Shown in pieces: positions 1 to 56,494 of a DNA stretch of 56,494 nucleotides. Numbering within the stretch: position 1 is the stretch's first letter; each line of letters opens with the position of its first letter. This stretch comes from Lachnospiraceae bacterium (GTDB lineage: Bacteria > Bacillota > Clostridia > Lachnospirales > Lachnospiraceae). The notes beneath the pieces were generated by a model. It was not told where the DNA came from and ran no database searches. It saw only the letters and a list, made by a program, of their open reading frames with translations. The DNA is taken from positions 1 to 56,494 of the forward strand of contig JAKSRP010000007.1 of NCBI GenBank assembly GCA_024403555.1, read 5' to 3'. Position numbers and translations under genes: made by a program.

Positions 1-47
1 CTATGATTATACACTCTCTGGGGCTATAATAGCAATTTCCTATAAAT

Positions 48-75
48 TAAAAAAGGCCCCGCAAATTGCGGGGCC
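48..75 (-). terminator. Intrinsic terminator of pfkA
   Basis: A GC-rich stem (GGCCCCGCAA paired with TTGCGGGGCC, 55-75) is followed on the minus strand by six T residues. It lies about 40 bp past the pfkA stop codon, as expected for a rho-independent terminator. Confidence 0.93.
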
Positions 76-115
76 ATCCTGGTATGAGTTTTATTCTTTT
101 TTATAGTATAGATTA

Positions 116-1123
116 TTAGTGGAAGTCACCAATTGTTCTTCCAAGGATATCAGCGATTTCAAGCTGGTATTCGTCGATATCTTTTGTCATCTGTAATGCT
201 TCCTGGATGTCAAGGTCATAGTAAGCACCATCTTTGTAACCTACAACACGTTTGTTGCCGCCTTTTAATAATAAGTCAACAGCATACGCACCCATCATAG
301 ATGCATGGAAACGGTCAAGTGCTGTTGGGCTGCCACCACGCTGCATGTGACCAAGAATTGTTGCACGAGTTTCGATACCTGTAGCTGCTTCAATTCTCTT
401 AGCCATACCATAAGAATGACCAATTCCTTCTGCATTAACGATTAAGTGATGTGTCTTACCTTTTGCACGAGATCTTAAAATATTATCGATTACTTTTAAT
501 TCTGTCATTGGTAAGTTACCATCGAATTTTTCAGGGATTAAGATGTTTTCAGCGCCTGTTGCGATACCACACCATAATGCGATATAACCAGCATCACGAC
601 CCATAACTTCGATGATAGAACATCTTTCGTGAGACATGGATGTGTCTTTGATCTTGTCGATAGCGTCCATAGCTGTGTTAACAGCTGTGTCGAAACCGAT
701 TGTGTATTCTGTACAAGCGATATCTAAGTCGATTGTTCCAGGAACACCTACTGCATTGATACCCTGTTCTGCTAATTTACCAGCACCACGGAAAGAACCG
801 TCACCACCGATAACTACAAGACCATCGATGCCATGTTTTCTACAGATTTCAGCACCTTTCTGCTGATATTCTAATTCTTTGAATTCAAGACAACGAGCTG
901 TCTTTAAGATAGTACCACCACGGTTGATTGTGTTGGATACTAATTTGGAAGTCATATCAACGATTTCTTCGTTTAATAAACCGCTGTAACCTCTGTACAT
1001 ACCTTTTACGTTTAAGCCACGTGCTAAACCAGTACGAACAACTGCACGAACAGCTGCGTTCATAGCTGGAGCATCGCCACCACTTGTTAAAACACCAATA
1101 GTTTTAATCTTCTTATTTTCCAT
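116..1123 (-). CDS. pfkA: ATP-dependent 6-phosphofructokinase
   Basis: Phosphorylates fructose 6-phosphate to fructose 1,6-bisphosphate, the committed step of glycolysis, in the cytoplasm. The protein is 335 residues, the usual size of bacterial PfkA. Visible motifs are the phosphate-binding GGDAPAMN (15-22), GGDGS (106-110) and PGTIDLD (127-133) carrying the catalytic aspartates, then MGRDAGY. Glycine after GGD and before TID is the ATP-type signature rather than the PPi-type. Two positions differ from the textbook form: GGDAPA for GGDAPG and TIDLD for TIDND. The ATG at 1123 was chosen over upstream ATGs because it follows GGAGG by six bases and the family N-terminus begins there. It lies downstream of dnaE in the same direction (65 bp gap) and has its own terminator. 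Confidence 0.95.
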   Translation of the reverse strand: MENKKIKTIGVLTSGGDAPAMNAAVRAVVRTGLARGLNVKGMYRGYSGLLNEEIVDMTSKLVSNTINRGGTILKTARCLEFKELEYQQKGAEICRKHGIDGLVVIGGDGSFRGAGKLAEQGINAVGVPGTIDLDIACTEYTIGFDTAVNTAMDAIDKIKDTSMSHERCSIIEVMGRDAGYIALWCGIATGAENILIPEKFDGNLPMTELKVIDNILRSRAKGKTHHLIVNAEGIGHSYGMAKRIEAATGIETRATILGHMQRGGSPTALDRFHASMMGAYAVDLLLKGGNKRVVGYKDGAYYDLDIQEALQMTKDIDEYQLEIADILGRTIGDFH

Positions 1124-1188
1124 AACGTCCTCCATAATAAAGCTCATACATAATTCCATACCATATACAAACTACAATCATATATATT

Positions 1189-4100
1189 TTAATTTATTTT
1201 AGATAAATTTTCAATAGTCTTATCAATTACTTTTACATTTCCATAACCATATTTTTCATGAATTTCATCAAAAAATGCATCATTTAAGTCCACAGAATAA
1301 TTATATGGCAATCGTTTGATAGCTCGTTCTTTTTTGCAGAAAATTACGACGGAATTTTTGCCGGAATAATTGCCTAAAAGAGATAAAAATTCCTGCTGTT
1401 TTTCAAAGAATTCATCCTTATCGGCGAACTGAATCCACACTTCTTTTGGAATTTTGTCAAATGGTACCACCTGGGAGCAGATCAATTTGCCGCCTTCTTC
1501 TGAAATCTGAGCACGACCGCGAATCAGCACCTTTTCGTCAACATTTATAAACTGCTGATAGGTTGTGTAATCTCTTGGGAAAACAACGACTTCAATGACT
1601 CCTCGAAGGTCCTCGAGCATGATAAAGGCCATATTCTGGTTCGTCTTTGTAAGTTTTACAGTCTTTTCTGTGATAATACCTCCAAGAATATACTCACGAT
1701 TGTCATACGCCTTTGTTTTTCCTGTTTCCTCATCCACAAGAAAGTCGGAGGTAAATGCATTCGTATTCTTTTCTAAGGTACCTGCATATTCATCTAATGG
1801 ATGTCCGCTGGCGTAAATGCCAAGCACTTCTTTTTCCATGGCAAGCTTCTGTTCGTTGGAATAATCCTCAATCTCAGGATAAGTAATCTCAAAGCTCTTC
1901 TTATCTTCAGGTGCCAGGAAATCAAGCAATGACATCTGCCCTGCCATCTCATTCTTACGTTCCTTCTGGACACTGTCGATGATCTGTACATAAACTAACA
2001 TTTTCTGTCTGCGGCTTCCACGCATGGAATCAAGAGCACCAGACTTGATAAAGCTTTCAATGGTTCTCTTATTGATTTCCTTACTCGAAAGTCTTTCTAC
2101 TAAATCCTGAAGATCCTTAAATTTGCCGTGAGCTTCGCGCTCCGCAATAATCGCATTAATTACTGGTTTTCCTAAACTCTTGATTGCGGAAAGCCCATAA
2201 CGGATGGTCTTACCATTTGCCGAGAAATCCCCTTCCCCTTCATTGATGTCTGGCGGAAGAATATCGATTCCCATGTTACGGCAGGTATAGACATACTCTG
2301 CTACCTTCGTACTGTTTCCAAGAACGGACGTTAATAACGCCGCCATAAATTCAACCGGATAGTAATATTTTAAATAAGCTGTCTGATAAGCAACTACGGC
2401 GTAGGCTGCTGCATGCGATTTGTTAAATGCGTACTTGGCGAAATCGATCATCTCATCAAAGATATGATTTGCCACCTCTTCGGAAATACCATTTGCAATA
2501 CAGCCAGGAACTCCCTCATCCGGATTACCGTAAACGAAGTTTTTGCGTTCCTTAAGCATAACATCGGCCTTCTTCTTAGACATCGCACGACGCACAAGGT
2601 CGCTTCGACCAAGGGTATAACCCGCTAGCTTCATTACAATCTGCATAACCTGTTCCTGGTATACAATACAGCCATAGGTAGGTGCAAGAATCTCTTCTAA
2701 TTCCGGACAATCATAGGTGATATTTTCCGGATGGTTCTTGCCTTCAATATATTTTGGAATAAAGTCCATTGGACCTGGTCGGTAGAGGGAAATACCCGCA
2801 ATAACATCTTCTAGATTATGCGGACGAAGTTCCTTCATGAAGCTCTTCATTCCGGCACTTTCAAGTTGGAATACACCTTCGCACCTTCCGGCACCAATCA
2901 TATCATAAACTTTGGAGTCATCCATATCGAGATGATCAATATCAATGTCTCTTCCAGTATTTTTCTTAATCAATCGAACCGCATCCTGAATAACGGTCAG
3001 GGTACGAAGTCCTAAAAAGTCCATCTTAAGAAGCCCTAGCTCTTCGATGGTCGTCATCGTAAACTGAGTCGTAATCGCATCCTCAGATGCACGGGAAAGT
3101 GGCACATACTCATCCAATGCCTTCTGGCCGATTACAACACCAGCTGCATGCATGGAAGAATGTCTTGGAAGCCCTTCTAGGCGCATGGACATATCAAGCA
3201 GATATCTTGTCTCAGAATCAGTCTCGTATGCATCACGCAGGTCTTTCGAATTCTTAAGGCCTTTCTCGATGGTAATATTTAATTCATTCGGTATCATCTT
3301 TGCAATGGAATCCACCTTAGCATATGGGATATCAAGCACACGTCCCACATCACGGATTACCATACGCGCAGCCATGGTACCAAAGGTTACAATCTGAACA
3401 ACCTGCTCTTTTCCATACTTTTCTACTACGTAATCGATAACCTCCTGTCTACGTTCGTAGCAGAAATCCACGTCAATATCGGGCATGGATACACGTTCCG
3501 GATTTAAGAAACGTTCAAAGAGCAGCTGAAAACGAATCGGATCAATATTCGTGATACCTAAGCAGTAAGATACAATACTTCCCGCAGCTGAACCACGTCC
3601 CGGTCCGACAGCAATTCCATGGTCACGTCCATAACGGATAAAATCCCACACAATCAGGAAATAATCCACGTAACCCATATTTTTGATGGTATTTAATTCA
3701 AAATTTAATCGTTCCTGCAGTTTTGCCGGTGGATTCTGGCCATATCGTCTGACCATACCATCACGGCACAGACTCTGCAGATAGTCAAATGCATCTGCAT
3801 ATCCTTCAGGGATATCAAATTTTGGCACTTTCTGAACACCAAATTCAATCTCTACGTTACAACGTTCGGCAATTTTATGCGTATTATCAATTGCTTCCTG
3901 TGCATACGGAAAGAGCTTTCTCATCTCTTCTTCAGATTTTACATAATACTGACCACCGTCATAACGCATACGGTCTTCGTCAGAGAGTTTCTTTCCTGTC
4001 TGGATACAGAGCAGAATATCATGTGCCTCCGCATCCTCTTCTAATATATAATGGCAGTCATTTGTCGCAATCATTGGAATGCCGGTGTCCTTCGAAAGCT

Positions 4101-4659
4101 TTAACATCCCTGTATTAACAATGGTCTGTTCTCTTAGTCCATGATCCTGTAATTCCAGGAAGAAATTGCCCTTTCCAAATATATCCTGCAAATGATATGC
4201 TGCTGCCTTGGCTTTTTCATAATCATCACGTCGAAGAGCCACTGCAACCTCTCCTGCTAAACATGCAGAAGATGCAATAATCCCTTCGCTGTATTGTTCT
4301 AGTACTTCATAATCCACACGTGGCTTATAATAAAAACCTTCCGTAAAACCACGGGATACAATCTTCATCAAATTGTGATAGCCGGTGTCATTCTCTGCGA
4401 GAAGCACAAGATGGTAATATCCACTCTCACGAACATGACGAGAGCCTCCGGTAACATAAACCTCGCATCCGATGATCGGCTTAATTCCTTCCGCACGGCA
4501 TGCCTTGTAAAAGTCAATGACACCATACATAACACCGTGGTCCGTAATCGCCACACTGTCCATGCCAAGCTCTTTCACCCTTTTGGCTAATTCTTTAATT
4601 TTACTAGATCCATCCAGAAGAGAATATTCTGTATGGAGATGTAAATGGGTAAAACTCAT
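1189..4659 (-). CDS. dnaE: DNA polymerase III subunit alpha (DnaE)
   Basis: Replicative C-family DNA polymerase of 1156 residues. In order: N-terminal PHP domain starting MSFTHLHLHTEYSLLDG, polymerase core with GRGSAAGS and the catalytic aspartate motif PDIDVDF (393-399), helix-hairpin-helix region, and a C-terminal OB fold (GGIITEKTVKLTKTNQNMAF region, about residue 1010). No DnaQ-like exonuclease insertion is present, so this is DnaE rather than PolC. The start at 4659 is the family start and has GGAAGG upstream; an in-frame ATG at 4710 would translate straight through a strong hairpin (4687-4707) and is unlikely. Firmicutes normally also carry PolC; this window does not show it. Confidence 0.95.
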   Translation of the reverse strand: MSFTHLHLHTEYSLLDGSSKIKELAKRVKELGMDSVAITDHGVMYGVIDFYKACRAEGIKPIIGCEVYVTGGSRHVRESGYYHLVLLAENDTGYHNLMKIVSRGFTEGFYYKPRVDYEVLEQYSEGIIASSACLAGEVAVALRRDDYEKAKAAAYHLQDIFGKGNFFLELQDHGLREQTIVNTGMLKLSKDTGIPMIATNDCHYILEEDAEAHDILLCIQTGKKLSDEDRMRYDGGQYYVKSEEEMRKLFPYAQEAIDNTHKIAERCNVEIEFGVQKVPKFDIPEGYADAFDYLQSLCRDGMVRRYGQNPPAKLQERLNFELNTIKNMGYVDYFLIVWDFIRYGRDHGIAVGPGRGSAAGSIVSYCLGITNIDPIRFQLLFERFLNPERVSMPDIDVDFCYERRQEVIDYVVEKYGKEQVVQIVTFGTMAARMVIRDVGRVLDIPYAKVDSIAKMIPNELNITIEKGLKNSKDLRDAYETDSETRYLLDMSMRLEGLPRHSSMHAAGVVIGQKALDEYVPLSRASEDAITTQFTMTTIEELGLLKMDFLGLRTLTVIQDAVRLIKKNTGRDIDIDHLDMDDSKVYDMIGAGRCEGVFQLESAGMKSFMKELRPHNLEDVIAGISLYRPGPMDFIPKYIEGKNHPENITYDCPELEEILAPTYGCIVYQEQVMQIVMKLAGYTLGRSDLVRRAMSKKKADVMLKERKNFVYGNPDEGVPGCIANGISEEVANHIFDEMIDFAKYAFNKSHAAAYAVVAYQTAYLKYYYPVEFMAALLTSVLGNSTKVAEYVYTCRNMGIDILPPDINEGEGDFSANGKTIRYGLSAIKSLGKPVINAIIAEREAHGKFKDLQDLVERLSSKEINKRTIESFIKSGALDSMRGSRRQKMLVYVQIIDSVQKERKNEMAGQMSLLDFLAPEDKKSFEITYPEIEDYSNEQKLAMEKEVLGIYASGHPLDEYAGTLEKNTNAFTSDFLVDEETGKTKAYDNREYILGGIITEKTVKLTKTNQNMAFIMLEDLRGVIEVVVFPRDYTTYQQFINVDEKVLIRGRAQISEEGGKLICSQVVPFDKIPKEVWIQFADKDEFFEKQQEFLSLLGNYSGKNSVVIFCKKERAIKRLPYNYSVDLNDAFFDEIHEKYGYGNVKVIDKTIENLSKIN

Positions 4660-4686
4660 AATGTTCCCTTCCTTATAGCGGTAAAT

Positions 4687-4707
4687 CGCCGGCAGAATCT
4701 GCCGGCG
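4687..4707 (-). promoter_or_regulatory. Hairpin in the dnaE leader
   Basis: Perfect 9-bp GC-rich stem (CGCCGGCAG with CTGCCGGCG) and a 3-base loop, centred about 38 bp ahead of the dnaE start. On the minus strand it is not followed by a T run, so it is a poor intrinsic terminator for the upstream gene in that direction. It could be an attenuator, an RNA-processing stem or a weak terminator. Confidence 0.5.
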
Positions 4708-4748
4708 CATCTTTGCAATCTTTTATAATGTTCCTTTATCTGATACTA

Positions 4749-5924
4749 CTATAATATATCATCTAACTGTACACCTATCTGGACATGATAATAGGAACCA
4801 AAATCTTCAAATCCAAGATAGATTTCACCATTGCCATCAACGGTATAATAGTATTGGTGTGATTTGATGAGTTCATCATACTTTTCTTCTGTAAAATCAA
4901 AGCCGGTTGCATCCCCCATTCGATCTCTCAAATCAGAATCCATCTCTTTTAAATGAATCTTTTCATCAAGATTAATGGTTTCTAAGGTATTATTATCTAC
5001 CAGATAGGAATGAATGCTTCGTGGCTTATCATTATCATATTCTTCATGAATAATCGCACTGTAATTCTCATCAAAATAAGTCAGATACTGATTAAAATTA
5101 TAATCTTTATTGGTATCTCTGCAGGCTTCCGCCTTTGCCTTAGCCTCTGCAGCAATTTTTTGCATCTCCTTACCAAAGCCTTTTGTTGCCATTATATCAT
5201 CCTGATCTGCAAAAACACTGTAGGAGTAGCCCGAATAATATTGATACCCTTTATAATCCCAGTCAAAGGAATCACCTTCAAAGTAAGAACGAAGGGAATA
5301 CTTTGCATCCAGTCTGTCTTCATCATAATCGTCTGTTTCATTTCTAACATCAGAAAACTGTCCATCTGGTAAAACTGTCTCAGGATGATATCCGAAAATA
5401 TTCTCTATCTGATCAACAATTTGTGTTACTTCTTCCGGAATCTGTATATTAGAATTACGAATCACGCCAAGCAGAAATCCAAATAAAACCGGAATCATAT
5501 TAAATATGATAAGGCAAATGATAACCCATATGATTGGATTTCGCTTTCTTTTTACTTCTCCATTCTGACGATGGCGGTTTGCTCTTTCATTTTCCCTAAG
5601 TTCTCTGGCTTTGTTCTTCTTATGAATATCTCGTTCTGCCTTCTTCTGTTCACGAAGGACGGAATCCACGAATTCCCCAGAGTTTACGGATTTCTCATGA
5701 ATGCTCGGTCTTACAAATAGACTTCCAATTGTATGAAAAATACCACCAAATCCACCATGAATATCATGGTCAATTCCACGGTCGGATACATAATCGCCCT
5801 TGATACGATATCGTTCAAGCTGCTCTCTTCGATATGCTTCTTCCTTCTCCGGTTCACAATAAGTACACCAGTCGCGATTTAATACGCGCCCACATTTTGG
5901 ACAAAATTTAAAATATTCTGGCAT
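4749..5924 (-). CDS. Zinc-ribbon single-pass membrane protein of unknown function
   Basis: I do not recognise a named family. The 391-residue protein opens with a zinc-ribbon-like motif, CPKC and CTYC (Cys8, 11, 20, 23). A highly charged Arg/Lys/Glu linker follows (about 70-128), then one hydrophobic segment (about 128-152, IIWVIICLIIFNMIPVLFGF). The acidic C-terminal domain is probably extracellular and rich in Tyr and Asp. The arrangement resembles the many Firmicute zinc-ribbon plus one-TM proteins whose outer domain is lineage specific. It is divergent from murE and precedes dnaE on the same strand by about 90 bp, separated by a hairpin. Confidence 0.6.
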   Translation of the reverse strand: MPEYFKFCPKCGRVLNRDWCTYCEPEKEEAYRREQLERYRIKGDYVSDRGIDHDIHGGFGGIFHTIGSLFVRPSIHEKSVNSGEFVDSVLREQKKAERDIHKKNKARELRENERANRHRQNGEVKRKRNPIIWVIICLIIFNMIPVLFGFLLGVIRNSNIQIPEEVTQIVDQIENIFGYHPETVLPDGQFSDVRNETDDYDEDRLDAKYSLRSYFEGDSFDWDYKGYQYYSGYSYSVFADQDDIMATKGFGKEMQKIAAEAKAKAEACRDTNKDYNFNQYLTYFDENYSAIIHEEYDNDKPRSIHSYLVDNNTLETINLDEKIHLKEMDSDLRDRMGDATGFDFTEEKYDELIKSHQYYYTVDGNGEIYLGFEDFGSYYHVQIGVQLDDIL

Positions 5925-6058
5925 AACCTGATTCCCCCTTTCTTACTCTAATTTTAGCATAGTTTTTATTTGAAGGAAATGTTTTTACCGATTGATATTT
6001 GATGTCAAAAAGCGTAAGATAAACTTGACTAAAAATAAATTCATACGAGGTATATTTT

Positions 6059-7528
6059 ATGAAAAAATTGAGTGAATTACTGGCAAAAATCCCTTACACT
6101 CTCGTAAAGGGTAGTTTAGATACAGATGTCTGCGACATCATTTATGACTCCCGAAAGGTAGTAAAAGACTGTGCATTTCTTTGTATCAGCGGCACAACGG
6201 TTGATGCACACAAATTTATCCCGGATGCAGTAGCAAAAGGTGCTTCTGTAATCATCGTGGAAAAGGATGTAGAAGTGGAAGGCGATGTTACGGTTGTCAA
6301 AGTTGAATCCGCAAGACAGGCACTTGCATTCCTTGCAGCTGCTCATTTTGATTATCCAGCAGAAAAGCTTACTACCATCGGTTTAACTGGTACCAAAGGA
6401 AAAACAACAACTACTTATATGGTGGAAGCAATCCTTAAACATGCCGGCAAAAAGGTTGGTGTGATCGGTACAATCGGTGCGGTTGTAGACGGCAAACAGT
6501 ATAAGACTAATAATACGACTCCTGAATCCTATGAAGTTCAGTATTTAATGAGTGAAATGGTAAAAGCAGGCTGTGAATATATGGTCATGGAAGTTTCCTC
6601 TCAGGGACTTATGATGAACCGCGTCGATGGATTTGACTTTGATTACGGCGTATTCACAAACCTTTCCCCTGACCATATTGGTCCAAATGAACACAGCTCT
6701 TTTGAAGAATATTTATATTACAAATCTCTCTTATTCCAGAGATGTAAAGTAGGTTTCTTCAATGCAGATGATAAAAACTTTGATCAGATGTTAACTGGTC
6801 ACACATGCGAAGTAAAAACCTTTGGTTTCGCCCAAAATGCTGACTTACGCGCATCTAACGACGAATTATTTGCACAGGATGGGGAACTTGGAATTAAGTT
6901 TGATTTAAGCGGCGATATCAACGGACCAATGATCGTTAATATTCCTGGTAAATTCAGTGTATACAACGCATTAGTTGCTTTATCCATCAGCAATGCACTT
7001 GGTGTTCCTGTGGAAGATATGCAGGCTGCACTTAAAGTCATCAAGGTTAAGGGCCGTGTTGAAATCGTTCCTATTTCCAAGGATTTCACAATCTTAATCG
7101 ATTATGCACACAACGCAATGAGTATGGAAAGCATTTTAGAAACCCTTCGCGAGTACAACCCTGGCAGACTCATTTCCTTATTTGGATGTGGTGGTAACCG
7201 TTCGAAGCTTCGTCGTTATGAAATGGGTGAAACTTCTGGTAAGATGGCTGATTTATCCATCATTACTGCTGATAACAACCGTATGGAAGCCATTCAGGAC
7301 ATTTTAGCTGACATCAAAATCGGTCTTGCTAAAACAGACGGTAAATTCGTGGAAATCGAAGATCGTACAGATGCGATTCATTATGCAATTGACAATGCTA
7401 AAAAGGGTGATATCATCGCATTACTTGGAAAAGGTCATGAAGAATATATCGATGAATTAGGTTCTAAGCGTTTCTACAGCGAACGTCAGGTCATCGAAGA
7501 ATATGCAAAAGAAAAGGGAATGATCTAA
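6059..7528 (+). CDS. murE: UDP-N-acetylmuramoyl-tripeptide synthetase (MurE family)
   Basis: ATP-dependent Mur ligase that adds the third amino acid to UDP-MurNAc-L-Ala-D-Glu in peptidoglycan synthesis. The 489-residue protein has the N-terminal UDP-binding domain, the P-loop GTKGKTT (about 111-117), a YYKSLLF segment that fits the carbamylated lysine site, and a C-terminal domain with GCGGNR and KGHEEY. The specificity loop reads DNNR where meso-diaminopimelate enzymes have DNPR: Asp, Asn and Arg are kept and the Pro is replaced. This favours meso-DAP but is not decisive. The following motif FYSERQ also departs from the usual F-D-DRE. murF follows after one base, so the two are co-translated. 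They sit outside a dcw cluster. A GAGG ribosome site lies eight bases ahead. Confidence 0.9.
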   Translation: MKKLSELLAKIPYTLVKGSLDTDVCDIIYDSRKVVKDCAFLCISGTTVDAHKFIPDAVAKGASVIIVEKDVEVEGDVTVVKVESARQALAFLAAAHFDYPAEKLTTIGLTGTKGKTTTTYMVEAILKHAGKKVGVIGTIGAVVDGKQYKTNNTTPESYEVQYLMSEMVKAGCEYMVMEVSSQGLMMNRVDGFDFDYGVFTNLSPDHIGPNEHSSFEEYLYYKSLLFQRCKVGFFNADDKNFDQMLTGHTCEVKTFGFAQNADLRASNDELFAQDGELGIKFDLSGDINGPMIVNIPGKFSVYNALVALSISNALGVPVEDMQAALKVIKVKGRVEIVPISKDFTILIDYAHNAMSMESILETLREYNPGRLISLFGCGGNRSKLRRYEMGETSGKMADLSIITADNNRMEAIQDILADIKIGLAKTDGKFVEIEDRTDAIHYAIDNAKKGDIIALLGKGHEEYIDELGSKRFYSERQVIEEYAKEKGMI

Positions 7529-7529
7529 T

Positions 7530-8885
7530 ATGGAAAATATTACAGTAAAAGAAATTTTAGAAGCGACAGGCGGAAAGCTGCTTTGTGGCTCTAGTGATAA
7601 AGTAATTGCACATTTTTGCATCGACTCCCGTCAGGCAGACGAAACTTCTTTATTCGTGCCAATCATCGGGGAACGAGTAGATGCACATAAATTTATGGAT
7701 GGAACAATTGCAGCAGGCGCTGCTTCTCTTACAATGGAACATGATTCCTACGAAGCAGACCAGCCAGTCATCAAGGTTCCTGATACCATCAAAGCAATGC
7801 AGGATCTTGCTATCTGGTACCGCAACAAGATGGATCTTCCAATCGTTGCCGTTACCGGTTCTGTTGGTAAAACAACAACACGTGAGATGATTACCTGCGT
7901 ATTAAAAGGAAAATTCAAAGCATTCGAAACAAGTGGCAATCAGAACAGCCAGATTGGGGTTCCTCTTACGATCGATAAGATGAGCTACTCTGATGAAATT
8001 GCAGTTTTAGAGCTTGGAATGAGCGAACGCGGCCAGATTACGATTTTAACAAATATTGCCCAGCCTAATGTTGCTGTTGTAACAAATGTTGGGGTTGCTC
8101 ACATCGAGATGTTAAAGACACGTGAAAATATCTGTGCCGAAAAGCTAGATATTCAGAAAGGCTTAAAGGAAGGCGGCGTGATGTTTATCAATGGTGATAA
8201 CGATATGCTTTCTGCTCATGCTGCTGAACTTGTGAATCATCCATTTAAATTCTATGGATTTGGCGAAAACTGTGATATCCGTGCCGTTGACGTAAAGGAA
8301 ATCGGCGGACAGACAGAATTCACCTGTCTCATGGATGGTAATGCTTATCCTGTAGTCCTTAATTCTCTCGGCGACCATATGGTATTAAATGCTCTTGCTG
8401 CCATCGGTGTTGGGGCTCATTTTGGTATTCCTGTATCTGTTGCAAGTGAACAGTTATCTGGATTTAAAGGACAGCGTCAGGATATCCGTGAAAGCAATGG
8501 CTATACAGTCATTGATGATACTTACAATGCAAGCCCAGATTCCATGAAAGCGGCTCTTAGCATCTTAAATGGCATGAATGGCAAAAACAACAAGATTGCC
8601 GTCATCGCAGATATGCTTGAACTCGGACCAAACTCCCCAGCTTACCACAGAGAAGTAGGCGAATATATCGTTGGTACATCCATCACAGACGTATTTGCCG
8701 TTGGGGAAATGATTGACTATGCGTTAGAAGCAATTCGCGAAGGCAATGTGGATATCGCAATTCATAAATTCGAAAACAACGAAGAACTGACCGCTGCGCT
8801 GAAAGACTTTGTAAAAGAAGGCGATGCAGTGCTTCTTAAGGGATCGAATGGAATGAAGTTAAAGCAGGTGGCTAATCAGTTATAG
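7530..8885 (+). CDS. murF: UDP-N-acetylmuramoyl-tripeptide--D-alanyl-D-alanine ligase
   Basis: Adds the D-Ala-D-Ala dipeptide made by Ddl to the UDP-MurNAc tripeptide, the last cytoplasmic ligase step. The 451-residue protein has the Mur ligase P-loop GSVGKTTTRE (from residue 110), the GNQNSQIGVP motif, the lysine segment CAEKLDI, and DDTYNASPDSM, all typical of MurF. It begins one base after the murE stop. The partner ligase ddl is present on the other strand at 33-34 kb. The gene ends at a region of large inverted repeats that separates it from the converging amylase gene. Confidence 0.95.
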   Translation: MENITVKEILEATGGKLLCGSSDKVIAHFCIDSRQADETSLFVPIIGERVDAHKFMDGTIAAGAASLTMEHDSYEADQPVIKVPDTIKAMQDLAIWYRNKMDLPIVAVTGSVGKTTTREMITCVLKGKFKAFETSGNQNSQIGVPLTIDKMSYSDEIAVLELGMSERGQITILTNIAQPNVAVVTNVGVAHIEMLKTRENICAEKLDIQKGLKEGGVMFINGDNDMLSAHAAELVNHPFKFYGFGENCDIRAVDVKEIGGQTEFTCLMDGNAYPVVLNSLGDHMVLNALAAIGVGAHFGIPVSVASEQLSGFKGQRQDIRESNGYTVIDDTYNASPDSMKAALSILNGMNGKNNKIAVIADMLELGPNSPAYHREVGEYIVGTSITDVFAVGEMIDYALEAIREGNVDIAIHKFENNEELTAALKDFVKEGDAVLLKGSNGMKLKQVANQL

Positions 8886-8928
8886 TTTGGATTTGGCTTG
8901 CATCACTTATACGCACTAAGATTAAAAA

Positions 8929-9110
8929 AATTAGAACAACTAGCAGCCATGTTTTCTTTTTGCTTATAGAAGTGTTTTTTGAATCATGGACATCTATCAA
9001 GAGGGTGTATCCCACTTACGTACGTTAAGACTACGTCTTTCCGTTCGTAGAGGGGATACACCCTCTTTCTATCTGTTCATGTCGCTAAAAACACATATTA
9101 TTTAACAAAT
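8929..9110. repeat. Degenerate inverted copy of the 9112-9416 palindromic element
   Basis: The stretch between murF and the amylase gene holds no credible gene. Here a 65-bp nested hairpin (9001-9065) is built from GAGGGTGTATCCC and GGGATACACCCTC. Inner arms are TACGTACG/CGTTCGTA and AAGAC/GTCTT around a 3-base loop. It is the reverse complement of the hairpin at 9228-9294 apart from a few bases. Its left flank (8929-9000, with CCATGTTTTCTTTTTGCTTA) matches, inverted, the right flank of that second hairpin (9293-9364). The outer terminal repeat seen on the second copy is not recognisable on this copy's left side. Confidence 0.85.
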
Positions 9111-9111
9111 C

Positions 9112-9416
9112 ACTTCTTGTTTTAATGACTAGGACGGTTTCTTCCAACGCATGAAGCAAAAAACACTAGAACTACTTCATTCAGGTTTTCTTTGCTGCTA
9201 AATGTTTTTTGTTGTATGGACAGATGAAAAGGGTGTATCCCGAATACGAACGGAAAGACGTAGTCTTAACGTACGTAGGCGGGATACACCCTTTGAAAGA
9301 TGTCCATACTTCAAAAAATACTTTCAATAAGCAAAAAGAAAACATGGATGTTAGTTGTTCTTGTTTTTTCGCTTTAAGTTGGAAGAAACCGTCCTAGTCA
9401 AATTAAAACAAGAAGT
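9112..9416. repeat. 305-bp palindromic element with 36-bp terminal inverted repeats
   Basis: The outermost arms pair almost perfectly: ACTTCTTGTTTTAAT plus TGACTAGGACGGTTTCTTCC (9112-9147) against their complement at 9378-9416, with only a small indel. Moving inward, GTATGGACA pairs with TGTCCATAC, AAAGGGTGTATCCC (9228-9241) with GGGATACACCCTTT (9281-9294), TACGAACG with CGTACGTA, and AAGAC with GTCTT around GTA. All share one centre near 9261. Neither side ends in a T run, so this is not a simple terminator, though its place between convergent genes fits a transcription barrier. The form resembles a MITE; I see no clear target-site duplication. Confidence 0.85.
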
Positions 9417-9429
9417 ACTTTACTAATGC

Positions 9430-10977
9430 TTATTTGTGTTTCTTATTATTAAAAATCCACTGACCAATCTTCTTAACAACTCCAAAGATCTGTTTCAAAC
9501 TAATCTTCACTTCTAACACTGCTTTTCCACTTGGAATCCATACAGATACACTTCCGCCTCTTACGCGGAATTCTCCCCAGCCGTCCTGATTGATCTGGAC
9601 GCGGCCGAGATCTGGATTTAAGGCATCAACGAAATATTGTCCGGCATGGTGTTTGCCGACTTCCATCCATTTCGAACCTTCTGGCCCGTCAGAACAGAGT
9701 AACGCAAGACCATTTGCCTCGTTTTCGCCTTCACGGGTAAATCCTACCACATCAAAGTGATCAAAATAATCATGCTGCATGCCGTAAGCATGAGTTTTTC
9801 GAAGCTTCATTAAGGTATTAAGCTGTGCCACCGGTTTTACTTCGTGTTCTGGGTCATTTACGCCATAATAATCGCCGTAGAATACACATGGAATACCTTT
9901 TTCCTGTAATAAGATGATGGCATAAGCAATCGGCTTGAACCAGTCAGACACCCAGGTGCCTAACGCTTGTCCTGGCTGGGTATCGTGGTTGTCGACAAAT
10001 GTCACTGCATGCCAAGAGTCAACTCCGGTGAGCGTATTGTCAAAAAGCTTCGCCATGTCAAACTGCCCATTTGCATTGGAAATATTGGCAAAATTCATAT
10101 GCAATGGCACATCGAATAGATTAATTTTTCCTTCTGTCTGGTGGATATAATTTCGAAGCTTTCCAAGATCGCCACTCCAGAATTCCGCCACGGTAAATGC
10201 TTCTTCGCCGGAAAAATCACGAATTTCCTGAATCCAGTCTTTGTAAAAACCGGCACTCATATGCTTCACTGCGTCCAAACGGAATCCATCTATATCTGCA
10301 AAATGATAGTACCATTTGCCGAATCGGATCAGCTCTTCGCGTACTTCCGGATTTTCTAAATCAATATCGGCACCCATCAGATAATCGAAGTTGCCATTTT
10401 CATTATCGACGTCTCTTGCCCAGTTCTTTCCTTCAAAAAGGAAGATGCCGTTTCGCCCCTGGCCATCACGTTCCGTGTAGTCAACACTTTTAAAATGATT
10501 GTGGTTCCATTTAAACGGGCTATAGGCATTACCACGGCCATCGAAATTAAACTGAGTAAATGCTGTTGCGCAGATTTTATCGGACATTTTAAAGTTGCGG
10601 TTGTCATAAGCTACTTCATAGCCTTCAACCGCTTCCGGGCCGTCCGCACCCATCTTATGATTTAACACGATATCGGCCAGAACCTGTACACCCTGGTCAT
10701 GAAAGGCACGAATCGCTTTAAAATATTCATCTTTTGTTCCATATTTTGTTGGAATGGTTCCCTTCTGATCGAATTCGCCCAGATCGTAAATGTCATAGAC
10801 TCCGTATCCCACGTCGTTCATGCCTCCCATGCCTTTATAAGCCGGCGGCATCCACACCATGGTCACCCCTGCATCGGCAAGCTCATAGGCTTTGGCGCGA
10901 AATCGGTTCCAGTTCTTTCCGTCTCCCGGCAGATACCATTCGAACATCTGAAACATCATTCTATTTTTCTGATTCAT
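9430..10977 (-). CDS. Cytoplasmic alpha-amylase (GH13)
   Basis: Endo-acting hydrolase of alpha-1,4 glucans, likely used on intracellular maltodextrins or glycogen because no signal peptide is present. About 515 residues. The four GH13 regions are clear: DIVLNHK (I), GFRLDAVKH with the nucleophile Asp (II), FTVAEFW with the acid/base Glu (III) and FVDNHDT (IV). The N-terminus FQMFEWYLPGDGKNW matches the liquefying amylase subfamily (GH13_5). A beta-rich C-terminal domain is followed by a short basic tail. The chosen ATG (10977) lies inside the 3' end of the ABC-F gene, so the two are probably translationally coupled; upstream in-frame GTG/ATG codons at 11010-11013 are possible alternatives. 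A glycogen synthase gene is at 43-44.6 kb. Confidence 0.9.
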   Translation of the reverse strand: MNQKNRMMFQMFEWYLPGDGKNWNRFRAKAYELADAGVTMVWMPPAYKGMGGMNDVGYGVYDIYDLGEFDQKGTIPTKYGTKDEYFKAIRAFHDQGVQVLADIVLNHKMGADGPEAVEGYEVAYDNRNFKMSDKICATAFTQFNFDGRGNAYSPFKWNHNHFKSVDYTERDGQGRNGIFLFEGKNWARDVDNENGNFDYLMGADIDLENPEVREELIRFGKWYYHFADIDGFRLDAVKHMSAGFYKDWIQEIRDFSGEEAFTVAEFWSGDLGKLRNYIHQTEGKINLFDVPLHMNFANISNANGQFDMAKLFDNTLTGVDSWHAVTFVDNHDTQPGQALGTWVSDWFKPIAYAIILLQEKGIPCVFYGDYYGVNDPEHEVKPVAQLNTLMKLRKTHAYGMQHDYFDHFDVVGFTREGENEANGLALLCSDGPEGSKWMEVGKHHAGQYFVDALNPDLGRVQINQDGWGEFRVRGGSVSVWIPSGKAVLEVKISLKQIFGVVKKIGQWIFNNKKHK

Positions 10978-12589
10978 AATCGTAAGTCTGACGTTTTCTC
11001 GCCATTTCATCACTTTCTAAATATTCATCGTAAGTTGTTAATTTATCGATCAACTGACCATTTGGAAGGATTTCCATGATACGATTTGCCGTTGTCTGCA
11101 CAATCTGATGGTCACGGCAGGCAAATAACATTGCACCAGGAAATGCAATCATACCATTGTTTAACGCTGTGATAGCTTCCATGTCTAAATGGTTGGTTGG
11201 TTCATCAAGAACAAGTACATTTGCTCCGGAAATCATCATCTTGGATAAGAGACAACGAACCTTTTCACCACCAGAAAGAACCGTTACATCCTTCATGCCA
11301 TCTTCGCCAGAGAATAACATACGGCCAAGGAAGCCTCGCACGTAGGTCACATCTTTTTCATCAGAATACTGCATCAGCCAGTCTACGATTGGCTCAGATA
11401 CGGTAAATTCTGCGTTAGAATCTTTTGGGAAATAGGACTGAGAGGTTGTAACGCCCCATTTGTAAGTCCCTTCGTCTGGTTCCATCTCTCCCATGATAAT
11501 CTGGAATAAAGTAGTTTTTGCAAGCTCATTTCCTCCGACAAATGCTACCTTATCTTCGCGGTTGATCATAAAACTGATGTTATCAAGCACTTTTACCCCG
11601 TCGATTGTCTTTGAAAGATTTTCTACGAAAAGCACATCATTTCCGATTTCACGGTTTGGCTTGAAAGCAATATATGGGTATTTTCTGGAAGATGGACGAA
11701 TCTCATCTAACACAATTTTATCAAGTGCCTTCTTACGGGAAGTAGCCTGCTTCGATTTGGAAGCATTTGCACTAAATCGTGCGATAAATTCCTGTAATTC
11801 CTTGATCTTATCTTCTTTTTTCTTGTTCTGTTCCTTCATCTGACGAATGAGGAGCTGGGAAGATTCATACCAGAAATCATAGTTTCCGGCAAATAAACTG
11901 ATCTTTCCATAATCAATATCTGCAATCTGTGTGCAGACTTTATTTAAGAAATATCGGTCATGGGATACCACGATGACTGTGTGGTCGAAGTTGATCAGGA
12001 ATTCTTCTAACCATGCAATCGCATCTAAGTCAAGGTGGTTGGTCGGTTCGTCGAGGAGCAGAATATCTGGGTCACCAAATAATGCCTGGGCAAGAAGAAC
12101 CTTCACCTTCTGGGAACCGTCTAATTCTCGCATGGTCATATAATGAAGATCGGTATCGATGCCAAGACCATTTAACAAAGTTGCAGCATCGGATTCTGCG
12201 TTCCAGCCGTCCATATCCGCAAATTCTGCTTCTAATTCTGCTGCCTTAACGCCATCTTCTTCGGTAAAATCTTCTTTCATGTAGATTGCTTCCTTCTCCT
12301 TCATGATTTCATAAAGGCGGTGGTTGCCCATGATAACAGTATCAAGAACCATGTATTCGTCATACTGGAAATGATCCTGCTTTAACCAGGACATTCTCTG
12401 TCCTTCGGTCATAACAACATACCCATTGGTTGGTTCTAATTCTCCGGATAAAATTCGTAAAAATGTGGACTTGCCGGCACCATTTGCACCGATGAGGCCA
12501 TAACAGTTTCCTTCTGTAAATTTAATATTAACGTCTTCGAATAATGCTTTTTTGCCTACACGAAGGGTTACACCATTTGCACTAATCAT
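10961..12589 (-). CDS. ABC-F family ATPase (YkpA/YbiT-like)
   Basis: Soluble twin-ATPase of the ABC-F class, whose members act on the ribosome in translation rather than in transport. The 542-residue protein has no membrane segments. The first domain has Walker A GANGAGKST (34-42), signature LDGSQ and LLLDEPTNHLD. The linker has the FSANASKSKQATSRKKA segment typical of the YbiT/YkpA branch. The second domain keeps LSGGEKVR and VLDEPTNHLD, but its Walker A reads GGNELAKTT and its switch reads CRDHQ instead of SHDR, so ATP handling there may be altered. It overlaps the amylase gene downstream. The divergent apt gene shares its promoter region. Confidence 0.9.
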   Translation of the reverse strand: MISANGVTLRVGKKALFEDVNIKFTEGNCYGLIGANGAGKSTFLRILSGELEPTNGYVVMTEGQRMSWLKQDHFQYDEYMVLDTVIMGNHRLYEIMKEKEAIYMKEDFTEEDGVKAAELEAEFADMDGWNAESDAATLLNGLGIDTDLHYMTMRELDGSQKVKVLLAQALFGDPDILLLDEPTNHLDLDAIAWLEEFLINFDHTVIVVSHDRYFLNKVCTQIADIDYGKISLFAGNYDFWYESSQLLIRQMKEQNKKKEDKIKELQEFIARFSANASKSKQATSRKKALDKIVLDEIRPSSRKYPYIAFKPNREIGNDVLFVENLSKTIDGVKVLDNISFMINREDKVAFVGGNELAKTTLFQIIMGEMEPDEGTYKWGVTTSQSYFPKDSNAEFTVSEPIVDWLMQYSDEKDVTYVRGFLGRMLFSGEDGMKDVTVLSGGEKVRCLLSKMMISGANVLVLDEPTNHLDMEAITALNNGMIAFPGAMLFACRDHQIVQTTANRIMEILPNGQLIDKLTTYDEYLESDEMARKRQTYDYESEK

Positions 12590-12707
12590 TTATATAATTC
12601 CTTTCTAGTGTGGATGTTTATTTATGTAATTCTTTTTGTTATCTTTTATTATTATGTAGTGTACTTCTGGCACACTTCCTGCCCTTTTAAAAAGCGCACT
12701 TCCGTGC

Positions 12708-12737
12708 ATTATAGCATACGTTTCCACTTGTTTACAA
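12708..12737 (-). promoter_or_regulatory. Predicted promoter of the ABC-F gene
   Basis: Extended -10 TGCTATAAT (TATAAT at 12708-12713) lies 18 bp from TTGTAA (12732-12737) on the minus strand. The -35 box overlaps that of the divergent apt promoter, so the two may compete. Confidence 0.55.
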
Positions 12738-12756
12738 CATCAGAAAAAGGTATAAT
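12728..12756 (+). promoter_or_regulatory. Predicted promoter of apt
   Basis: TTGTTT (12728-12733) and a perfect TATAAT (12751-12756) are separated by 17 bp, about 80 bp ahead of the apt start. Confidence 0.6.
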
Positions 12757-12833
12757 TAAAATAGCGTGAAAGTGACGTAAGAAAGAATCGCTCTAAGTAA
12801 AAACATTATTAGTGAATAAGGAAGGTAATCATT

Positions 12834-13358
12834 ATGAAAACAGTAGAAGATTATATTACAACGATCCCTGATTTCCCTGAAGAAGGCGTTATGTTCAGAG
12901 ATATCACAACTGTATTCCAGGATGCAGAAGGCTTCAAATTAGCAATTGATGAAATGACAAAATTAATCGAAGACACAGACTGCGATGTTATTTGTGGTGC
13001 TGAATCCCGTGGATTCTTATTTGGTGCTCCAATGGCTTACAACATGGGCAAACCATTTGTATTAGTTCGTAAAAAAGGTAAATTACCAAGAGAAACTGTA
13101 TCCCAGAAATATGATTTAGAATATGGTTCTGCAGAAGTTGAAATGCACACTGACTCCATCAAACCAGGTCAGAAGGTTGTAATCGTTGACGACTTAATCG
13201 CTACTGGCGGAACAATCGAAGCTGCTTGTAAATTAGTTGAAAAATTAGGCGGCGAAGTTGTAAAATGTGTATTCCTTCTTGAGTTAAAAGGCTTAAATGG
13301 ACGTGAAAAGCTCGCTAAATATGATGTTGCTTCCGTTTTAGCTTATGATGGAATCTAA
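12834..13358 (+). CDS. apt: Adenine phosphoribosyltransferase
   Basis: Salvages adenine to AMP using PRPP in the cytoplasm. The 174-residue protein is normal APRT length. Diagnostic segments are PDFPEEGVMFRDITT near the start, GAESRGFLFGAPMA, VRKKGKLP, and the PRPP-binding loop VVIVDDLIATGGT. It is a single-gene unit with its own promoter, an AAGGAAGG ribosome site and a strong terminator. In many Firmicutes apt lies beside relA or recJ; that is not the case here. Confidence 0.96.
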   Translation: MKTVEDYITTIPDFPEEGVMFRDITTVFQDAEGFKLAIDEMTKLIEDTDCDVICGAESRGFLFGAPMAYNMGKPFVLVRKKGKLPRETVSQKYDLEYGSAEVEMHTDSIKPGQKVVIVDDLIATGGTIEAACKLVEKLGGEVVKCVFLLELKGLNGREKLAKYDVASVLAYDGI

Positions 13359-13396
13359 GATTTGAATTAAATTGAATTAGATTAAATTAGAAATTG

Positions 13397-13430
13397 AAAT
13401 TCCCAGGCAGTGGCTGCCTGGGAATTTTTT
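13397..13430 (+). terminator. Intrinsic terminator of apt
   Basis: A 14-bp perfect stem (AAATTCCCAGGCAG with CTGCCTGGGAATTT) and a 3-base loop run into a T tract about 40 bp past the apt stop. Confidence 0.93.
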
Positions 13431-13533
13431 ACACACATTTTTTATCGTTTTTTGATACTAGTTTTACACATTTTTTGCTATTACTTGCGAATGATGAGAG
13501 ATTTCACAGGTGTTGAAGCTCCAAACTCGTATC

Positions 13534-14349
13534 CTAGTATTCTTTAAGCAAAAATGCCATATATAAAGGAATAATCAGTATCTGCTCTGTTTTTCCAATA
13601 TTATAATCGCCGACTTTTATTGCATGATAAACATGGTACTTTTCTGGATGTTTCAAAATAGTTTTCGCACTTTTTGTATTCCCTGTCGTCGCTTTCACTT
13701 CTACTAATACACATTCGCCTTTATAGCGAATGATAAAATCCACTTCTAATCCAGAATCTTTATGATAATAATATAATTTCCTTCCCATTTTCGAAAAAAT
13801 ATCAGCAATTAAATTTTCAAAGATTGCACCTTTATACCCTTGCAGATTTCCTTGTAAAACATCAAACTGCGTTCCATCTTCAAGCATACTTATAAATAAG
13901 CCTGTATCAGCCAAATATACTTTAAATATCTCTTTTATCGCATTCCCATCTAATGGAAGTTCTGGTATTGACAAATTATAACATCTGTTAATAATTCCTG
14001 CATCTTCAATCCATTGCAAACTACCTGCAAAATGTGATGCTTTTGAGCCTTTCTTTACTATTGAATATTGAAACTTTTTATTCTCTTTACCTAACTGTCG
14101 TGGAATTGATTGGAAACATTCTTTACTATTAGCTTTATCTTTTGTGGTAGCATATTTTACCATATCATCCTCATATGAATGAATAATGTCTCTCTGCATT
14201 TGTAAAACAAGATTCATTTGATTTGTATCTATAAAAGTTTGTACCACTGCTGGCATTCCTCCTACAACTGCATATTGCAGAAGAAGTTGACGAAATCGAT
14301 TATGAAAAGCTTCTGGTATAGGTTTTACCTTCTCCATACTGTTTTTCAA
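13534..14349 (-). pseudogene. 5'-truncated DUF4143-type ATPase remnant
   Basis: The 271-residue reading frame matches the back two thirds of the AAA ATPase plus DUF4143 family, usually above 400 residues. VVGGMPAVV, the middle helical region and the C-terminal nuclease-like segment are visible, the last with GLEVDFII and VEVKATTGNTKSAK (a D...E-x-K pattern). The N-terminal ATPase domain with Walker A and B is missing, and an in-frame stop lies 24 bp ahead of the first TTG codon. The first ATG (14337) has no ribosome site. An 18-bp direct repeat sits exactly at the truncated end, which suggests the gene was lost through a deletion. A functional short form cannot be excluded. Confidence 0.72.
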
Positions 14350-14391
14350 GGGACTTTTTTCTGTTTTTGACTATTTTTCAAGGGACTTTTT
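14342..14391. repeat. 18-bp direct repeat at the truncated end of the DUF4143 gene
   Basis: TTTTTCAAGGGACTTTTT occurs at 14342-14359 and again at 14374-14391, a 32-bp period. It abuts the point where the DUF4143 frame loses homology to full-length relatives, as expected for a deletion or slippage scar. Confidence 0.75.
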
Positions 14392-14400
14392 AAGATATTT

Positions 14401-14435
14401 AAAAATACCGACTCCAGGTTTTCACCCAAAGTCGG
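14401..14435 (-). terminator. Terminator of uvrA
   Basis: On the minus strand CCGACT pairs with AGTCGG (14408-14435) around a 16-base loop, followed by TATTTTT. It lies about 27 bp past the uvrA stop. Confidence 0.75.
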
Positions 14436-14461
14436 CATCTTATATCCTATCAATATCAATT

Positions 14462-17281
14462 TTATAAATATTTCTTCAAAAACTGTCCTGTATAGGATCC
14501 ATCCACTGCTGCCACCTCTTCTGGTGTACCTTTTGCAACGACAGTCCCACCACCATCGCCGCCTTCTGGTCCCATATCAATGATATAGTCAGCGGTTTTG
14601 ATAACTTCTAAGTTATGTTCAATGACAACGATCGTATTGCCACCTTCGCGAAGTTCCTGTAAAATATCCACTAACTTATGAACATCGGCAAAATGAAGTC
14701 CAGTTGTCGGTTCATCCAGGACATAAATAGTTTTCCCTGTACTTCTTCTTGAAAGCTCTGTGGCTAATTTTACACGCTGGGCTTCCCCACCGGAAAGAGT
14801 TGTCGCTGGCTGACCAAGTCTAATATAACCAAGTCCCACATCATAAAGTGTCTTGATCTTACGATAAACATTTGGCACATTCTCAAAGAACTTCACTGCT
14901 TCTTCCACTGTCATATCAAGCACATCATAGATTGTTTTCCCCTTATAGCGAACCTCTAAGGTTTCACGATTATAGCGCTTACCACCACAAACCTCACAAG
15001 GCACATACACGTCTGGAAGGAAATGCATCTCAATCTTTAAAATACCATCTCCACGGCAGGCTTCACATCGACCACCTTTCACGTTAAAACTAAAACGGCC
15101 TTTGTTATATCCACGGGATTTTGCATCTTTCGTCAGTGCAAATAAATCCCTGATCTGATCAAATACTCCTGTATAAGTAGCCGGATTTGATCTTGGTGTA
15201 CGTCCAATTGGTGACTGGTCAATATTGATGATCTTATCTAACTGTTCCAAACCTTCAATATCTTTATGCTTTCCAGCCTTTAACTTGGAACGATTCAAGG
15301 TTTTGGATAAATGTTTATATAAAATGCTGTTTACAAGAGAGCTTTTACCGGAACCGGAAACACCAGTCACACAGGTTAAGACCCCCAGTGGGAATTCTAC
15401 ATCAATATCCTTCAAGTTATTCTGAGCAGCTCCTACAACCTTAATCCATCCTGTTGGTTCTTTTCGTCCTGCAGGTACTGGAATCTTCACTTTTCCACTT
15501 AAATACTGACCGGTAATGGATTCTTCACAATCCATAATATCCTGTGGTGTTCCCTGCGCAACAACTTGTCCACCATGCTCGCCTGCTCCTGGACCGATAT
15601 CCACAATATGATCTGCAGCTAACATGGTATCTTCATCATGCTCTACAACAATCAGAGTATTGCCCAAATCTTTTAGGTCTTTTAATGTCTTAATTAATTT
15701 ATCATTATCTCTCTGGTGAAGACCGATACTTGGTTCATCCAGGATATAAGCTACCCCAACTAATCCGGAACCAATCTGCGTCGCAAGTCGGATACGCTGA
15801 GCTTCCCCACCAGATAATGTTCCTGTTGCTCGAGATAAGGAGAGATAATCCAATCCAACATTCATCAGGAATCCAAGTCTTGCATGAATTTCCTTCAGAA
15901 TTTCGGCACCGATATAGCGTTCGCGGTCACTAAACTCGATTTCTTTCAGATAAGAAACGAGATTTTTGATATTCATCTCACAGATTTCTGTGATATTGCG
16001 ATTTCCAATAGTAACCGCAAGAGAAGTTTTCTTCAGTCTCTGCCCTTTACATACCTTACAAGGAGTAACTGACATAAATGTCTCATAGTCAGCCTTCATT
16101 CGCTCGGAAGATTCTCTATAACGACGATAAGCATTCTCAATCAGCCCTTCAAATGCTACATTATAGACGCCTTCTCCTCTCTGACCGATATGATGTACTT
16201 TCACTTCTCGTCCACCAGTTCCGTGAATAAGGATTTCTCTCTGTTCTTCTGTTAAATCCTTAAATGGAGTATCTAAACTGAAATCATAGGCTTCTGCCAA
16301 TGCTTTTAATACACTGTAAGAAAATCCCTTTCGTGTTTTCACGGACTGCCAGCCCGTCAGGGTAATCGCACCTTCTGCAATACTCAAATTCCAGTCTGGA
16401 ATAATCATCTCAATGTCAAATTCCATCTTTTCGCCAAGCCCAGAACACTCTGGACATGCGCCAAATGGATTGTTAAAAGAGAAGCTTCGTGGTTCAATCT
16501 CATCCATGCTGACTCCACAGTCAGGACAGGAAAAACTGGTACTATAAGATAATTCTTCTCCACCAATTACATCGAGAACAAGAAGTCCGTCCGATAATTC
16601 CATAACCGTTTCAATGGAATCGGTCAAACGTTTTTCAATACCTTCTCGTACTACTAATCGGTCTACTACAACTTCTATATTATGTTTTTTATTTTTATCT
16701 AAATTAATATCTTCTGACAAATCATAGACATTGCCATCCACACGGACACGTACATATCCACTCTTCTTCATCTGAGCAAGCAGTTTCTGATGCTGTCCTT
16801 TACGCCCACGAACAACTGGCGCAAGAAGCTGAAATCTCGTTCTTTCCGGAAGACAAAGTACCGCATCTACAATCTGATCCACCGTCTGTCTGCTGATCTC
16901 ACGCCCACATTCCGGACAATGAGGCACACCAATTCGTGCATACAAAAGACGAAGATAATCATAAATCTCCGTTACTGTACCTACCGTAGATCTTGGATTT
17001 CGGTTCGTTGTCTTCTGGTCAATGGAAATGGCCGGTGAAAGTCCTGAAATATGCTCCACCTCCGGCTTTTCCATCTGCCCTAAGAACTGTCTCGCATAGG
17101 AAGATAAGGATTCCATATATCTTCTCTGACCTTCTGCATAAATGGTATCGAAAGCAAGAGAGGATTTACCAGAACCGCTTAAACCTGTCATAACGACAAA
17201 TTCATTTCTCGGGATTTCAATATCAATATTTTTCAGATTGTGCTCTCTGGCACCTGTAATTTTAATGATATCTTTTTTCAT
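14462..17281 (-). CDS. uvrA: Excinuclease ABC subunit A
   Basis: DNA-damage sensor of nucleotide excision repair that loads UvrB onto lesions. The 939-residue protein has two ABC ATPase modules. The first has Walker [10 protein letters not shown] (33-41) and signature [12 protein letters not shown]. The second has GVSGSGKSS and [12 protein letters not shown]. Zinc-finger cysteine pairs are visible (CPEC, CPDC and CPEC, CEAC and CEVC). The ATG at 17281 is preferred to an upstream ATG because the family N-terminus ([19 protein letters not shown]) starts there and AAAGG precedes it. It follows uvrB by 89 bp on the same strand, so both probably share the upstream LexA control. Confidence 0.96.
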
Positions 17282-17370
17282 GTTGCTACCTTTTCTATCT
17301 ATTTTATGTGCACTCAATTATCTTTCTTTACAAGGCTCTGCCATCCGACAGAGACTTATCTTGGATAAGG

Positions 17371-19356
17371 CTAATCTAGATCATAGTCTCTGAGTGCAAT
17401 CTTATATTCTTTTAACTGATCACGATACATCGCTGCGTGTTCGAAATCAAGCTCTGATGCTGCTTGATTCATCTTCTTCGTCAGCTTCTTGATCATGTCT
17501 CCTAATTCTTTCTTATTCATGGATTCCGCATCTTTTGTATCTTCTTCTACTTTCACATCTTCGGCAATGGAAATCAGATCACGGATGTCCTTCTTAATCG
17601 TCTGCGGAATGATGCCATGTTCCTTATTATACTGATCCTGAATTTCTCTACGACGTTCAGTCTCTGTAATCGCGTTGTACATAGAATCTGTCATATGATC
17701 TGCATACATAATAACGCGACCTTCAGAATTTCGTGCTGCACGACCGATTGTCTGTACAAGAGAGGTTTCCGAACGTAAAAATCCTTCTTTATCTGCATCT
17801 AAAATCGCTACAAGCGTAATTTCCGGAATATCAAGTCCTTCTCGCAAAAGGTTGATGCCCACAAGTACATCAAAGATTCCCATTCGAAGATCACGCACAA
17901 TCTCAATACGCTCTAATGTGTCGATATCGGAATGGAGATACTTCACTTTAATATCCACTTGACGCATATAGTCGGTCAAATCTTCTGCCATACGTTTCGT
18001 AAGAGTTGTTACAAGCACCTTATTACCTGCTGCCACTTCCTTATTCACTTCTGTAATCAAATCATCAATCTGACCCTCAACAGGACGCACTTCCACCTTT
18101 GGATCTAACAGTCCAGTCGGACGAATGATCTGTTCCGCACGAAGAAGTTCATGCTCATCCTCATACACATTTGGTGTAGCGGAAACGAAAAGCATCTGAT
18201 CGATCTTGGTTTCAAATTCTTCAAAATTAAGTGGACGGTTATCTAATGCTGATGGAAGACGAAAACCATAGTCTACCAAAGTCTGCTTACGGGAGCGGTC
18301 CCCCGCATACATACCACGTACCTGTGGCATGGTAATGTGGGATTCATCGATGATCATTAAGAAATCATCTCCGAAGAAGTCCATCAAGGTATTTGGAGTA
18401 GCTCCAGGTGCAAGTCCTGCTAAATGTCTGGAATAATTCTCAATTCCAGAGCAGAAACCGGTCTCCTTCATCATCTCCACATCAAAATTGGTTCGTTCCG
18501 CAATTCTCTGTGCTTCTAAAAGCTGGTCATTCTCTTTAAAGTAAGCAACCCTCTCCACAAGTTCTTCCTTAATATCCTTGATCGCACGCTCCATCTCTTC
18601 TTCTGGAACTGCATAATGGGAAGCTGGGAAAATCGCCACAAAGCTTAAAGAACGCTTCATCTCACCGGTTAAAATATCAAATTCTACGATTCGGTCAATC
18701 TCATCACCGAAAAATTCTACACGCACCGCGTCCTCAAAAGTGGAAATCGGCACAATTTCAAGAACATCTCCCTTCACACGGAAGGTACCACGTTTAAAAT
18801 CAAGTTCATTACGAATGTACTGGATGTTAATCAGCTGATCAATTACTTCATCACGATCCTTAATCATGCCTACGCGAAGAGAAAGCATCATCTCTGCGTA
18901 GTTTTCACGGGCACCAATACCATAGATACAGGAAACGGAGGAAATAACAATAACATCCTTACGTTCAATCAGTGCTGCGGTAGCACTGTGGCGCATCTTA
19001 TCGATTTCATCATTCACAGAAGAATCCTTCTCAATATACGTATCGGTGGAAGGAACGTAAGCCTCCGGCTGATAATAATCATAGTAGGATACAAAGTACT
19101 CTACCGCATTCTCCGGGAAGAATTCCTTGAATTCACTGTATAACTGAGCTGCTAACGTCTTATTATGAGCAAGCACCAAAGTTGGTTTATTCAGTTGTTC
19201 AATTACATTCGCCATGGTAAATGTCTTACCAGATCCTGTTACACCTAATAATGTCTCAAACTGATTCCCTTCACGAAAACCATCCACCAATGCCTTGATT
19301 GCCTGTGGCTGATCACCGGTCGGTTCATATTCTGAATGTAATACAAAATGATCCAT
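17371..19356 (-). CDS. uvrB: Excinuclease ABC subunit B
   Basis: Helicase-like damage verification subunit that recruits UvrC. The 661-residue protein has Walker A GVTGSGKT (38-45), the beta-hairpin region [21 protein letters not shown], the DESH box ([10 protein letters not shown]), helicase motif [11 protein letters not shown], and a C-terminal UVR domain ([18 protein letters not shown]) that binds UvrC. The start at 19356 follows AAGGAGG; an earlier in-frame ATG lies upstream of that site. It is first gene of the uvrB-uvrA unit. A LexA-type palindrome is about 75 bp ahead. Confidence 0.96.
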
Positions 19357-19429
19357 ACTAATTCCTCCTTCGTCCATTCGTCTATGGTTAAGTATAGCAA
19401 ATGAAATTTTAAATGTACAGATATTTTTT

Positions 19430-19443
19430 CAAACAAACGTTCG
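19430..19443 (-). promoter_or_regulatory. Probable LexA (SOS) box upstream of uvrB
   Basis: On the minus strand the site reads CGAACGTTTGTTTG, matching the Firmicute LexA pattern CGAAC-N4-GTTCG at all but one position. It lies upstream of a possible uvrB promoter (TGTACA at 19414-19419, 17 bp, TATACT at 19391-19396). SOS induction of uvrBA is common in Firmicutes, which supports the call. Confidence 0.65.
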
Positions 19444-19491
19444 GGAGGATTGTTTGTATATTGCTTCTGTCTTCATATTAATGAGGTGCAT

Positions 19492-19776
19492 GGTACGCGT
19501 TTTCGTGTTTCTTATCATATGCGTCCCATTTTAACCTACCATTAGGACGCGTATAGAAATATTTCCTTTTTCGCGTACTAGAAATAATAACACAAACTAT
19601 GAATTGTACCCCATGTCAAGGACACGCAAAAAGTTTTTTGCGTGTCCTTGACATGGGGTACAATTCAAAGTAAACTAGCTTTTTCCTCAGTACGCGTAAA
19701 TCCATCTTTTCTTATTCGCGTACCAGACACTCACTTTTTCAGGACGCAAATCCTAAAAAATAATCCATCGCGTACT
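19492..19776. repeat. 285-bp stepped palindrome with a perfect 66-bp core
   Basis: The uvrB-AEC gap (19378-19813) has no credible gene. Its core (19601-19666) is a perfect inverted repeat of 32-bp arms with a 2-base centre. Outside it, four short GC-rich motifs on the left find their complements on the right at mirrored positions: GGTACGCG 19492 with CGCGTACT 19769, GCGTCCC 19521 with AGGACGC 19741, GGACGCG 19545 with CGCGTACC 19717, and CGCGTACT 19572 with AGTACGCG 19689. All are in register within a base or so. The rungs are 24-29 bp apart and separated by AT-rich sequence of low similarity. No T run follows the core. Confidence 0.87.
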
Positions 19777-19813
19777 AAACAAGTCGCAAAACAACCAATT
19801 CAGCCCTAAATCT

Positions 19814-20752
19814 TTAAATCAATCCCATACTAGACAATGTAAATACCATCAAGAAGATTGTCAGCACACAACAAACTGACGTGGTTGCCACAATTTCACC
19901 AGCTAATTCACCATTTCCTCCCATGGACTGTGCCATTGGAGCAGATGCAACTGCCGTTGGGGATGCGAACACAGCAAGAATCGCAACTAGCGCATCTCCA
20001 CGATATCCAAACAGAATAGAAATTCCAAGCATGATAAGTGGATAAATAACTAATCGACCTGTATTTGCTGCAACAAGCATCTTCGCATGATTAAGCATGC
20101 TTCCAAAGGATAACATACCTCCAAGACTTACCAGCGCAAGAGGTGTTGCGATATTGCCAAGATTCATCAATGGTTTAGCCAGCAAGATTGGAACTGGTAT
20201 ATGGAAGAATGCAAAGATAATGCCAAGTACCCCTGCTTCCACCAGTGGATTCTTGGCGATATTTAATAATACTCCGGAAACCTTCACCTTACCGCCTCTG
20301 TTCGTCTCAAACAAAAGAACTGCGAGCACATTGAATAAAGGTACAATCAGGGATGCAAGCGCACTTACAAAAGCAACACCAGCCGGTCCGCACAGAGATT
20401 CACCGATCGTATTACCGAACAACACGAAGTTGCTTCGGTAGATTCCTTGAGTCAGAGCTGTAACATCCGGCATCTCTTTCACAAATTTACGGCACAATAA
20501 GAAGGTGATTGTAAAAAGAATGACCACACTCACGCTGACATAAATAAAAAATACCGGCTTTACCGTTTCTCCAAGGTCTGCATCATAAACATTAAAGAAT
20601 AAAGTCAATGGGATAAATATTCGAAAAATCATAGTATTGAGGGCCTTAAACTGATCTTTCGCAAGAATCCCAAGTTTACGAATAAGTCCTCCAACCGCCA
20701 TATAGACAACAAAAGGCACCACAACCGATGCCGCGAGAAAAAAGCTTTCCAT
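19814..20752 (-). CDS. AEC family permease
   Basis: Predicted membrane carrier of the auxin efflux carrier (AEC) family; bacterial members move organic acids such as malate or malonate, or amino-acid derivatives, but the substrate cannot be read here. The 312-residue protein has about ten hydrophobic segments in two halves, with the family segments LNTMIFRIFIPLTLFFNV in the first half and NIATPLALVSLGGML plus FASPTAVASAPMAQ in the second. The ATG at 20752 follows AAAGGAGA; ATG codons farther upstream are less well placed. It is flanked by palindromic elements on both sides, so it looks monocistronic. A second member of the family is at 34456-35400. Confidence 0.85.
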   Translation of the reverse strand: MESFFLAASVVVPFVVYMAVGGLIRKLGILAKDQFKALNTMIFRIFIPLTLFFNVYDADLGETVKPVFFIYVSVSVVILFTITFLLCRKFVKEMPDVTALTQGIYRSNFVLFGNTIGESLCGPAGVAFVSALASLIVPLFNVLAVLLFETNRGGKVKVSGVLLNIAKNPLVEAGVLGIIFAFFHIPVPILLAKPLMNLGNIATPLALVSLGGMLSFGSMLNHAKMLVAANTGRLVIYPLIMLGISILFGYRGDALVAILAVFASPTAVASAPMAQSMGGNGELAGEIVATTSVCCVLTIFLMVFTLSSMGLI

Positions 20753-20828
20753 AAGAAAAATCTCCTTTAACATACACACATAATTTCGTTATCTTTTATT
20801 ATAATACAAACCTATAATAATAGATACC

Positions 20829-21005
20829 CACAATGAGCCGCACCCACTATGCTCCACACAATGAGAAGCGCCACCTCAGAATCTTTCGGATTCTTCGTGG
20901 TCGCGGCATTCGCCGCACCCACTATGACAATAAAAAAAGGACTCCCCCTAACAAGTAAACTTGCTATTGGTTGTCCTTTTTTCCTTGTCATAAGGCGCTT
21001 CTCAT
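20829..21005. repeat. Branched inverted-repeat element downstream of tenA
   Basis: Outer 12-bp arms ATGAGAAGCGCC (20861-20872) and GGCGCTTCTCAT (20994-21005) are perfectly complementary. They enclose three hairpins: AGAATC/GATTCT (20878-20894), GTGG-GCGGC/GCCGC-CCAC (20897-20922), and a long AT-rich one with TATGACAA/TTGTCATA (20923-20992) that contains the tenA terminator. The transcript could fold like a cloverleaf. A 15-bp direct repeat GCCGCACCCACTATG occurs at 20837 and 20912, and CAATGAG at 20831 and 20859, so part of the unit is duplicated. Confidence 0.75.
20932..20982 (-). terminator. Probable terminator of the ykoEDC-tenA operon
   Basis: On the minus strand AAAAAAGGAC pairs with GTCCTTTTTTT, with an inner CAAGT/ACTTG stem, and ends in a seven-T run. 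It lies about 35 bp past the tenA stop within the branched element. Confidence 0.8.
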
Positions 21006-21016
21006 TGCTAACGCGC

Positions 21017-21691
21017 CTATTTCTCAACTTCTACCATCTTCATATTCCATGCCATATCCCAGAACATGTATTCATACTGAGAGCAAGCATAGATGATGTG
21101 TTCGATGTTATCCATCTGTTCATCTGTGTAGCCTTCTGTCATGCGGTCGAACATATCGATCATAAGATCATTAGCAGAACGGTATACATCGCCCATGTAC
21201 TGACGAACCCATGGTCCGTAGAAAGGCTGTTCTTTTGCACCTGGATATGTTTCCATGTAATCACCAATTAATTTGTATGTCCAGGAACAAGCAAGTACTG
21301 CTGCCATGATTTCAGGAAGTCCTTCTTTCTGAGCAACAGAAATCATATAGTTTGTGTAAGAATCTGTTACGATACTTGGTGTTGCAGCTGCTAATTCTTC
21401 ATTTGTCATACCAAGCTGAGCAAGGTAGCTTTTGTGAAGAGCATTTTCTACATCTAAAGTAGCTGTGATAAGGGAAGCAAAAAGTCTCATATCGTCTTCA
21501 TTTTTTGCTTTTAAAACACCCATTGCAAATACCTTTGCATACTGGCAAAGATAAAGATGATCCTGTGTCATAAAGAATTTGAATTTTTCTTTTGGAAGGG
21601 TACCATCAGCCATCCCCTGTACGAATGGGTGATCATTATACTTTTCCCACATATTGATCAGATTATTGTAAATACGTTCTGAATTTTTCAT
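21017..21691 (-). CDS. tenA: TenA family thiaminase II
   Basis: Aminopyrimidine aminohydrolase/thiaminase II that salvages the pyrimidine part of degraded thiamine. The 224-residue all-helical protein keeps the residues known from Bacillus TenA: Asp44 and Tyr47 (QDHLYL), Tyr112, catalytic Cys135 (LACSW) and Glu207 (QYEYMFWD). It is the last gene of a TPP-riboswitch unit and follows the T component of the importer by 25 bp, so its substrate is probably supplied by that importer. AAAGGAG precedes the start. Confidence 0.95.
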   Translation of the reverse strand: MKNSERIYNNLINMWEKYNDHPFVQGMADGTLPKEKFKFFMTQDHLYLCQYAKVFAMGVLKAKNEDDMRLFASLITATLDVENALHKSYLAQLGMTNEELAAATPSIVTDSYTNYMISVAQKEGLPEIMAAVLACSWTYKLIGDYMETYPGAKEQPFYGPWVRQYMGDVYRSANDLMIDMFDRMTEGYTDEQMDNIEHIIYACSQYEYMFWDMAWNMKMVEVEK

Positions 21692-21716
21692 AAGTATACT
21701 CCTTTATGTAATATAT

Positions 21717-22427
21717 TTAGTGAAATACCACGATAATAACTGCCATGATCACAACAGAAACAATGGCATAAATGTAATCCTTTGCGCCTACACGAGTTTC
21801 AATAGAATAGGTTCTCTCACCTTCCCCATCAAACCCTTTCGATTCCATCGCCATGGCAACATTTTCCGACCAGCGGATACCATTTACCAAGGTATTAAAC
21901 ATTGGGCCAAATGGAATGATGCCCGTGCTTTTTCGTCTCGCCTGATAGGCAAGATTGACTTCTGCCCATTCTCTCTGAAGAGTTGGAACTAAGTTTACTG
22001 CCGCGAGTACGCCATATGCAAATTTCGGTTTTACCTTTGCCTGATGCATCAGGGACATGATAAATTCCTTGGAATCTGTCGTAAAAGCAAATAATAAGCC
22101 AAAGATTACATAACTTAAAATTCTCGTTCCAAGAACCAATGCAGATTCTAAATTGCCCACCGTATAAAGGGAGTCCGAATCCACGCCTGCATTTCCGGCA
22201 AATAATCCCGACACGAATACAATCAGTGCCAGAAAAACGACCGGCACCAAAGTGAGAATTAAAGATTTGATCTTACATTTTGAAAATACAAGCATTGCTG
22301 CAAACCAAACAAGGAATACAGCTACATTTACCTGCCAGGACTGGGTAATCGCCATCATGATACAGCAAACTAAAATCACGATGCTTTTTACAAACGGATT
22401 GATTCGGTCTAAAGTAGATAATCTCAT
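21717..22427 (-). CDS. ykoC: ECF transporter transmembrane (T) component
   Basis: Integral membrane coupling subunit of an energy-coupling factor importer. The 236-residue protein has about five hydrophobic segments. Between them are the two cytoplasmic coupling-helix motifs that contact the ATPases, seen here as AYQARRKS and AMAMESKGFD; the usual Ala-Arg-Gly appears as ARR in the first. The start codon overlaps the ATPase stop as TAATG, indicating coupled translation. With ykoE and ykoD it forms the HMP/thiamine precursor importer known from Bacillus as YkoEDC. Confidence 0.9.
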   Translation of the reverse strand: MRLSTLDRINPFVKSIVILVCCIMMAITQSWQVNVAVFLVWFAAMLVFSKCKIKSLILTLVPVVFLALIVFVSGLFAGNAGVDSDSLYTVGNLESALVLGTRILSYVIFGLLFAFTTDSKEFIMSLMHQAKVKPKFAYGVLAAVNLVPTLQREWAEVNLAYQARRKSTGIIPFGPMFNTLVNGIRWSENVAMAMESKGFDGEGERTYSIETRVGAKDYIYAIVSVVIMAVIIVVFH

Positions 22428-23977
22428 TATTTACCCACCCCCGTTTCTAAGCAAAGCTTTTGATCTTTCACGTTATAAATGACATCCGCATAGGTTTCAG
22501 CCAGACCTCGATCGTGCGTAACCATGATTACGGTAAGTTTTTCGTCTAAAACCTTCTCACGAACCTGGTCCATCAAGGCTCGGGCGGATATATAATCCTG
22601 TCCGTAGGTTGGTTCATCGAGAAGTAATAATTTCTGTCCTGCCGCAAGAACGGATAAAACAGCCAATCGTCTCTGCTGCCCCTGGCTTAACATAAACGGA
22701 GAAAACTCCTGATAAGGCTTAAGCCCGCACGTATCTAACATCGCGATGGCACGTTCCTTGATCTGTTCTTCGGATTCTTCCGGATATCTTCGGGATAACC
22801 CATCCGTCACCTCAGCAGTTACATTCTGTGTAATAAACTGGTTCGAAGGATTCTGGAAGGCAATTCCGACTTCTGCAAATGTCCCCTTCATACCAATGTC
22901 AGCAACCTCACGCGCTCCAGCTTTTTCTACAACTTCAATACTTCCAAGATACTTTCTCTGATTTAACAAAGTCATCATAAGGGAAGTCTTGCCACAGCCG
23001 CTCGGTCCTAAAATTGCAGTAATCTTTTCCTGAGGAAAGAGTGCATCTGCTTCATATAATAACGAATCCTGTGCTTTTAAGTTCGCTGGGATTCTTTCTT
23101 TTCTTGCAAATAATCGTTTCTTTGTGGAAACTGGTTTTTTCGGCATCTTTAATTGTTTAAGATACAGTCCGAAATCTCCAAAATCATTCTCGTTCGGTGC
23201 AATTTCTGTTTCAGCCCAGATTCCAGGATAAGCGATTCCTTCCTGTTTGAAGATTCCCTTGCATTTTTCAAGGTCTTCTTCATTCTCAGCCTGAGCTAAA
23301 ATCTCTGCCCCTCTGCCTAATAATACGAATCGATCAGCAGTTCCGATCCAATGGTCAGACATATGGTCAATGGCTAAGATTGTCTTACCCTGTTCCTTGC
23401 AAAGCATTTTCATCCAGACCATCATGTCCCCTACGGATGCAGGATCAAGATTGGCAAATGGTTCGTCTAAAATAATGCACTTTGCATCAAGCAGATAAAT
23501 ACAGGTAAGAACTGCACGCTGCTTTTCTCCACCGGATAAGCTGTGCAATGGTCGGTCAAGCAAATGCTCCGTTTCCATTGCTTTTGCTGCAATTTCTGCT
23601 TTTTCTTTCATTTCGCCTGCCGGAATACGGATGTTTTCCATACAAAAATACAGTTCTTCTCGTAAAGTTTCCATACAGAACTGAAGATCTGGGTTCTGGA
23701 ACATCATAGATACGAAAGCTGCACGCTTTGAAGGGTTCATCTCCTTAAGCGGCTGACCAAATAGTTCGATTGTACCTTCTGTCAAAAAGCCTCCATTTTC
23801 AGGAAGCAATCCACAAAGAACGGCAGCCAAGGTGCTTTTTCCGCACCCACTGCTGCCCATGAGAACAGTGATACTGCCCTCTGGAATTTCTAATGTTACA
23901 TCATCAAGAATCGGTCTCGATTCTTCAAAATATGTAAATTTCAGATGATTACAGGAAATGGCAACACGAGGTTCCAT
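22427..23977 (-). CDS. ykoD: ECF transporter fused double ATPase
   Basis: Energizing subunit of the thiamine-precursor importer, with two ABC ATPase domains in one chain of 516 residues. The first has Walker A GSSGCGKST, signature LSGGEKQR and LDEPFANLDP. The second has GPSGCGKTS, the signature LSQGQQRR and LDEPTYGQD. The fused layout is typical of YkoD. ATG follows the ykoE stop directly, with AAGGAGG inside the end of ykoE. Confidence 0.92.
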   Translation of the reverse strand: MEPRVAISCNHLKFTYFEESRPILDDVTLEIPEGSITVLMGSSGCGKSTLAAVLCGLLPENGGFLTEGTIELFGQPLKEMNPSKRAAFVSMMFQNPDLQFCMETLREELYFCMENIRIPAGEMKEKAEIAAKAMETEHLLDRPLHSLSGGEKQRAVLTCIYLLDAKCIILDEPFANLDPASVGDMMVWMKMLCKEQGKTILAIDHMSDHWIGTADRFVLLGRGAEILAQAENEEDLEKCKGIFKQEGIAYPGIWAETEIAPNENDFGDFGLYLKQLKMPKKPVSTKKRLFARKERIPANLKAQDSLLYEADALFPQEKITAILGPSGCGKTSLMMTLLNQRKYLGSIEVVEKAGAREVADIGMKGTFAEVGIAFQNPSNQFITQNVTAEVTDGLSRRYPEESEEQIKERAIAMLDTCGLKPYQEFSPFMLSQGQQRRLAVLSVLAAGQKLLLLDEPTYGQDYISARALMDQVREKVLDEKLTVIMVTHDRGLAETYADVIYNVKDQKLCLETGVGK

Positions 23978-24568
23978 TTACTTAGCCTCCTTCATCTTCT
24001 GTTTCATACCAAGTGCATATCCTTTTAATACACCAGCTTTTGCAAGTCCATCACAGATGATCTTAACAATGATACCTGTAAAGATGATAGAACTGATGAT
24101 ACGGCAGATTAACATAATAAGCATCATCTGTCCGCCATATGCGAGATATCCATAGAAGAAAGTTTCTGGAATAAAGCTGATGACAGCACAAGTAATAGAA
24201 GAAAGTACTAATGTGAATAAGTTAAAGAATTTATATCCTGTGATCATAAATCCAAATTCACATCCAAAGCCCTGGATGAAACCATTTACTAATGTCATAG
24301 GTCCGAACATACCGCCTAAAACAGTTTCAACCACTGCTGCTAACATTTCTGCCACGATACCTACACCTTTTTTCTGGATGATGTAAGTAGCAAATGTTGC
24401 TGCCATAAACCATAAGCCGTAGATTAACTGGTACCCTAATGGGCCGTAACCAAACGGTGTTAATACTGCAGTAAGAGCGGTTCCGAGGTAGTTAGCGCCG
24501 TAAAATACCAATGCAAAGATTACTCCTACTACTGCTACCATTAAAATGTCTTTCAGTTTCCAATTCAT
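23978..24568 (-). CDS. ykoE: ECF transporter substrate-binding (S) component, HMP/thiamine type
   Basis: Membrane-embedded substrate capture subunit, 196 residues with about five or six hydrophobic segments. The sequence (MNWKLKDILMVAVVGVIF, GFGCEFGFM, ETFFYGYLAYGG) resembles the YkoE family. First gene after a TPP riboswitch and ahead of a fused ATPase, T component and TenA, which points to hydroxymethylpyrimidine or thiamine as substrate. AAGGAG precedes the start. Confidence 0.9.
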   Translation of the reverse strand: MNWKLKDILMVAVVGVIFALVFYGANYLGTALTAVLTPFGYGPLGYQLIYGLWFMAATFATYIIQKKGVGIVAEMLAAVVETVLGGMFGPMTLVNGFIQGFGCEFGFMITGYKFFNLFTLVLSSITCAVISFIPETFFYGYLAYGGQMMLIMLICRIISSIIFTGIIVKIICDGLAKAGVLKGYALGMKQKMKEAK

Positions 24569-24688
24569 GTGATTTCATTCTCCTTTCACATATAAAACTC
24601 TAGCAACGAAAAGTGGTGCTCCCGATTCGTCGCATGTGATTTAGAAAATGTACGCTGGGTATCTATTTATTTATCCCCTCTAAAATAG

Positions 24689-24718
24689 AAAAAGCGCAGT
24701 ATGAATAACACACTGCGC
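24689..24718 (-). terminator. Riboswitch-controlled terminator
   Basis: On the minus strand GCGCAGT pairs with ACTGCGC (24694-24718) and is followed by TTTTTC. It lies just after the TPP aptamer and about 120 bp before ykoE, where an attenuator is expected. Confidence 0.85.
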
Positions 24719-24737
24719 ACAAAATATCAATACTGGT

Positions 24738-24829
24738 ATTTCCCTACGTTGGCATTATCCAAATCAGGTTATGGGTCAAGGAAATACATCCTACTCTCAG
24801 CCTGCTTTTCGCAAGCCCCCCGGTTACAA
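24738..24829 (-). promoter_or_regulatory. TPP riboswitch (THI element)
   Basis: The minus-strand sequence contains the conserved aptamer blocks in order: the G-rich P1/P2 start (CCGGGGGGCTTGC), GCTGAGAG, CCTTGACCC, AACCTGAT, GGATAATGCCAACG and TAGGGA. It binds thiamine pyrophosphate; the downstream terminator suggests transcription is stopped when TPP is plentiful, lowering thiamine-precursor import and salvage. Confidence 0.96.
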
Positions 24830-24834
24830 TATTC

Positions 24835-24863
24835 ATATTACCATCAAAATGGCCTTTTCTCAA
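24835..24863 (-). promoter_or_regulatory. Promoter of the thiamine operon
   Basis: TTGAGA (24858-24863) and TAATAT (24835-24840) are 17 bp apart on the minus strand, placing the start of transcription at the 5' edge of the riboswitch. Confidence 0.65.
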
Positions 24864-24872
24864 GAAATATAT

Positions 24873-26060
24873 TTATTTTTTCAAGTCTTTCACAATCTTA
24901 ATTGCCTTTTTAAGCTGATTGTCTTCATTCTTCTCGATGGTTACCTTCTTCAAAAGATTCTCATCCAGTTCGATTTCTACATCTGGCTTAATACCCTTGT
25001 CATGGATATTGCGACCTTTTGGTGTGTAGTAATCGGTAATTGTGAGCTTCAACGCAGATCCGTCCCCTAAGTTCATAGTTGTCTGCACAATGCCTTTACC
25101 AAAGGTGGTTTCACCGACTAAAGTTCCATATCCATAGTCCTGAATGGCGCCTGACAAAACTTCGGAAGCACTTCCGGTTCGTGCGTTAACCAAAACCGCA
25201 AGCGGTACACCAAGTTCATCATCGGAAGAAGCATTAAACTCTTCTTTCTTTCCATATTTGTCCTGCGTGTATACAACAAGACCTTTTGGAAGAATCTTAT
25301 CTGCAATCGACACTGCAGAAAGTAATAAGCCGCCCGGATTATTACGAAGATCTAATATCATTCGTTCCATTCCTTCTGCTTTTAATTCATCTACCGCTTT
25401 GCTAAACTGGGTTACCGTAATCTCATCAAACTCTGTAATTCGAATATATCCTACCTTGTCATCAAGCATCTCATATTCTACGGTTGAACTTTCAATCTGT
25501 CTGCGTGTAAGAGTATATTCTTTGACCTTTTTGCCCCTCATAAAAGCAAGCTTTACGGTAGTTCCTTCTTTACCCTTGACTTTTGAAACAACGGTAGATA
25601 TATCTTCTTTTTTTGTTAGTTTCTGACCATCTACTTTTACCAGAATATCTCCCGGATGAAGCTTCGCCTCTTCTGCCGGACTTCCTTTCATCGTACGTAC
25701 AACTGAGATATTGCCATCTGAATCCTGCTGAAGCACTGCTCCAATTCCGGAGAATACTCCTTTATCCTCTTCCCGGATTTTCTGATACTCTTCTTTTGTA
25801 TAATAAGTAGAATACGGATCACCAAGACCTGCTACGTACCCCTTATATGCATATTCCGTCAGCTTCTCTTCATCCACATCGTATAAATAATACTGATCAA
25901 TCGCCTTTTGAATAATCTGTAACTTGAAACTATTCACCGTTCCCGGTTTCCCATTAAAAACAAAAGACTTTAATAAGACACCTTCGCCTACACAGATTAA
26001 AACCAGAATAACGATAATCGCGTCTTTAACGATATTTCTAACGTTTTTCTTTTTCTTCAT
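24873..26060 (-). CDS. S41 family carboxy-terminal processing protease
   Basis: Membrane-anchored serine protease of the CtpA/CtpB class, 395 residues. One N-terminal hydrophobic segment (about 11-33) places the rest outside the cell. It is followed by a helical region with DPYSTYYTKEEY, a PDZ domain (about 95-180, with GDILVKVDGQ) and the catalytic core with LDLRNNPGGLL. The Ser is in GSASE (296-300) and the Lys in FGKGIVQ, giving the Ser-Lys dyad. It starts two bases after the regulator stop, so both are one operon. Target proteins cannot be read from sequence. Confidence 0.92.
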   Translation of the reverse strand: MKKKKNVRNIVKDAIIVILVLICVGEGVLLKSFVFNGKPGTVNSFKLQIIQKAIDQYYLYDVDEEKLTEYAYKGYVAGLGDPYSTYYTKEEYQKIREEDKGVFSGIGAVLQQDSDGNISVVRTMKGSPAEEAKLHPGDILVKVDGQKLTKKEDISTVVSKVKGKEGTTVKLAFMRGKKVKEYTLTRRQIESSTVEYEMLDDKVGYIRITEFDEITVTQFSKAVDELKAEGMERMILDLRNNPGGLLLSAVSIADKILPKGLVVYTQDKYGKKEEFNASSDDELGVPLAVLVNARTGSASEVLSGAIQDYGYGTLVGETTFGKGIVQTTMNLGDGSALKLTITDYYTPKGRNIHDKGIKPDVEIELDENLLKKVTIEKNEDNQLKKAIKIVKDLKK

Positions 26061-26062
26061 AA

Positions 26063-27151
26063 TTAATATTCAATACTTTCCATGTATTTCATGTACTTAA
26101 CAACCATGAGTGCAATCTTGAAAGTAATTGCATCTTCAAAGATTCTTAAGTCAAGATTCGTCTGCTTCTGAAGCTTATCAAGACGATATACAAGTGTATT
26201 ACGATGAATGTATAACTGTCTGGAAGTTTCAGAAACGTTCAGATTATTTTCAAAGAACTTATTGATGGTTGTTAAAGTTTCTTCATCAAAGCTGTCTGGT
26301 GAATTACCATCAAAAATCTCTTTAATAAACATCTTACATAATGGCAATGGAAGCTGATAGATCAGTCGTCCAATACCTAAGTTGCTGTAAGCAACGACAT
26401 TCTCTTCTTCATAGAAAATCTTACCTACAGAAAGAGCCATCTTCGCTTCCTTAAAGGAACGAGATACTTCTTTGATTTCCTTTACAACCGTACCAAATGC
26501 GATATTGATTTCCGGATAACCGGAGCTTGTAAGTGTATCAATAATAACATCTGCTGTTTTGTAGAAATCGTCGTAGGTTTCCCCTTCTTTTACTTCACGT
26601 ACTAAGATGATATTTCTTTCATCTACTGCGGTAATAAAATTCTTTGTTTTTGCTGCAAAAATGCTTCTTACTTTTTCTAAAGCATTGCTTTCTTTGTCTC
26701 TTTTTGTCTCAATGATATATACGAGACGCTTTACATCTGTATCAATGTGTAATTTCTTTGCTCGATTATAAATATCCACCAGAAGGAGATTATCAAGAAG
26801 AAGATTCTTAATGAAATTATCTTTATCGAATCGTTCTTTATAAGCCACTAAAAGTCCCTGAATCTGGAATGCCGCCATCTTTCCAACCATATAGATATCA
26901 TCTGTTTCTCCTTTTACTAAGATGATATATTCTAACTGATTACCATCAAAGACTTTAAAGAACTGATATCCCTGCATCATCTGACTTTCTGCTAAAGACT
27001 GAGCAAAAACCAGCACAGATTCTAAATAGTCACTAACATCTGAAATAGTAGAAGCTAATACTTTACCTTCTGTATCCATTACACACAAATCGGTTCTGGA
27101 AATTGATTTAATTCCGTCTACTGTATCCTGTAAAATCTGATTTGAAATCAT
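26063..27151 (-). CDS. CdaR/PucR-type transcriptional regulator
   Basis: DNA-binding regulator of the CdaR (sugar diacid) / PucR class, 362 residues. The N-terminal part resembles a sensor domain (TDLCVMDTEGKVLASTIS). The middle resembles the degenerate GGDEF-like domain of this family (INIAFGTVVKEIKEVSRSFKEA). The C-terminal PucR-type helix-turn-helix has NNLNVSETSRQLYIHRNTLVYRLDKL (split: NNLNVSETSRQL then YIHRNTLVYRLDKL). In known members such regulators respond to diacids or purines; here the downstream partner is a processing protease, so the ligand is open. Confidence 0.87.
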   Translation of the reverse strand: MISNQILQDTVDGIKSISRTDLCVMDTEGKVLASTISDVSDYLESVLVFAQSLAESQMMQGYQFFKVFDGNQLEYIILVKGETDDIYMVGKMAAFQIQGLLVAYKERFDKDNFIKNLLLDNLLLVDIYNRAKKLHIDTDVKRLVYIIETKRDKESNALEKVRSIFAAKTKNFITAVDERNIILVREVKEGETYDDFYKTADVIIDTLTSSGYPEINIAFGTVVKEIKEVSRSFKEAKMALSVGKIFYEEENVVAYSNLGIGRLIYQLPLPLCKMFIKEIFDGNSPDSFDEETLTTINKFFENNLNVSETSRQLYIHRNTLVYRLDKLQKQTNLDLRIFEDAITFKIALMVVKYMKYMESIEY

Positions 27152-27213
27152 AGTCTGTACACCCTTTCTTTGTTTTCCCTTGCTCCTTTCCTTTACTATA
27201 CAGCAAATATGCC

Positions 27214-27251
27214 AAAAAAAAAAGAGAAGAATAAAAATTCTTCTCTTTTTT
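27214..27251. terminator. Terminator downstream of the WecG-like gene
   Basis: GAGAAGAA (27224-27231) pairs with TTCTTCTC (27238-27245), flanked by A and T runs on both sides, so it could work in either direction. On the minus strand it ends the 28100-27341 unit. Confidence 0.75.
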
Positions 27252-27340
27252 ACACAATTTTTTAATGCAATTTTTGTCTAATCTTGCTAAAATATTGATT
27301 CATTCCTTCAAAGATGAAAATATCATTTGTTCACATTGTA

Positions 27341-28054
27341 TTATTCGCTGACATCTTCATCGAATTTCTGCCAGAATTCTGTAGAAATCCCTTCTGAACC
27401 AAGTTTCAGTCTTTTTTTGATCCACTTAACAATATTAGATTCGTCTTTTTCATCAGCCACATCCATAAATAACTGAGTAGATAGTCGTTCGGAAGAAATA
27501 TATAAATTAGTTCCTAACGTCTCAATATGATCTAATAAAAGTTTCTTCTGTTTATCAAGTGGAACAACAGGTACCACTAAATCTGGGAAGAATCCATTGA
27601 TCTTATTGACCATAGCTTCCATGGCTTCTTCTCCGTTCTTATCATATACTGCAGTACGGACAATCATGCCTGGATAGTCATATTCTAAATAGGTGCGGGC
27701 TTTCTGGCATAATTCTTCGCTTTCACAAAGAACACATACCTTCTTTTTGTTTTTTGCCATGTAAGAAAAGAGACTGTCCAGATAATCTTCCAGATAATGT
27801 CCATCATTGTTCATGGCAATTGCTTTTTCAATATTGTGGTCTCCCGGTAATACCAGGTCGGCGTTTTTCACGAATTTCTGTGTTTCTTCTGATTCCTGGC
27901 TTTCTAATGCAAGCTGTGCACCAGCTAACAAAATAAAGTTAAAATAATCGTTATTCACATAACCTTGGGATATTTCAACTGCACGCGGAACAGAAACAGC
28001 ATCTAAGGTAACCCCTAAAACAGGTACCAGTTCATAGTTGTTCTGATTTTCCAT
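27341..28054 (-). CDS. Divergent WecG/TagA-like protein
   Basis: The 237-residue protein has the layout of the WecG/TagA/CpsF glycosyltransferase family. It has LGVTLDAVSVPRAVE at the start, KNADLVLPG about residue 63, a VCVLCESEELCQKARTYLE segment, YPGMIVR, and PDLVVPVVPLDKQKKL near residue 160 where true enzymes have PDLLLVGLGAPKQE-type sequence. The Gly-rich catalytic and donor-binding motifs are weakened, so activity is doubtful. True TagA enzymes add ManNAc in teichoic-acid linkage; a role here is not shown. It follows a membrane-anchored protein gene by 45 bp. Confidence 0.6.
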   Translation of the reverse strand: MENQNNYELVPVLGVTLDAVSVPRAVEISQGYVNNDYFNFILLAGAQLALESQESEETQKFVKNADLVLPGDHNIEKAIAMNNDGHYLEDYLDSLFSYMAKNKKKVCVLCESEELCQKARTYLEYDYPGMIVRTAVYDKNGEEAMEAMVNKINGFFPDLVVPVVPLDKQKKLLLDHIETLGTNLYISSERLSTQLFMDVADEKDESNIVKWIKKRLKLGSEGISTEFWQKFDEDVSE

Positions 28055-28099
28055 GGTGTATTTGATCTCCTTTGTCGTGTCAACACAGATACTATCGGA

Positions 28100-29023
28100 T
28101 TAATCTGCTTCTTCTGTGTCCTCCGTAGAACCTGTCCAGTTACTTACTGATTTTCCAACTGCTTTGCCTTCTGCAATGTCAGAAATTAAATCTTTTGCTG
28201 CATCAATATCAGCTTCAAAAGTAGAACCGTTCATCTTACCTTCTAAACTAACAATAGAAATGTCTTCCGGTTTTAATTTTGCTGCAATATTCACATAAGT
28301 AGCGATTTCGCTGTATTCAATATCGCTAGAACCATTCTTGTAGATTGTTTTTACATAATCTGCAAGAGTTTCTTCATCTGTATCAGTAAAGATTGCAGTT
28401 ACATATCCTGCAATGAAGCTTTCTGCACCTTCAATAAATGCATCGGCATTGCCTTCTTCATACATACCTTTACCAGAAAGTACTCCCCAGGACTGGTTAC
28501 CATTCATAGTTGTTTCACCAGCTTCCATGTTAACCTTCATCTGGTTCATATCACGGAAGGATACTGGGTATGGAAGGTTTGCTGTGAAGGATTTACCTTC
28601 GTTGATCAGATTAACAAATGCTTCCTGATTAAAGTCTTCATATCCGGAAATATTCACACCGTATGCATTCTCGATATTATTAACGATTACCTTCATCTTT
28701 TCGCCGTTACCTTCTTCATCATATTCGAAAAGGTCAGAATCCGGTCTCATACATACGATTGTCATCTTATTCTGTTTTGTGTCGAGTACTCTAAGAGCAA
28801 CAAAATCACCTACACGGATACAGGTAACATACTGATCCTTGATGGATGCTGCTAATTCCTCTGCTTCTTTTTTTGCAGCTGCTTCTTTTTCAGCTTTAAA
28901 TTTATGTGTGAAAAATGTCTTGGATCCAATGTAAGATGCACCACCGGCGATTACAATGATTAAAAGTGCTGCAATCACACGGATCAAAGGATTTTTCTTC
29001 TTTGTCTTTGTTGCTTTGCTCAA
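28100..29023 (-). CDS. Membrane-anchored extracytoplasmic protein of unknown function
   Basis: I do not recognise a family. The 307-residue protein has a basic N-terminus, one hydrophobic anchor (about 12-33, PLIRVIAALLIIVIAGGASY), a short Ala/Glu/Lys coiled segment (about 40-55) and a soluble outer domain with an acidic C-terminus. It lacks a lipobox cysteine. The start is TTG at 29023: GGAG lies nine bases ahead, and no ATG is found near. It probably shares a transcript with the WecG-like gene downstream, which hints at a cell-envelope role. Confidence 0.55.
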   Translation of the reverse strand: MSKATKTKKKNPLIRVIAALLIIVIAGGASYIGSKTFFTHKFKAEKEAAAKKEAEELAASIKDQYVTCIRVGDFVALRVLDTKQNKMTIVCMRPDSDLFEYDEEGNGEKMKVIVNNIENAYGVNISGYEDFNQEAFVNLINEGKSFTANLPYPVSFRDMNQMKVNMEAGETTMNGNQSWGVLSGKGMYEEGNADAFIEGAESFIAGYVTAIFTDTDEETLADYVKTIYKNGSSDIEYSEIATYVNIAAKLKPEDISIVSLEGKMNGSTFEADIDAAKDLISDIAEGKAVGKSVSNWTGSTEDTEEAD

Positions 29024-29122
29024 GATAAAAATCTCCTTTCCATAACGTTGCGTAAATTAACTACATTATTATAGCAGATAATAACCAGTTTTTCAACCAT
29101 TCACGAATTCGAAAAGGGCCGT

Positions 29123-30601
29123 CTATTTACATAAGTCGTATTTTGTTACATCGATGACACAATTTCCTCTTGATTCAAATGTAATATCGCCAGCATCAAC
29201 TGGTGTATAAATCTTACTTGTACAAGCCTGTGCACCACCATTTGCAAAAATTTCAACACCATTCTTATCAACTAAGATACGTAAATCAAGTGCACCGTCA
29301 CGGTCTTCTACCTTGAATTTTCTTGTTGTTACATAGTCATAGCGGCTTACACCATAAGTACGGTCAAATTTTACAACATTTGTTTCTGGATTAAAGATGA
29401 TTTCTGCGTACTGTCCACCTGTTCTTGCAAGCTTTAAGTAAAATTTTCTAAAAGAACCATCTTCGTCTGGTCTGATGGAAACATTCAGATCGATCACACG
29501 GCCTTCAATGCCTTCTAAGGACATCTCTTTATTTACTGCGATGTCTTTGTATTCAACTTTATTGCTTCTGTAATTTTCGATTTCTCTTACAGGCCACTGA
29601 TATAAACGATTATTTTTAATTCTAAGTTCACGTGGAAGTGTCATAGCACCAAAGATTTTTGTGTCGTTTCCTTTTACGTGAACATCGTTCCAGTTCTGCA
29701 TCCATGCAACTAAGATTCTTCTGCCATCTTCTGTTTCTAATGTCTGCTGAGCATAGAAGTCACAGCCGTAATCTACTGCCTGAACATGATCTTTTTCAAA
29801 TGTCTGGCTTGCGATGTCGTAACGGCCGATAAAGAAGAAGTTACCGTATCCTGCATGGAATTCATATCCTTCTGGTAAAGTTTCATGTGCGCAGAAAGTT
29901 AAGCATTCTGTTCCATCTAAAGCAAAGAAGTCCGGACATTCCCACATAGTACCGTAACGGCCTTCGCAGGAAATGATTCTGGATTCGAATACCCAGTTTT
30001 CTAAATCTGTGGAAGAGAATAAGACTGCACTACCTGTTCCGTCTTCTACTCGTGCAACAGCGAGCACATAGTAGTAATCCCCACTCTTGAATACTTTTGG
30101 ATCACGGAAGTCGATATCACTGATACCTTCCGGAAGCTTGTCTGCACCGATAATCGGATTTACAGACATTTTTTCATAATTGATACCATCCCCGATTGCT
30201 GCACACTGATGCTGGTAACCGTGAAGGTCTTCTGGCATATTTTCACGGCCGTATACGCCTGTGTATACAAGAAGCTGTCTTCCATCTTCTAATTCTAATG
30301 CAGTTCCGGAGAATACGCCTCTTTCATCTGCTGTTGTATCTGGTGCTAAAGCACAAGGAAGATATTCCCATGTAACGAAGTCTTTTGTTTTTGCATGACC
30401 CCAGTGCATTGGGCCCCATGTAGTTGCATATGGATAGTACTGGTAGAATAAGTGATATTCCCCTTTGTATACGGAAAATCCATTTGGATCGTTCATCCAG
30501 CCGATTGCTGGTGTTAAGTGAAATGCTGGTCTTTCGGCATCTGCACTTGCTTTAAATTCTGCTTCGTACGCTCTTGCGTTTTCTAATGTCATTGCTGTCA
30601 T
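29123..30601 (-). CDS. scrB: Sucrose-6-phosphate hydrolase (GH32)
   Basis: Retaining beta-fructosidase that splits sucrose 6-phosphate, or sucrose and short fructans, inside the cell (no signal peptide). The 492-residue protein has the three catalytic GH32 residues in order: Asp38 in WMNDPNG, Asp167 in FRDP and Glu221 in WECPD. The C-terminal beta-sandwich domain follows. It lies 19 bp after the LacI-type regulator gene and is controlled from the same promoter. No sugar importer or fructokinase gene is adjacent, so the transport route is unknown. GGAG precedes the start. Confidence 0.92.
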   Translation of the reverse strand: MTAMTLENARAYEAEFKASADAERPAFHLTPAIGWMNDPNGFSVYKGEYHLFYQYYPYATTWGPMHWGHAKTKDFVTWEYLPCALAPDTTADERGVFSGTALELEDGRQLLVYTGVYGRENMPEDLHGYQHQCAAIGDGINYEKMSVNPIIGADKLPEGISDIDFRDPKVFKSGDYYYVLAVARVEDGTGSAVLFSSTDLENWVFESRIISCEGRYGTMWECPDFFALDGTECLTFCAHETLPEGYEFHAGYGNFFFIGRYDIASQTFEKDHVQAVDYGCDFYAQQTLETEDGRRILVAWMQNWNDVHVKGNDTKIFGAMTLPRELRIKNNRLYQWPVREIENYRSNKVEYKDIAVNKEMSLEGIEGRVIDLNVSIRPDEDGSFRKFYLKLARTGGQYAEIIFNPETNVVKFDRTYGVSRYDYVTTRKFKVEDRDGALDLRILVDKNGVEIFANGGAQACTSKIYTPVDAGDITFESRGNCVIDVTKYDLCK

Positions 30602-30620
30602 GGTTTTTATCTCCTCGTGA

Positions 30621-31679
30621 TTATTTGTTCGCTCTCGTTTCTGATTCGTATTTATTAATAACCTGCACTGGCAGGGTAACTTGATATTTCCTAATTGGTT
30701 TTTGATCTATCTGAAGCAAAAGAAGCTTTACGGCTTCTCCTGCAATTTTGTCAATCTGCTGTCTGATGCAGCTGATTTCCGGATAAAACATTCTCGCGGC
30801 ATCCGTTCCGTCATAGGCTACGATTTTTAAATCTTCCGGGATTTTGATCCCTCTGTAATGCGCTTCAATCCCATACTGAATTGCTGCAAAGTCTGTTGCC
30901 ATGATTCCATCGATATCCGGATACTTGTCAAATACTTCTTTGGCCTGTTTTCGGTAAGCATCTGCACCAGTAAGTCCTAAGCTTAAGGTTTCGTGATAAG
31001 AAATTTTTGATTTTTTCTTCGCTTTCTTCATCGCGTTCCTTACGGTCTTTTCAAATGCGATATGTCTTTCTACAAATGGAAAAAGCTTTGAGGAAATCTC
31101 ATGCTCTTTATCTCTGTTTCTGATTTCCTCATCCACCGTATCTCTCACCTGGAAAATGTGTCTGCATCCAGCGTCAAGTAACATCTGTGCAGCTTCTTTC
31201 CCGCCTTTTTTATGGTTCGAACAAACCATCGGAATGTCTTCTGATAAGATGCTGTCGATGGATACCATCGGTCTTTTGATTTCGGCATAACTTCCCTGCT
31301 TTAACAGGTTTGATGTGGTAATGACCCCATCCACCAGGTTTCTTTTCAGCATGTCTAAAAATGCTTCTTCATTGGTTTCTTCTCCATCGCTGCAGCACAG
31401 CATGGTTTTATATCCTTTTTTTCGAAGCAAATATTCAATTTCTTTTAAAAGTGCCGCAAAAAACATATTAGAAACATCTGGCAGGATGACTGCAACGGTA
31501 TTCGTTTTGTTCTGCTGCAGATTTCTTGCTAATTCATTCGGTACATAGTTCATCTCTTCGATGACTGCCTGTACCTTCTGTCTTGTTTCCTCCGACACAT
31601 ATCCTGTCCCATTGATTACTCGGGACGCTGTTGCAATACCAACCCCTGCTTTTTTTGCAACATCTGTAATACTTGCCAT
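30621..31679 (-). CDS. LacI family repressor of the sucrose unit
   Basis: Transcriptional repressor of 352 residues. The N-terminus is a classic LacI helix-turn-helix (MASITDVAKKAGVGIATASR, then VINGTGYVSEETR), followed by a periplasmic-binding-protein-like sensor domain with ending IRQQIDKIAGEAVKLLL. A longer open frame extends upstream, but GAGG seven bases before the ATG at 31679 and the family start define the true start; the upstream part is the promoter-operator region. Two operators precede the gene, so it likely represses itself and scrB; the inducer is probably a sucrose or fructose derivative. A Lys-rich stretch (MKKAKKKSK, about 215) is unusual for the family. Confidence 0.92.
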   Translation of the reverse strand: MASITDVAKKAGVGIATASRVINGTGYVSEETRQKVQAVIEEMNYVPNELARNLQQNKTNTVAVILPDVSNMFFAALLKEIEYLLRKKGYKTMLCCSDGEETNEEAFLDMLKRNLVDGVITTSNLLKQGSYAEIKRPMVSIDSILSEDIPMVCSNHKKGGKEAAQMLLDAGCRHIFQVRDTVDEEIRNRDKEHEISSKLFPFVERHIAFEKTVRNAMKKAKKKSKISYHETLSLGLTGADAYRKQAKEVFDKYPDIDGIMATDFAAIQYGIEAHYRGIKIPEDLKIVAYDGTDAARMFYPEISCIRQQIDKIAGEAVKLLLLQIDQKPIRKYQVTLPVQVINKYESETRANK

Positions 31680-31729
31680 GATTACCCTCAATAATAACTG
31701 TCTACCTTCTAAACACTTTATGTTAATCC

Positions 31730-31747
31730 TGTGGAAACCTTTCCATA
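31730..31747. promoter_or_regulatory. LacI-type operator, copy 1
   Basis: TGTGGAAACCTTTCCATA is a near-perfect palindrome (arms TGTGGAAA/TTTCCA). It lies between the promoter and the regulator start, 34 bp from the second copy, about three helical turns. Confidence 0.8.
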
Positions 31748-31763
31748 GAAAAGCTTTAAAAAA

Positions 31764-31781
31764 TGTGGAAACCTTTCCACA
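31764..31781. promoter_or_regulatory. LacI-type operator, copy 2
   Basis: TGTGGAAACCTTTCCACA is a palindrome with 8-bp arms around a CC centre. It begins a few bases past the predicted start of transcription, the usual repressor position. Confidence 0.85.
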
Positions 31782-31791
31782 CAATGTAACT

Positions 31792-31820
31792 ATATTATAA
31801 TGATGAATTCGTTCTGTCAA
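31792..31820 (-). promoter_or_regulatory. Promoter of the lacI-scrB operon
   Basis: Perfect TTGACA (31815-31820), 17 bp, TAATAT (31792-31797) on the minus strand, directly ahead of the two operators. Confidence 0.8.
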
Positions 31821-31853
31821 GAGTAGTTTTTTAGAATTTTTGCTGTTTTCACT

Positions 31854-31883
31854 AAAAAAGGAGTTTCGTTTCGAAACTCCTTT
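31854..31883 (-). terminator. Terminator of ddl-murI-DUF1934
   Basis: A 12-bp stem (AAAGGAGTTTCG with CGAAACTCCTTT) and 3-base loop run into six T residues on the minus strand, about 10 bp past the DUF1934 stop. Confidence 0.92.
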
Positions 31884-31893
31884 CATCATCCTT

Positions 31894-32313
31894 CTATTTT
31901 GCCTGTACGGTAATACTGATATTACAGTCGGATACAAATCTTCCATCAACTGCAAGGCTGTAATCCACGCCAAGCTCCATCTTGGTTTTGCTTTCCACAA
32001 AATCAATTTTTGTGGTTGTAATACCCATAAGCATCGTTCCAAATGGAGTGTTGTAAAAAGTCAGATTCTCTTTGTTCTTTTCAAATACCATATGACTGCT
32101 TCCCGGTCCTTTTCGGATGACATCCACCTGATCTCCGGAAATCTTGACGGTATTCTTTGTCACTTCTCCATCCTCATCATATTCATCATATAGGAGATAG
32201 TGCTTATTATTTCGAAAATGATAGGTACCAGGCACCATCAACTCAATGGGATCCCCGGCTCCATTGGCATCCTGCTGAACACCGGACACCGTAATTAAAA
32301 CATCTTTTGTCAT
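31894..32313 (-). CDS. DUF1934 (YwiB-like) small beta-barrel protein
   Basis: The 139-residue protein matches the DUF1934 family, a lipocalin-like beta-barrel of unknown role. Visible features are VLITVSGVQ at the start, YLLYDEYDEDGEVT, VIRKG, the FYNTPFGTMLMGITTTKI core and ending CNISITVQ. It is last in an operon with ddl and murI, 17 bp after murI, so a link to the cell wall is plausible but unproven. Confidence 0.82.
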   Translation of the reverse strand: MTKDVLITVSGVQQDANGAGDPIELMVPGTYHFRNNKHYLLYDEYDEDGEVTKNTVKISGDQVDVIRKGPGSSHMVFEKNKENLTFYNTPFGTMLMGITTTKIDFVESKTKMELGVDYSLAVDGRFVSDCNISITVQAK

Positions 32314-32330
32314 ATAATCTATATTCCTAA

Positions 32331-33134
32331 CTAATATTTTTCAATATCGATATTCTGAACCTCTTTCACATGATGGCTCAGCACATTATTTGCAAATGAT
32401 ACGAAGCTGTCGTTGATATCGCTTGCATAATACTCATATCGCGGAGCTTCTTTGGATTTTCTGAGCATATCATGCTCCTCTAAAAGAGACTTCAGGCTTT
32501 TTGCGGTCTCGAAAGCAGGATTTACCAACTTCACATGCTGTCCCACAAAACGCTTAATCGGACTGTACAGCAATGGATAATGCGTACATCCAAGCACGAT
32601 CGTATCAATTTCATATTGATGAAATTCACTTAAATATCGACGAATCATATCATCCGTCACTCGGTCTTCGATCATACCTTCTTCTACTAATGGCACAAAC
32701 AATGGGCATGCTTTTGTAAATACCACATTATCCGGATCTAATTCATGAAGATATTGTTCATAAATACGGCTCTTTACCGTCGCTCTCGTGCAAATGACTC
32801 CGATTCGGTTGTTTCTTGTTGCCATATTAGCCGTCAATGCACCGGGTTCTACAACTCCAAGAATCGGAACATCAAATTCCTTCTGAAGAACATCTAAAGC
32901 TAATGCACTTGCTGTATTGCATGCAATGACAATTGCCTTAACATTCTTTGTCTTTAAAAAACGACAAATCTGTTCGGAAAATCGGATAACAGCGTCTTTT
33001 GACTTCGTACCGTAAGGCACGCGTGCCGTATCACCAAAATATATTAAATTTTCATATGGAAGCTGTCTTACAATCTCTCTTGTAACCGTAAGCCCGCCAA
33101 CTCCAGAATCAAAAATGCCAATTGGTGCATCCAT
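32331..33134 (-). CDS. murI: Glutamate racemase
   Basis: Converts L-glutamate to D-glutamate for the second position of the peptidoglycan peptide. The 267-residue protein has the family start IGIFDSGVGGLTV, GDTARVPYG, and the two catalytic cysteines in IACNTAS and LGCTHYPLL. AAGGAG lies seven bases ahead of the ATG. It is downstream of ddl, giving a compact D-amino acid unit. Confidence 0.96.
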   Translation of the reverse strand: MDAPIGIFDSGVGGLTVTREIVRQLPYENLIYFGDTARVPYGTKSKDAVIRFSEQICRFLKTKNVKAIVIACNTASALALDVLQKEFDVPILGVVEPGALTANMATRNNRIGVICTRATVKSRIYEQYLHELDPDNVVFTKACPLFVPLVEEGMIEDRVTDDMIRRYLSEFHQYEIDTIVLGCTHYPLLYSPIKRFVGQHVKLVNPAFETAKSLKSLLEEHDMLRKSKEAPRYEYYASDINDSFVSFANNVLSHHVKEVQNIDIEKY

Positions 33135-33180
33135 ATCGATACTCCTTAATCATGAGTGCTGCTCAAATATATAAGACGGT

Positions 33181-34230
33181 TTAGAATCTTTCGTATGCTA
33201 AATCAATTAATTTCTGTACGAGTTCATCTGTTTCAATACCACGTGCTCTCCATAACATTGGATACATACTGATTGCAGTAAAACCTGGTAAGGTATTGAT
33301 TTCGTTAAAGATAACCTTGCCTTCTTCTGTTACAAAGAAATCCACACGGGAAAGACCAAATCCATCAACTGCCTTGAAAATGCGCTGTGCATAGCTCATA
33401 ACACGATCTGCTGCATGTGGTGGAAGTTCTGGATCTGTTACTGTCTTAGATTCTGCATTGTTATATTTTGCATCAAAATCATAAAATTCTGCTGCTGCAA
33501 CAATTTCTCCAACACCGGAAGCCTGTACTTCCTTGCCGCCTAAAACAGCACATTCGATTTCGCGTCCAATGATGGTTTCTTCTACTAAGATCTTTCTGTC
33601 ATGTTTAGCTGCTTCCTTCAATGCATAAATTAATTCTTCGCGGTCATGCGCTTTATTAACACCCTGAGAAGAGCCTGCACAGGATGGCTTAACAAAAACA
33701 GGATAGTCAAGCTGATCTTCGATCAGTTCAACTGTATCCTCCATATCATCTAACATTGCAAGACGAACATCTACAAAATCTGCCTGATAGATGCCTAATT
33801 TATCTACTACAATTTTTGTATAGATCTTGTCCATGGAAATTGCAGACGCAAGTACACCACAGCCAACATATGGAATCTGAGCAAGTTCTAAGATACCCTG
33901 GATTGTTCCATCTTCCCCATATAATCCGTGAAGAACAGGGAATACAACTTCAATTTTTTCTGTACGATAAGAACCGCCTTCGAAGATTACAAGTTCTTTC
34001 TTTACGGAATCTGGAGAAATAATTGCTGCTGTTTTAGAATCTCTCCAGCTTCCATCTGCAATTTTTTCGATTGAATCTACATATAACCATTCTCCGGCTT
34101 TTGTGATACCAACCATAATAATGTTATAACGATCTTTATTTATATTTTTAATAACAGTTTGTGCGGAGATACAGGAAACATCATGTTCAGAAGAACGTCC
34201 GCCAAATAAAACTACAATATTTTTCTTCAT
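33181..34230 (-). CDS. ddl: D-alanine--D-alanine ligase
   Basis: Joins two D-Ala for the MurF reaction, using ATP. The 349-residue ATP-grasp enzyme shows VVLFGGRSSEHDVS, SMDKIYTK, KPSCAGSSQGV, EFYDFDAKY and FNEINTLPGFT. The Tyr in FYDFDAKY, where VanA-type D-Ala-D-Lac ligases differ, fits D-Ala-D-Ala specificity. The start at 34230 was chosen because AGGAG is seven bases away; the ATG at 34236 is only one base from it. Confidence 0.95.
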   Translation of the reverse strand: MKKNIVVLFGGRSSEHDVSCISAQTVIKNINKDRYNIIMVGITKAGEWLYVDSIEKIADGSWRDSKTAAIISPDSVKKELVIFEGGSYRTEKIEVVFPVLHGLYGEDGTIQGILELAQIPYVGCGVLASAISMDKIYTKIVVDKLGIYQADFVDVRLAMLDDMEDTVELIEDQLDYPVFVKPSCAGSSQGVNKAHDREELIYALKEAAKHDRKILVEETIIGREIECAVLGGKEVQASGVGEIVAAAEFYDFDAKYNNAESKTVTDPELPPHAADRVMSYAQRIFKAVDGFGLSRVDFFVTEEGKVIFNEINTLPGFTAISMYPMLWRARGIETDELVQKLIDLAYERF

Positions 34231-34286
34231 AATCATACTCCTGGTTTGAAAAAATCATATAAAATTATATCTTCTTTTTTCTAATA

Positions 34287-34315
34287 ATTTTACCTTAATA
34301 CTATATACATTTCAA
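34287..34315 (-). promoter_or_regulatory. Predicted promoter of ddl-murI-DUF1934
   Basis: TTGAAA (34310-34315), 17 bp, TAAAAT (34287-34292) on the minus strand, about 55 bp ahead of ddl. Confidence 0.55.
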
Positions 34316-34357
34316 TAATTGTTATATCTATGACATATTACATTACTGTTCCAAACA

Positions 34358-34386
34358 TTGCAATGCTTTTTCAAAAGGAGTAAGAT
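34358..34386 (+). promoter_or_regulatory. Predicted promoter of the second AEC permease
   Basis: TTGCAA (34358-34363), 17 bp, TAAGAT (34381-34386). The leader that follows can form a small hairpin (ATGAGTC at 34412 with GACTCTCAT at 34433) just ahead of the GGAGG ribosome site, which might affect translation. Confidence 0.5.
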
Positions 34387-34455
34387 AAAAACAGTTTAAT
34401 TTTTGATTAACATGAGTCTGCTTTCGAAAAGTGACTCTCATATGGAGGATAAAAT

Positions 34456-35400
34456 ATGGAAAACCTGATGTTTAGTTTGAATGCCACCATGCCACTCTTT
34501 CTGCTGATGGTATGTGGGGGCGTATTTAAAAAGATTGGATGGATCGACGATATATTTGCAACTAAGATGAACGGCTTTGTGTTTAAGGTGGCCTTACCTG
34601 TTATGGTATTTCACGACTTGGCGACCGTCGATTTTTTTGATGCGTGGGATACAAGCTTTGTCTGCTTCTGCTTCTTTGTCACTGCAATCAGCATCGTAAT
34701 TTCTGCTGGTGCATCACTCTTTTTTGATAAATCCATCCGTGGTGAATTCATCCAGGGTTCTTATCGAAGCAGCGCCGCACTTCTTGGAATCGCTTTTATC
34801 CAGAATATTTATGGAACATCCGGCATGGGACCATTGATGATCATCGGAAGTGTGCCACTTTATAATATTGTGGCGGTTTTAGTTCTTACTTTATTTAAAC
34901 CGGGAAATGACGGCAAGATGGATGGGGCGTTGATGAAGAAAACGCTCATCGGTATTTTGAAAAATCCGATTATCATTGGTATCGTCATCGGCTTTTTATG
35001 GTCTGCTCTTCGCATTCCAATGCCAGTTATTTTAGAAAAAACGACAAGCAAATTAGGAGCAGTTGCTTCTCCGCTCGGTCTTATGGCCATGGGTGCATCC
35101 TTTGACATCAGACAGGCTACCGGAAAAATCGGTCCGGCGCTTACCGCAAGCTTATTAAAGTTAGTTGGCTTTTGTGCTGCATTTCTTCCTGTTGCCGCAA
35201 AGCTTGGTTTTTATAATGAAAAAATGATTGCCATTTTAGTTATGCTCGGCTCCTGTTCTACCGTTGCCGGCTATGTTATGGCAAAGAATATGGGGCATGA
35301 AGGTGTCGTATCGGCAAGCTGTGTAATGCTAACCACCATGCTTTCCGCATTTACGCTAACCTTCTGGTTATTTGTATTAAGAACATTCGGATTAGTATAA
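34456..35400 (+). CDS. AEC family permease
   Basis: Predicted membrane carrier of the auxin efflux carrier family, 314 residues with about ten hydrophobic segments. Family marks are FVFKVALPVMVFHDLA in the first half, SYRSSAALLGIAF, and LGAVASPLGLMAMGASF plus LGSCSTVAGYVMA in the second. It is related to the 19814-20752 protein but only by family, not a recent duplicate. GGAGG lies eight bases ahead of the start. The substrate is unknown. It is monocistronic and shares a terminator with the converging aldolase gene. Confidence 0.85.
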   Translation: MENLMFSLNATMPLFLLMVCGGVFKKIGWIDDIFATKMNGFVFKVALPVMVFHDLATVDFFDAWDTSFVCFCFFVTAISIVISAGASLFFDKSIRGEFIQGSYRSSAALLGIAFIQNIYGTSGMGPLMIIGSVPLYNIVAVLVLTLFKPGNDGKMDGALMKKTLIGILKNPIIIGIVIGFLWSALRIPMPVILEKTTSKLGAVASPLGLMAMGASFDIRQATGKIGPALTASLLKLVGFCAAFLPVAAKLGFYNEKMIAILVMLGSCSTVAGYVMAKNMGHEGVVSASCVMLTTMLSAFTLTFWLFVLRTFGLV

Positions 35401-35428
35401 AAAAGGATTCCCGTGGGAATCCTTTTTT
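35401..35428. terminator. Bidirectional terminator
   Basis: AAAAGGATTCCC (35401-35412) and GGGAATCCTTTT (35415-35426) form a 12-bp stem with a 2-base centre, with T runs in both directions. It serves the AEC permease (+) and the aldolase (-). Confidence 0.92.
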
Positions 35429-35436
35429 CTTTTACT

Positions 35437-36126
35437 CTAAAAATCAAGCATTGTCTTTCCTTTGCCACAGCAGTTTTCAAAATCGTTAATGAAAACATTT
35501 ACCGCTTCTTCTGCTACCTGGTTAAATGCAAGTTTTGCAAGTGGTTCGGAGCCAACCGTAACTGCACCGCATCCTGCTTTTGCCATTTCTAAAATCTGCT
35601 GAGAATTTTTAAAACTTGCGCCTAACACTTCTGCTTCATAACCTGCAGCTTTTACACAGTTATGAATGTCGATCGCGATTTTTACACCATCGTATCCTAA
35701 TACATCAAGACGATTTACATACGGAGCAAGATATTTTGCACCTGCTTTTGCTGCCATAAATGCTGGCATAACACCATAGATTGCGGTTGCAGTAACATTT
35801 ACCCCTTCTTTTGCTGCCATTGCCATTGCTTTTAAGCCTTCTGGAGTTGCAGGGATTTTTACGAACATATTAATCTTGCCGCCACCTAAAACATCTGTCA
35901 TATATTTTGCTTCTTTTACCATATCTTCTGCAGATGTGGAAAGAACCTGTGCATGTAAGTCTGTACCTTCTGGCATCAGTGCTGCAATTTTCTTTAACTG
36001 ATCCATAGGATCTGGATTGCCTGTCTTACTTAAAATAGTAGGATTTGTGGTAACGCCATCATATGGGTACATATCAAAAAACTCTTCAATCTTCTTTAAA
36101 TCTGCATCATCGATTAAAATTTTCAT
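35437..36126 (-). CDS. Transaldolase/fructose-6-phosphate aldolase (FSA/TalC class)
   Basis: Class I aldolase of the short transaldolase family, 229 residues. The Schiff-base lysine is in MFVKIPATPEG; GVTTNPT near the start, NVTATAIY, and PYVNRLD are also typical. It could act as a transaldolase in the pentose phosphate pathway or as a fructose-6-phosphate aldolase; the sequence alone does not settle this. The tail ENCCGKGKTMLDF is a little longer than in E. coli FSA. AAGGAG precedes the start. Confidence 0.9.
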   Translation of the reverse strand: MKILIDDADLKKIEEFFDMYPYDGVTTNPTILSKTGNPDPMDQLKKIAALMPEGTDLHAQVLSTSAEDMVKEAKYMTDVLGGGKINMFVKIPATPEGLKAMAMAAKEGVNVTATAIYGVMPAFMAAKAGAKYLAPYVNRLDVLGYDGVKIAIDIHNCVKAAGYEAEVLGASFKNSQQILEMAKAGCGAVTVGSEPLAKLAFNQVAEEAVNVFINDFENCCGKGKTMLDF

Positions 36127-36316
36127 TCTCTTTCTCCTTTTCTACAAACATTTTATACCTGTTTTTATTGTATCAGATTTAATTTTTCTAGTATAGTACG
36201 GAAGATTTCTTTCGCACGGAAAAATGGTGACCGAATTCATTTTACACTCATTTTAGCTTTTGAATTACATTTATTACAGTTTTAAATTATTGATTCATAT
36301 GTTTTTAAGATAAAGC

Positions 36317-36346
36317 AAACCCCTTGGATTCAATTCCAAGGGGTTT
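36317..36346 (-). terminator. Terminator of ispE-gntR
   Basis: AAACCCCTTGGA (36317-36328) pairs with TCCAAGGGGTTT (36335-36346). The T tract on the minus strand is short and interrupted (GGGGTTTGCTTT). Confidence 0.7.
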
Positions 36347-36365
36347 TTAAATTGATAATTTTTAT

Positions 36366-37040
36366 TTACTTCTTGTTGATATTCTTAATAACTGTAATTT
36401 CCTGATTATAAATATGACCTTTCATAATCTTTCTTGCGCGATCTCCATCGCCGGCGAAAATAGCTTCCATAATCTGGCGATGTTCTTTCACAAGTGTATT
36501 ATGATAAGTAACATCTTTTACATATTCAAGACGATAACGATAAATCAGTTCACGAAGATTATTAACGATCACTGTCATTCTTGGATTGTTTACGATTTCA
36601 AAAATCACATCATGAAAATCCATGTCTTTATCTGCGATTTCTGCAAAGTCACCAGATTCAACTGCTTCTTCAAATGCAACCAAAGCCTGCTTTAAGGATT
36701 TCTTTCCTTCCTCATCGATTCTTCCTGCTGCAAGAGATGCTCCAAGTTCTTCTAATGCACATCTTACATCTAATACGTCACGTAAATCTTTTTCTGTGAT
36801 TCTGGCAACTTCAGCGCCTTTTCTAGGAATCATCACAACAAGACCTTCTAATTCAAGCTTACGAATCGCTTCTCTAACTGGTGTACGGCTAACACCAAGT
36901 CGGTCTGCTAATGCGATTTCCATCAAACGTTCCCCAGGAGCAAATTCTCCAGTAATGATTGCTTTTCTTAAGATATTAAATACCACGTCGCGAAGTGGCA
37001 GATATTCATTCATATTTACTTTTAGTTTATCGCTGCTCAT
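36366..37040 (-). CDS. GntR family regulator, FadR/FCD subfamily
   Basis: Transcriptional regulator of 224 residues. An N-terminal winged helix (LRKAIITGEFAPGERL, LADRLGVSRTPVREAI, RKLELEGLV) is joined to an all-helical FCD ligand-binding domain. The FCD metal-binding pattern is visible as Asp/His in DMDFHDVIF and the later His in KEHRQIMEAI. Members respond to carboxylates or sugar acids. It lies 12 bp after ispE in one operon, an arrangement that says little about its target. Confidence 0.9.
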   Translation of the reverse strand: MSSDKLKVNMNEYLPLRDVVFNILRKAIITGEFAPGERLMEIALADRLGVSRTPVREAIRKLELEGLVVMIPRKGAEVARITEKDLRDVLDVRCALEELGASLAAGRIDEEGKKSLKQALVAFEEAVESGDFAEIADKDMDFHDVIFEIVNNPRMTVIVNNLRELIYRYRLEYVKDVTYHNTLVKEHRQIMEAIFAGDGDRARKIMKGHIYNQEITVIKNINKK

Positions 37041-37052
37041 ACTTATAACTCC

Positions 37053-37925
37053 CTATCTTTTCACGTTAAATGGTTTTACCACATATGCCTGTTTGATGAA
37101 ATCAAATTTACGCATACCTTCTAATGCTTTTTTCGCTGTTTCTTTGTCATCAAAAATACCAAAAATTGTTGGTCCACTGCCGCTCATGAGAGAATTGATC
37201 GCACCAGCATCTCTCATGTACTGTTTGATTTCTTCAATCATTGGATAATCCTTGCAGGTAACGGTTTCAAGAACATTCTCTAAACGATCACAGATGCCCT
37301 GTAAATCATCATTCTTGATTGCATCTACAATACCATCAATATCTGGATGATGTTCTAATTCATTCGCTCTTAAATTCTGATATACATATTTTGTAGATAC
37401 ACTGATACCAGGTTTCGCAAGAAGAATATAACAATCCGGCATTGGTGGAAGTGGAGTAAGGATTTCCCCGATTCCTTCAGATAAAGCAGTCCCTCTCATT
37501 ACACAATAAGGAACGTCTGCCCCTAAAGTCACACCATATTCCATAAGCTGTTTCTTGCTTAATTTCAGATTAAATAAACGGTTCATACCAACTAATGTTG
37601 CGGCACAGTCGGTACTTCCGCCAGCCATTCCAGCTGCAACAGGGATTTTCTTTTCTAAAGAGATTTCTACCCCTTCTTTAATGTTAAATTCATTCTTTAA
37701 AAGCTCAGCTGCTTTATAAATGAGATTATTCTTATTTGTTGGAAGGAAGGATAAATTCACAGATAAACGAATCTCATCTTCAGGAATCACTTTCATGGTG
37801 ATTACATCATAGAGCTCTACCGTCTGCATGATCATGCGGAGTTCATGATATCCATCTTCTCTTTTTCTTACTACGTCCAGGCCTAAGTTAATCTTCCCAT
37901 AGCCACGTAACTGTAATTCTTTCAT
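37053..37925 (-). CDS. ispE: 4-diphosphocytidyl-2-C-methyl-D-erythritol kinase
   Basis: GHMP kinase of the non-mevalonate isoprenoid pathway. The 290-residue protein has GYGKINLGLDV at the start, the ATP-binding motif PVAAGMAGGSTDCAA, LGADVPYCV, and the C-terminal MSGSGPTIFG glycine motif. Its presence shows isoprenoids are made by the MEP route. It has its own promoter and shares a transcript with the GntR regulator. Confidence 0.95.
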   Translation of the reverse strand: MKELQLRGYGKINLGLDVVRKREDGYHELRMIMQTVELYDVITMKVIPEDEIRLSVNLSFLPTNKNNLIYKAAELLKNEFNIKEGVEISLEKKIPVAAGMAGGSTDCAATLVGMNRLFNLKLSKKQLMEYGVTLGADVPYCVMRGTALSEGIGEILTPLPPMPDCYILLAKPGISVSTKYVYQNLRANELEHHPDIDGIVDAIKNDDLQGICDRLENVLETVTCKDYPMIEEIKQYMRDAGAINSLMSGSGPTIFGIFDDKETAKKALEGMRKFDFIKQAYVVKPFNVKR

Positions 37926-38018
37926 AGCTTCTCCTTGTACTATTCTCCCGTTTTTTCATTCTATTATTCACTTTATGTCGCACAAATTGTATTTATTTTT
38001 GTACAATATACTGAATTC

Positions 38019-38047
38019 ATCATAACAGAATTTCCAATAATTTTCAA
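38019..38047 (-). promoter_or_regulatory. Predicted promoter of ispE-gntR
   Basis: TTGAAA (38042-38047), 17 bp, TATGAT (38019-38024) on the minus strand, about 95 bp ahead of ispE. Confidence 0.55.
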
Positions 38048-38075
38048 GGAAAAGCGACAGTCACGGCAAGATGTA

Positions 38076-38113
38076 AAACACAAAAGCTCGACAACGCATG
38101 CGCTGCCGAGCTT
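38076..38113 (-). terminator. Terminator of ftsH
   Basis: On the minus strand AAGCTCG (38107-38113 side) pairs with CGAGCTT (38084-38090 side) around a CGCATGCG-containing loop and is followed by TTGTGTTTT. Confidence 0.75.
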
Positions 38114-38134
38114 CAAGTCTTTCAACTATTTCAA

Positions 38135-40168
38135 TTATTCTTCAAATTCGACTCCGTCGATTGTAATTTCATCGTCTGGCACAACAATTACATCTTCGCC
38201 ATCTTCCGCTTCAGCAACAACTTCTTCAGATGCAACAACTTCTTCAGATGCAACAACTTCCGCTTCAGCGCCCGGTGCATCCGCACCCGCCGCTTCCGCC
38301 TGCGCTGTGAGCACGCGGTCTGCTTCGACTTCCTTGACAATCTTCATAAATTCCTTACCAGTAATCGTTTCTTTTTCAAGAAGGAATTCTGCCACACGGT
38401 CTAAAATATCGATATTCTGCATAATGAGTGTCACAGCCTGATTATAGGCATTGTTTACGATACTCATAACTTCTTTGTCGATTTCTGCTTCTGTCACTTC
38501 AGAGCATTCTAACACACGACGTCCGTCTAAGTACTGGCCAGCAATACGTTCTAATCCAACCACACCGAAGGTATCAGACATACCATACTGTGTAACCATG
38601 GCTCTTGCGATTGCTGTGGCACGTTCAATATCATTGGATGCGCCGGTTGTCACAGAATTGAACTTGATCTGTTCAGCAGCACGACCTCCATAGAAGGAAA
38701 CTAAATCTGCTAACATCTCATCTTTTGTCTTTAAGTACTTTTCTTCTTCCGGTGTCTGCATTGTGTAACCAAGAGCTCCCATAGTTCTTGGAACAATTGT
38801 AATCTTCTGAACCGGTTCAGAGTTCTTCTGAAGAGCCATAACAAGTGCATGACCAACTTCATGATAAGCAACAATACGCTTTTCATCATTGTTCATGATA
38901 CGGTCTTTCTTTTCCTTACCAGCAATGACTACTTCAACCGCTTCAAATAAGTCTTTCTGAGAAACTGCTTTACGACCTTCCTTAACAGCAAGTAAAGCTG
39001 CCTCATTGACCATATTAGCAAGATCTGCACCCACGGCACCACTTGTTGCCAATGCAATTTCTTTAAGATCTACGGTTTCATCAATATGTACTTCCTTGGA
39101 ATGTACTTTTAAGATTTCAATACGACCTTTTAAGTCTGGTCTTTCTACTACGACACGACGGTCAAATCGACCTGGACGAAGTAATGCTTTATCAAGAACT
39201 TCCGGTCTGTTCGTAGCTGCAAGAATAATGATACCCTTGGAGCTGTCAAAACCATCCATCTCAGCAAGTAAAGCATTCAATGTCTGTTCACGTTCATCAT
39301 TACCACCGCCTAAACGATTATCTCGGCTCTTACCGATAGCATCAATTTCGTCGATGAAAATGATACATGGTGCCATATCCTGTGCCTGTTTGAATAAATC
39401 ACGTACACGGGATGCACCGACACCTACGAACATCTCAACAAAGTCAGAACCGGAAAGGAAGAAGAATGGTACTCCTGCTTCACCGGCTAATGCCTTCGCC
39501 ATCAATGTTTTACCTGTTCCCGGAGGTCCTACCATCAATGCACCCTTAGGTAAACGGGCACCGATTTCGACATATCGTTCCGGATTGTTTAAGAAATCTA
39601 CCATCTCCATTAAGGATTCCTTAGATTCCTCCTGTCCTGCAACATCTGCAAAGGTTACTCCTGTTGATTTTTCCACATAAAGCTTGGCATTGCTCTTGCC
39701 AACACCCATGATTCCGCCGCCTTTTCCTCCAACATTTCTCATCATGAGGAAGAAGAAGCCATAAATCAGTACAAATGGAAGAATCCAGGTTAAGAGAACT
39801 GAGATGATCATATCCGATGCACTATCTGTTGTTGCACGGAATTTTGTTCCGGATTCAGTCAGACGTTTCACAAGCTCATAATCGCTAGTAACCTGCACAA
39901 CACGGTAGGTCGTCTTAGAAAGAGGATTGTTCTGTTCTTTTGGAGTGATGGTATAGTATCTTCCATTCTCTAACACAACCTCTTCTACTTCTTTCTTATC
40001 TAACATCGTGATGAACTTATCATAAGAAATTTCTGTCTGCGTTCCTTTGCTGAATCGATTCAAGCCCAGATTCACAGCTGCTGTAAAAATCAGGGCAATT
40101 ACAATAACGATAATAATCGGTTTTAATTTGTTAATATCAGGTTTATTCTTTTTATCTTTATTATCCAA
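38135..40168 (-). CDS. ftsH: ATP-dependent zinc metalloprotease FtsH
   Basis: Membrane-bound AAA protease that degrades unstable and misassembled proteins. Two membrane segments (about 17-37 and 105-130) flank an extracytoplasmic domain. Then come Walker A GPPGTGKT (214-221), IIFIDEID, the second region of homology ATNRPEVLDKALLRPGRFDR (split at the motif), and the zinc site HEVGH (436-440). The start is TTG at 40168: AGGAGG lies seven bases ahead, while the earlier frame start would read through that ribosome site. The tail is long and acidic with repeated EVVASE units, unlike the short tail of most FtsH. Confidence 0.95.
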   Translation of the reverse strand: MDNKDKKNKPDINKLKPIIIVIVIALIFTAAVNLGLNRFSKGTQTEISYDKFITMLDKKEVEEVVLENGRYYTITPKEQNNPLSKTTYRVVQVTSDYELVKRLTESGTKFRATTDSASDMIISVLLTWILPFVLIYGFFFLMMRNVGGKGGGIMGVGKSNAKLYVEKSTGVTFADVAGQEESKESLMEMVDFLNNPERYVEIGARLPKGALMVGPPGTGKTLMAKALAGEAGVPFFFLSGSDFVEMFVGVGASRVRDLFKQAQDMAPCIIFIDEIDAIGKSRDNRLGGGNDEREQTLNALLAEMDGFDSSKGIIILAATNRPEVLDKALLRPGRFDRRVVVERPDLKGRIEILKVHSKEVHIDETVDLKEIALATSGAVGADLANMVNEAALLAVKEGRKAVSQKDLFEAVEVVIAGKEKKDRIMNNDEKRIVAYHEVGHALVMALQKNSEPVQKITIVPRTMGALGYTMQTPEEEKYLKTKDEMLADLVSFYGGRAAEQIKFNSVTTGASNDIERATAIARAMVTQYGMSDTFGVVGLERIAGQYLDGRRVLECSEVTEAEIDKEVMSIVNNAYNQAVTLIMQNIDILDRVAEFLLEKETITGKEFMKIVKEVEADRVLTAQAEAAGADAPGAEAEVVASEEVVASEEVVAEAEDGEDVIVVPDDEITIDGVEFEE
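38215..38262 (-). repeat. 18-bp tandem repeat in the ftsH tail
   Basis: GCAACAACTTCTTCAGAT at 38215-38232 is repeated exactly at 38233-38250 and partly after that. It encodes EVVASE units in the acidic C-terminal tail and could vary in copy number without shifting the frame. Confidence 0.85.
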
Positions 40169-40229
40169 ATGTTTGCCTCCTATCAATTATACTCGTACAT
40201 TGGCAAAAGAGCCTAAACGTACAAGAGTA

Positions 40230-40258
40230 ATTATATGATTTTCTTTCATTAAAATCAA
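40230..40258 (-). promoter_or_regulatory. Predicted promoter of ftsH
   Basis: TTGATT (40253-40258), 17 bp, TATAAT (40230-40235) on the minus strand, about 62 bp ahead of the TTG start. Confidence 0.65.
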
Positions 40259-40279
40259 TAAAACAAATCTAAAATATCA

Positions 40280-42418
40280 CTAAACATTCTTCATAGAAAG
40301 CGCAATTCTCTTCTTTTTCACATCAACACTTAAAACCTTTACCTCAACCACATCCCCAATAGCCACAACATCGAGTGGATGCTTCACATATTTATCCGCC
40401 AGCTGAGAGATATGCACGAGTCCGTCCTGATGAACTCCGATATCCACAAATGCTCCGAAGTCGATGACATTTCGTACGGTTCCGGTTAATACCATTCCTT
40501 CTTTTAAGTCTTCCATCGTCATAACATCTTTTCGAAGGAGCGGCTTTGGCATATCACTTCGTGGGTCACGTCCCGGCTTTTCAAGTTCCGCTAACATATC
40601 CGCAAATGTTTCTGCACCGATGCCTAATTTTTTCGCCATGGCTTTTTTATCTCGCACTTTTTTAGAGATGCCTGCAAAACCCTTTTCAGATAAAGAATTC
40701 TTATCATAGCCTAATTCAGCAAGCAGACTTTCTGCTGCTTTATAGGATTCCGGATGAACGGCTGTTGCATCAAGAGGCTGCTTTCCGCCACGAATTCGTA
40801 AAAATCCTGCACACTGTTCGTATGCTTTTGGACCAAGTTTTGCCACCTTAAGAAGTTCCTTACGCGTCTTAAACGAACCATTTGCCTCACGGTAAGTGAT
40901 GATATTCTTCGCAATGGTCTTGTTGATACCGGAAACATACTCAAGAAGAGACGCAGATGCGGTGTTTAAATCTACGCCAACATGGTTTACGGTATCTTCC
41001 ACCACACCAGCTAATGCACCACTAAGTTTTTTCTGGTTCATATCATGCTGATACTGACCAACACCAATGGCTTTCGGCTCAATTTTTACTAATTCAGCAA
41101 GTGGGTCCTGCACACGTCGAGCGATGGATGCAGCACTTCGCTGGCCTACATCAAAGTTCGGGAATTCTTCTTGGGCAAGCTTGCTGGCAGAATAAACCGA
41201 AGCCCCTGCTTCATTTGTAATAATGTAGGAAACTGGTTCCTTGATTTCACCAAGCATTTCAGCAACAATTGCTTCAGACTCACGAGATGCAGTACCATTT
41301 CCAATGGAAATCAAAGTGATTCCATACTTCTTGATCATCGCTTTAACGGTCTTTTTCGCCTGTTCCACCTTATTTTGAGGTGCTGTTGGGTATACAACGA
41401 CCGTATCCAATACTTTTCCAGTTGCATCAACAACTGCTAATTTACAGCCTGTTCGAAAAGCAGGGTCCCAGCCCAGAACAACATGGCCTGCGATTGGAGG
41501 CTGAAGAAGAAGCTGTTCTAAATTCTTACCAAATACTTTGATAGCTTCATCCTCTGCTTTTTCAGTAAGCTCAGAACGGATTTCACGTTCAACAGCAGGC
41601 GCAATCAATCGTTTATAAGCATCCTCATAAGCTTCGACCAGATACTTTTCTGTATTTTTGTTATTGCCACGGACGATCTTTCTATTTAAATAAGAGTGAA
41701 TTTTCTCTTCGTCCACACTAATCTTTACAGCTAAGATTTTTTCTTTCTCCCCACGGTTAAGAGCTAATATACGATAGCCTGGAATCTTATTGATTTTTTC
41801 TTCGAATTCATAATACATCTCGTAAACAGAATCCTCTGCTTTTGCCTTCTTTTCAGAAACAATTAGACCCTGACGGAAAGTGAAATCACGAATGTATTTA
41901 CGATAATCGGCTTCGTCTGCGATATTCTCCGCAATAATATCCTTTGCACCGGCAAGTGCATCTTCTACACTAGACACTTCTTCAGAAAGATATGCCTTTG
42001 CTTCTTCTTCCATAGATTTTTTAGTCATCTGCAAAGTTATGATATTAGCAAGTCCTTCTAACCCTTTTTCGCGGGCAATCATTGCACGTGTTCTTCTCTT
42101 TTGTTTGTAAGGACGATATAAATCTTCAATTGCAACCAATGTTTCCGCTGCTTCAATTGCTTTTTTTAACTCAGGGGTTAATTTACCCTGAATTTCAATC
42201 GCCTTTAATACCGTTTCCTTACGAGCTTCTAAATTTCTATAATGAGTCAAGCGTTCATCTAAATTTCTTAACACTTCATCATTTAAAGAACCTGTTACCT
42301 CTTTACGATAACGGGCAATAAATGGAATCGTACAGCCTTCATCCATTAATTTGATGGCTGCTTCAATTTGAGAAACCTTCACGCCTAATTCTTCACTTAA
42401 TTTTTTATTGATATCCAT
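40280..42418 (-). CDS. tex: Tex-like RNA-binding protein
   Basis: Nucleic-acid-binding protein of the Tex/YqgF class, 712 residues, linked in other bacteria to transcription and RNA metabolism. It has the N-terminal helical region (IPFIARYRKEVTGSLNDEVLR: family mark within FIARYRKE), a YqgF/RuvX-like domain (GWDPAFRTGCKLAVVD), helix-hairpin-helix repeats (NTASASLLEYVSGI, LLKVAKLGPKAYEQCAGF) and a C-terminal S1 domain (GTVRNVIDFGAFVDIG, DGLVHISQL). The length is slightly below the E. coli form. AAAGGGA precedes the start. Confidence 0.94.
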   Translation of the reverse strand: MDINKKLSEELGVKVSQIEAAIKLMDEGCTIPFIARYRKEVTGSLNDEVLRNLDERLTHYRNLEARKETVLKAIEIQGKLTPELKKAIEAAETLVAIEDLYRPYKQKRRTRAMIAREKGLEGLANIITLQMTKKSMEEEAKAYLSEEVSSVEDALAGAKDIIAENIADEADYRKYIRDFTFRQGLIVSEKKAKAEDSVYEMYYEFEEKINKIPGYRILALNRGEKEKILAVKISVDEEKIHSYLNRKIVRGNNKNTEKYLVEAYEDAYKRLIAPAVEREIRSELTEKAEDEAIKVFGKNLEQLLLQPPIAGHVVLGWDPAFRTGCKLAVVDATGKVLDTVVVYPTAPQNKVEQAKKTVKAMIKKYGITLISIGNGTASRESEAIVAEMLGEIKEPVSYIITNEAGASVYSASKLAQEEFPNFDVGQRSAASIARRVQDPLAELVKIEPKAIGVGQYQHDMNQKKLSGALAGVVEDTVNHVGVDLNTASASLLEYVSGINKTIAKNIITYREANGSFKTRKELLKVAKLGPKAYEQCAGFLRIRGGKQPLDATAVHPESYKAAESLLAELGYDKNSLSEKGFAGISKKVRDKKAMAKKLGIGAETFADMLAELEKPGRDPRSDMPKPLLRKDVMTMEDLKEGMVLTGTVRNVIDFGAFVDIGVHQDGLVHISQLADKYVKHPLDVVAIGDVVEVKVLSVDVKKKRIALSMKNV

Positions 42419-42452
42419 ATATGATTATTCCCTTTCTATTGTCTCACTCAAA

Positions 42453-42480
42453 ATTATAACGATGTTTATTGTAAATTCAA
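42453..42480 (-). promoter_or_regulatory. Predicted promoter of tex
   Basis: TTGAAT (42475-42480), 16 bp, TATAAT (42453-42458) on the minus strand, about 35 bp ahead of tex. Confidence 0.55.
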
Positions 42481-42511
42481 GTATGCTTATTACTCATTAT
42501 ATTTATACCAC

Positions 42512-42548
42512 AAAAAAGATGGCTTTCTAATAAGAAAACCATCTTTTT
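42512..42548 (-). terminator. Terminator of the glgA/dCMP deaminase unit
   Basis: AAAAAAGATGG pairs with CCATCTTTTT, with TTTCT/AGAAA extending the stem. On the minus strand it ends in a six-T run, just past the deaminase stop. Confidence 0.88.
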
Positions 42549-42551
42549 ATT

Positions 42552-43040
42552 TTAAAGCTGTAATAAAATTTCTTTTTCTTCCGAATGATAAGGACGATAG
42601 GTAACTCCACATCGGTCAAACATCATCTTGGAAGCTTTTGTACCTGGAGTATCTGCATATTTATCAGAATCGTACACAATCTCTTTGATTCCTTTTTGAA
42701 TAATTGCTTTCGCACATTCATTGCAAGGGAAGAGTGTTACGTAGCAAATGGAATCTTTCAGACTTCCACCGCTGTAATTTAAAATTGCATTAAACTCCGC
42801 ATGGCATACAAACATGTATTTTGTTTCAAGGGGATCATCACTTTCACGTCCCCATGGCATATCATCATCATCACAGCCAATTGGCATTCCGTTATATCCC
42901 ATGGATAAGATCTTATGGTCACGATTTACGATGCAGGCCCCTACCTGAGTGCTAGGATCCTTGCTTCGCATGGCTGCAAGTTTTGCAACACCCATAAAAT
43001 ACTGGTCCCAAGTGATATAATCTTCTCGTTTTCCTGACAC
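42552..43040 (-). CDS. Deoxycytidylate (dCMP) deaminase family protein
   Basis: Zinc-dependent deaminase of the dCMP deaminase/ComEB type, 162 residues, which makes dUMP from dCMP for thymidylate synthesis. The zinc ligands and catalytic Glu are in CHAEFNA and the PCNEC motif. YITWDQYFMGVAKLAA and SKDPSTQVGA are typical of this branch. The start is GTG at 43040 with GGAGG eight bases ahead. It lies 25 bp after glgA in the same direction and may be read from the same transcript. Confidence 0.92.
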   Translation of the reverse strand: MSGKREDYITWDQYFMGVAKLAAMRSKDPSTQVGACIVNRDHKILSMGYNGMPIGCDDDDMPWGRESDDPLETKYMFVCHAEFNAILNYSGGSLKDSICYVTLFPCNECAKAIIQKGIKEIVYDSDKYADTPGTKASKMMFDRCGVTYRPYHSEEKEILLQL

Positions 43041-43065
43041 TTGATTATCCTCCGAAACAATCTGA

Positions 43066-44610
43066 TTATTCTTCTACTGCTGCTTCAACTGTTTCTTCTG
43101 CAACTTCTTCAACAGCTTCTTCTACGCCAATGCCTAATTCTGCTAATCTTGCAGCTTCTTTTGCAATTAATTCATTATATAATTCTTCGTAACGAACTTT
43201 AGAAGCATTCCAGGAGAAGTCTTTGTTCATTCCTCTTTCTACTAATTCATTCCAGCCCTTCTTATAACGGTAGAATAAATCTTTTGCGGAATTTACTGCT
43301 TCTAACATTTCATTTGCATCGTAGTTTGTGAAGGAGAATCCATCACCCTTCTTGTTTTCTGGTCCGTAAGGGATGATTGTATCTGCTAAACCACCTGTTT
43401 TACGAACGATTGGAGCTGTACCGTAACGGAAGGAGATTAACTGTGTTAATCCACAAGGTTCGAAACGGGATGGCATTAAGAATGCATCTGCAGCTGCATA
43501 TAATTTACGAGCTAATTTATCGGAATAAAGGATGTTTGCAGAAACACGTTCTGGATACATCTTCTGATAATGTAAGAACATAGCTTCATACTGTTCAGAA
43601 CCTGTACCAACGATTACAAACTGTGTATTTTCATCTACGATACCGTCCATAACTTCTTCGATTAAGTCAAGACCCTTCTGATCTGTAAGACGGGAAACTA
43701 AACCGATCATGAACTTGCTCTTATCTTCAGGAAGACCTAATTCTTTCTGTAATTCAAGCTTGTTCTTGAACATTTCTTTACGGAAGTTGTCTGCGTTAAA
43801 TGGATTGAAGATTGCTTCATCTGTCATTGGATTGTAGGAATCGTAGTCGATACCATTAACAATACCAGATAATTCATGAGCTCTTGCATTTAAGATACCC
43901 TGAAGACCTTCGCCGTATTCAAATGTTTTGATTTCTTCTGCATATGTATCAGATACAGTTGTGATTAAGTCAGCGTATACAAGACCACCCTTTAACATGT
44001 TACCATTGTTATAGAATTCTAACTTGTCGCTTGTGAACATGTCATCGCCTAAGCCTGTGATTGCTTTCATTGTAGGCACATCATAGATACCCTGGAATCT
44101 TAAGTTATGGATTGTCATAATTGTCTTGATTCCATGATAGAATGGGTTAGCCTGGAATTCGTTATTAAGATATACAGGGATTAAACCTGCCTGCCAGTCA
44201 TGACAGTGGATTACATCTGGTTTGAAGTCGATGATTGGAAGGATAGATAAAACTGCTTTAGAGAAGAAGCAGAATTTTTCGATATCCCATTTCATATCAG
44301 ATGTGTAAGGTGTAGCACCACCAAAGTACATTAAGTTATCGATGAAATAATATTTAATTCCGTCTAATTCATATTCCATGATACCAACATGTACGTTAGA
44401 ATTTACGCTGCCCTGGCTGGTAAAGAAATGTGTTACGTATTTAAATTCTTTACGATATTTTTCAGGAATACATTCATAGTTAGGGATTACAACACGAACA
44501 TCCCATTCATTTTTATCAAATTCTTTTGGTAAAGCTCCGCAAACGTCTGCAAGTCCACCTGTTTTAATAAAAGGTACACATTCAGAAGCTGCAAATAAAA
44601 TTTTCTTCAT
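43066..44610 (-). CDS. glgA: Glycogen synthase (GT5)
   Basis: ADP-glucose-dependent starch/glycogen synthase, 514 residues. The family start MKKILFAASECVPFIKTGGL has the ADP-glucose-binding KTGGLADV (16-23). Other GT-B marks are HCHDWQAGL, VSRLTDQKGLDLI, PSRFEPCGL and KTGGLADTI. A C-terminal extension rich in Glu, Ala and Val (EEAVEEVAEETVEAAVEE) follows the normal end and resembles the FtsH tail in composition. No other glg gene is next to it, but the cytoplasmic amylase at 9.4-11 kb could act on the product. GGAGG precedes the start. Confidence 0.95.
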   Translation of the reverse strand: MKKILFAASECVPFIKTGGLADVCGALPKEFDKNEWDVRVVIPNYECIPEKYRKEFKYVTHFFTSQGSVNSNVHVGIMEYELDGIKYYFIDNLMYFGGATPYTSDMKWDIEKFCFFSKAVLSILPIIDFKPDVIHCHDWQAGLIPVYLNNEFQANPFYHGIKTIMTIHNLRFQGIYDVPTMKAITGLGDDMFTSDKLEFYNNGNMLKGGLVYADLITTVSDTYAEEIKTFEYGEGLQGILNARAHELSGIVNGIDYDSYNPMTDEAIFNPFNADNFRKEMFKNKLELQKELGLPEDKSKFMIGLVSRLTDQKGLDLIEEVMDGIVDENTQFVIVGTGSEQYEAMFLHYQKMYPERVSANILYSDKLARKLYAAADAFLMPSRFEPCGLTQLISFRYGTAPIVRKTGGLADTIIPYGPENKKGDGFSFTNYDANEMLEAVNSAKDLFYRYKKGWNELVERGMNKDFSWNASKVRYEELYNELIAKEAARLAELGIGVEEAVEEVAEETVEAAVEE

Positions 44611-44692
44611 TGTTCTAAATCCTCCTAAATAGTCACAAAAAAGATATCTTTCGTATCAATTCATAATCATATTAATTATATCAAAATGGCCC

Positions 44693-45208
44693 CTATTTGT
44701 AAAATTCTTTCGCTTCTTCTACATATAAATCGGCGTTCCATTTGTTATGAGCCAAAGCCTCTTCCGGAAGGGATTTTACTGGTTTTGCAGGACGTCCAAA
44801 TGCCATCATTCCATCTGGAATCACGGTTCCTCCTGTTACAAGAGACCCTGCACCGATCAGACAGTTTTTGCCGATTTTCGCACCATTTAACACGATACTT
44901 CCCATACCGATAATAGTATTATCACCAACTTCACAGCTGTGTAATAAAGCCATATGTCCTACCGTAACCCCTTCACCAAGAATCATCGGTTCGCCGGGAT
45001 CTACATGAAGCACACAGCCATCCTGAATATTGGTTCTATCCCCAATTGTGATGCTGTAACCATCTTCTTTTTCTTTGTGGGCCAGGCCTCGCACAACAGC
45101 ATGATACCAGATGCTTGCTTCTTTCCCTACATATACATCTCCGACTACATCTGCGTCATGCGCAATTTTTGCACTTTGCTCAAGGACTGCCTTTGCAATT
45201 TCACTCAT
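44693..45208 (-). CDS. Gamma-carbonic-anhydrase-like hexapeptide protein
   Basis: Left-handed beta-helix protein of the YrdA/PaaY/CaiE type, 171 residues. Hexapeptide repeats run from about 10 to 145. The three histidines that bind metal in gamma carbonic anhydrases are present (LHVD, VGHMALLH). Many such proteins lack measured activity, so the role is open. The start overlaps the end of the phospholipase-like gene by 8 bp, so translation is coupled. Confidence 0.88.
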   Translation of the reverse strand: MSEIAKAVLEQSAKIAHDADVVGDVYVGKEASIWYHAVVRGLAHKEKEDGYSITIGDRTNIQDGCVLHVDPGEPMILGEGVTVGHMALLHSCEVGDNTIIGMGSIVLNGAKIGKNCLIGAGSLVTGGTVIPDGMMAFGRPAKPVKSLPEEALAHNKWNADLYVEEAKEFYK

Positions 45209-45905
45209 ATTTAAATCCCCTTTCTCGGATTTCCTTTACAAATAACTCTGCAGTGCGTTCTAAAAACTGGCAGAGCCTTATCTTGTCAAATACTTTCAGA
45301 TCATTCTCTTTGCTGCGGTCACAGCGTCCCATGATCCATTTTAATTCCTTCAACACAACAGCGAGATCATCTTTGTCCACTTCTGTAATAGGACATTCTT
45401 TGATATTCCAGTAGTTTTTCTCTAAATCAAGGTCATATTCTTCTACAAAAAAGTTATTTAACTTTGAGTAATCTCCGTAATAATACTCTCCAGAGAAAAA
45501 GGTATCTCTTGGAATTCTCTGGCCGTTTTTCTTGATTTTGGCCACAGTGATGTCTTCTTTTTTCCCTTGTTCTACACCTGCATCGTCGTAAAATGCTACC
45601 ATATCAAGCCAATAATCATGCACAAAACGTTCATCTAATAATAAATGTGCATAGTAGCCTAACACCACTGGGTGGTGTAATTGATTTTCATATCGATCTA
45701 AAAAGCGTTGAAGATCTGGCGCAATTGCCATATCATCTAACGTTTCCGGATTCCAGAAATGGCTGGTCACCTTCGCTCTTTTCTTTTTTGTATCCGGGAG
45801 TAAATTCCCCGCTATAAACTGTAATTTCCACTCTTCGTCTGCATCAGGACATAAGCGGTCAATAATAAGCTTTGCTTCTGTCATATGCATAATATATCCA
45901 GGCAT
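45201..45905 (-). CDS. Zinc-dependent phospholipase C-like protein
   Basis: The 234-residue protein resembles the zinc-dependent phospholipase C/S1-P1 nuclease-like group often annotated without known substrate. Candidate ligands are the His in IMHMTEAKL, the Asp in FIAGNLLPD, the His in VTSHF and the pair in GYYAHLLLDERF. There is no signal peptide, so unlike secreted phospholipases it would act in the cytoplasm. It lies 12 bp after the HAD gene and overlaps the next gene. AAAGGGG precedes the start. Confidence 0.7.
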   Translation of the reverse strand: MPGYIMHMTEAKLIIDRLCPDADEEWKLQFIAGNLLPDTKKKRAKVTSHFWNPETLDDMAIAPDLQRFLDRYENQLHHPVVLGYYAHLLLDERFVHDYWLDMVAFYDDAGVEQGKKEDITVAKIKKNGQRIPRDTFFSGEYYYGDYSKLNNFFVEEYDLDLEKNYWNIKECPITEVDKDDLAVVLKELKWIMGRCDRSKENDLKVFDKIRLCQFLERTAELFVKEIRERGFKYE

Positions 45906-45917
45906 ATCAATACCCCT

Positions 45918-46571
45918 TTATTCTAAAATATTCATTAAATCTGCCAGGCAGTCTAATTTCTTATAAAGCAATTTGGCAAGTTCTTCATCTGGCTGAGTCA
46001 TATCCGGAATCATGATTACTTTTGTTCCAGCACGATAAGCTGCTAAGATACCATTTGGCGCATCCTCTACTGCTATACAGTTTTCCGGCTTTTCTCCAAG
46101 CTTTTCGCAGGCATAGAGATATACATCCGGATAAGGTTTCCCATGCGCAAGCTCTGTAGCACAAATAATCATATTCTCGTCAAAGCAATCCCAGATTCCT
46201 GCTGTGGTAAGATAGGATTTTGACCTTTCAAAACTACCGGCAGTTGCAATTCCAATTTTATAGCCTTTGTTTTTCAGGTCCACGATGGTTTCTTCCACCC
46301 CGGGCTTTGCCAAAATTCCATGTTTTTTAATATATGCATCCATTAATTTCTTTCTTGTCGCACGAATTTCATCTAATGGAAAGTCTTCTCCAAAGATTTC
46401 TTCCATCTGCTTTTTTGCAAATGGTCTTGCCAGCGAACGAAGCATCAAAGCATGCTCTTCTTTAAAATCTTTCACTCCGCACATATGCGCTGCTTCCTGC
46501 CATGCAGGCACAAAAATGCTTTCTGTATCTAAAATAGTTCCGTCCATGTCAAATATTACTGCTTTGATCAT
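45918..46571 (-). CDS. HAD superfamily hydrolase (subfamily IA)
   Basis: Phosphatase or phosphomutase of the beta-phosphoglucomutase-like group, 217 residues. HAD motif I is DMDGTILDTE, the cap domain follows, motif II is near IATAGS, the motif III lysine is in HGKPYPD, and motif IV is EDAPNG. The substrate cannot be told. The ATG at 46571 is preferred: a promoter -10 box (TATAAT, 46606-46611) overlaps the alternative ATG at 46607, so that one would not be in the mRNA. Confidence 0.88.
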   Translation of the reverse strand: MIKAVIFDMDGTILDTESIFVPAWQEAAHMCGVKDFKEEHALMLRSLARPFAKKQMEEIFGEDFPLDEIRATRKKLMDAYIKKHGILAKPGVEETIVDLKNKGYKIGIATAGSFERSKSYLTTAGIWDCFDENMIICATELAHGKPYPDVYLYACEKLGEKPENCIAVEDAPNGILAAYRAGTKVIMIPDMTQPDEELAKLLYKKLDCLADLMNILE

Positions 46572-46605
46572 TTTTCTCACATTCCTTATTTCATAGTCGT
46601 TATCC

Positions 46606-46634
46606 ATTATAGCTTGAAAATAGAATTAAGTAAA
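46606..46634 (-). promoter_or_regulatory. Predicted promoter of the HAD gene cluster
   Basis: TTTACT (46629-46634), 17 bp, TATAAT (46606-46611) on the minus strand. It excludes the upstream start codon of the HAD gene. Confidence 0.6.
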
Positions 46635-46682
46635 TGGAAACCCCGTCTCTCGGGAATTGCATAACAATTTTCGCGTATATGC

Positions 46683-46713
46683 AAAAAGGCGGTCATGCAT
46701 TGCATGACCGCCT
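46683..46713 (-). terminator. Terminator of perR-rubrerythrin
   Basis: AGGCGGTCATGCA (46687-46699) and TGCATGACCGCCT (46701-46713) form a nearly perfect palindrome, followed by TTTTT on the minus strand. Confidence 0.9.
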
Positions 46714-46752
46714 GATTTCTTCTTTTTATTCAAATTATTCTAAGTTTAAATC

Positions 46753-47292
46753 CTAGAAGTTTTCAGCGTGTACTTCGAAGAAGCTCTGTGGATGGAAACA
46801 TACTGGACATACGGATGGAGCTTCAAGACCAACAACTACATGACCACAGTTGCGGCATTCCCACATAGTAACACCAGATTTTTTGAATACTTCCATAGCT
46901 TCTACATTCTGAAGAAGTTTACGATATCTTTCTTCGTGCATTTTTTCGATTGCTGCAACGCCACGGAACTGTTTTGCTAATGCTGTGAAGCCTTCTTCTT
47001 CTGCTTCCTGAGCCATTCTTTCATACATATCTGTCCATTCAGCGTTTTCACCTTCTGCTGCATGTAATAAGTTTTCAGGTGTGTCACCTAATTCACCAAG
47101 AGCCTTGAACCAAAGTTTTGCATGTTCTTTTTCATTGTTTGCTGTCTGAAGGAATAATGCTGCGATCTGTTCGTAACCAGCTTTTTTTGCTACGGATGCG
47201 AAGTATGTATATTTGTTTCTAGCCATAGATTCGCCAGCAAATGCTTCCCATAAGTTCTTTTCTGTTTTTGTTCCTGCGTATTTGTTTGCCAT
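46753..47292 (-). CDS. rbr: Rubrerythrin
   Basis: Non-haem di-iron peroxidase that removes hydrogen peroxide in anaerobes. The 179-residue protein has a ferritin-like four-helix domain (Glu ligands in [43 protein letters not shown]) and a C-terminal rubredoxin domain with CRNC and CPVC. It lies 34 bp after perR, the peroxide regulator that usually controls it. GGAGG precedes the start. Confidence 0.96.
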
Positions 47293-47326
47293 AATAAATT
47301 ACCTCCATTAATTAAATATTATATTC

Positions 47327-47716
47327 TTATTTATCTTTTTCCTGACAGGCAGGGCAAATGCCTTGAAACAATATGTCATGCCCAAGGAATATTATTCCAT
47401 GAGGATTGCGAATATGTTCCTGTAAATCTGCAAGAAATTCCATATCTACATCCATGACTTCTCCACATTCCACACATCTTACATGATAATGAGGCATAAT
47501 CGTATGATCGAATCTGTCCGAACCATTAGGAATCTCAATCTTTCTGATTTCTCCCTGATCGGCCAGTATATTCAAATTGCGATATACGGTACCCTTACCA
47601 ACAGATGGATGATGTGCATGTATGAAATTATAAACCTGATCAGCAGTAACATGGCTTTTCATATCTCGTACTGCTTTTAAGACCAAATCTCGCTGAATGG
47701 TATTCCTTGTTTTCAT
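47327..47716 (-). CDS. perR: Fur family peroxide regulator (PerR-like)
   Basis: Metal-dependent repressor of 129 residues. The winged helix is followed by a dimer domain with two zinc cysteine pairs (CVEC at 81-84, CPAC near 121). The regulatory metal site of PerR is matched: His22 (SHVTADQVY), Asp70 (DRFD), His76 and His78 (PHYHVRC), and Asp89, where Asp rather than Glu at the last position is the PerR hallmark. With rubrerythrin downstream, peroxide sensing is the likely role. AAGGAGG precedes the start. Confidence 0.9.
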   Translation of the reverse strand: MKTRNTIQRDLVLKAVRDMKSHVTADQVYNFIHAHHPSVGKGTVYRNLNILADQGEIRKIEIPNGSDRFDHTIMPHYHVRCVECGEVMDVDMEFLADLQEHIRNPHGIIFLGHDILFQGICPACQEKDK

Positions 47717-47725
47717 TGCTCCTCC

Positions 47726-47748
47726 TTATTAGGATTAGTTCTTAATAA
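47726..47748. promoter_or_regulatory. Candidate PerR operator
   Basis: An AT-rich inverted repeat, TTATTA at 47726-47731 with TAATAA at 47743-47748, lies directly between a TATAAT box (47751-47756, minus strand) and the perR ribosome site. PerR boxes are AT-rich palindromes of this kind, so self-repression is likely. Confidence 0.55.
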
Positions 47749-47787
47749 GTATTATATCTCACTAAATCAGGATAGTCAATCCATATA

Positions 47788-48816
47788 TTATTTTTTCCAA
47801 ATCATTTCTCTCAGCTTCATATATCTGACTTTGATGAAATTCCATTTGCTTTCCATCTCATTCATGTGAATACCATTTTCTTCAAGTAAATTTTCATCCT
47901 GAATTCGTTTAAAGCAGTCATAGGCCTGCCCTGCTTTACCGGCTCTCATATAAGCCTGTCCTTCCATTAACAGATACACTTCATACTGACTCATATCAAA
48001 TGCTTTTTGAAGATGAGCTGCTCCATCTTCTATGTGACCTTTGCTTATGAGCAATAAGCCTTTTAATGCAATCAGATCAGATGCCTCCGGTTCTAATTTC
48101 AATGCTTTATTAATCTGCTTTAATCCTTCTTTTGCAAATCCCAGATGATAGCTTGCAAGTGCCTGATAATAGTATCCATCCGGATTTTTCATTTCCTTTT
48201 CTGTCAGCCTTTTCGCATATACTTCCAATGTCTTCAAATCGCGAATATCCTGGCATCTTTCCTCTGCTACAATGGTTGCCCATCGCTCACATGCTTCATG
48301 TAAAATATTGATATTCTGCATAGTTTTTGGAACAGTATGAGGTTTGGCATTGTGGTAACGAATCATCTGATTTTCCCCACAATATTCTTTCATTCTCTTT
48401 TCTAAAACATCAAATCTTGCATCTTCTTCTTCGATGACCTCATAAAGATGATTATGATCAAACCAACGAACTTTTCCGCCTTGCTCACTTTCCGGAAGCC
48501 ATACTGCATCCGAAGAATATGCTTTGATATTACCTTCTAAAAAAAGGGACGGAGTATACATCTGTTTTAGTATATCTGCTTTTTTATACCAACCCAATAT
48601 TGTAGCACGACTATCCTCTACCCTTGCAAAAACAACTGGAACGTCAAGCATGGCTTCTGTATTAATCGCCGCTTCATAAAAACTGGTCATATCTATGATT
48701 TCCGTATCGAGATTTTGTCTGGATCTGGTGGAAGCATAGCAATAGCCGCTATAATCAAAAAATTCATTAAAAGCCAGTGTTCTTTCATCTTCTATTTTTA
48801 CAAGCAGAATTGCCAT
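47788..48816 (-). CDS. TPR-like repeat protein of unknown function
   Basis: I do not recognise the N-terminal half. The 342-residue protein begins MAILLVKIEDERTLAF; a stretch with VFARVEDSRATILGWYKKADIL resembles a small beta-rich domain. The C-terminal half (about 185-330) has several TPR-like helical pairs, such as PDGYYYQALASYHLGFAKEG, LKQINKALKLEP and EDGAAHLQKAFDMSQYEVYL (partial). No signal peptide or membrane segment is visible. The start at 48816 follows AAGGAG by a short spacer; a longer in-frame extension lies in the intergenic region. It follows the rplL terminator and may have its own extended -10 promoter (TGCTATAAT at 48859-48867). Confidence 0.65.
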   Translation of the reverse strand: MAILLVKIEDERTLAFNEFFDYSGYCYASTRSRQNLDTEIIDMTSFYEAAINTEAMLDVPVVFARVEDSRATILGWYKKADILKQMYTPSLFLEGNIKAYSSDAVWLPESEQGGKVRWFDHNHLYEVIEEEDARFDVLEKRMKEYCGENQMIRYHNAKPHTVPKTMQNINILHEACERWATIVAEERCQDIRDLKTLEVYAKRLTEKEMKNPDGYYYQALASYHLGFAKEGLKQINKALKLEPEASDLIALKGLLLISKGHIEDGAAHLQKAFDMSQYEVYLLMEGQAYMRAGKAGQAYDCFKRIQDENLLEENGIHMNEMESKWNFIKVRYMKLREMIWKK

Positions 48817-48868
48817 GAGAAATCTCCTTTTTATCTTATAATTTATGGTTATGTTGATATTATAGCAC

Positions 48869-48900
48869 AAAAAAACGCATCGGGAATTATCCCGATGCGT
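48869..48900 (-). terminator. Terminator of rplJ-rplL
   Basis: ACGCATCGGG (48875-48884) pairs with CCCGATGCGT (48891-48900); on the minus strand seven T residues follow. Confidence 0.93.
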
Positions 48901-48933
48901 CTGACTTCTGAAAGTAAAAATTGTAAAGTTAAA

Positions 48934-49293
48934 TTATTTAACTGTAACTTTTGCTCCAACGTCTTCAAGTTTTTTCTTGATTTCTTCAGCTTCTTCTTTA
49001 GATACAGCTTCTTTGATTACTTTAGGAGCTCCATCTACAACAGCTTTAGCTTCTTTTAAGCCTAAACCTGTGATAGCACGAACTTCTTTGATAACTTTAA
49101 CTTTAGCGCCGCCAACTTCTGTTAATTCAACGTCGAATTCTGTTTTTTCTTCAGCTGCTTCTGCAGGACCTGCTGCTACTACAACACCTGCTGCTGCGGA
49201 TACGCCAAATTCTTCTTCACATGCTTTAACTAATTCGTTTAATTCTAATACTGTTAAACCTTTAATAACTTCAATGATTTCCTGAGTTGTCAT
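48934..49293 (-). CDS. rplL: Ribosomal protein L7/L12
   Basis: Stalk protein of the large ribosomal subunit that recruits translation factors, 119 residues. It has the N-terminal dimer helix, an Ala/Gly/Val/Glu-rich hinge (about 35-52) and the globular C-terminal domain with [14 protein letters not shown] and [10 protein letters not shown]. The ATG at 49293 follows GGAGG; codons upstream belong to the leader. It follows rplJ by 66 bp. Confidence 0.97.
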
Positions 49294-49359
49294 TGTATTT
49301 TCCTCCATAAATTAAATATTTGTTGTTTGAATCATAAGTGATTCGGATAAATTTTAAAA

Positions 49360-49866
49360 TTATTCAGCTGCTTCTTCTTCTCCACCTTCTGGATCTGCAA
49401 TCTGTTTGATTACACGAGCGAAGTTAGTAATTGGAGACTGTAAGCTTCCAAGTAATTTGGAAAGTAATTCTTCTCTTCCAGGGATTGTTGCGATAACCTG
49501 GATACCATCTTTGTCGTAGTAGTTTCCTTCAACGACACCAGATTTTAATTCGAAAGGTTTTACTGTTTTTGCATATTTAGCTGCAATACGAGCTGGAGCT
49601 GTTGCATCATCTTTAGAGATTGCGATAGCTGTTGGACCTTCTAAATCTGCTGTTAATGGTTCGAATTCTGTTCCCTGAACTGCAAAACGGATCATAGTAT
49701 TTTTGTATACTTTGTATACGATACCAGCTTCACGGAATTCTTTACGTAATTTTGTATCGTCTTCTACTGTAATACCACGGTACTGGATTAATACAGCGGA
49801 AGCAGCTCCGTTTAAAAGTTCTTTGATTTCTTCAACGATAGGCTGTTTTAATTCTACTTTTGCCAT
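49360..49866 (-). CDS. rplJ: Ribosomal protein L10
   Basis: Base of the L7/L12 stalk, 168 residues. The N-terminal RNA-binding domain has AVLIQYRGITVEDDTKLRKE (within), VYKNTMIRFA and a GPTAIA motif; the C-terminal helix binds L7/L12. With L7/L12 it represses its own mRNA in many bacteria, and an L10 leader precedes the gene here. AGGAGG precedes the start. Confidence 0.96.
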   Translation of the reverse strand: MAKVELKQPIVEEIKELLNGAASAVLIQYRGITVEDDTKLRKEFREAGIVYKVYKNTMIRFAVQGTEFEPLTADLEGPTAIAISKDDATAPARIAAKYAKTVKPFELKSGVVEGNYYDKDGIQVIATIPGREELLSKLLGSLQSPITNFARVIKQIADPEGGEEEAAE

Positions 49867-49918
49867 TATTGGTGCACCTCCTTGTAAATTTTTGAGTATG
49901 CCGCCTGATTGGGATAAT

Positions 49919-50033
49919 AAAAAAAGCTCCCTATCCTTAGACAGAGAGCGACATTAATCATCTTCAACTTAATATCCTCGGTAGGTTGATCTACGTTACG
50001 TCTTGCGACACCTACTGTCTTCGGCAGTCTTAC
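49919..50033 (-). promoter_or_regulatory. L10 leader with attenuator
   Basis: From the predicted start of transcription the RNA holds GACTGCCGAAGACAGT, an AGTAGGT/ACCTACC stem, and a terminator stem GCTCTCT/AGGGAGC (49926-49949) followed by seven T residues, about 50 bp before rplJ. This matches the Firmicute L10(L12) leader, where the L10-L12 complex binding favours termination. Confidence 0.88.
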
Positions 50034-50039
50034 CAAACT

Positions 50040-50068
50040 AAATTACCATATATACCGAAGAGTGTCAA
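50040..50068 (-). promoter_or_regulatory. Promoter of rplJ-rplL
   Basis: Perfect TTGACA (50063-50068), 17 bp, TAATTT (50040-50045) on the minus strand, just ahead of the L10 leader. Confidence 0.8.
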
Positions 50069-50145
50069 GCATTTTATTCACTTTTTTCTTTTTTCTTTTC
50101 ATTTTCTTTCTATTATCACAACATATGCAAAAGCAAAAAGAAAGC

Positions 50146-50182
50146 AAAAAAAGAACCGCTACATGCCCCTGTAGCGGTTCTT
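50146..50182 (-). terminator. Terminator after rplA
   Basis: AAGAACCGCTACA (50151-50163) pairs with TGTAGCGGTTCTT (50170-50182) and is followed by seven T residues on the minus strand. It separates rplK-rplA from rplJ-rplL. Confidence 0.94.
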
Positions 50183-50213
50183 AAAGTTTATCTTACTTTT
50201 ATTAAGCTGTTAA

Positions 50214-50906
50214 TTAACCTAATTTAGCTGTATTTAATTTGATACCAGGGCCCATTGTAGAAGTTACTGTTACACTTCTTAAGTACTGGCCTTTTGCAGC
50301 TGCTGGTTTAGCTTTAATAATTGCATTAATTAAAGTCTGGAAGTTGTCATTTAACTGTTCTTCTGTGAAAGAAGCTTTACCAATTGGCACGTGGATAATG
50401 TTTGTTTTGTCAAGTCTGTATTCGATCTTACCAGCTTTGATATCTTTGATCGCTTTTGTAACGTCCATTGTTACTGTACCAGCTTTTGGGTTTGGCATTA
50501 AGCCTTTAGGTCCGAGGATACGTCCTAAACGACCAACGATACCCATCATGTCTGGTGTAGCTACAACTACATCAAAGTCTAACCATCCATCTTTCTGGAT
50601 TCTTGGTAATAATTCTTCAGCTCCTACGAAATCAGCGCCAGCTGCTTCAGCTTCGTCAGCTTTAGGTCCTTTAGCGAATACTAAAACTCTAACTGTTTTA
50701 CCTGTACCGTGTGGTAATACAACGGCACCACGAACCTGCTGGTCTGCGTGACGTCCATCAACGCCTAAGCGGATGTGAGCTTCGATTGTTTCATCAAATT
50801 TTGCACTTGCTGCTTTTTTTACTAAATCAATTGCTTCTGCAACTTCATAAGTAGTTGTTCTATCAACTAATTTGAGTGCTTCAGCATATCTTTTACCTTT
50901 TTTCAT
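50214..50906 (-). CDS. rplA: Ribosomal protein L1
   Basis: Builds the L1 stalk that moves with E-site tRNA, 230 residues. It has [20 protein letters not shown] (within) at the start, the [16 protein letters not shown] segment, [20 protein letters not shown] (family signature) and a terminal GPGIKLN. L1 is an autogenous repressor of rplK-rplA in E. coli; a hairpin just ahead of the start (50922-50949) could be its target here. GGAGG precedes the start. Confidence 0.97.
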
Positions 50907-50921
50907 TTTAAAATTCCTCCT

Positions 50922-50949
50922 GTGGTATTATCGGGAGCGACCCTCCCAC
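50922..50949 (-). promoter_or_regulatory. 28-nt leader hairpin ahead of rplA
   Basis: On the minus strand GTGGGAGGG, a short loop, CTCCCG, then ATAATACCAC ends just before the AGGAGG ribosome site. An inner GGGAG/CTCCC stem and outer GTGG/CCAC are possible. It is nearly the same as the hairpin ahead of rplK (51425-51452). Confidence 0.6.
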
Positions 50950-50976
50950 CATTTATCTGCTATTCAATATCTCTAA

Positions 50977-51402
50977 TTATTCTTCAACTGTAACGCCCAT
51001 GCTTCGTGCTGTACCAGCGATCATGCTCATAGCAGCTTCTAAGCTTCCTGCGTTTAAGTCTGGCATTTTTAATTCAGCGATTTTCTGAATATCTTCTTTA
51101 GAAATAGTAGCAACTTTTACTCTGTTAGGTGTACCGGAACCGGACTGAATGTTACAAGCTTTTTTGATTAATACTGGAGCTGGTGGAGTTTTTGTAATAA
51201 AACTGAAAGATCTGTCAGCGTAAACTGTGATTACAACTGGGATGATCATTCCTGCCTGATCAGCTGTTCTAGCATTAAAGTCTTTTGTAAACTGTACGAT
51301 GTTAACACCGTGCTGTCCGAGTGCTGGACCTACCGGTGGAGCTGGTGTTGCCTTGCCTGCTGGAATCTGTAATTTAATATAACCTGTTACTTTCTTCGCC
51401 AT
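50977..51402 (-). CDS. rplK: Ribosomal protein L11
   Basis: Part of the factor-binding centre of the large subunit, 141 residues. [20 protein letters not shown] opens the N-terminal domain, with [14 protein letters not shown]; the C-terminal rRNA-binding domain has [11 protein letters not shown] and AGTARSMGV. It lies between nusG and rplA in the standard order. Confidence 0.97.
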
Positions 51403-51424
51403 TTTAGCGTACCTCCTGATTATT

Positions 51425-51452
51425 GTGGTATTAGCGGGGGTTTCCCTCCCAC
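51425..51452 (-). promoter_or_regulatory. 28-nt leader hairpin ahead of rplK
   Basis: On the minus strand GTGGGAGGG, AAA, CCCCCG, then CTAATACCAC ends about 12 bases before the AGGAGG site. The same bases flank the rplA hairpin, making a paired element at both genes. Confidence 0.6.
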
Positions 51453-51493
51453 TGCCTGCAAACGCTCACGCTTATCGTGTGCAGACAATTCTA

Positions 51494-52015
51494 TTAGTTA
51501 CTTTTCTTAATATCTAAGAATCCAATTTCAACAGAAGTAGATCTTCCAAACAGTTCAATTTCAATTTCAACTGTCTGTTTGTTCTTATTGATGCTTCGAA
51601 CAACGCTTTCTGTGCCTTCCATTGGGCCAGAAATTACAGTGATTTCATCACCTACTTCTACGTCAATTTCTACTTCATCAGCACTGTTGATGCCTAATGA
51701 ACGCATCTCACCTTCTGTTAAAGGTACTGGTTTTGATCCTGGACCTACGAAACCTGTTACTCCTCGAGTATTACGAACAACATACCATGTATCATCGTCC
51801 ATAATCATATTGATCAGTACGTATCCAGGGAACAATTTTCTGGTGACCTGTTTTTTTACACCATTCCTGATTTCAACTGCCTCTTCAAGAGGAACTCGAA
51901 CTTCCAGGATCTTATCCTGTAATTTTCTGTTTTCAATTGCTTTTTCAAGATTGGCTTTAACTTTGTTTTCATAACCGGAATATGTATGTACTACATACCA
52001 ATTTGTTTCTGCCAT
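51494..52015 (-). CDS. nusG: Transcription termination/antitermination protein NusG
   Basis: Transcription elongation factor that binds RNA polymerase, 173 residues. The NGN domain starts WYVVHTYSGYENKVKANLE and has FPGYVLINM and TRGVTGFVG. A C-terminal KOW domain (VGDEITVISGPMEGTESVV) follows. It is 17 bp after secE, in the standard order. Confidence 0.96.
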   Translation of the reverse strand: MAETNWYVVHTYSGYENKVKANLEKAIENRKLQDKILEVRVPLEEAVEIRNGVKKQVTRKLFPGYVLINMIMDDDTWYVVRNTRGVTGFVGPGSKPVPLTEGEMRSLGINSADEVEIDVEVGDEITVISGPMEGTESVVRSINKNKQTVEIEIELFGRSTSVEIGFLDIKKSN

Positions 52016-52032
52016 ATGATCACCTTTGCCTT

Positions 52033-52260
52033 CTATCCAATGAGTAATTTCATGCCATACTGAAGTACCATATCAAATAAAGCAATAATTACTCCAAGAC
52101 ATACTGTTGCTGTTACTACTGTAACTGTGTCTTTGTAGATCTTCTCTTGTGTTGGCCAAATAATCTTCTGAAATTCAGCTTTTACGCCTTTGCACCACTT
52201 TTTGATGCGAGTGCCAATTCCAGGATTCTTAGCATTCTTTGTTTTCTTAGGTTCTGCCAT
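52033..52260 (-). CDS. secE: Preprotein translocase subunit SecE
   Basis: Small essential subunit of the SecYEG channel, 75 residues. It has a basic N-terminus, the conserved cytoplasmic helix KGVKAEFQKIIWPTQEKIYK, and one membrane segment near the end, the single-TM form usual in Firmicutes. Confidence 0.94.
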   Translation of the reverse strand: MAEPKKTKNAKNPGIGTRIKKWCKGVKAEFQKIIWPTQEKIYKDTVTVVTATVCLGVIIALFDMVLQYGMKLLIG

Positions 52261-52288
52261 ATCTTCACCTCATTAACAAAAAAGAGAA

Positions 52289-52438
52289 TTACTTTGTTTC
52301 TTTGTGCATTGTATGTTTTTTGCAAAATCTACAATATTTTTTTGTTTCCATTCTTTCAGAATGTACACGCTTGTCCTTTTTAGTAGTATAGTTACGCTGT
52401 TTACATTCTGTACATGCCAATGTGATTCTTGTACGCAC
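52289..52438 (-). CDS. rpmG: Ribosomal protein L33
   Basis: Zinc-ribbon form of L33, 49 residues, starting at a GTG codon (52438) with GGAGG a short spacer ahead. Translation begins [20 protein letters not shown] and contains CTEC and CRFC zinc pairs. It is first gene of the rpmG-secE-nusG-rplKA block, 28 bp before secE. The zinc-binding type is usually the zinc-replete paralog. Confidence 0.93.
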
Positions 52439-52531
52439 AACTTCCACCTCCATTTTACTTAATTTAAAATTTTGATCTTATTTTTGGGCATAAAAAAAAG
52501 ACCTCTTCCATGCTAAAATATAGCTATAATA

Positions 52532-52561
52532 ATATAGCACACATGAAACAACAGAGTCAAC
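52532..52561 (-). promoter_or_regulatory. Predicted promoter of the rpmG-secE-nusG block
   Basis: TTGACT (52556-52561), 18 bp, TATATT (52532-52537) with a TGC extension on the minus strand, about 95 bp ahead of rpmG. Confidence 0.6.
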
Positions 52562-52644
52562 TCATTTTGAAAAGTTTTTTTATTCGTACAATGTGTCTCA
52601 TTCGAACGGTCTTTCTTCTATATATATCTTGTTTTTTATAGTAT

Positions 52645-53985
52645 TTATTTTTCTAACTTCTTAAGCACTCCAAACAATAATGCCAGCGCAAATATCATGC
52701 AGATCATTTCTTCTAGTGGCTGGGCATGAATGAGCCCGTTAAAGCCCCAAAGATGATTAAAGATCAGTAAGAATGGGATGTATAATACCAGCTGTCGCAC
52801 AATCGTAATTCCAAAAGAGAATAATGGTTTCCCCATAGAGTTAAATGTATTTCTAGAAATCGAAGTTGCCCCCACAAATGGAAGCATCAGCATCGCAGCT
52901 CTAAGTGCCTTCGTTCCAATTTCCACAACTTCGACAGACGTGGTAAATAATCCGATCAACATTGGTGCACAAAGCCCAAAAAATCCCATGATACAGATTT
53001 CAATAGCACTTGTAACAAGTACTCCCGCCTTAATCAGGCTTAACATTCGCTTATAGTTTTTTGCACCATAATTATATCCCATCAACGGCTGACAGCCTGC
53101 GGCCATCCCCTGATAGATATAATTTCCAATACTCATAATCTTATTCGAAATACCCATAGCTGCAACTGTCATTGCTCCATAGCCAGCCGCTAAGTTATTA
53201 TTTACAATCATCGCGGTTGTTGTAAAGAACTGCTCGAGCGTATGCGGAATTCCAACAAGCATGATTTCTTTTATAATCTGCCCATCAAATCGCATCAGTT
53301 TTGCAGATGGACGTAAAATCGTCTTCTTTCTCCAGTAATAATAGCAGAAAATAAGCATTCCGAGAGCATTTCCCAGCACAGTGGCTATCGCTGCCCCTCT
53401 GATTTCAAGTCCAAGCACAAAAATAAAAATCGGATCTAAAATAATATTAGCCAAAGTTCCCGCAATCATGCCAATCATGGATAAAAACGTGGATCCCTCG
53501 CTTCGAAGAAGCTGTCCGATGGCATAATTACCCATCGTAAAAACAGATCCACACAAGAGTACTGCAACATACTGCTTTGTATATAGGAAGGTTTCCTGTT
53601 TTGCACCCAGGATTTTCACCATTGGATTAATAAAAATCATCCCGGCAAATGCAATTGCTGCAGCGCTGATAATAATCATCTCAAATCCCAGAGTTAATGT
53701 ATGATTCGCTTCCTTTGTTTTCCCCGCACCAATGCATCTTGCAATATAGGATGCACCACCATTTCCTACAATGCCGGAGATTGCAATCATGACCATCATC
53801 ACTGGATAAGAAAGATTTGTCGCCGCAAGCTGACAATCATCATGAAGCTTTCCAATAAAATATGTATCAACCAGATTATAAACCACCATAAAAAGCATGC
53901 CCATGGTCACTGGTATCCCCATCTTCAAAACTGCTTTTGCAGGTTTTTCACTAGCCATCGTATAAATTCGCTTATCCTGTTCCAT
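52645..53985 (-). CDS. MATE family efflux transporter
   Basis: Cation-coupled exporter of the multidrug and toxic compound extrusion family, 446 residues with twelve hydrophobic segments in two halves. Family marks are MLFMVVYNLVDTYFIGKL, GNGGASYIARCIGAGK and ILDPIFIFVLGLEIRGAAIA (each within the halves). The substrate cannot be read. GGAGG precedes the start. It is monocistronic and divergent from gldA. Confidence 0.93.
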   Translation of the reverse strand: MEQDKRIYTMASEKPAKAVLKMGIPVTMGMLFMVVYNLVDTYFIGKLHDDCQLAATNLSYPVMMVMIAISGIVGNGGASYIARCIGAGKTKEANHTLTLGFEMIIISAAAIAFAGMIFINPMVKILGAKQETFLYTKQYVAVLLCGSVFTMGNYAIGQLLRSEGSTFLSMIGMIAGTLANIILDPIFIFVLGLEIRGAAIATVLGNALGMLIFCYYYWRKKTILRPSAKLMRFDGQIIKEIMLVGIPHTLEQFFTTTAMIVNNNLAAGYGAMTVAAMGISNKIMSIGNYIYQGMAAGCQPLMGYNYGAKNYKRMLSLIKAGVLVTSAIEICIMGFFGLCAPMLIGLFTTSVEVVEIGTKALRAAMLMLPFVGATSISRNTFNSMGKPLFSFGITIVRQLVLYIPFLLIFNHLWGFNGLIHAQPLEEMICMIFALALLFGVLKKLEK

Positions 53986-54201
53986 TATATTCCTCCAAAT
54001 ATTTATATAGTTCTATTTTCATTCTGTGATTATGTGTGTTCATGCACATTATATCTATTCTTACATTATTATTCATCTATATTAATCTTCTATTTTCTCC
54101 CCCATACATTCTAAAAAATGGTACAATGTTTCTATATGGATTCTATATAATAAGAAAAGAAAAAATCAAGACTGAACATACCCATCAGGAAGGAGCATAT
54201 T

Positions 54202-55308
54202 ATGGATTCTATTTTCGTTAGTCCAGGAAGATATATTCAAGGAAAAAACACATTAAAAAATCTTGGTTTTTATGCTGAAAAGCTTGGCAAAAAACCATTT
54301 ATCCTCGTAAGTGAAGGCGGCATGAAGCGTATCGGCGATATGTTACTTAATGCCTGCAAAGAAAAAGGATTAGATGCAACCGCAGAAATTTTCGGCGGTG
54401 AAAGTACGAGAAATGAAGTGCTTAGATTAGCTTCTTTAATGGAAGAAATCGGAAGCGACCTTGTTATTGGTGTTGGGGGTGGTAAAGTAACCGATACCGC
54501 TAAGATGGCAGCTGTAGAGCGAAACCTGCCAGTGATCATTTGCCCAACCATTGCAGCCACAGACGGTCCAACCGCAGGACGTGCCGTACTTTATTCCGAA
54601 GAACATGTATCCCTTCAGACACTTCAGCTTCCAGCAAGCCCAAATGTCGTTTTAGTTGACACTGAGGTCATTGCAAATGCACCAGCAAGACTTTTAGTTT
54701 CCGGAATGGGTGATGCTTTAGCTACTTATTTTGAAACAAGTACTTGCGTAGTAACCAATCATCCAGCACCAAATGGGGGACTTTCTACTTTAGCAGGACG
54801 CGCCTTAGCAAAAGCTTGTTTTGACACTTTAATGTCTGACGGCGTACAGGCATCCATCGATGCAAAAGACCACATCTGTAGTGAAGCAGTAGAACACATC
54901 ATCGAAACAAATACTTTATTATCCGGTCTCGGATTTGAAAGTGGCGGTCTTGGCGCTGCTCATGCCATCAACAAAGGCCTTACCTACGTAAGAGAATGTG
55001 ACGCTCTCTACCATGGCGAAAAAGTTGCTTATGGTACATTAGCTCAGATTCTCATCGAAGAACAGCCAGAAGAATTGATTGAACAGTTATTTACCTTCTG
55101 TGCAAAAGTAGGACTTCCAGTATGCTTCGCTGATCTTGGAATCGAAGGAATCGAAGAAGAAAAACTCTGGAAAGCAGCTGAAGTTGCAGCAGATCCAAAG
55201 GGTCATGCAAAGAACGAGCCGGTTAAGGTTACAAAAGAGATGGTATTCGACGCATTTGCTCGCGTAGACGCAAGAGGCCGCGAAACAAAGAAAAAATTAG
55301 GATTATAG
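54202..55308 (+). CDS. gldA: Glycerol dehydrogenase
   Basis: NAD-dependent zinc enzyme that interconverts glycerol and dihydroxyacetone, 368 residues. It has the start IFVSPGRYIQGKN, the NAD-binding GVGGGKVTDTAK, PTIAATDGPT, and metal ligands in GMGDALATYFE (Asp), GAAHAINKG and YHGEKVAYG (His). AAGGAG precedes the start. Its terminator shows it is a single-gene unit. No dihydroxyacetone kinase gene is adjacent. Confidence 0.95.
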   Translation: MDSIFVSPGRYIQGKNTLKNLGFYAEKLGKKPFILVSEGGMKRIGDMLLNACKEKGLDATAEIFGGESTRNEVLRLASLMEEIGSDLVIGVGGGKVTDTAKMAAVERNLPVIICPTIAATDGPTAGRAVLYSEEHVSLQTLQLPASPNVVLVDTEVIANAPARLLVSGMGDALATYFETSTCVVTNHPAPNGGLSTLAGRALAKACFDTLMSDGVQASIDAKDHICSEAVEHIIETNTLLSGLGFESGGLGAAHAINKGLTYVRECDALYHGEKVAYGTLAQILIEEQPEELIEQLFTFCAKVGLPVCFADLGIEGIEEEKLWKAAEVAADPKGHAKNEPVKVTKEMVFDAFARVDARGRETKKKLGL

Positions 55309-55336
55309 AAAGAAGCGCTTCAAGGCGTATAATTCA

Positions 55337-55370
55337 AAAAGAAGCTGGACAAAAATCCAGCTTCTTTTAT
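55337..55370 (+). terminator. Terminator of gldA
   Basis: AAAAGAAGCTGGA (55337-55349) pairs with TCCAGCTTCTTTT (55356-55368) and continues into a T-rich stretch. Confidence 0.92.
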
Positions 55371-55410
55371 TTCTTATTTATTTAAGTAACATTTCTACAT
55401 GATTACGATA

Positions 55411-56238
55411 TTACAAGCAACAACTAAACAGTGCCTTTACAGCATTTATAGTTTCTCGAAACTCAATTCCTGATGCATAAGCCATTTGATGGGTATAATC
55501 TTCCCATCTTTTTTGCATAATTGTATCCGTTGAAATCATATCCAGAATTCTCTCTACATCTTCAATTTTCTGAAAACTGCCTCGGTGTTTCGATGTCGCT
55601 TCAAATGCTTTCACGAATATTTCCGCATCATAATCATAGGCAGACAACATATATACATCATAAAAATCTCTCGGTCTTGTATTTTCAATACTTCTACTCA
55701 AGATGGTTTCTACCTTTTCCGCAAGAACAGTCTCAATATTGTACGACCAAAGTTCAAATGTACTTTCAGGCTCAAACATATCGCGAAAAACATGTTTCGA
55801 AGCCTCTGGAGTAATAATATCACCAGTTGAAATATCCATAGACATTGGCACATTGATTTTTCCAAAAACTGCATGAAACATAATTTTGTATCCGCCATAC
55901 TCGTCGTCATCGCGTATTGGTCCAACACTATCAAAAACAAATTTAATCCCATCATCCGCTTCTACAATACATATTTTCATAAAAGCAGTTTTTATTGCAT
56001 CTTCTGTCATAGAGAGATTTCTAAGTGTTGTATCTAAATCCATAGTAGAACGTTGATCCACACCAACAATCGAAGATATTAGCATTCCACCTTTAACTAC
56101 AAATTTCTCACTATACTCAGATTTTGATAATCTGAATAAAAAACGATGCATCAAATAATTTTGAAGCACCGCTTGGGCAGATATATTTTTGCTCTTTGCT
56201 AAATTTCTAATCTTAGCCTTCAAACTCATATCATTCAC
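55411..56238 (-). CDS. AbiEii-type nucleotidyltransferase toxin
   Basis: Toxin of the AbiE type IV toxin-antitoxin system, a nucleotidyltransferase family with abortive-infection roles against phage. The 275-residue protein has FVVKGGMLI (GG at 50-51), STMDLDTT with the catalytic Asp67 and Asp69, and TVLAEKVETIL followed by RPRDFYDVYML in the C-terminal half. The GTG start at 56238 shares its G with the stop of the antitoxin gene (TAGTG), and GGAGG lies inside that gene, so both are co-translated. It converges on gldA. No terminator of its own is obvious. Confidence 0.88.
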   Translation of the reverse strand: MNDMSLKAKIRNLAKSKNISAQAVLQNYLMHRFLFRLSKSEYSEKFVVKGGMLISSIVGVDQRSTMDLDTTLRNLSMTEDAIKTAFMKICIVEADDGIKFVFDSVGPIRDDDEYGGYKIMFHAVFGKINVPMSMDISTGDIITPEASKHVFRDMFEPESTFELWSYNIETVLAEKVETILSRSIENTRPRDFYDVYMLSAYDYDAEIFVKAFEATSKHRGSFQKIEDVERILDMISTDTIMQKRWEDYTHQMAYASGIEFRETINAVKALFSCCL

Positions 56239-56494
56239 TATAATAACACCTCCAAATATCGTCGAACCTTTGGTTCAACACGTAACTGAATTGCATATGT
56301 CATTAATCTATTTATGTCTTTATCTTTTGATGCTACATATTTTTTCATCGCATACTGAATTGTTTGAAGATCTAGTTGAGATCCACGTAACATATCGCAC
56401 AAACTTCTCTCCAAATCATAAACCGCAACTGTGTTTCCGTATGGTGTTTTAAGTGTTGTAACACCGAGATTATAGTTGTCAGCAACTACTCTCG
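56238..56494 (-). CDS. AbiEi-type antitoxin, partial (5' end outside the window)
   Basis: The last 84 residues of a reading frame entering from the window edge match the AbiEi C-terminal domain. LGVTTLKTPYGNTVAVYDLE (within) is followed by RSLCDMLRGSQLD, IQYAMKKYVASKDKDINRLM (partial) and ending VRRYLEVLL. In known systems AbiEi binds its own promoter and counters AbiEii. The DNA-binding N-terminal domain is not in the window. Confidence 0.85.
   Translation of the reverse strand, partial: RVVADNYNLGVTTLKTPYGNTVAVYDLERSLCDMLRGSQLDLQTIQYAMKKYVASKDKDINRLMTYAIQLRVEPKVRRYLEVLL

Follow-up and report, generated by a model that had tools for sequence, protein, structure and literature searches.

Extragenic arrays of REPs in alternating orientation are known as BIMEs, and according to PMC2817692, REPs usually exceed 100 copies per genome and the palindromes of Stenotrophomonas BIMEs are kept by complementary changes. 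According to PMC1525189, two elements of the IS3 family, IS1397 and ISKpn1, insert into extragenic palindromic repeats. The open-licence literature that we searched contained no account of an array like the one described below. It lies in a Lachnospiraceae bacterium, on a 56,494-nucleotide stretch that we analyzed over its whole length and call the window (contig C67 of an 81-contig, 86% complete assembly). We consider it probable that this locus is a BIME-like array of low copy number, possibly made of protein-binding sites, that a palindrome of IS3-family ends interrupts upstream of the SOS box of uvrB. The features of the locus, in window coordinates, are these:

17371..19377, minus strand: downstream neighbor, which by recognition we take to be uvrB; its N-terminal part is matched in five of five genomes of the genus, including this one.
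19391..19419, minus strand: possible promoter of uvrB, by consensus match only: TGTACA-17-TATACT, its second hexamer preceded by TG.
19430..19443, minus strand: presumed LexA (SOS) type box CGAACGTTTGTTTG upstream of uvrB, assigned by consensus; the sole match in the window, with 0.10 expected.
19493..19526, plus strand: array unit W4, half-site GTACGC and inverted GCGTCC; matches models R1 and R2 by construction.
19545..19578, plus strand: array unit W3, half-site GGACGC and inverted GCGTAC; in the models by construction.
19600..19632, minus strand: left arm of the core palindrome; 19600-19624 is a likely copy of an IS3-family right terminal inverted repeat, with its tip at 19600.
19635..19667, plus strand: right arm of the core palindrome; 19643-19667 is a likely second copy of that right end, with its tip at 19667.
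19690..19723, plus strand: array unit W2, half-site GTACGC and inverted GCGTAC; in the models by construction.
19742..19775, plus strand: array unit W1, half-site GGACGC and inverted GCGTAC; in the models by construction.
19814..20779, minus strand: upstream neighbor, which by recognition we take to be an AEC-type transporter gene; it adjoins uvrB also in the congener L007.

Eight GKACGCR half-sites flank the core palindrome at a spacing of 28-24-28 bp on either side, the six-base half-sites starting at 19493, 19521, 19545, and 19573 on the left and at 19690, 19718, 19742, and 19770 on the right. They form the four 34-bp units listed above, each consisting of a half-site, about 20 bp, and an inverted half-site. 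A first-pass annotation of this DNA had described a stepped palindrome with rungs mirrored to within about a base, and the half-site coordinates and spacing bear this out, every half-site centre falling no more than 1 bp from its partner's mirrored position. Its further statement that all four rungs pair with their complements holds exactly for two pairs (CGCGTACT/AGTACGCG, and GCGTCC/GGACGC over 6 bases) and approximately for the others, GGTACGCG/CGCGTACT being complementary at 7/8 positions and GGACGCG/CGCGTAC containing one mismatch. The core, given there as perfect with 32-bp arms, is indeed strictly perfect, over 33 bp (19600-19632 with 19635-19667), and sits within an inverted repeat of 37-nt arms that are 97% complementary and 2 nt apart (19596-19632/19635-19671).

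Outside the core, seven complementary six-mers are mirrored (slop 2). When the right flank is shuffled base by base 2000 times, the count averages 0.15 and never exceeds 5; among the 55,403 other centres of the window, 15 also reach seven. Each flank is in addition self-palindromic, with three mirrored six-mers about its own centre, so a core lying midway between the two blocks must look mirrored. The stepped mirror symmetry thus follows from the alternating symmetry of the array together with a near-central palindrome.

The rungs also occur apart from the core. A model built from the four window units only (R1) has independent matches on two other contigs of the same genome: C55 (E 0.0024, with a second unit at 2.0) and C25 (E 0.026 and 0.16). 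A model built from 11 units including those of C55 and C25 (R2) delimits three units at C55:3861-4011 and four at C25:11591-11804. Both arrays are intergenic, and their units stand there without the core palindrome, which makes rungs and core separable. A further R1 match, at C78 (E 4.7), was rejected, with half-sites absent nearby. The genome thus holds 11 units in at least three places, counted in the 86% complete assembly with 150 of 448 first-look candidates scored; because R2 scored only part of the candidates (150 of 288-1203 per relative), the three places are a lower bound. Same-strand spacings are 52 and 52 bp in the window and 50, 56, 53, 52, and 65 bp elsewhere, and given this range of 50-65 bp we make no claim of strict helical phasing. 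The roughly 55 bp that immediately precede the C25 array (L075) contain another repeat, TCGGACCTTTGTTAGGTTT, present twice in tandem and once more in part.

Among 250 genomes of the family, the exact array pattern matches the own genome five times per strand, at the window, C55, and C25, and five of the 249 others once each, with the reversed control matching about 23 genomes; the pattern is repeated within a genome in one of the 250 sampled. That draw contained a single congener, G003, and all four congeners were included in the search of 30 relatives with R2, which gave matches in six, at one or two per genome and E values from 0.009 to 0.31. No rungs occur in the uvrB loci of the four congeners, two of which (G001 and G002) have another sequence upstream of the gene. 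Likewise, the 520 nt behind the orthologue of the C25 gene contain no half-sites in any of the four; the C25 array stands where gene order changed, the next gene behind the orthologue differing in all four. At both compared places, then, the congeners are without such an array. Compared with plasmids, the C25 array yielded one short piece. Short rung patterns gave at least 120 matches in viral contigs, of which six contigs were inspected. Among the matches listed, L202 and L140 carry dense GTACGCG clusters at another spacing, and L123 and L182 carry scattered sites at 73% and 60% GC. Two viral metagenomic contigs (L255, 1820-2000; L315, 3370-3540) are GTACG-rich and have in common an arrangement of GTACGCGTACGTACGC repeats that may be an origin or operator region.

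We picture the locus as two layers. The first would be an intergenic array, dispersed at low copy number over at least three places, whose 34-bp units mostly follow each other at 50-56 bp; it most likely serves as, or derives from, sites for a putative dimeric DNA-binding protein. The second would be a 68-bp palindrome between the second and third array units, composed of two IS3-family right ends that point their tips outward and have lost all internal DNA; it probably arose when an IS remnant underwent fold-back copying or a deletion. This layering leaves unexplained the near-exact centring of the core (mirror axis at 19634.0 for the rungs vs 19633.5 for the core) and the gap between the array halves, which is 25 bp more than an 18-bp spacer plus the palindrome. 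A more ambitious account would take arrays of alternating GKACGCR half-sites with a 28/24-bp beat as an undescribed, lineage-restricted element that a putative architectural or regulatory protein binds at a few sites between genes, including the one before the SOS gene uvrB, the bound array organizing its exact middle such that the palindrome arose or was kept there. We hold that account to be unlikely, though it is the foremost of the alternatives.

The core likely has its source in two copies of an IS3-family right end, placed head to head. The 19-bp arm motif GTCCTTGACATGGGGTACA, allowing one mismatch, occurs at 44 sites in 17 of 299 family genomes, the own genome included with two sites; by our reading of the table, the reversed motif used as a control matched one genome. 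Thirty of these loci were fetched, 28 of them outside the own genome. At 19 of the 28, the inner side is less than 175 bp from the contig end, as in collapsed repeats, and at the nine with 1500 bp of inner DNA an IS3 DDE motif lies inward in four and a transposase motif is absent in five. One of the ORFs with this motif was tested and is an IS3-family transposase (NF033516, E 9.6e-79) with rve domains. In all four DDE-bearing elements the arm motif sits behind the transposase, that is, at the right end. The window arm is identical to the right ends of these four elements, judged as IS3-family by DDE motif or NF033516, at 23, 22, 22, and 22 of 25 positions, a similarity that is partly a matter of selection because the right ends were found through the arm pattern itself (19 bases, at most one mismatch). 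Left ends were taken as the best match, and those of three elements agree with the window arm at 16, 16, and 18 of 25 positions, the left end of L049 being unsettled and L051 having a second left-end candidate. Because the motif lies behind the transposase in all four elements and the other end differs, both window arms are of the right-end type.

Two of three complete elements have a 3-bp target duplication (TGA and AAG) and the third has none. The palindrome is flanked by CTA and AAG, with no such duplication, and its two right-type arms do not make up the left and right end of an element; between them lie 2 nt and no OrfAB transposase. Nor was the IS3 transposase (NF033516) found in the own assembly (86% complete). 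Since it has neither transposase nor target duplication, the palindrome is expected to be inactive except where a transposase is supplied in trans. The IS end carries an outward-pointing TTGACA, followed in the window by TAAACT 17 bp on (19648-19676). Across the 3-bp circle junction of a complete element, the left tip TAAAAT would come to lie 17 bp from TTGACA, an arrangement comparable to the junction promoters of IS3-family circles. In [Eubacterium] eligens (L018, NC_012780.1, 3001-3029), an intergenic stretch next to a peptide deformylase gene contains a palindromic remnant, about 40 bp long, whose IS ends are similar (TTGTACCC...GGGGTACAA).

Action in trans is what the next reading assumes, in which the palindrome is a MITE of an IS3-family element, the whole of it being the mobile unit. 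Its tips do point outward, the arms cease to be perfectly complementary at the IS tip, and each arm retains 22-23 of the 25 positions of the end. A MITE is expected in several genomic copies, however, and the palindrome occurs once in the own assembly; the paired-arm pattern, searched with no mismatch beyond one N per arm, is absent from 396 other family genomes, leaving one of 397 with the paired arrangement. Together with the missing 3-bp duplication and the presence of two right ends in place of one end of each type, this makes the MITE reading unlikely. In a comparison of the 451-bp region with 41 genomes (the own and 40 relatives), the matches outside its own genome were two weak ones, in G021 and G033 (E 5.7e-4 and 9.6e-4), of which that in G033 is a single 78% end-like stretch. 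The 24-base arm pattern had no match in viral contigs, and the 19-base pattern had one exact match in each of four, that in L086 being followed by a partial second copy. Compared with phages and plasmids, this region of the window gave one phage and three plasmid records, with pieces of 21-29 bases and E values up to 10.

A different possibility is that the array belongs to a genuine REP/BIME family mobilized by a RAYT (Y1) transposase. The flanks are extragenic and place GC-rich motifs in alternating orientation at fairly regular spacing, as do the BIMEs described in PMC2817692, and PMC1525189 has IS3-family elements entering such repeats. Against this, 11 units fall far from the more than 100 copies given as usual for REPs in PMC2817692, no Y1_Tnp match was found in the 86% complete assembly, and palindrome-preserving changes are absent in the 11 units. 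We accordingly find a RAYT-borne family somewhat harder to accept than a MITE.

The genomic setting offers a point of comparison. In L007 the stop codon of the AEC gene is followed after about 10 nt by the LexA-type box GAACAAAAGTTC of uvrB, and both array and palindrome are missing; the corresponding distance in the window, from the AEC stop to the box CGAACGTTTGTTTG, is 370 bp. Because this adjacency is conserved, the AEC-uvrB join, as distinct from the palindrome itself, is not chimeric. The likely outcome is local, a very stable DNA or RNA hairpin that would separate the AEC gene from the promoter region of uvrB without disturbing the SOS box, and the insertion may affect transcription here. 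One such effect would be bidirectional termination between the two genes, for which the intergenic position and a hairpin of −59.7 kcal/mol speak. Yet neither arm is followed by the T-run that completes an intrinsic terminator, and a terminator scan did not report the core, giving one other, weak site instead; we judge this role improbable. Rfam had no match above gathering score at the palindrome and two elsewhere in the window, a TPP riboswitch (24724-24832) and a ribosomal protein L10 leader (49911-50042). The window also contains, at 8880-9441, a second, larger nested palindrome with stacked arms of 101, 66, 60, 49, 40, and 32 nt around GGGTGTATCCC / GGGATACACCC hairpins, between genes that we take by recognition to be murF-like and alpha-amylase-like.

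The core alone, which forms the hairpin of −59.7 kcal/mol, folds with a z of −15.2, and the whole 311 nt of core and flanks has a z of −14.7 on the plus and −12.5 on the minus strand. Taken alone, the W4-W3 block reaches −5.5 (plus) and −2.8 (minus) and the W2-W1 block −4.0 (plus) and −5.9 (minus); C55 and a 150-nt piece of C25 that covers three of the four units there reach no more than −0.8 to −2.1. In the minimum-energy fold of the whole 311 nt, the innermost rung pair alone is paired as mirrored, and in the left flank rung 2 pairs with rung 3. Across the 11 units, the stem pairs in 83% of cells compared with 14-62% in slid versions, a high value that is expected because the half-sites are inverted. 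No covariation rises above shuffles, 436 of 500 of which reach the observed share of paired cells, and stem columns 8/40 and 13/35 are unpaired in 7/11 and 5/11 units. A protein site or plain common descent suits these data better than an RNA stem, because the GKACGCR consensus is kept and the pairing is not.

These results bear on the functions that the first-pass annotation had proposed. Folding of both strands, which it had suggested, confirmed a very stable whole and did not pair the rungs beyond the innermost pair as mirrored; rung palindromes elsewhere in the genome turned up as the core-less arrays at C55 and C25, weakening the idea of a single hairpin; and rungs that fail to covary, which it had named as refuting its proposal, are what the 11 units show. 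Its selected cruciform or long RNA hairpin with evenly spaced clamps is therefore not supported, given the core-less arrays, self-palindromic flanks, fold, and missing covariation. Its other suggestion, a protein array site, is the one that we prefer for the rungs, which are perhaps binding sites for a putative protein. One selected unit with GC rungs as clamps is the least probable of the readings weighed here, for although the mirror symmetry is well above chance, the whole folds very stably, and the window blocks alone reach z values of −5.5 and −5.9 on their better strands, the arrays at C55 and C25 lack the core and fold weakly, no covariation is seen in 11 units, and the innermost rung pair alone is paired as mirrored in the minimum-energy fold.

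Our preferred reading, an array split by IS3-family ends, implies that a convincing "designed" palindrome can come from two unrelated repeats. The insertion parts uvrB from its upstream neighbor without displacing the SOS box. Should the array have a function, it would represent a BIME-like array of sites, apparently in Lachnospiraceae, with no Y1 transposase found, and its three defined places could be used to fish out a binding protein.

Set beside the REPs and BIMEs of E. coli, Xanthomonas, and Stenotrophomonas, the array is similarly extragenic, with alternating GC-rich motifs at fairly regular spacing, and differs in its few copies, the absence of a detected RAYT gene, and the lack of a covarying stem. 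Many of the REPs listed in PMC2817692 begin with GTAG, whereas the array units have GKAC half-sites at both ends. The core shares with IS3-family right terminal inverted repeats the 25-bp end TRAANTGTACCCCNTGTCAAGGACA, found in one element with an NF033516 transposase and four with a DDE motif; unlike an IS3-family element, it would consist of two right ends head to head, with no internal DNA and no target duplication. IS3-family DNA inside such an array is unsurprising, because IS1397 and ISKpn1 insert into repeats of this kind. As in those insertions, the IS3-family DNA here lies within an array of extragenic palindromic motifs, and it differs from them in that it is a rearranged remnant, sits in a spacer, and represents a single case.
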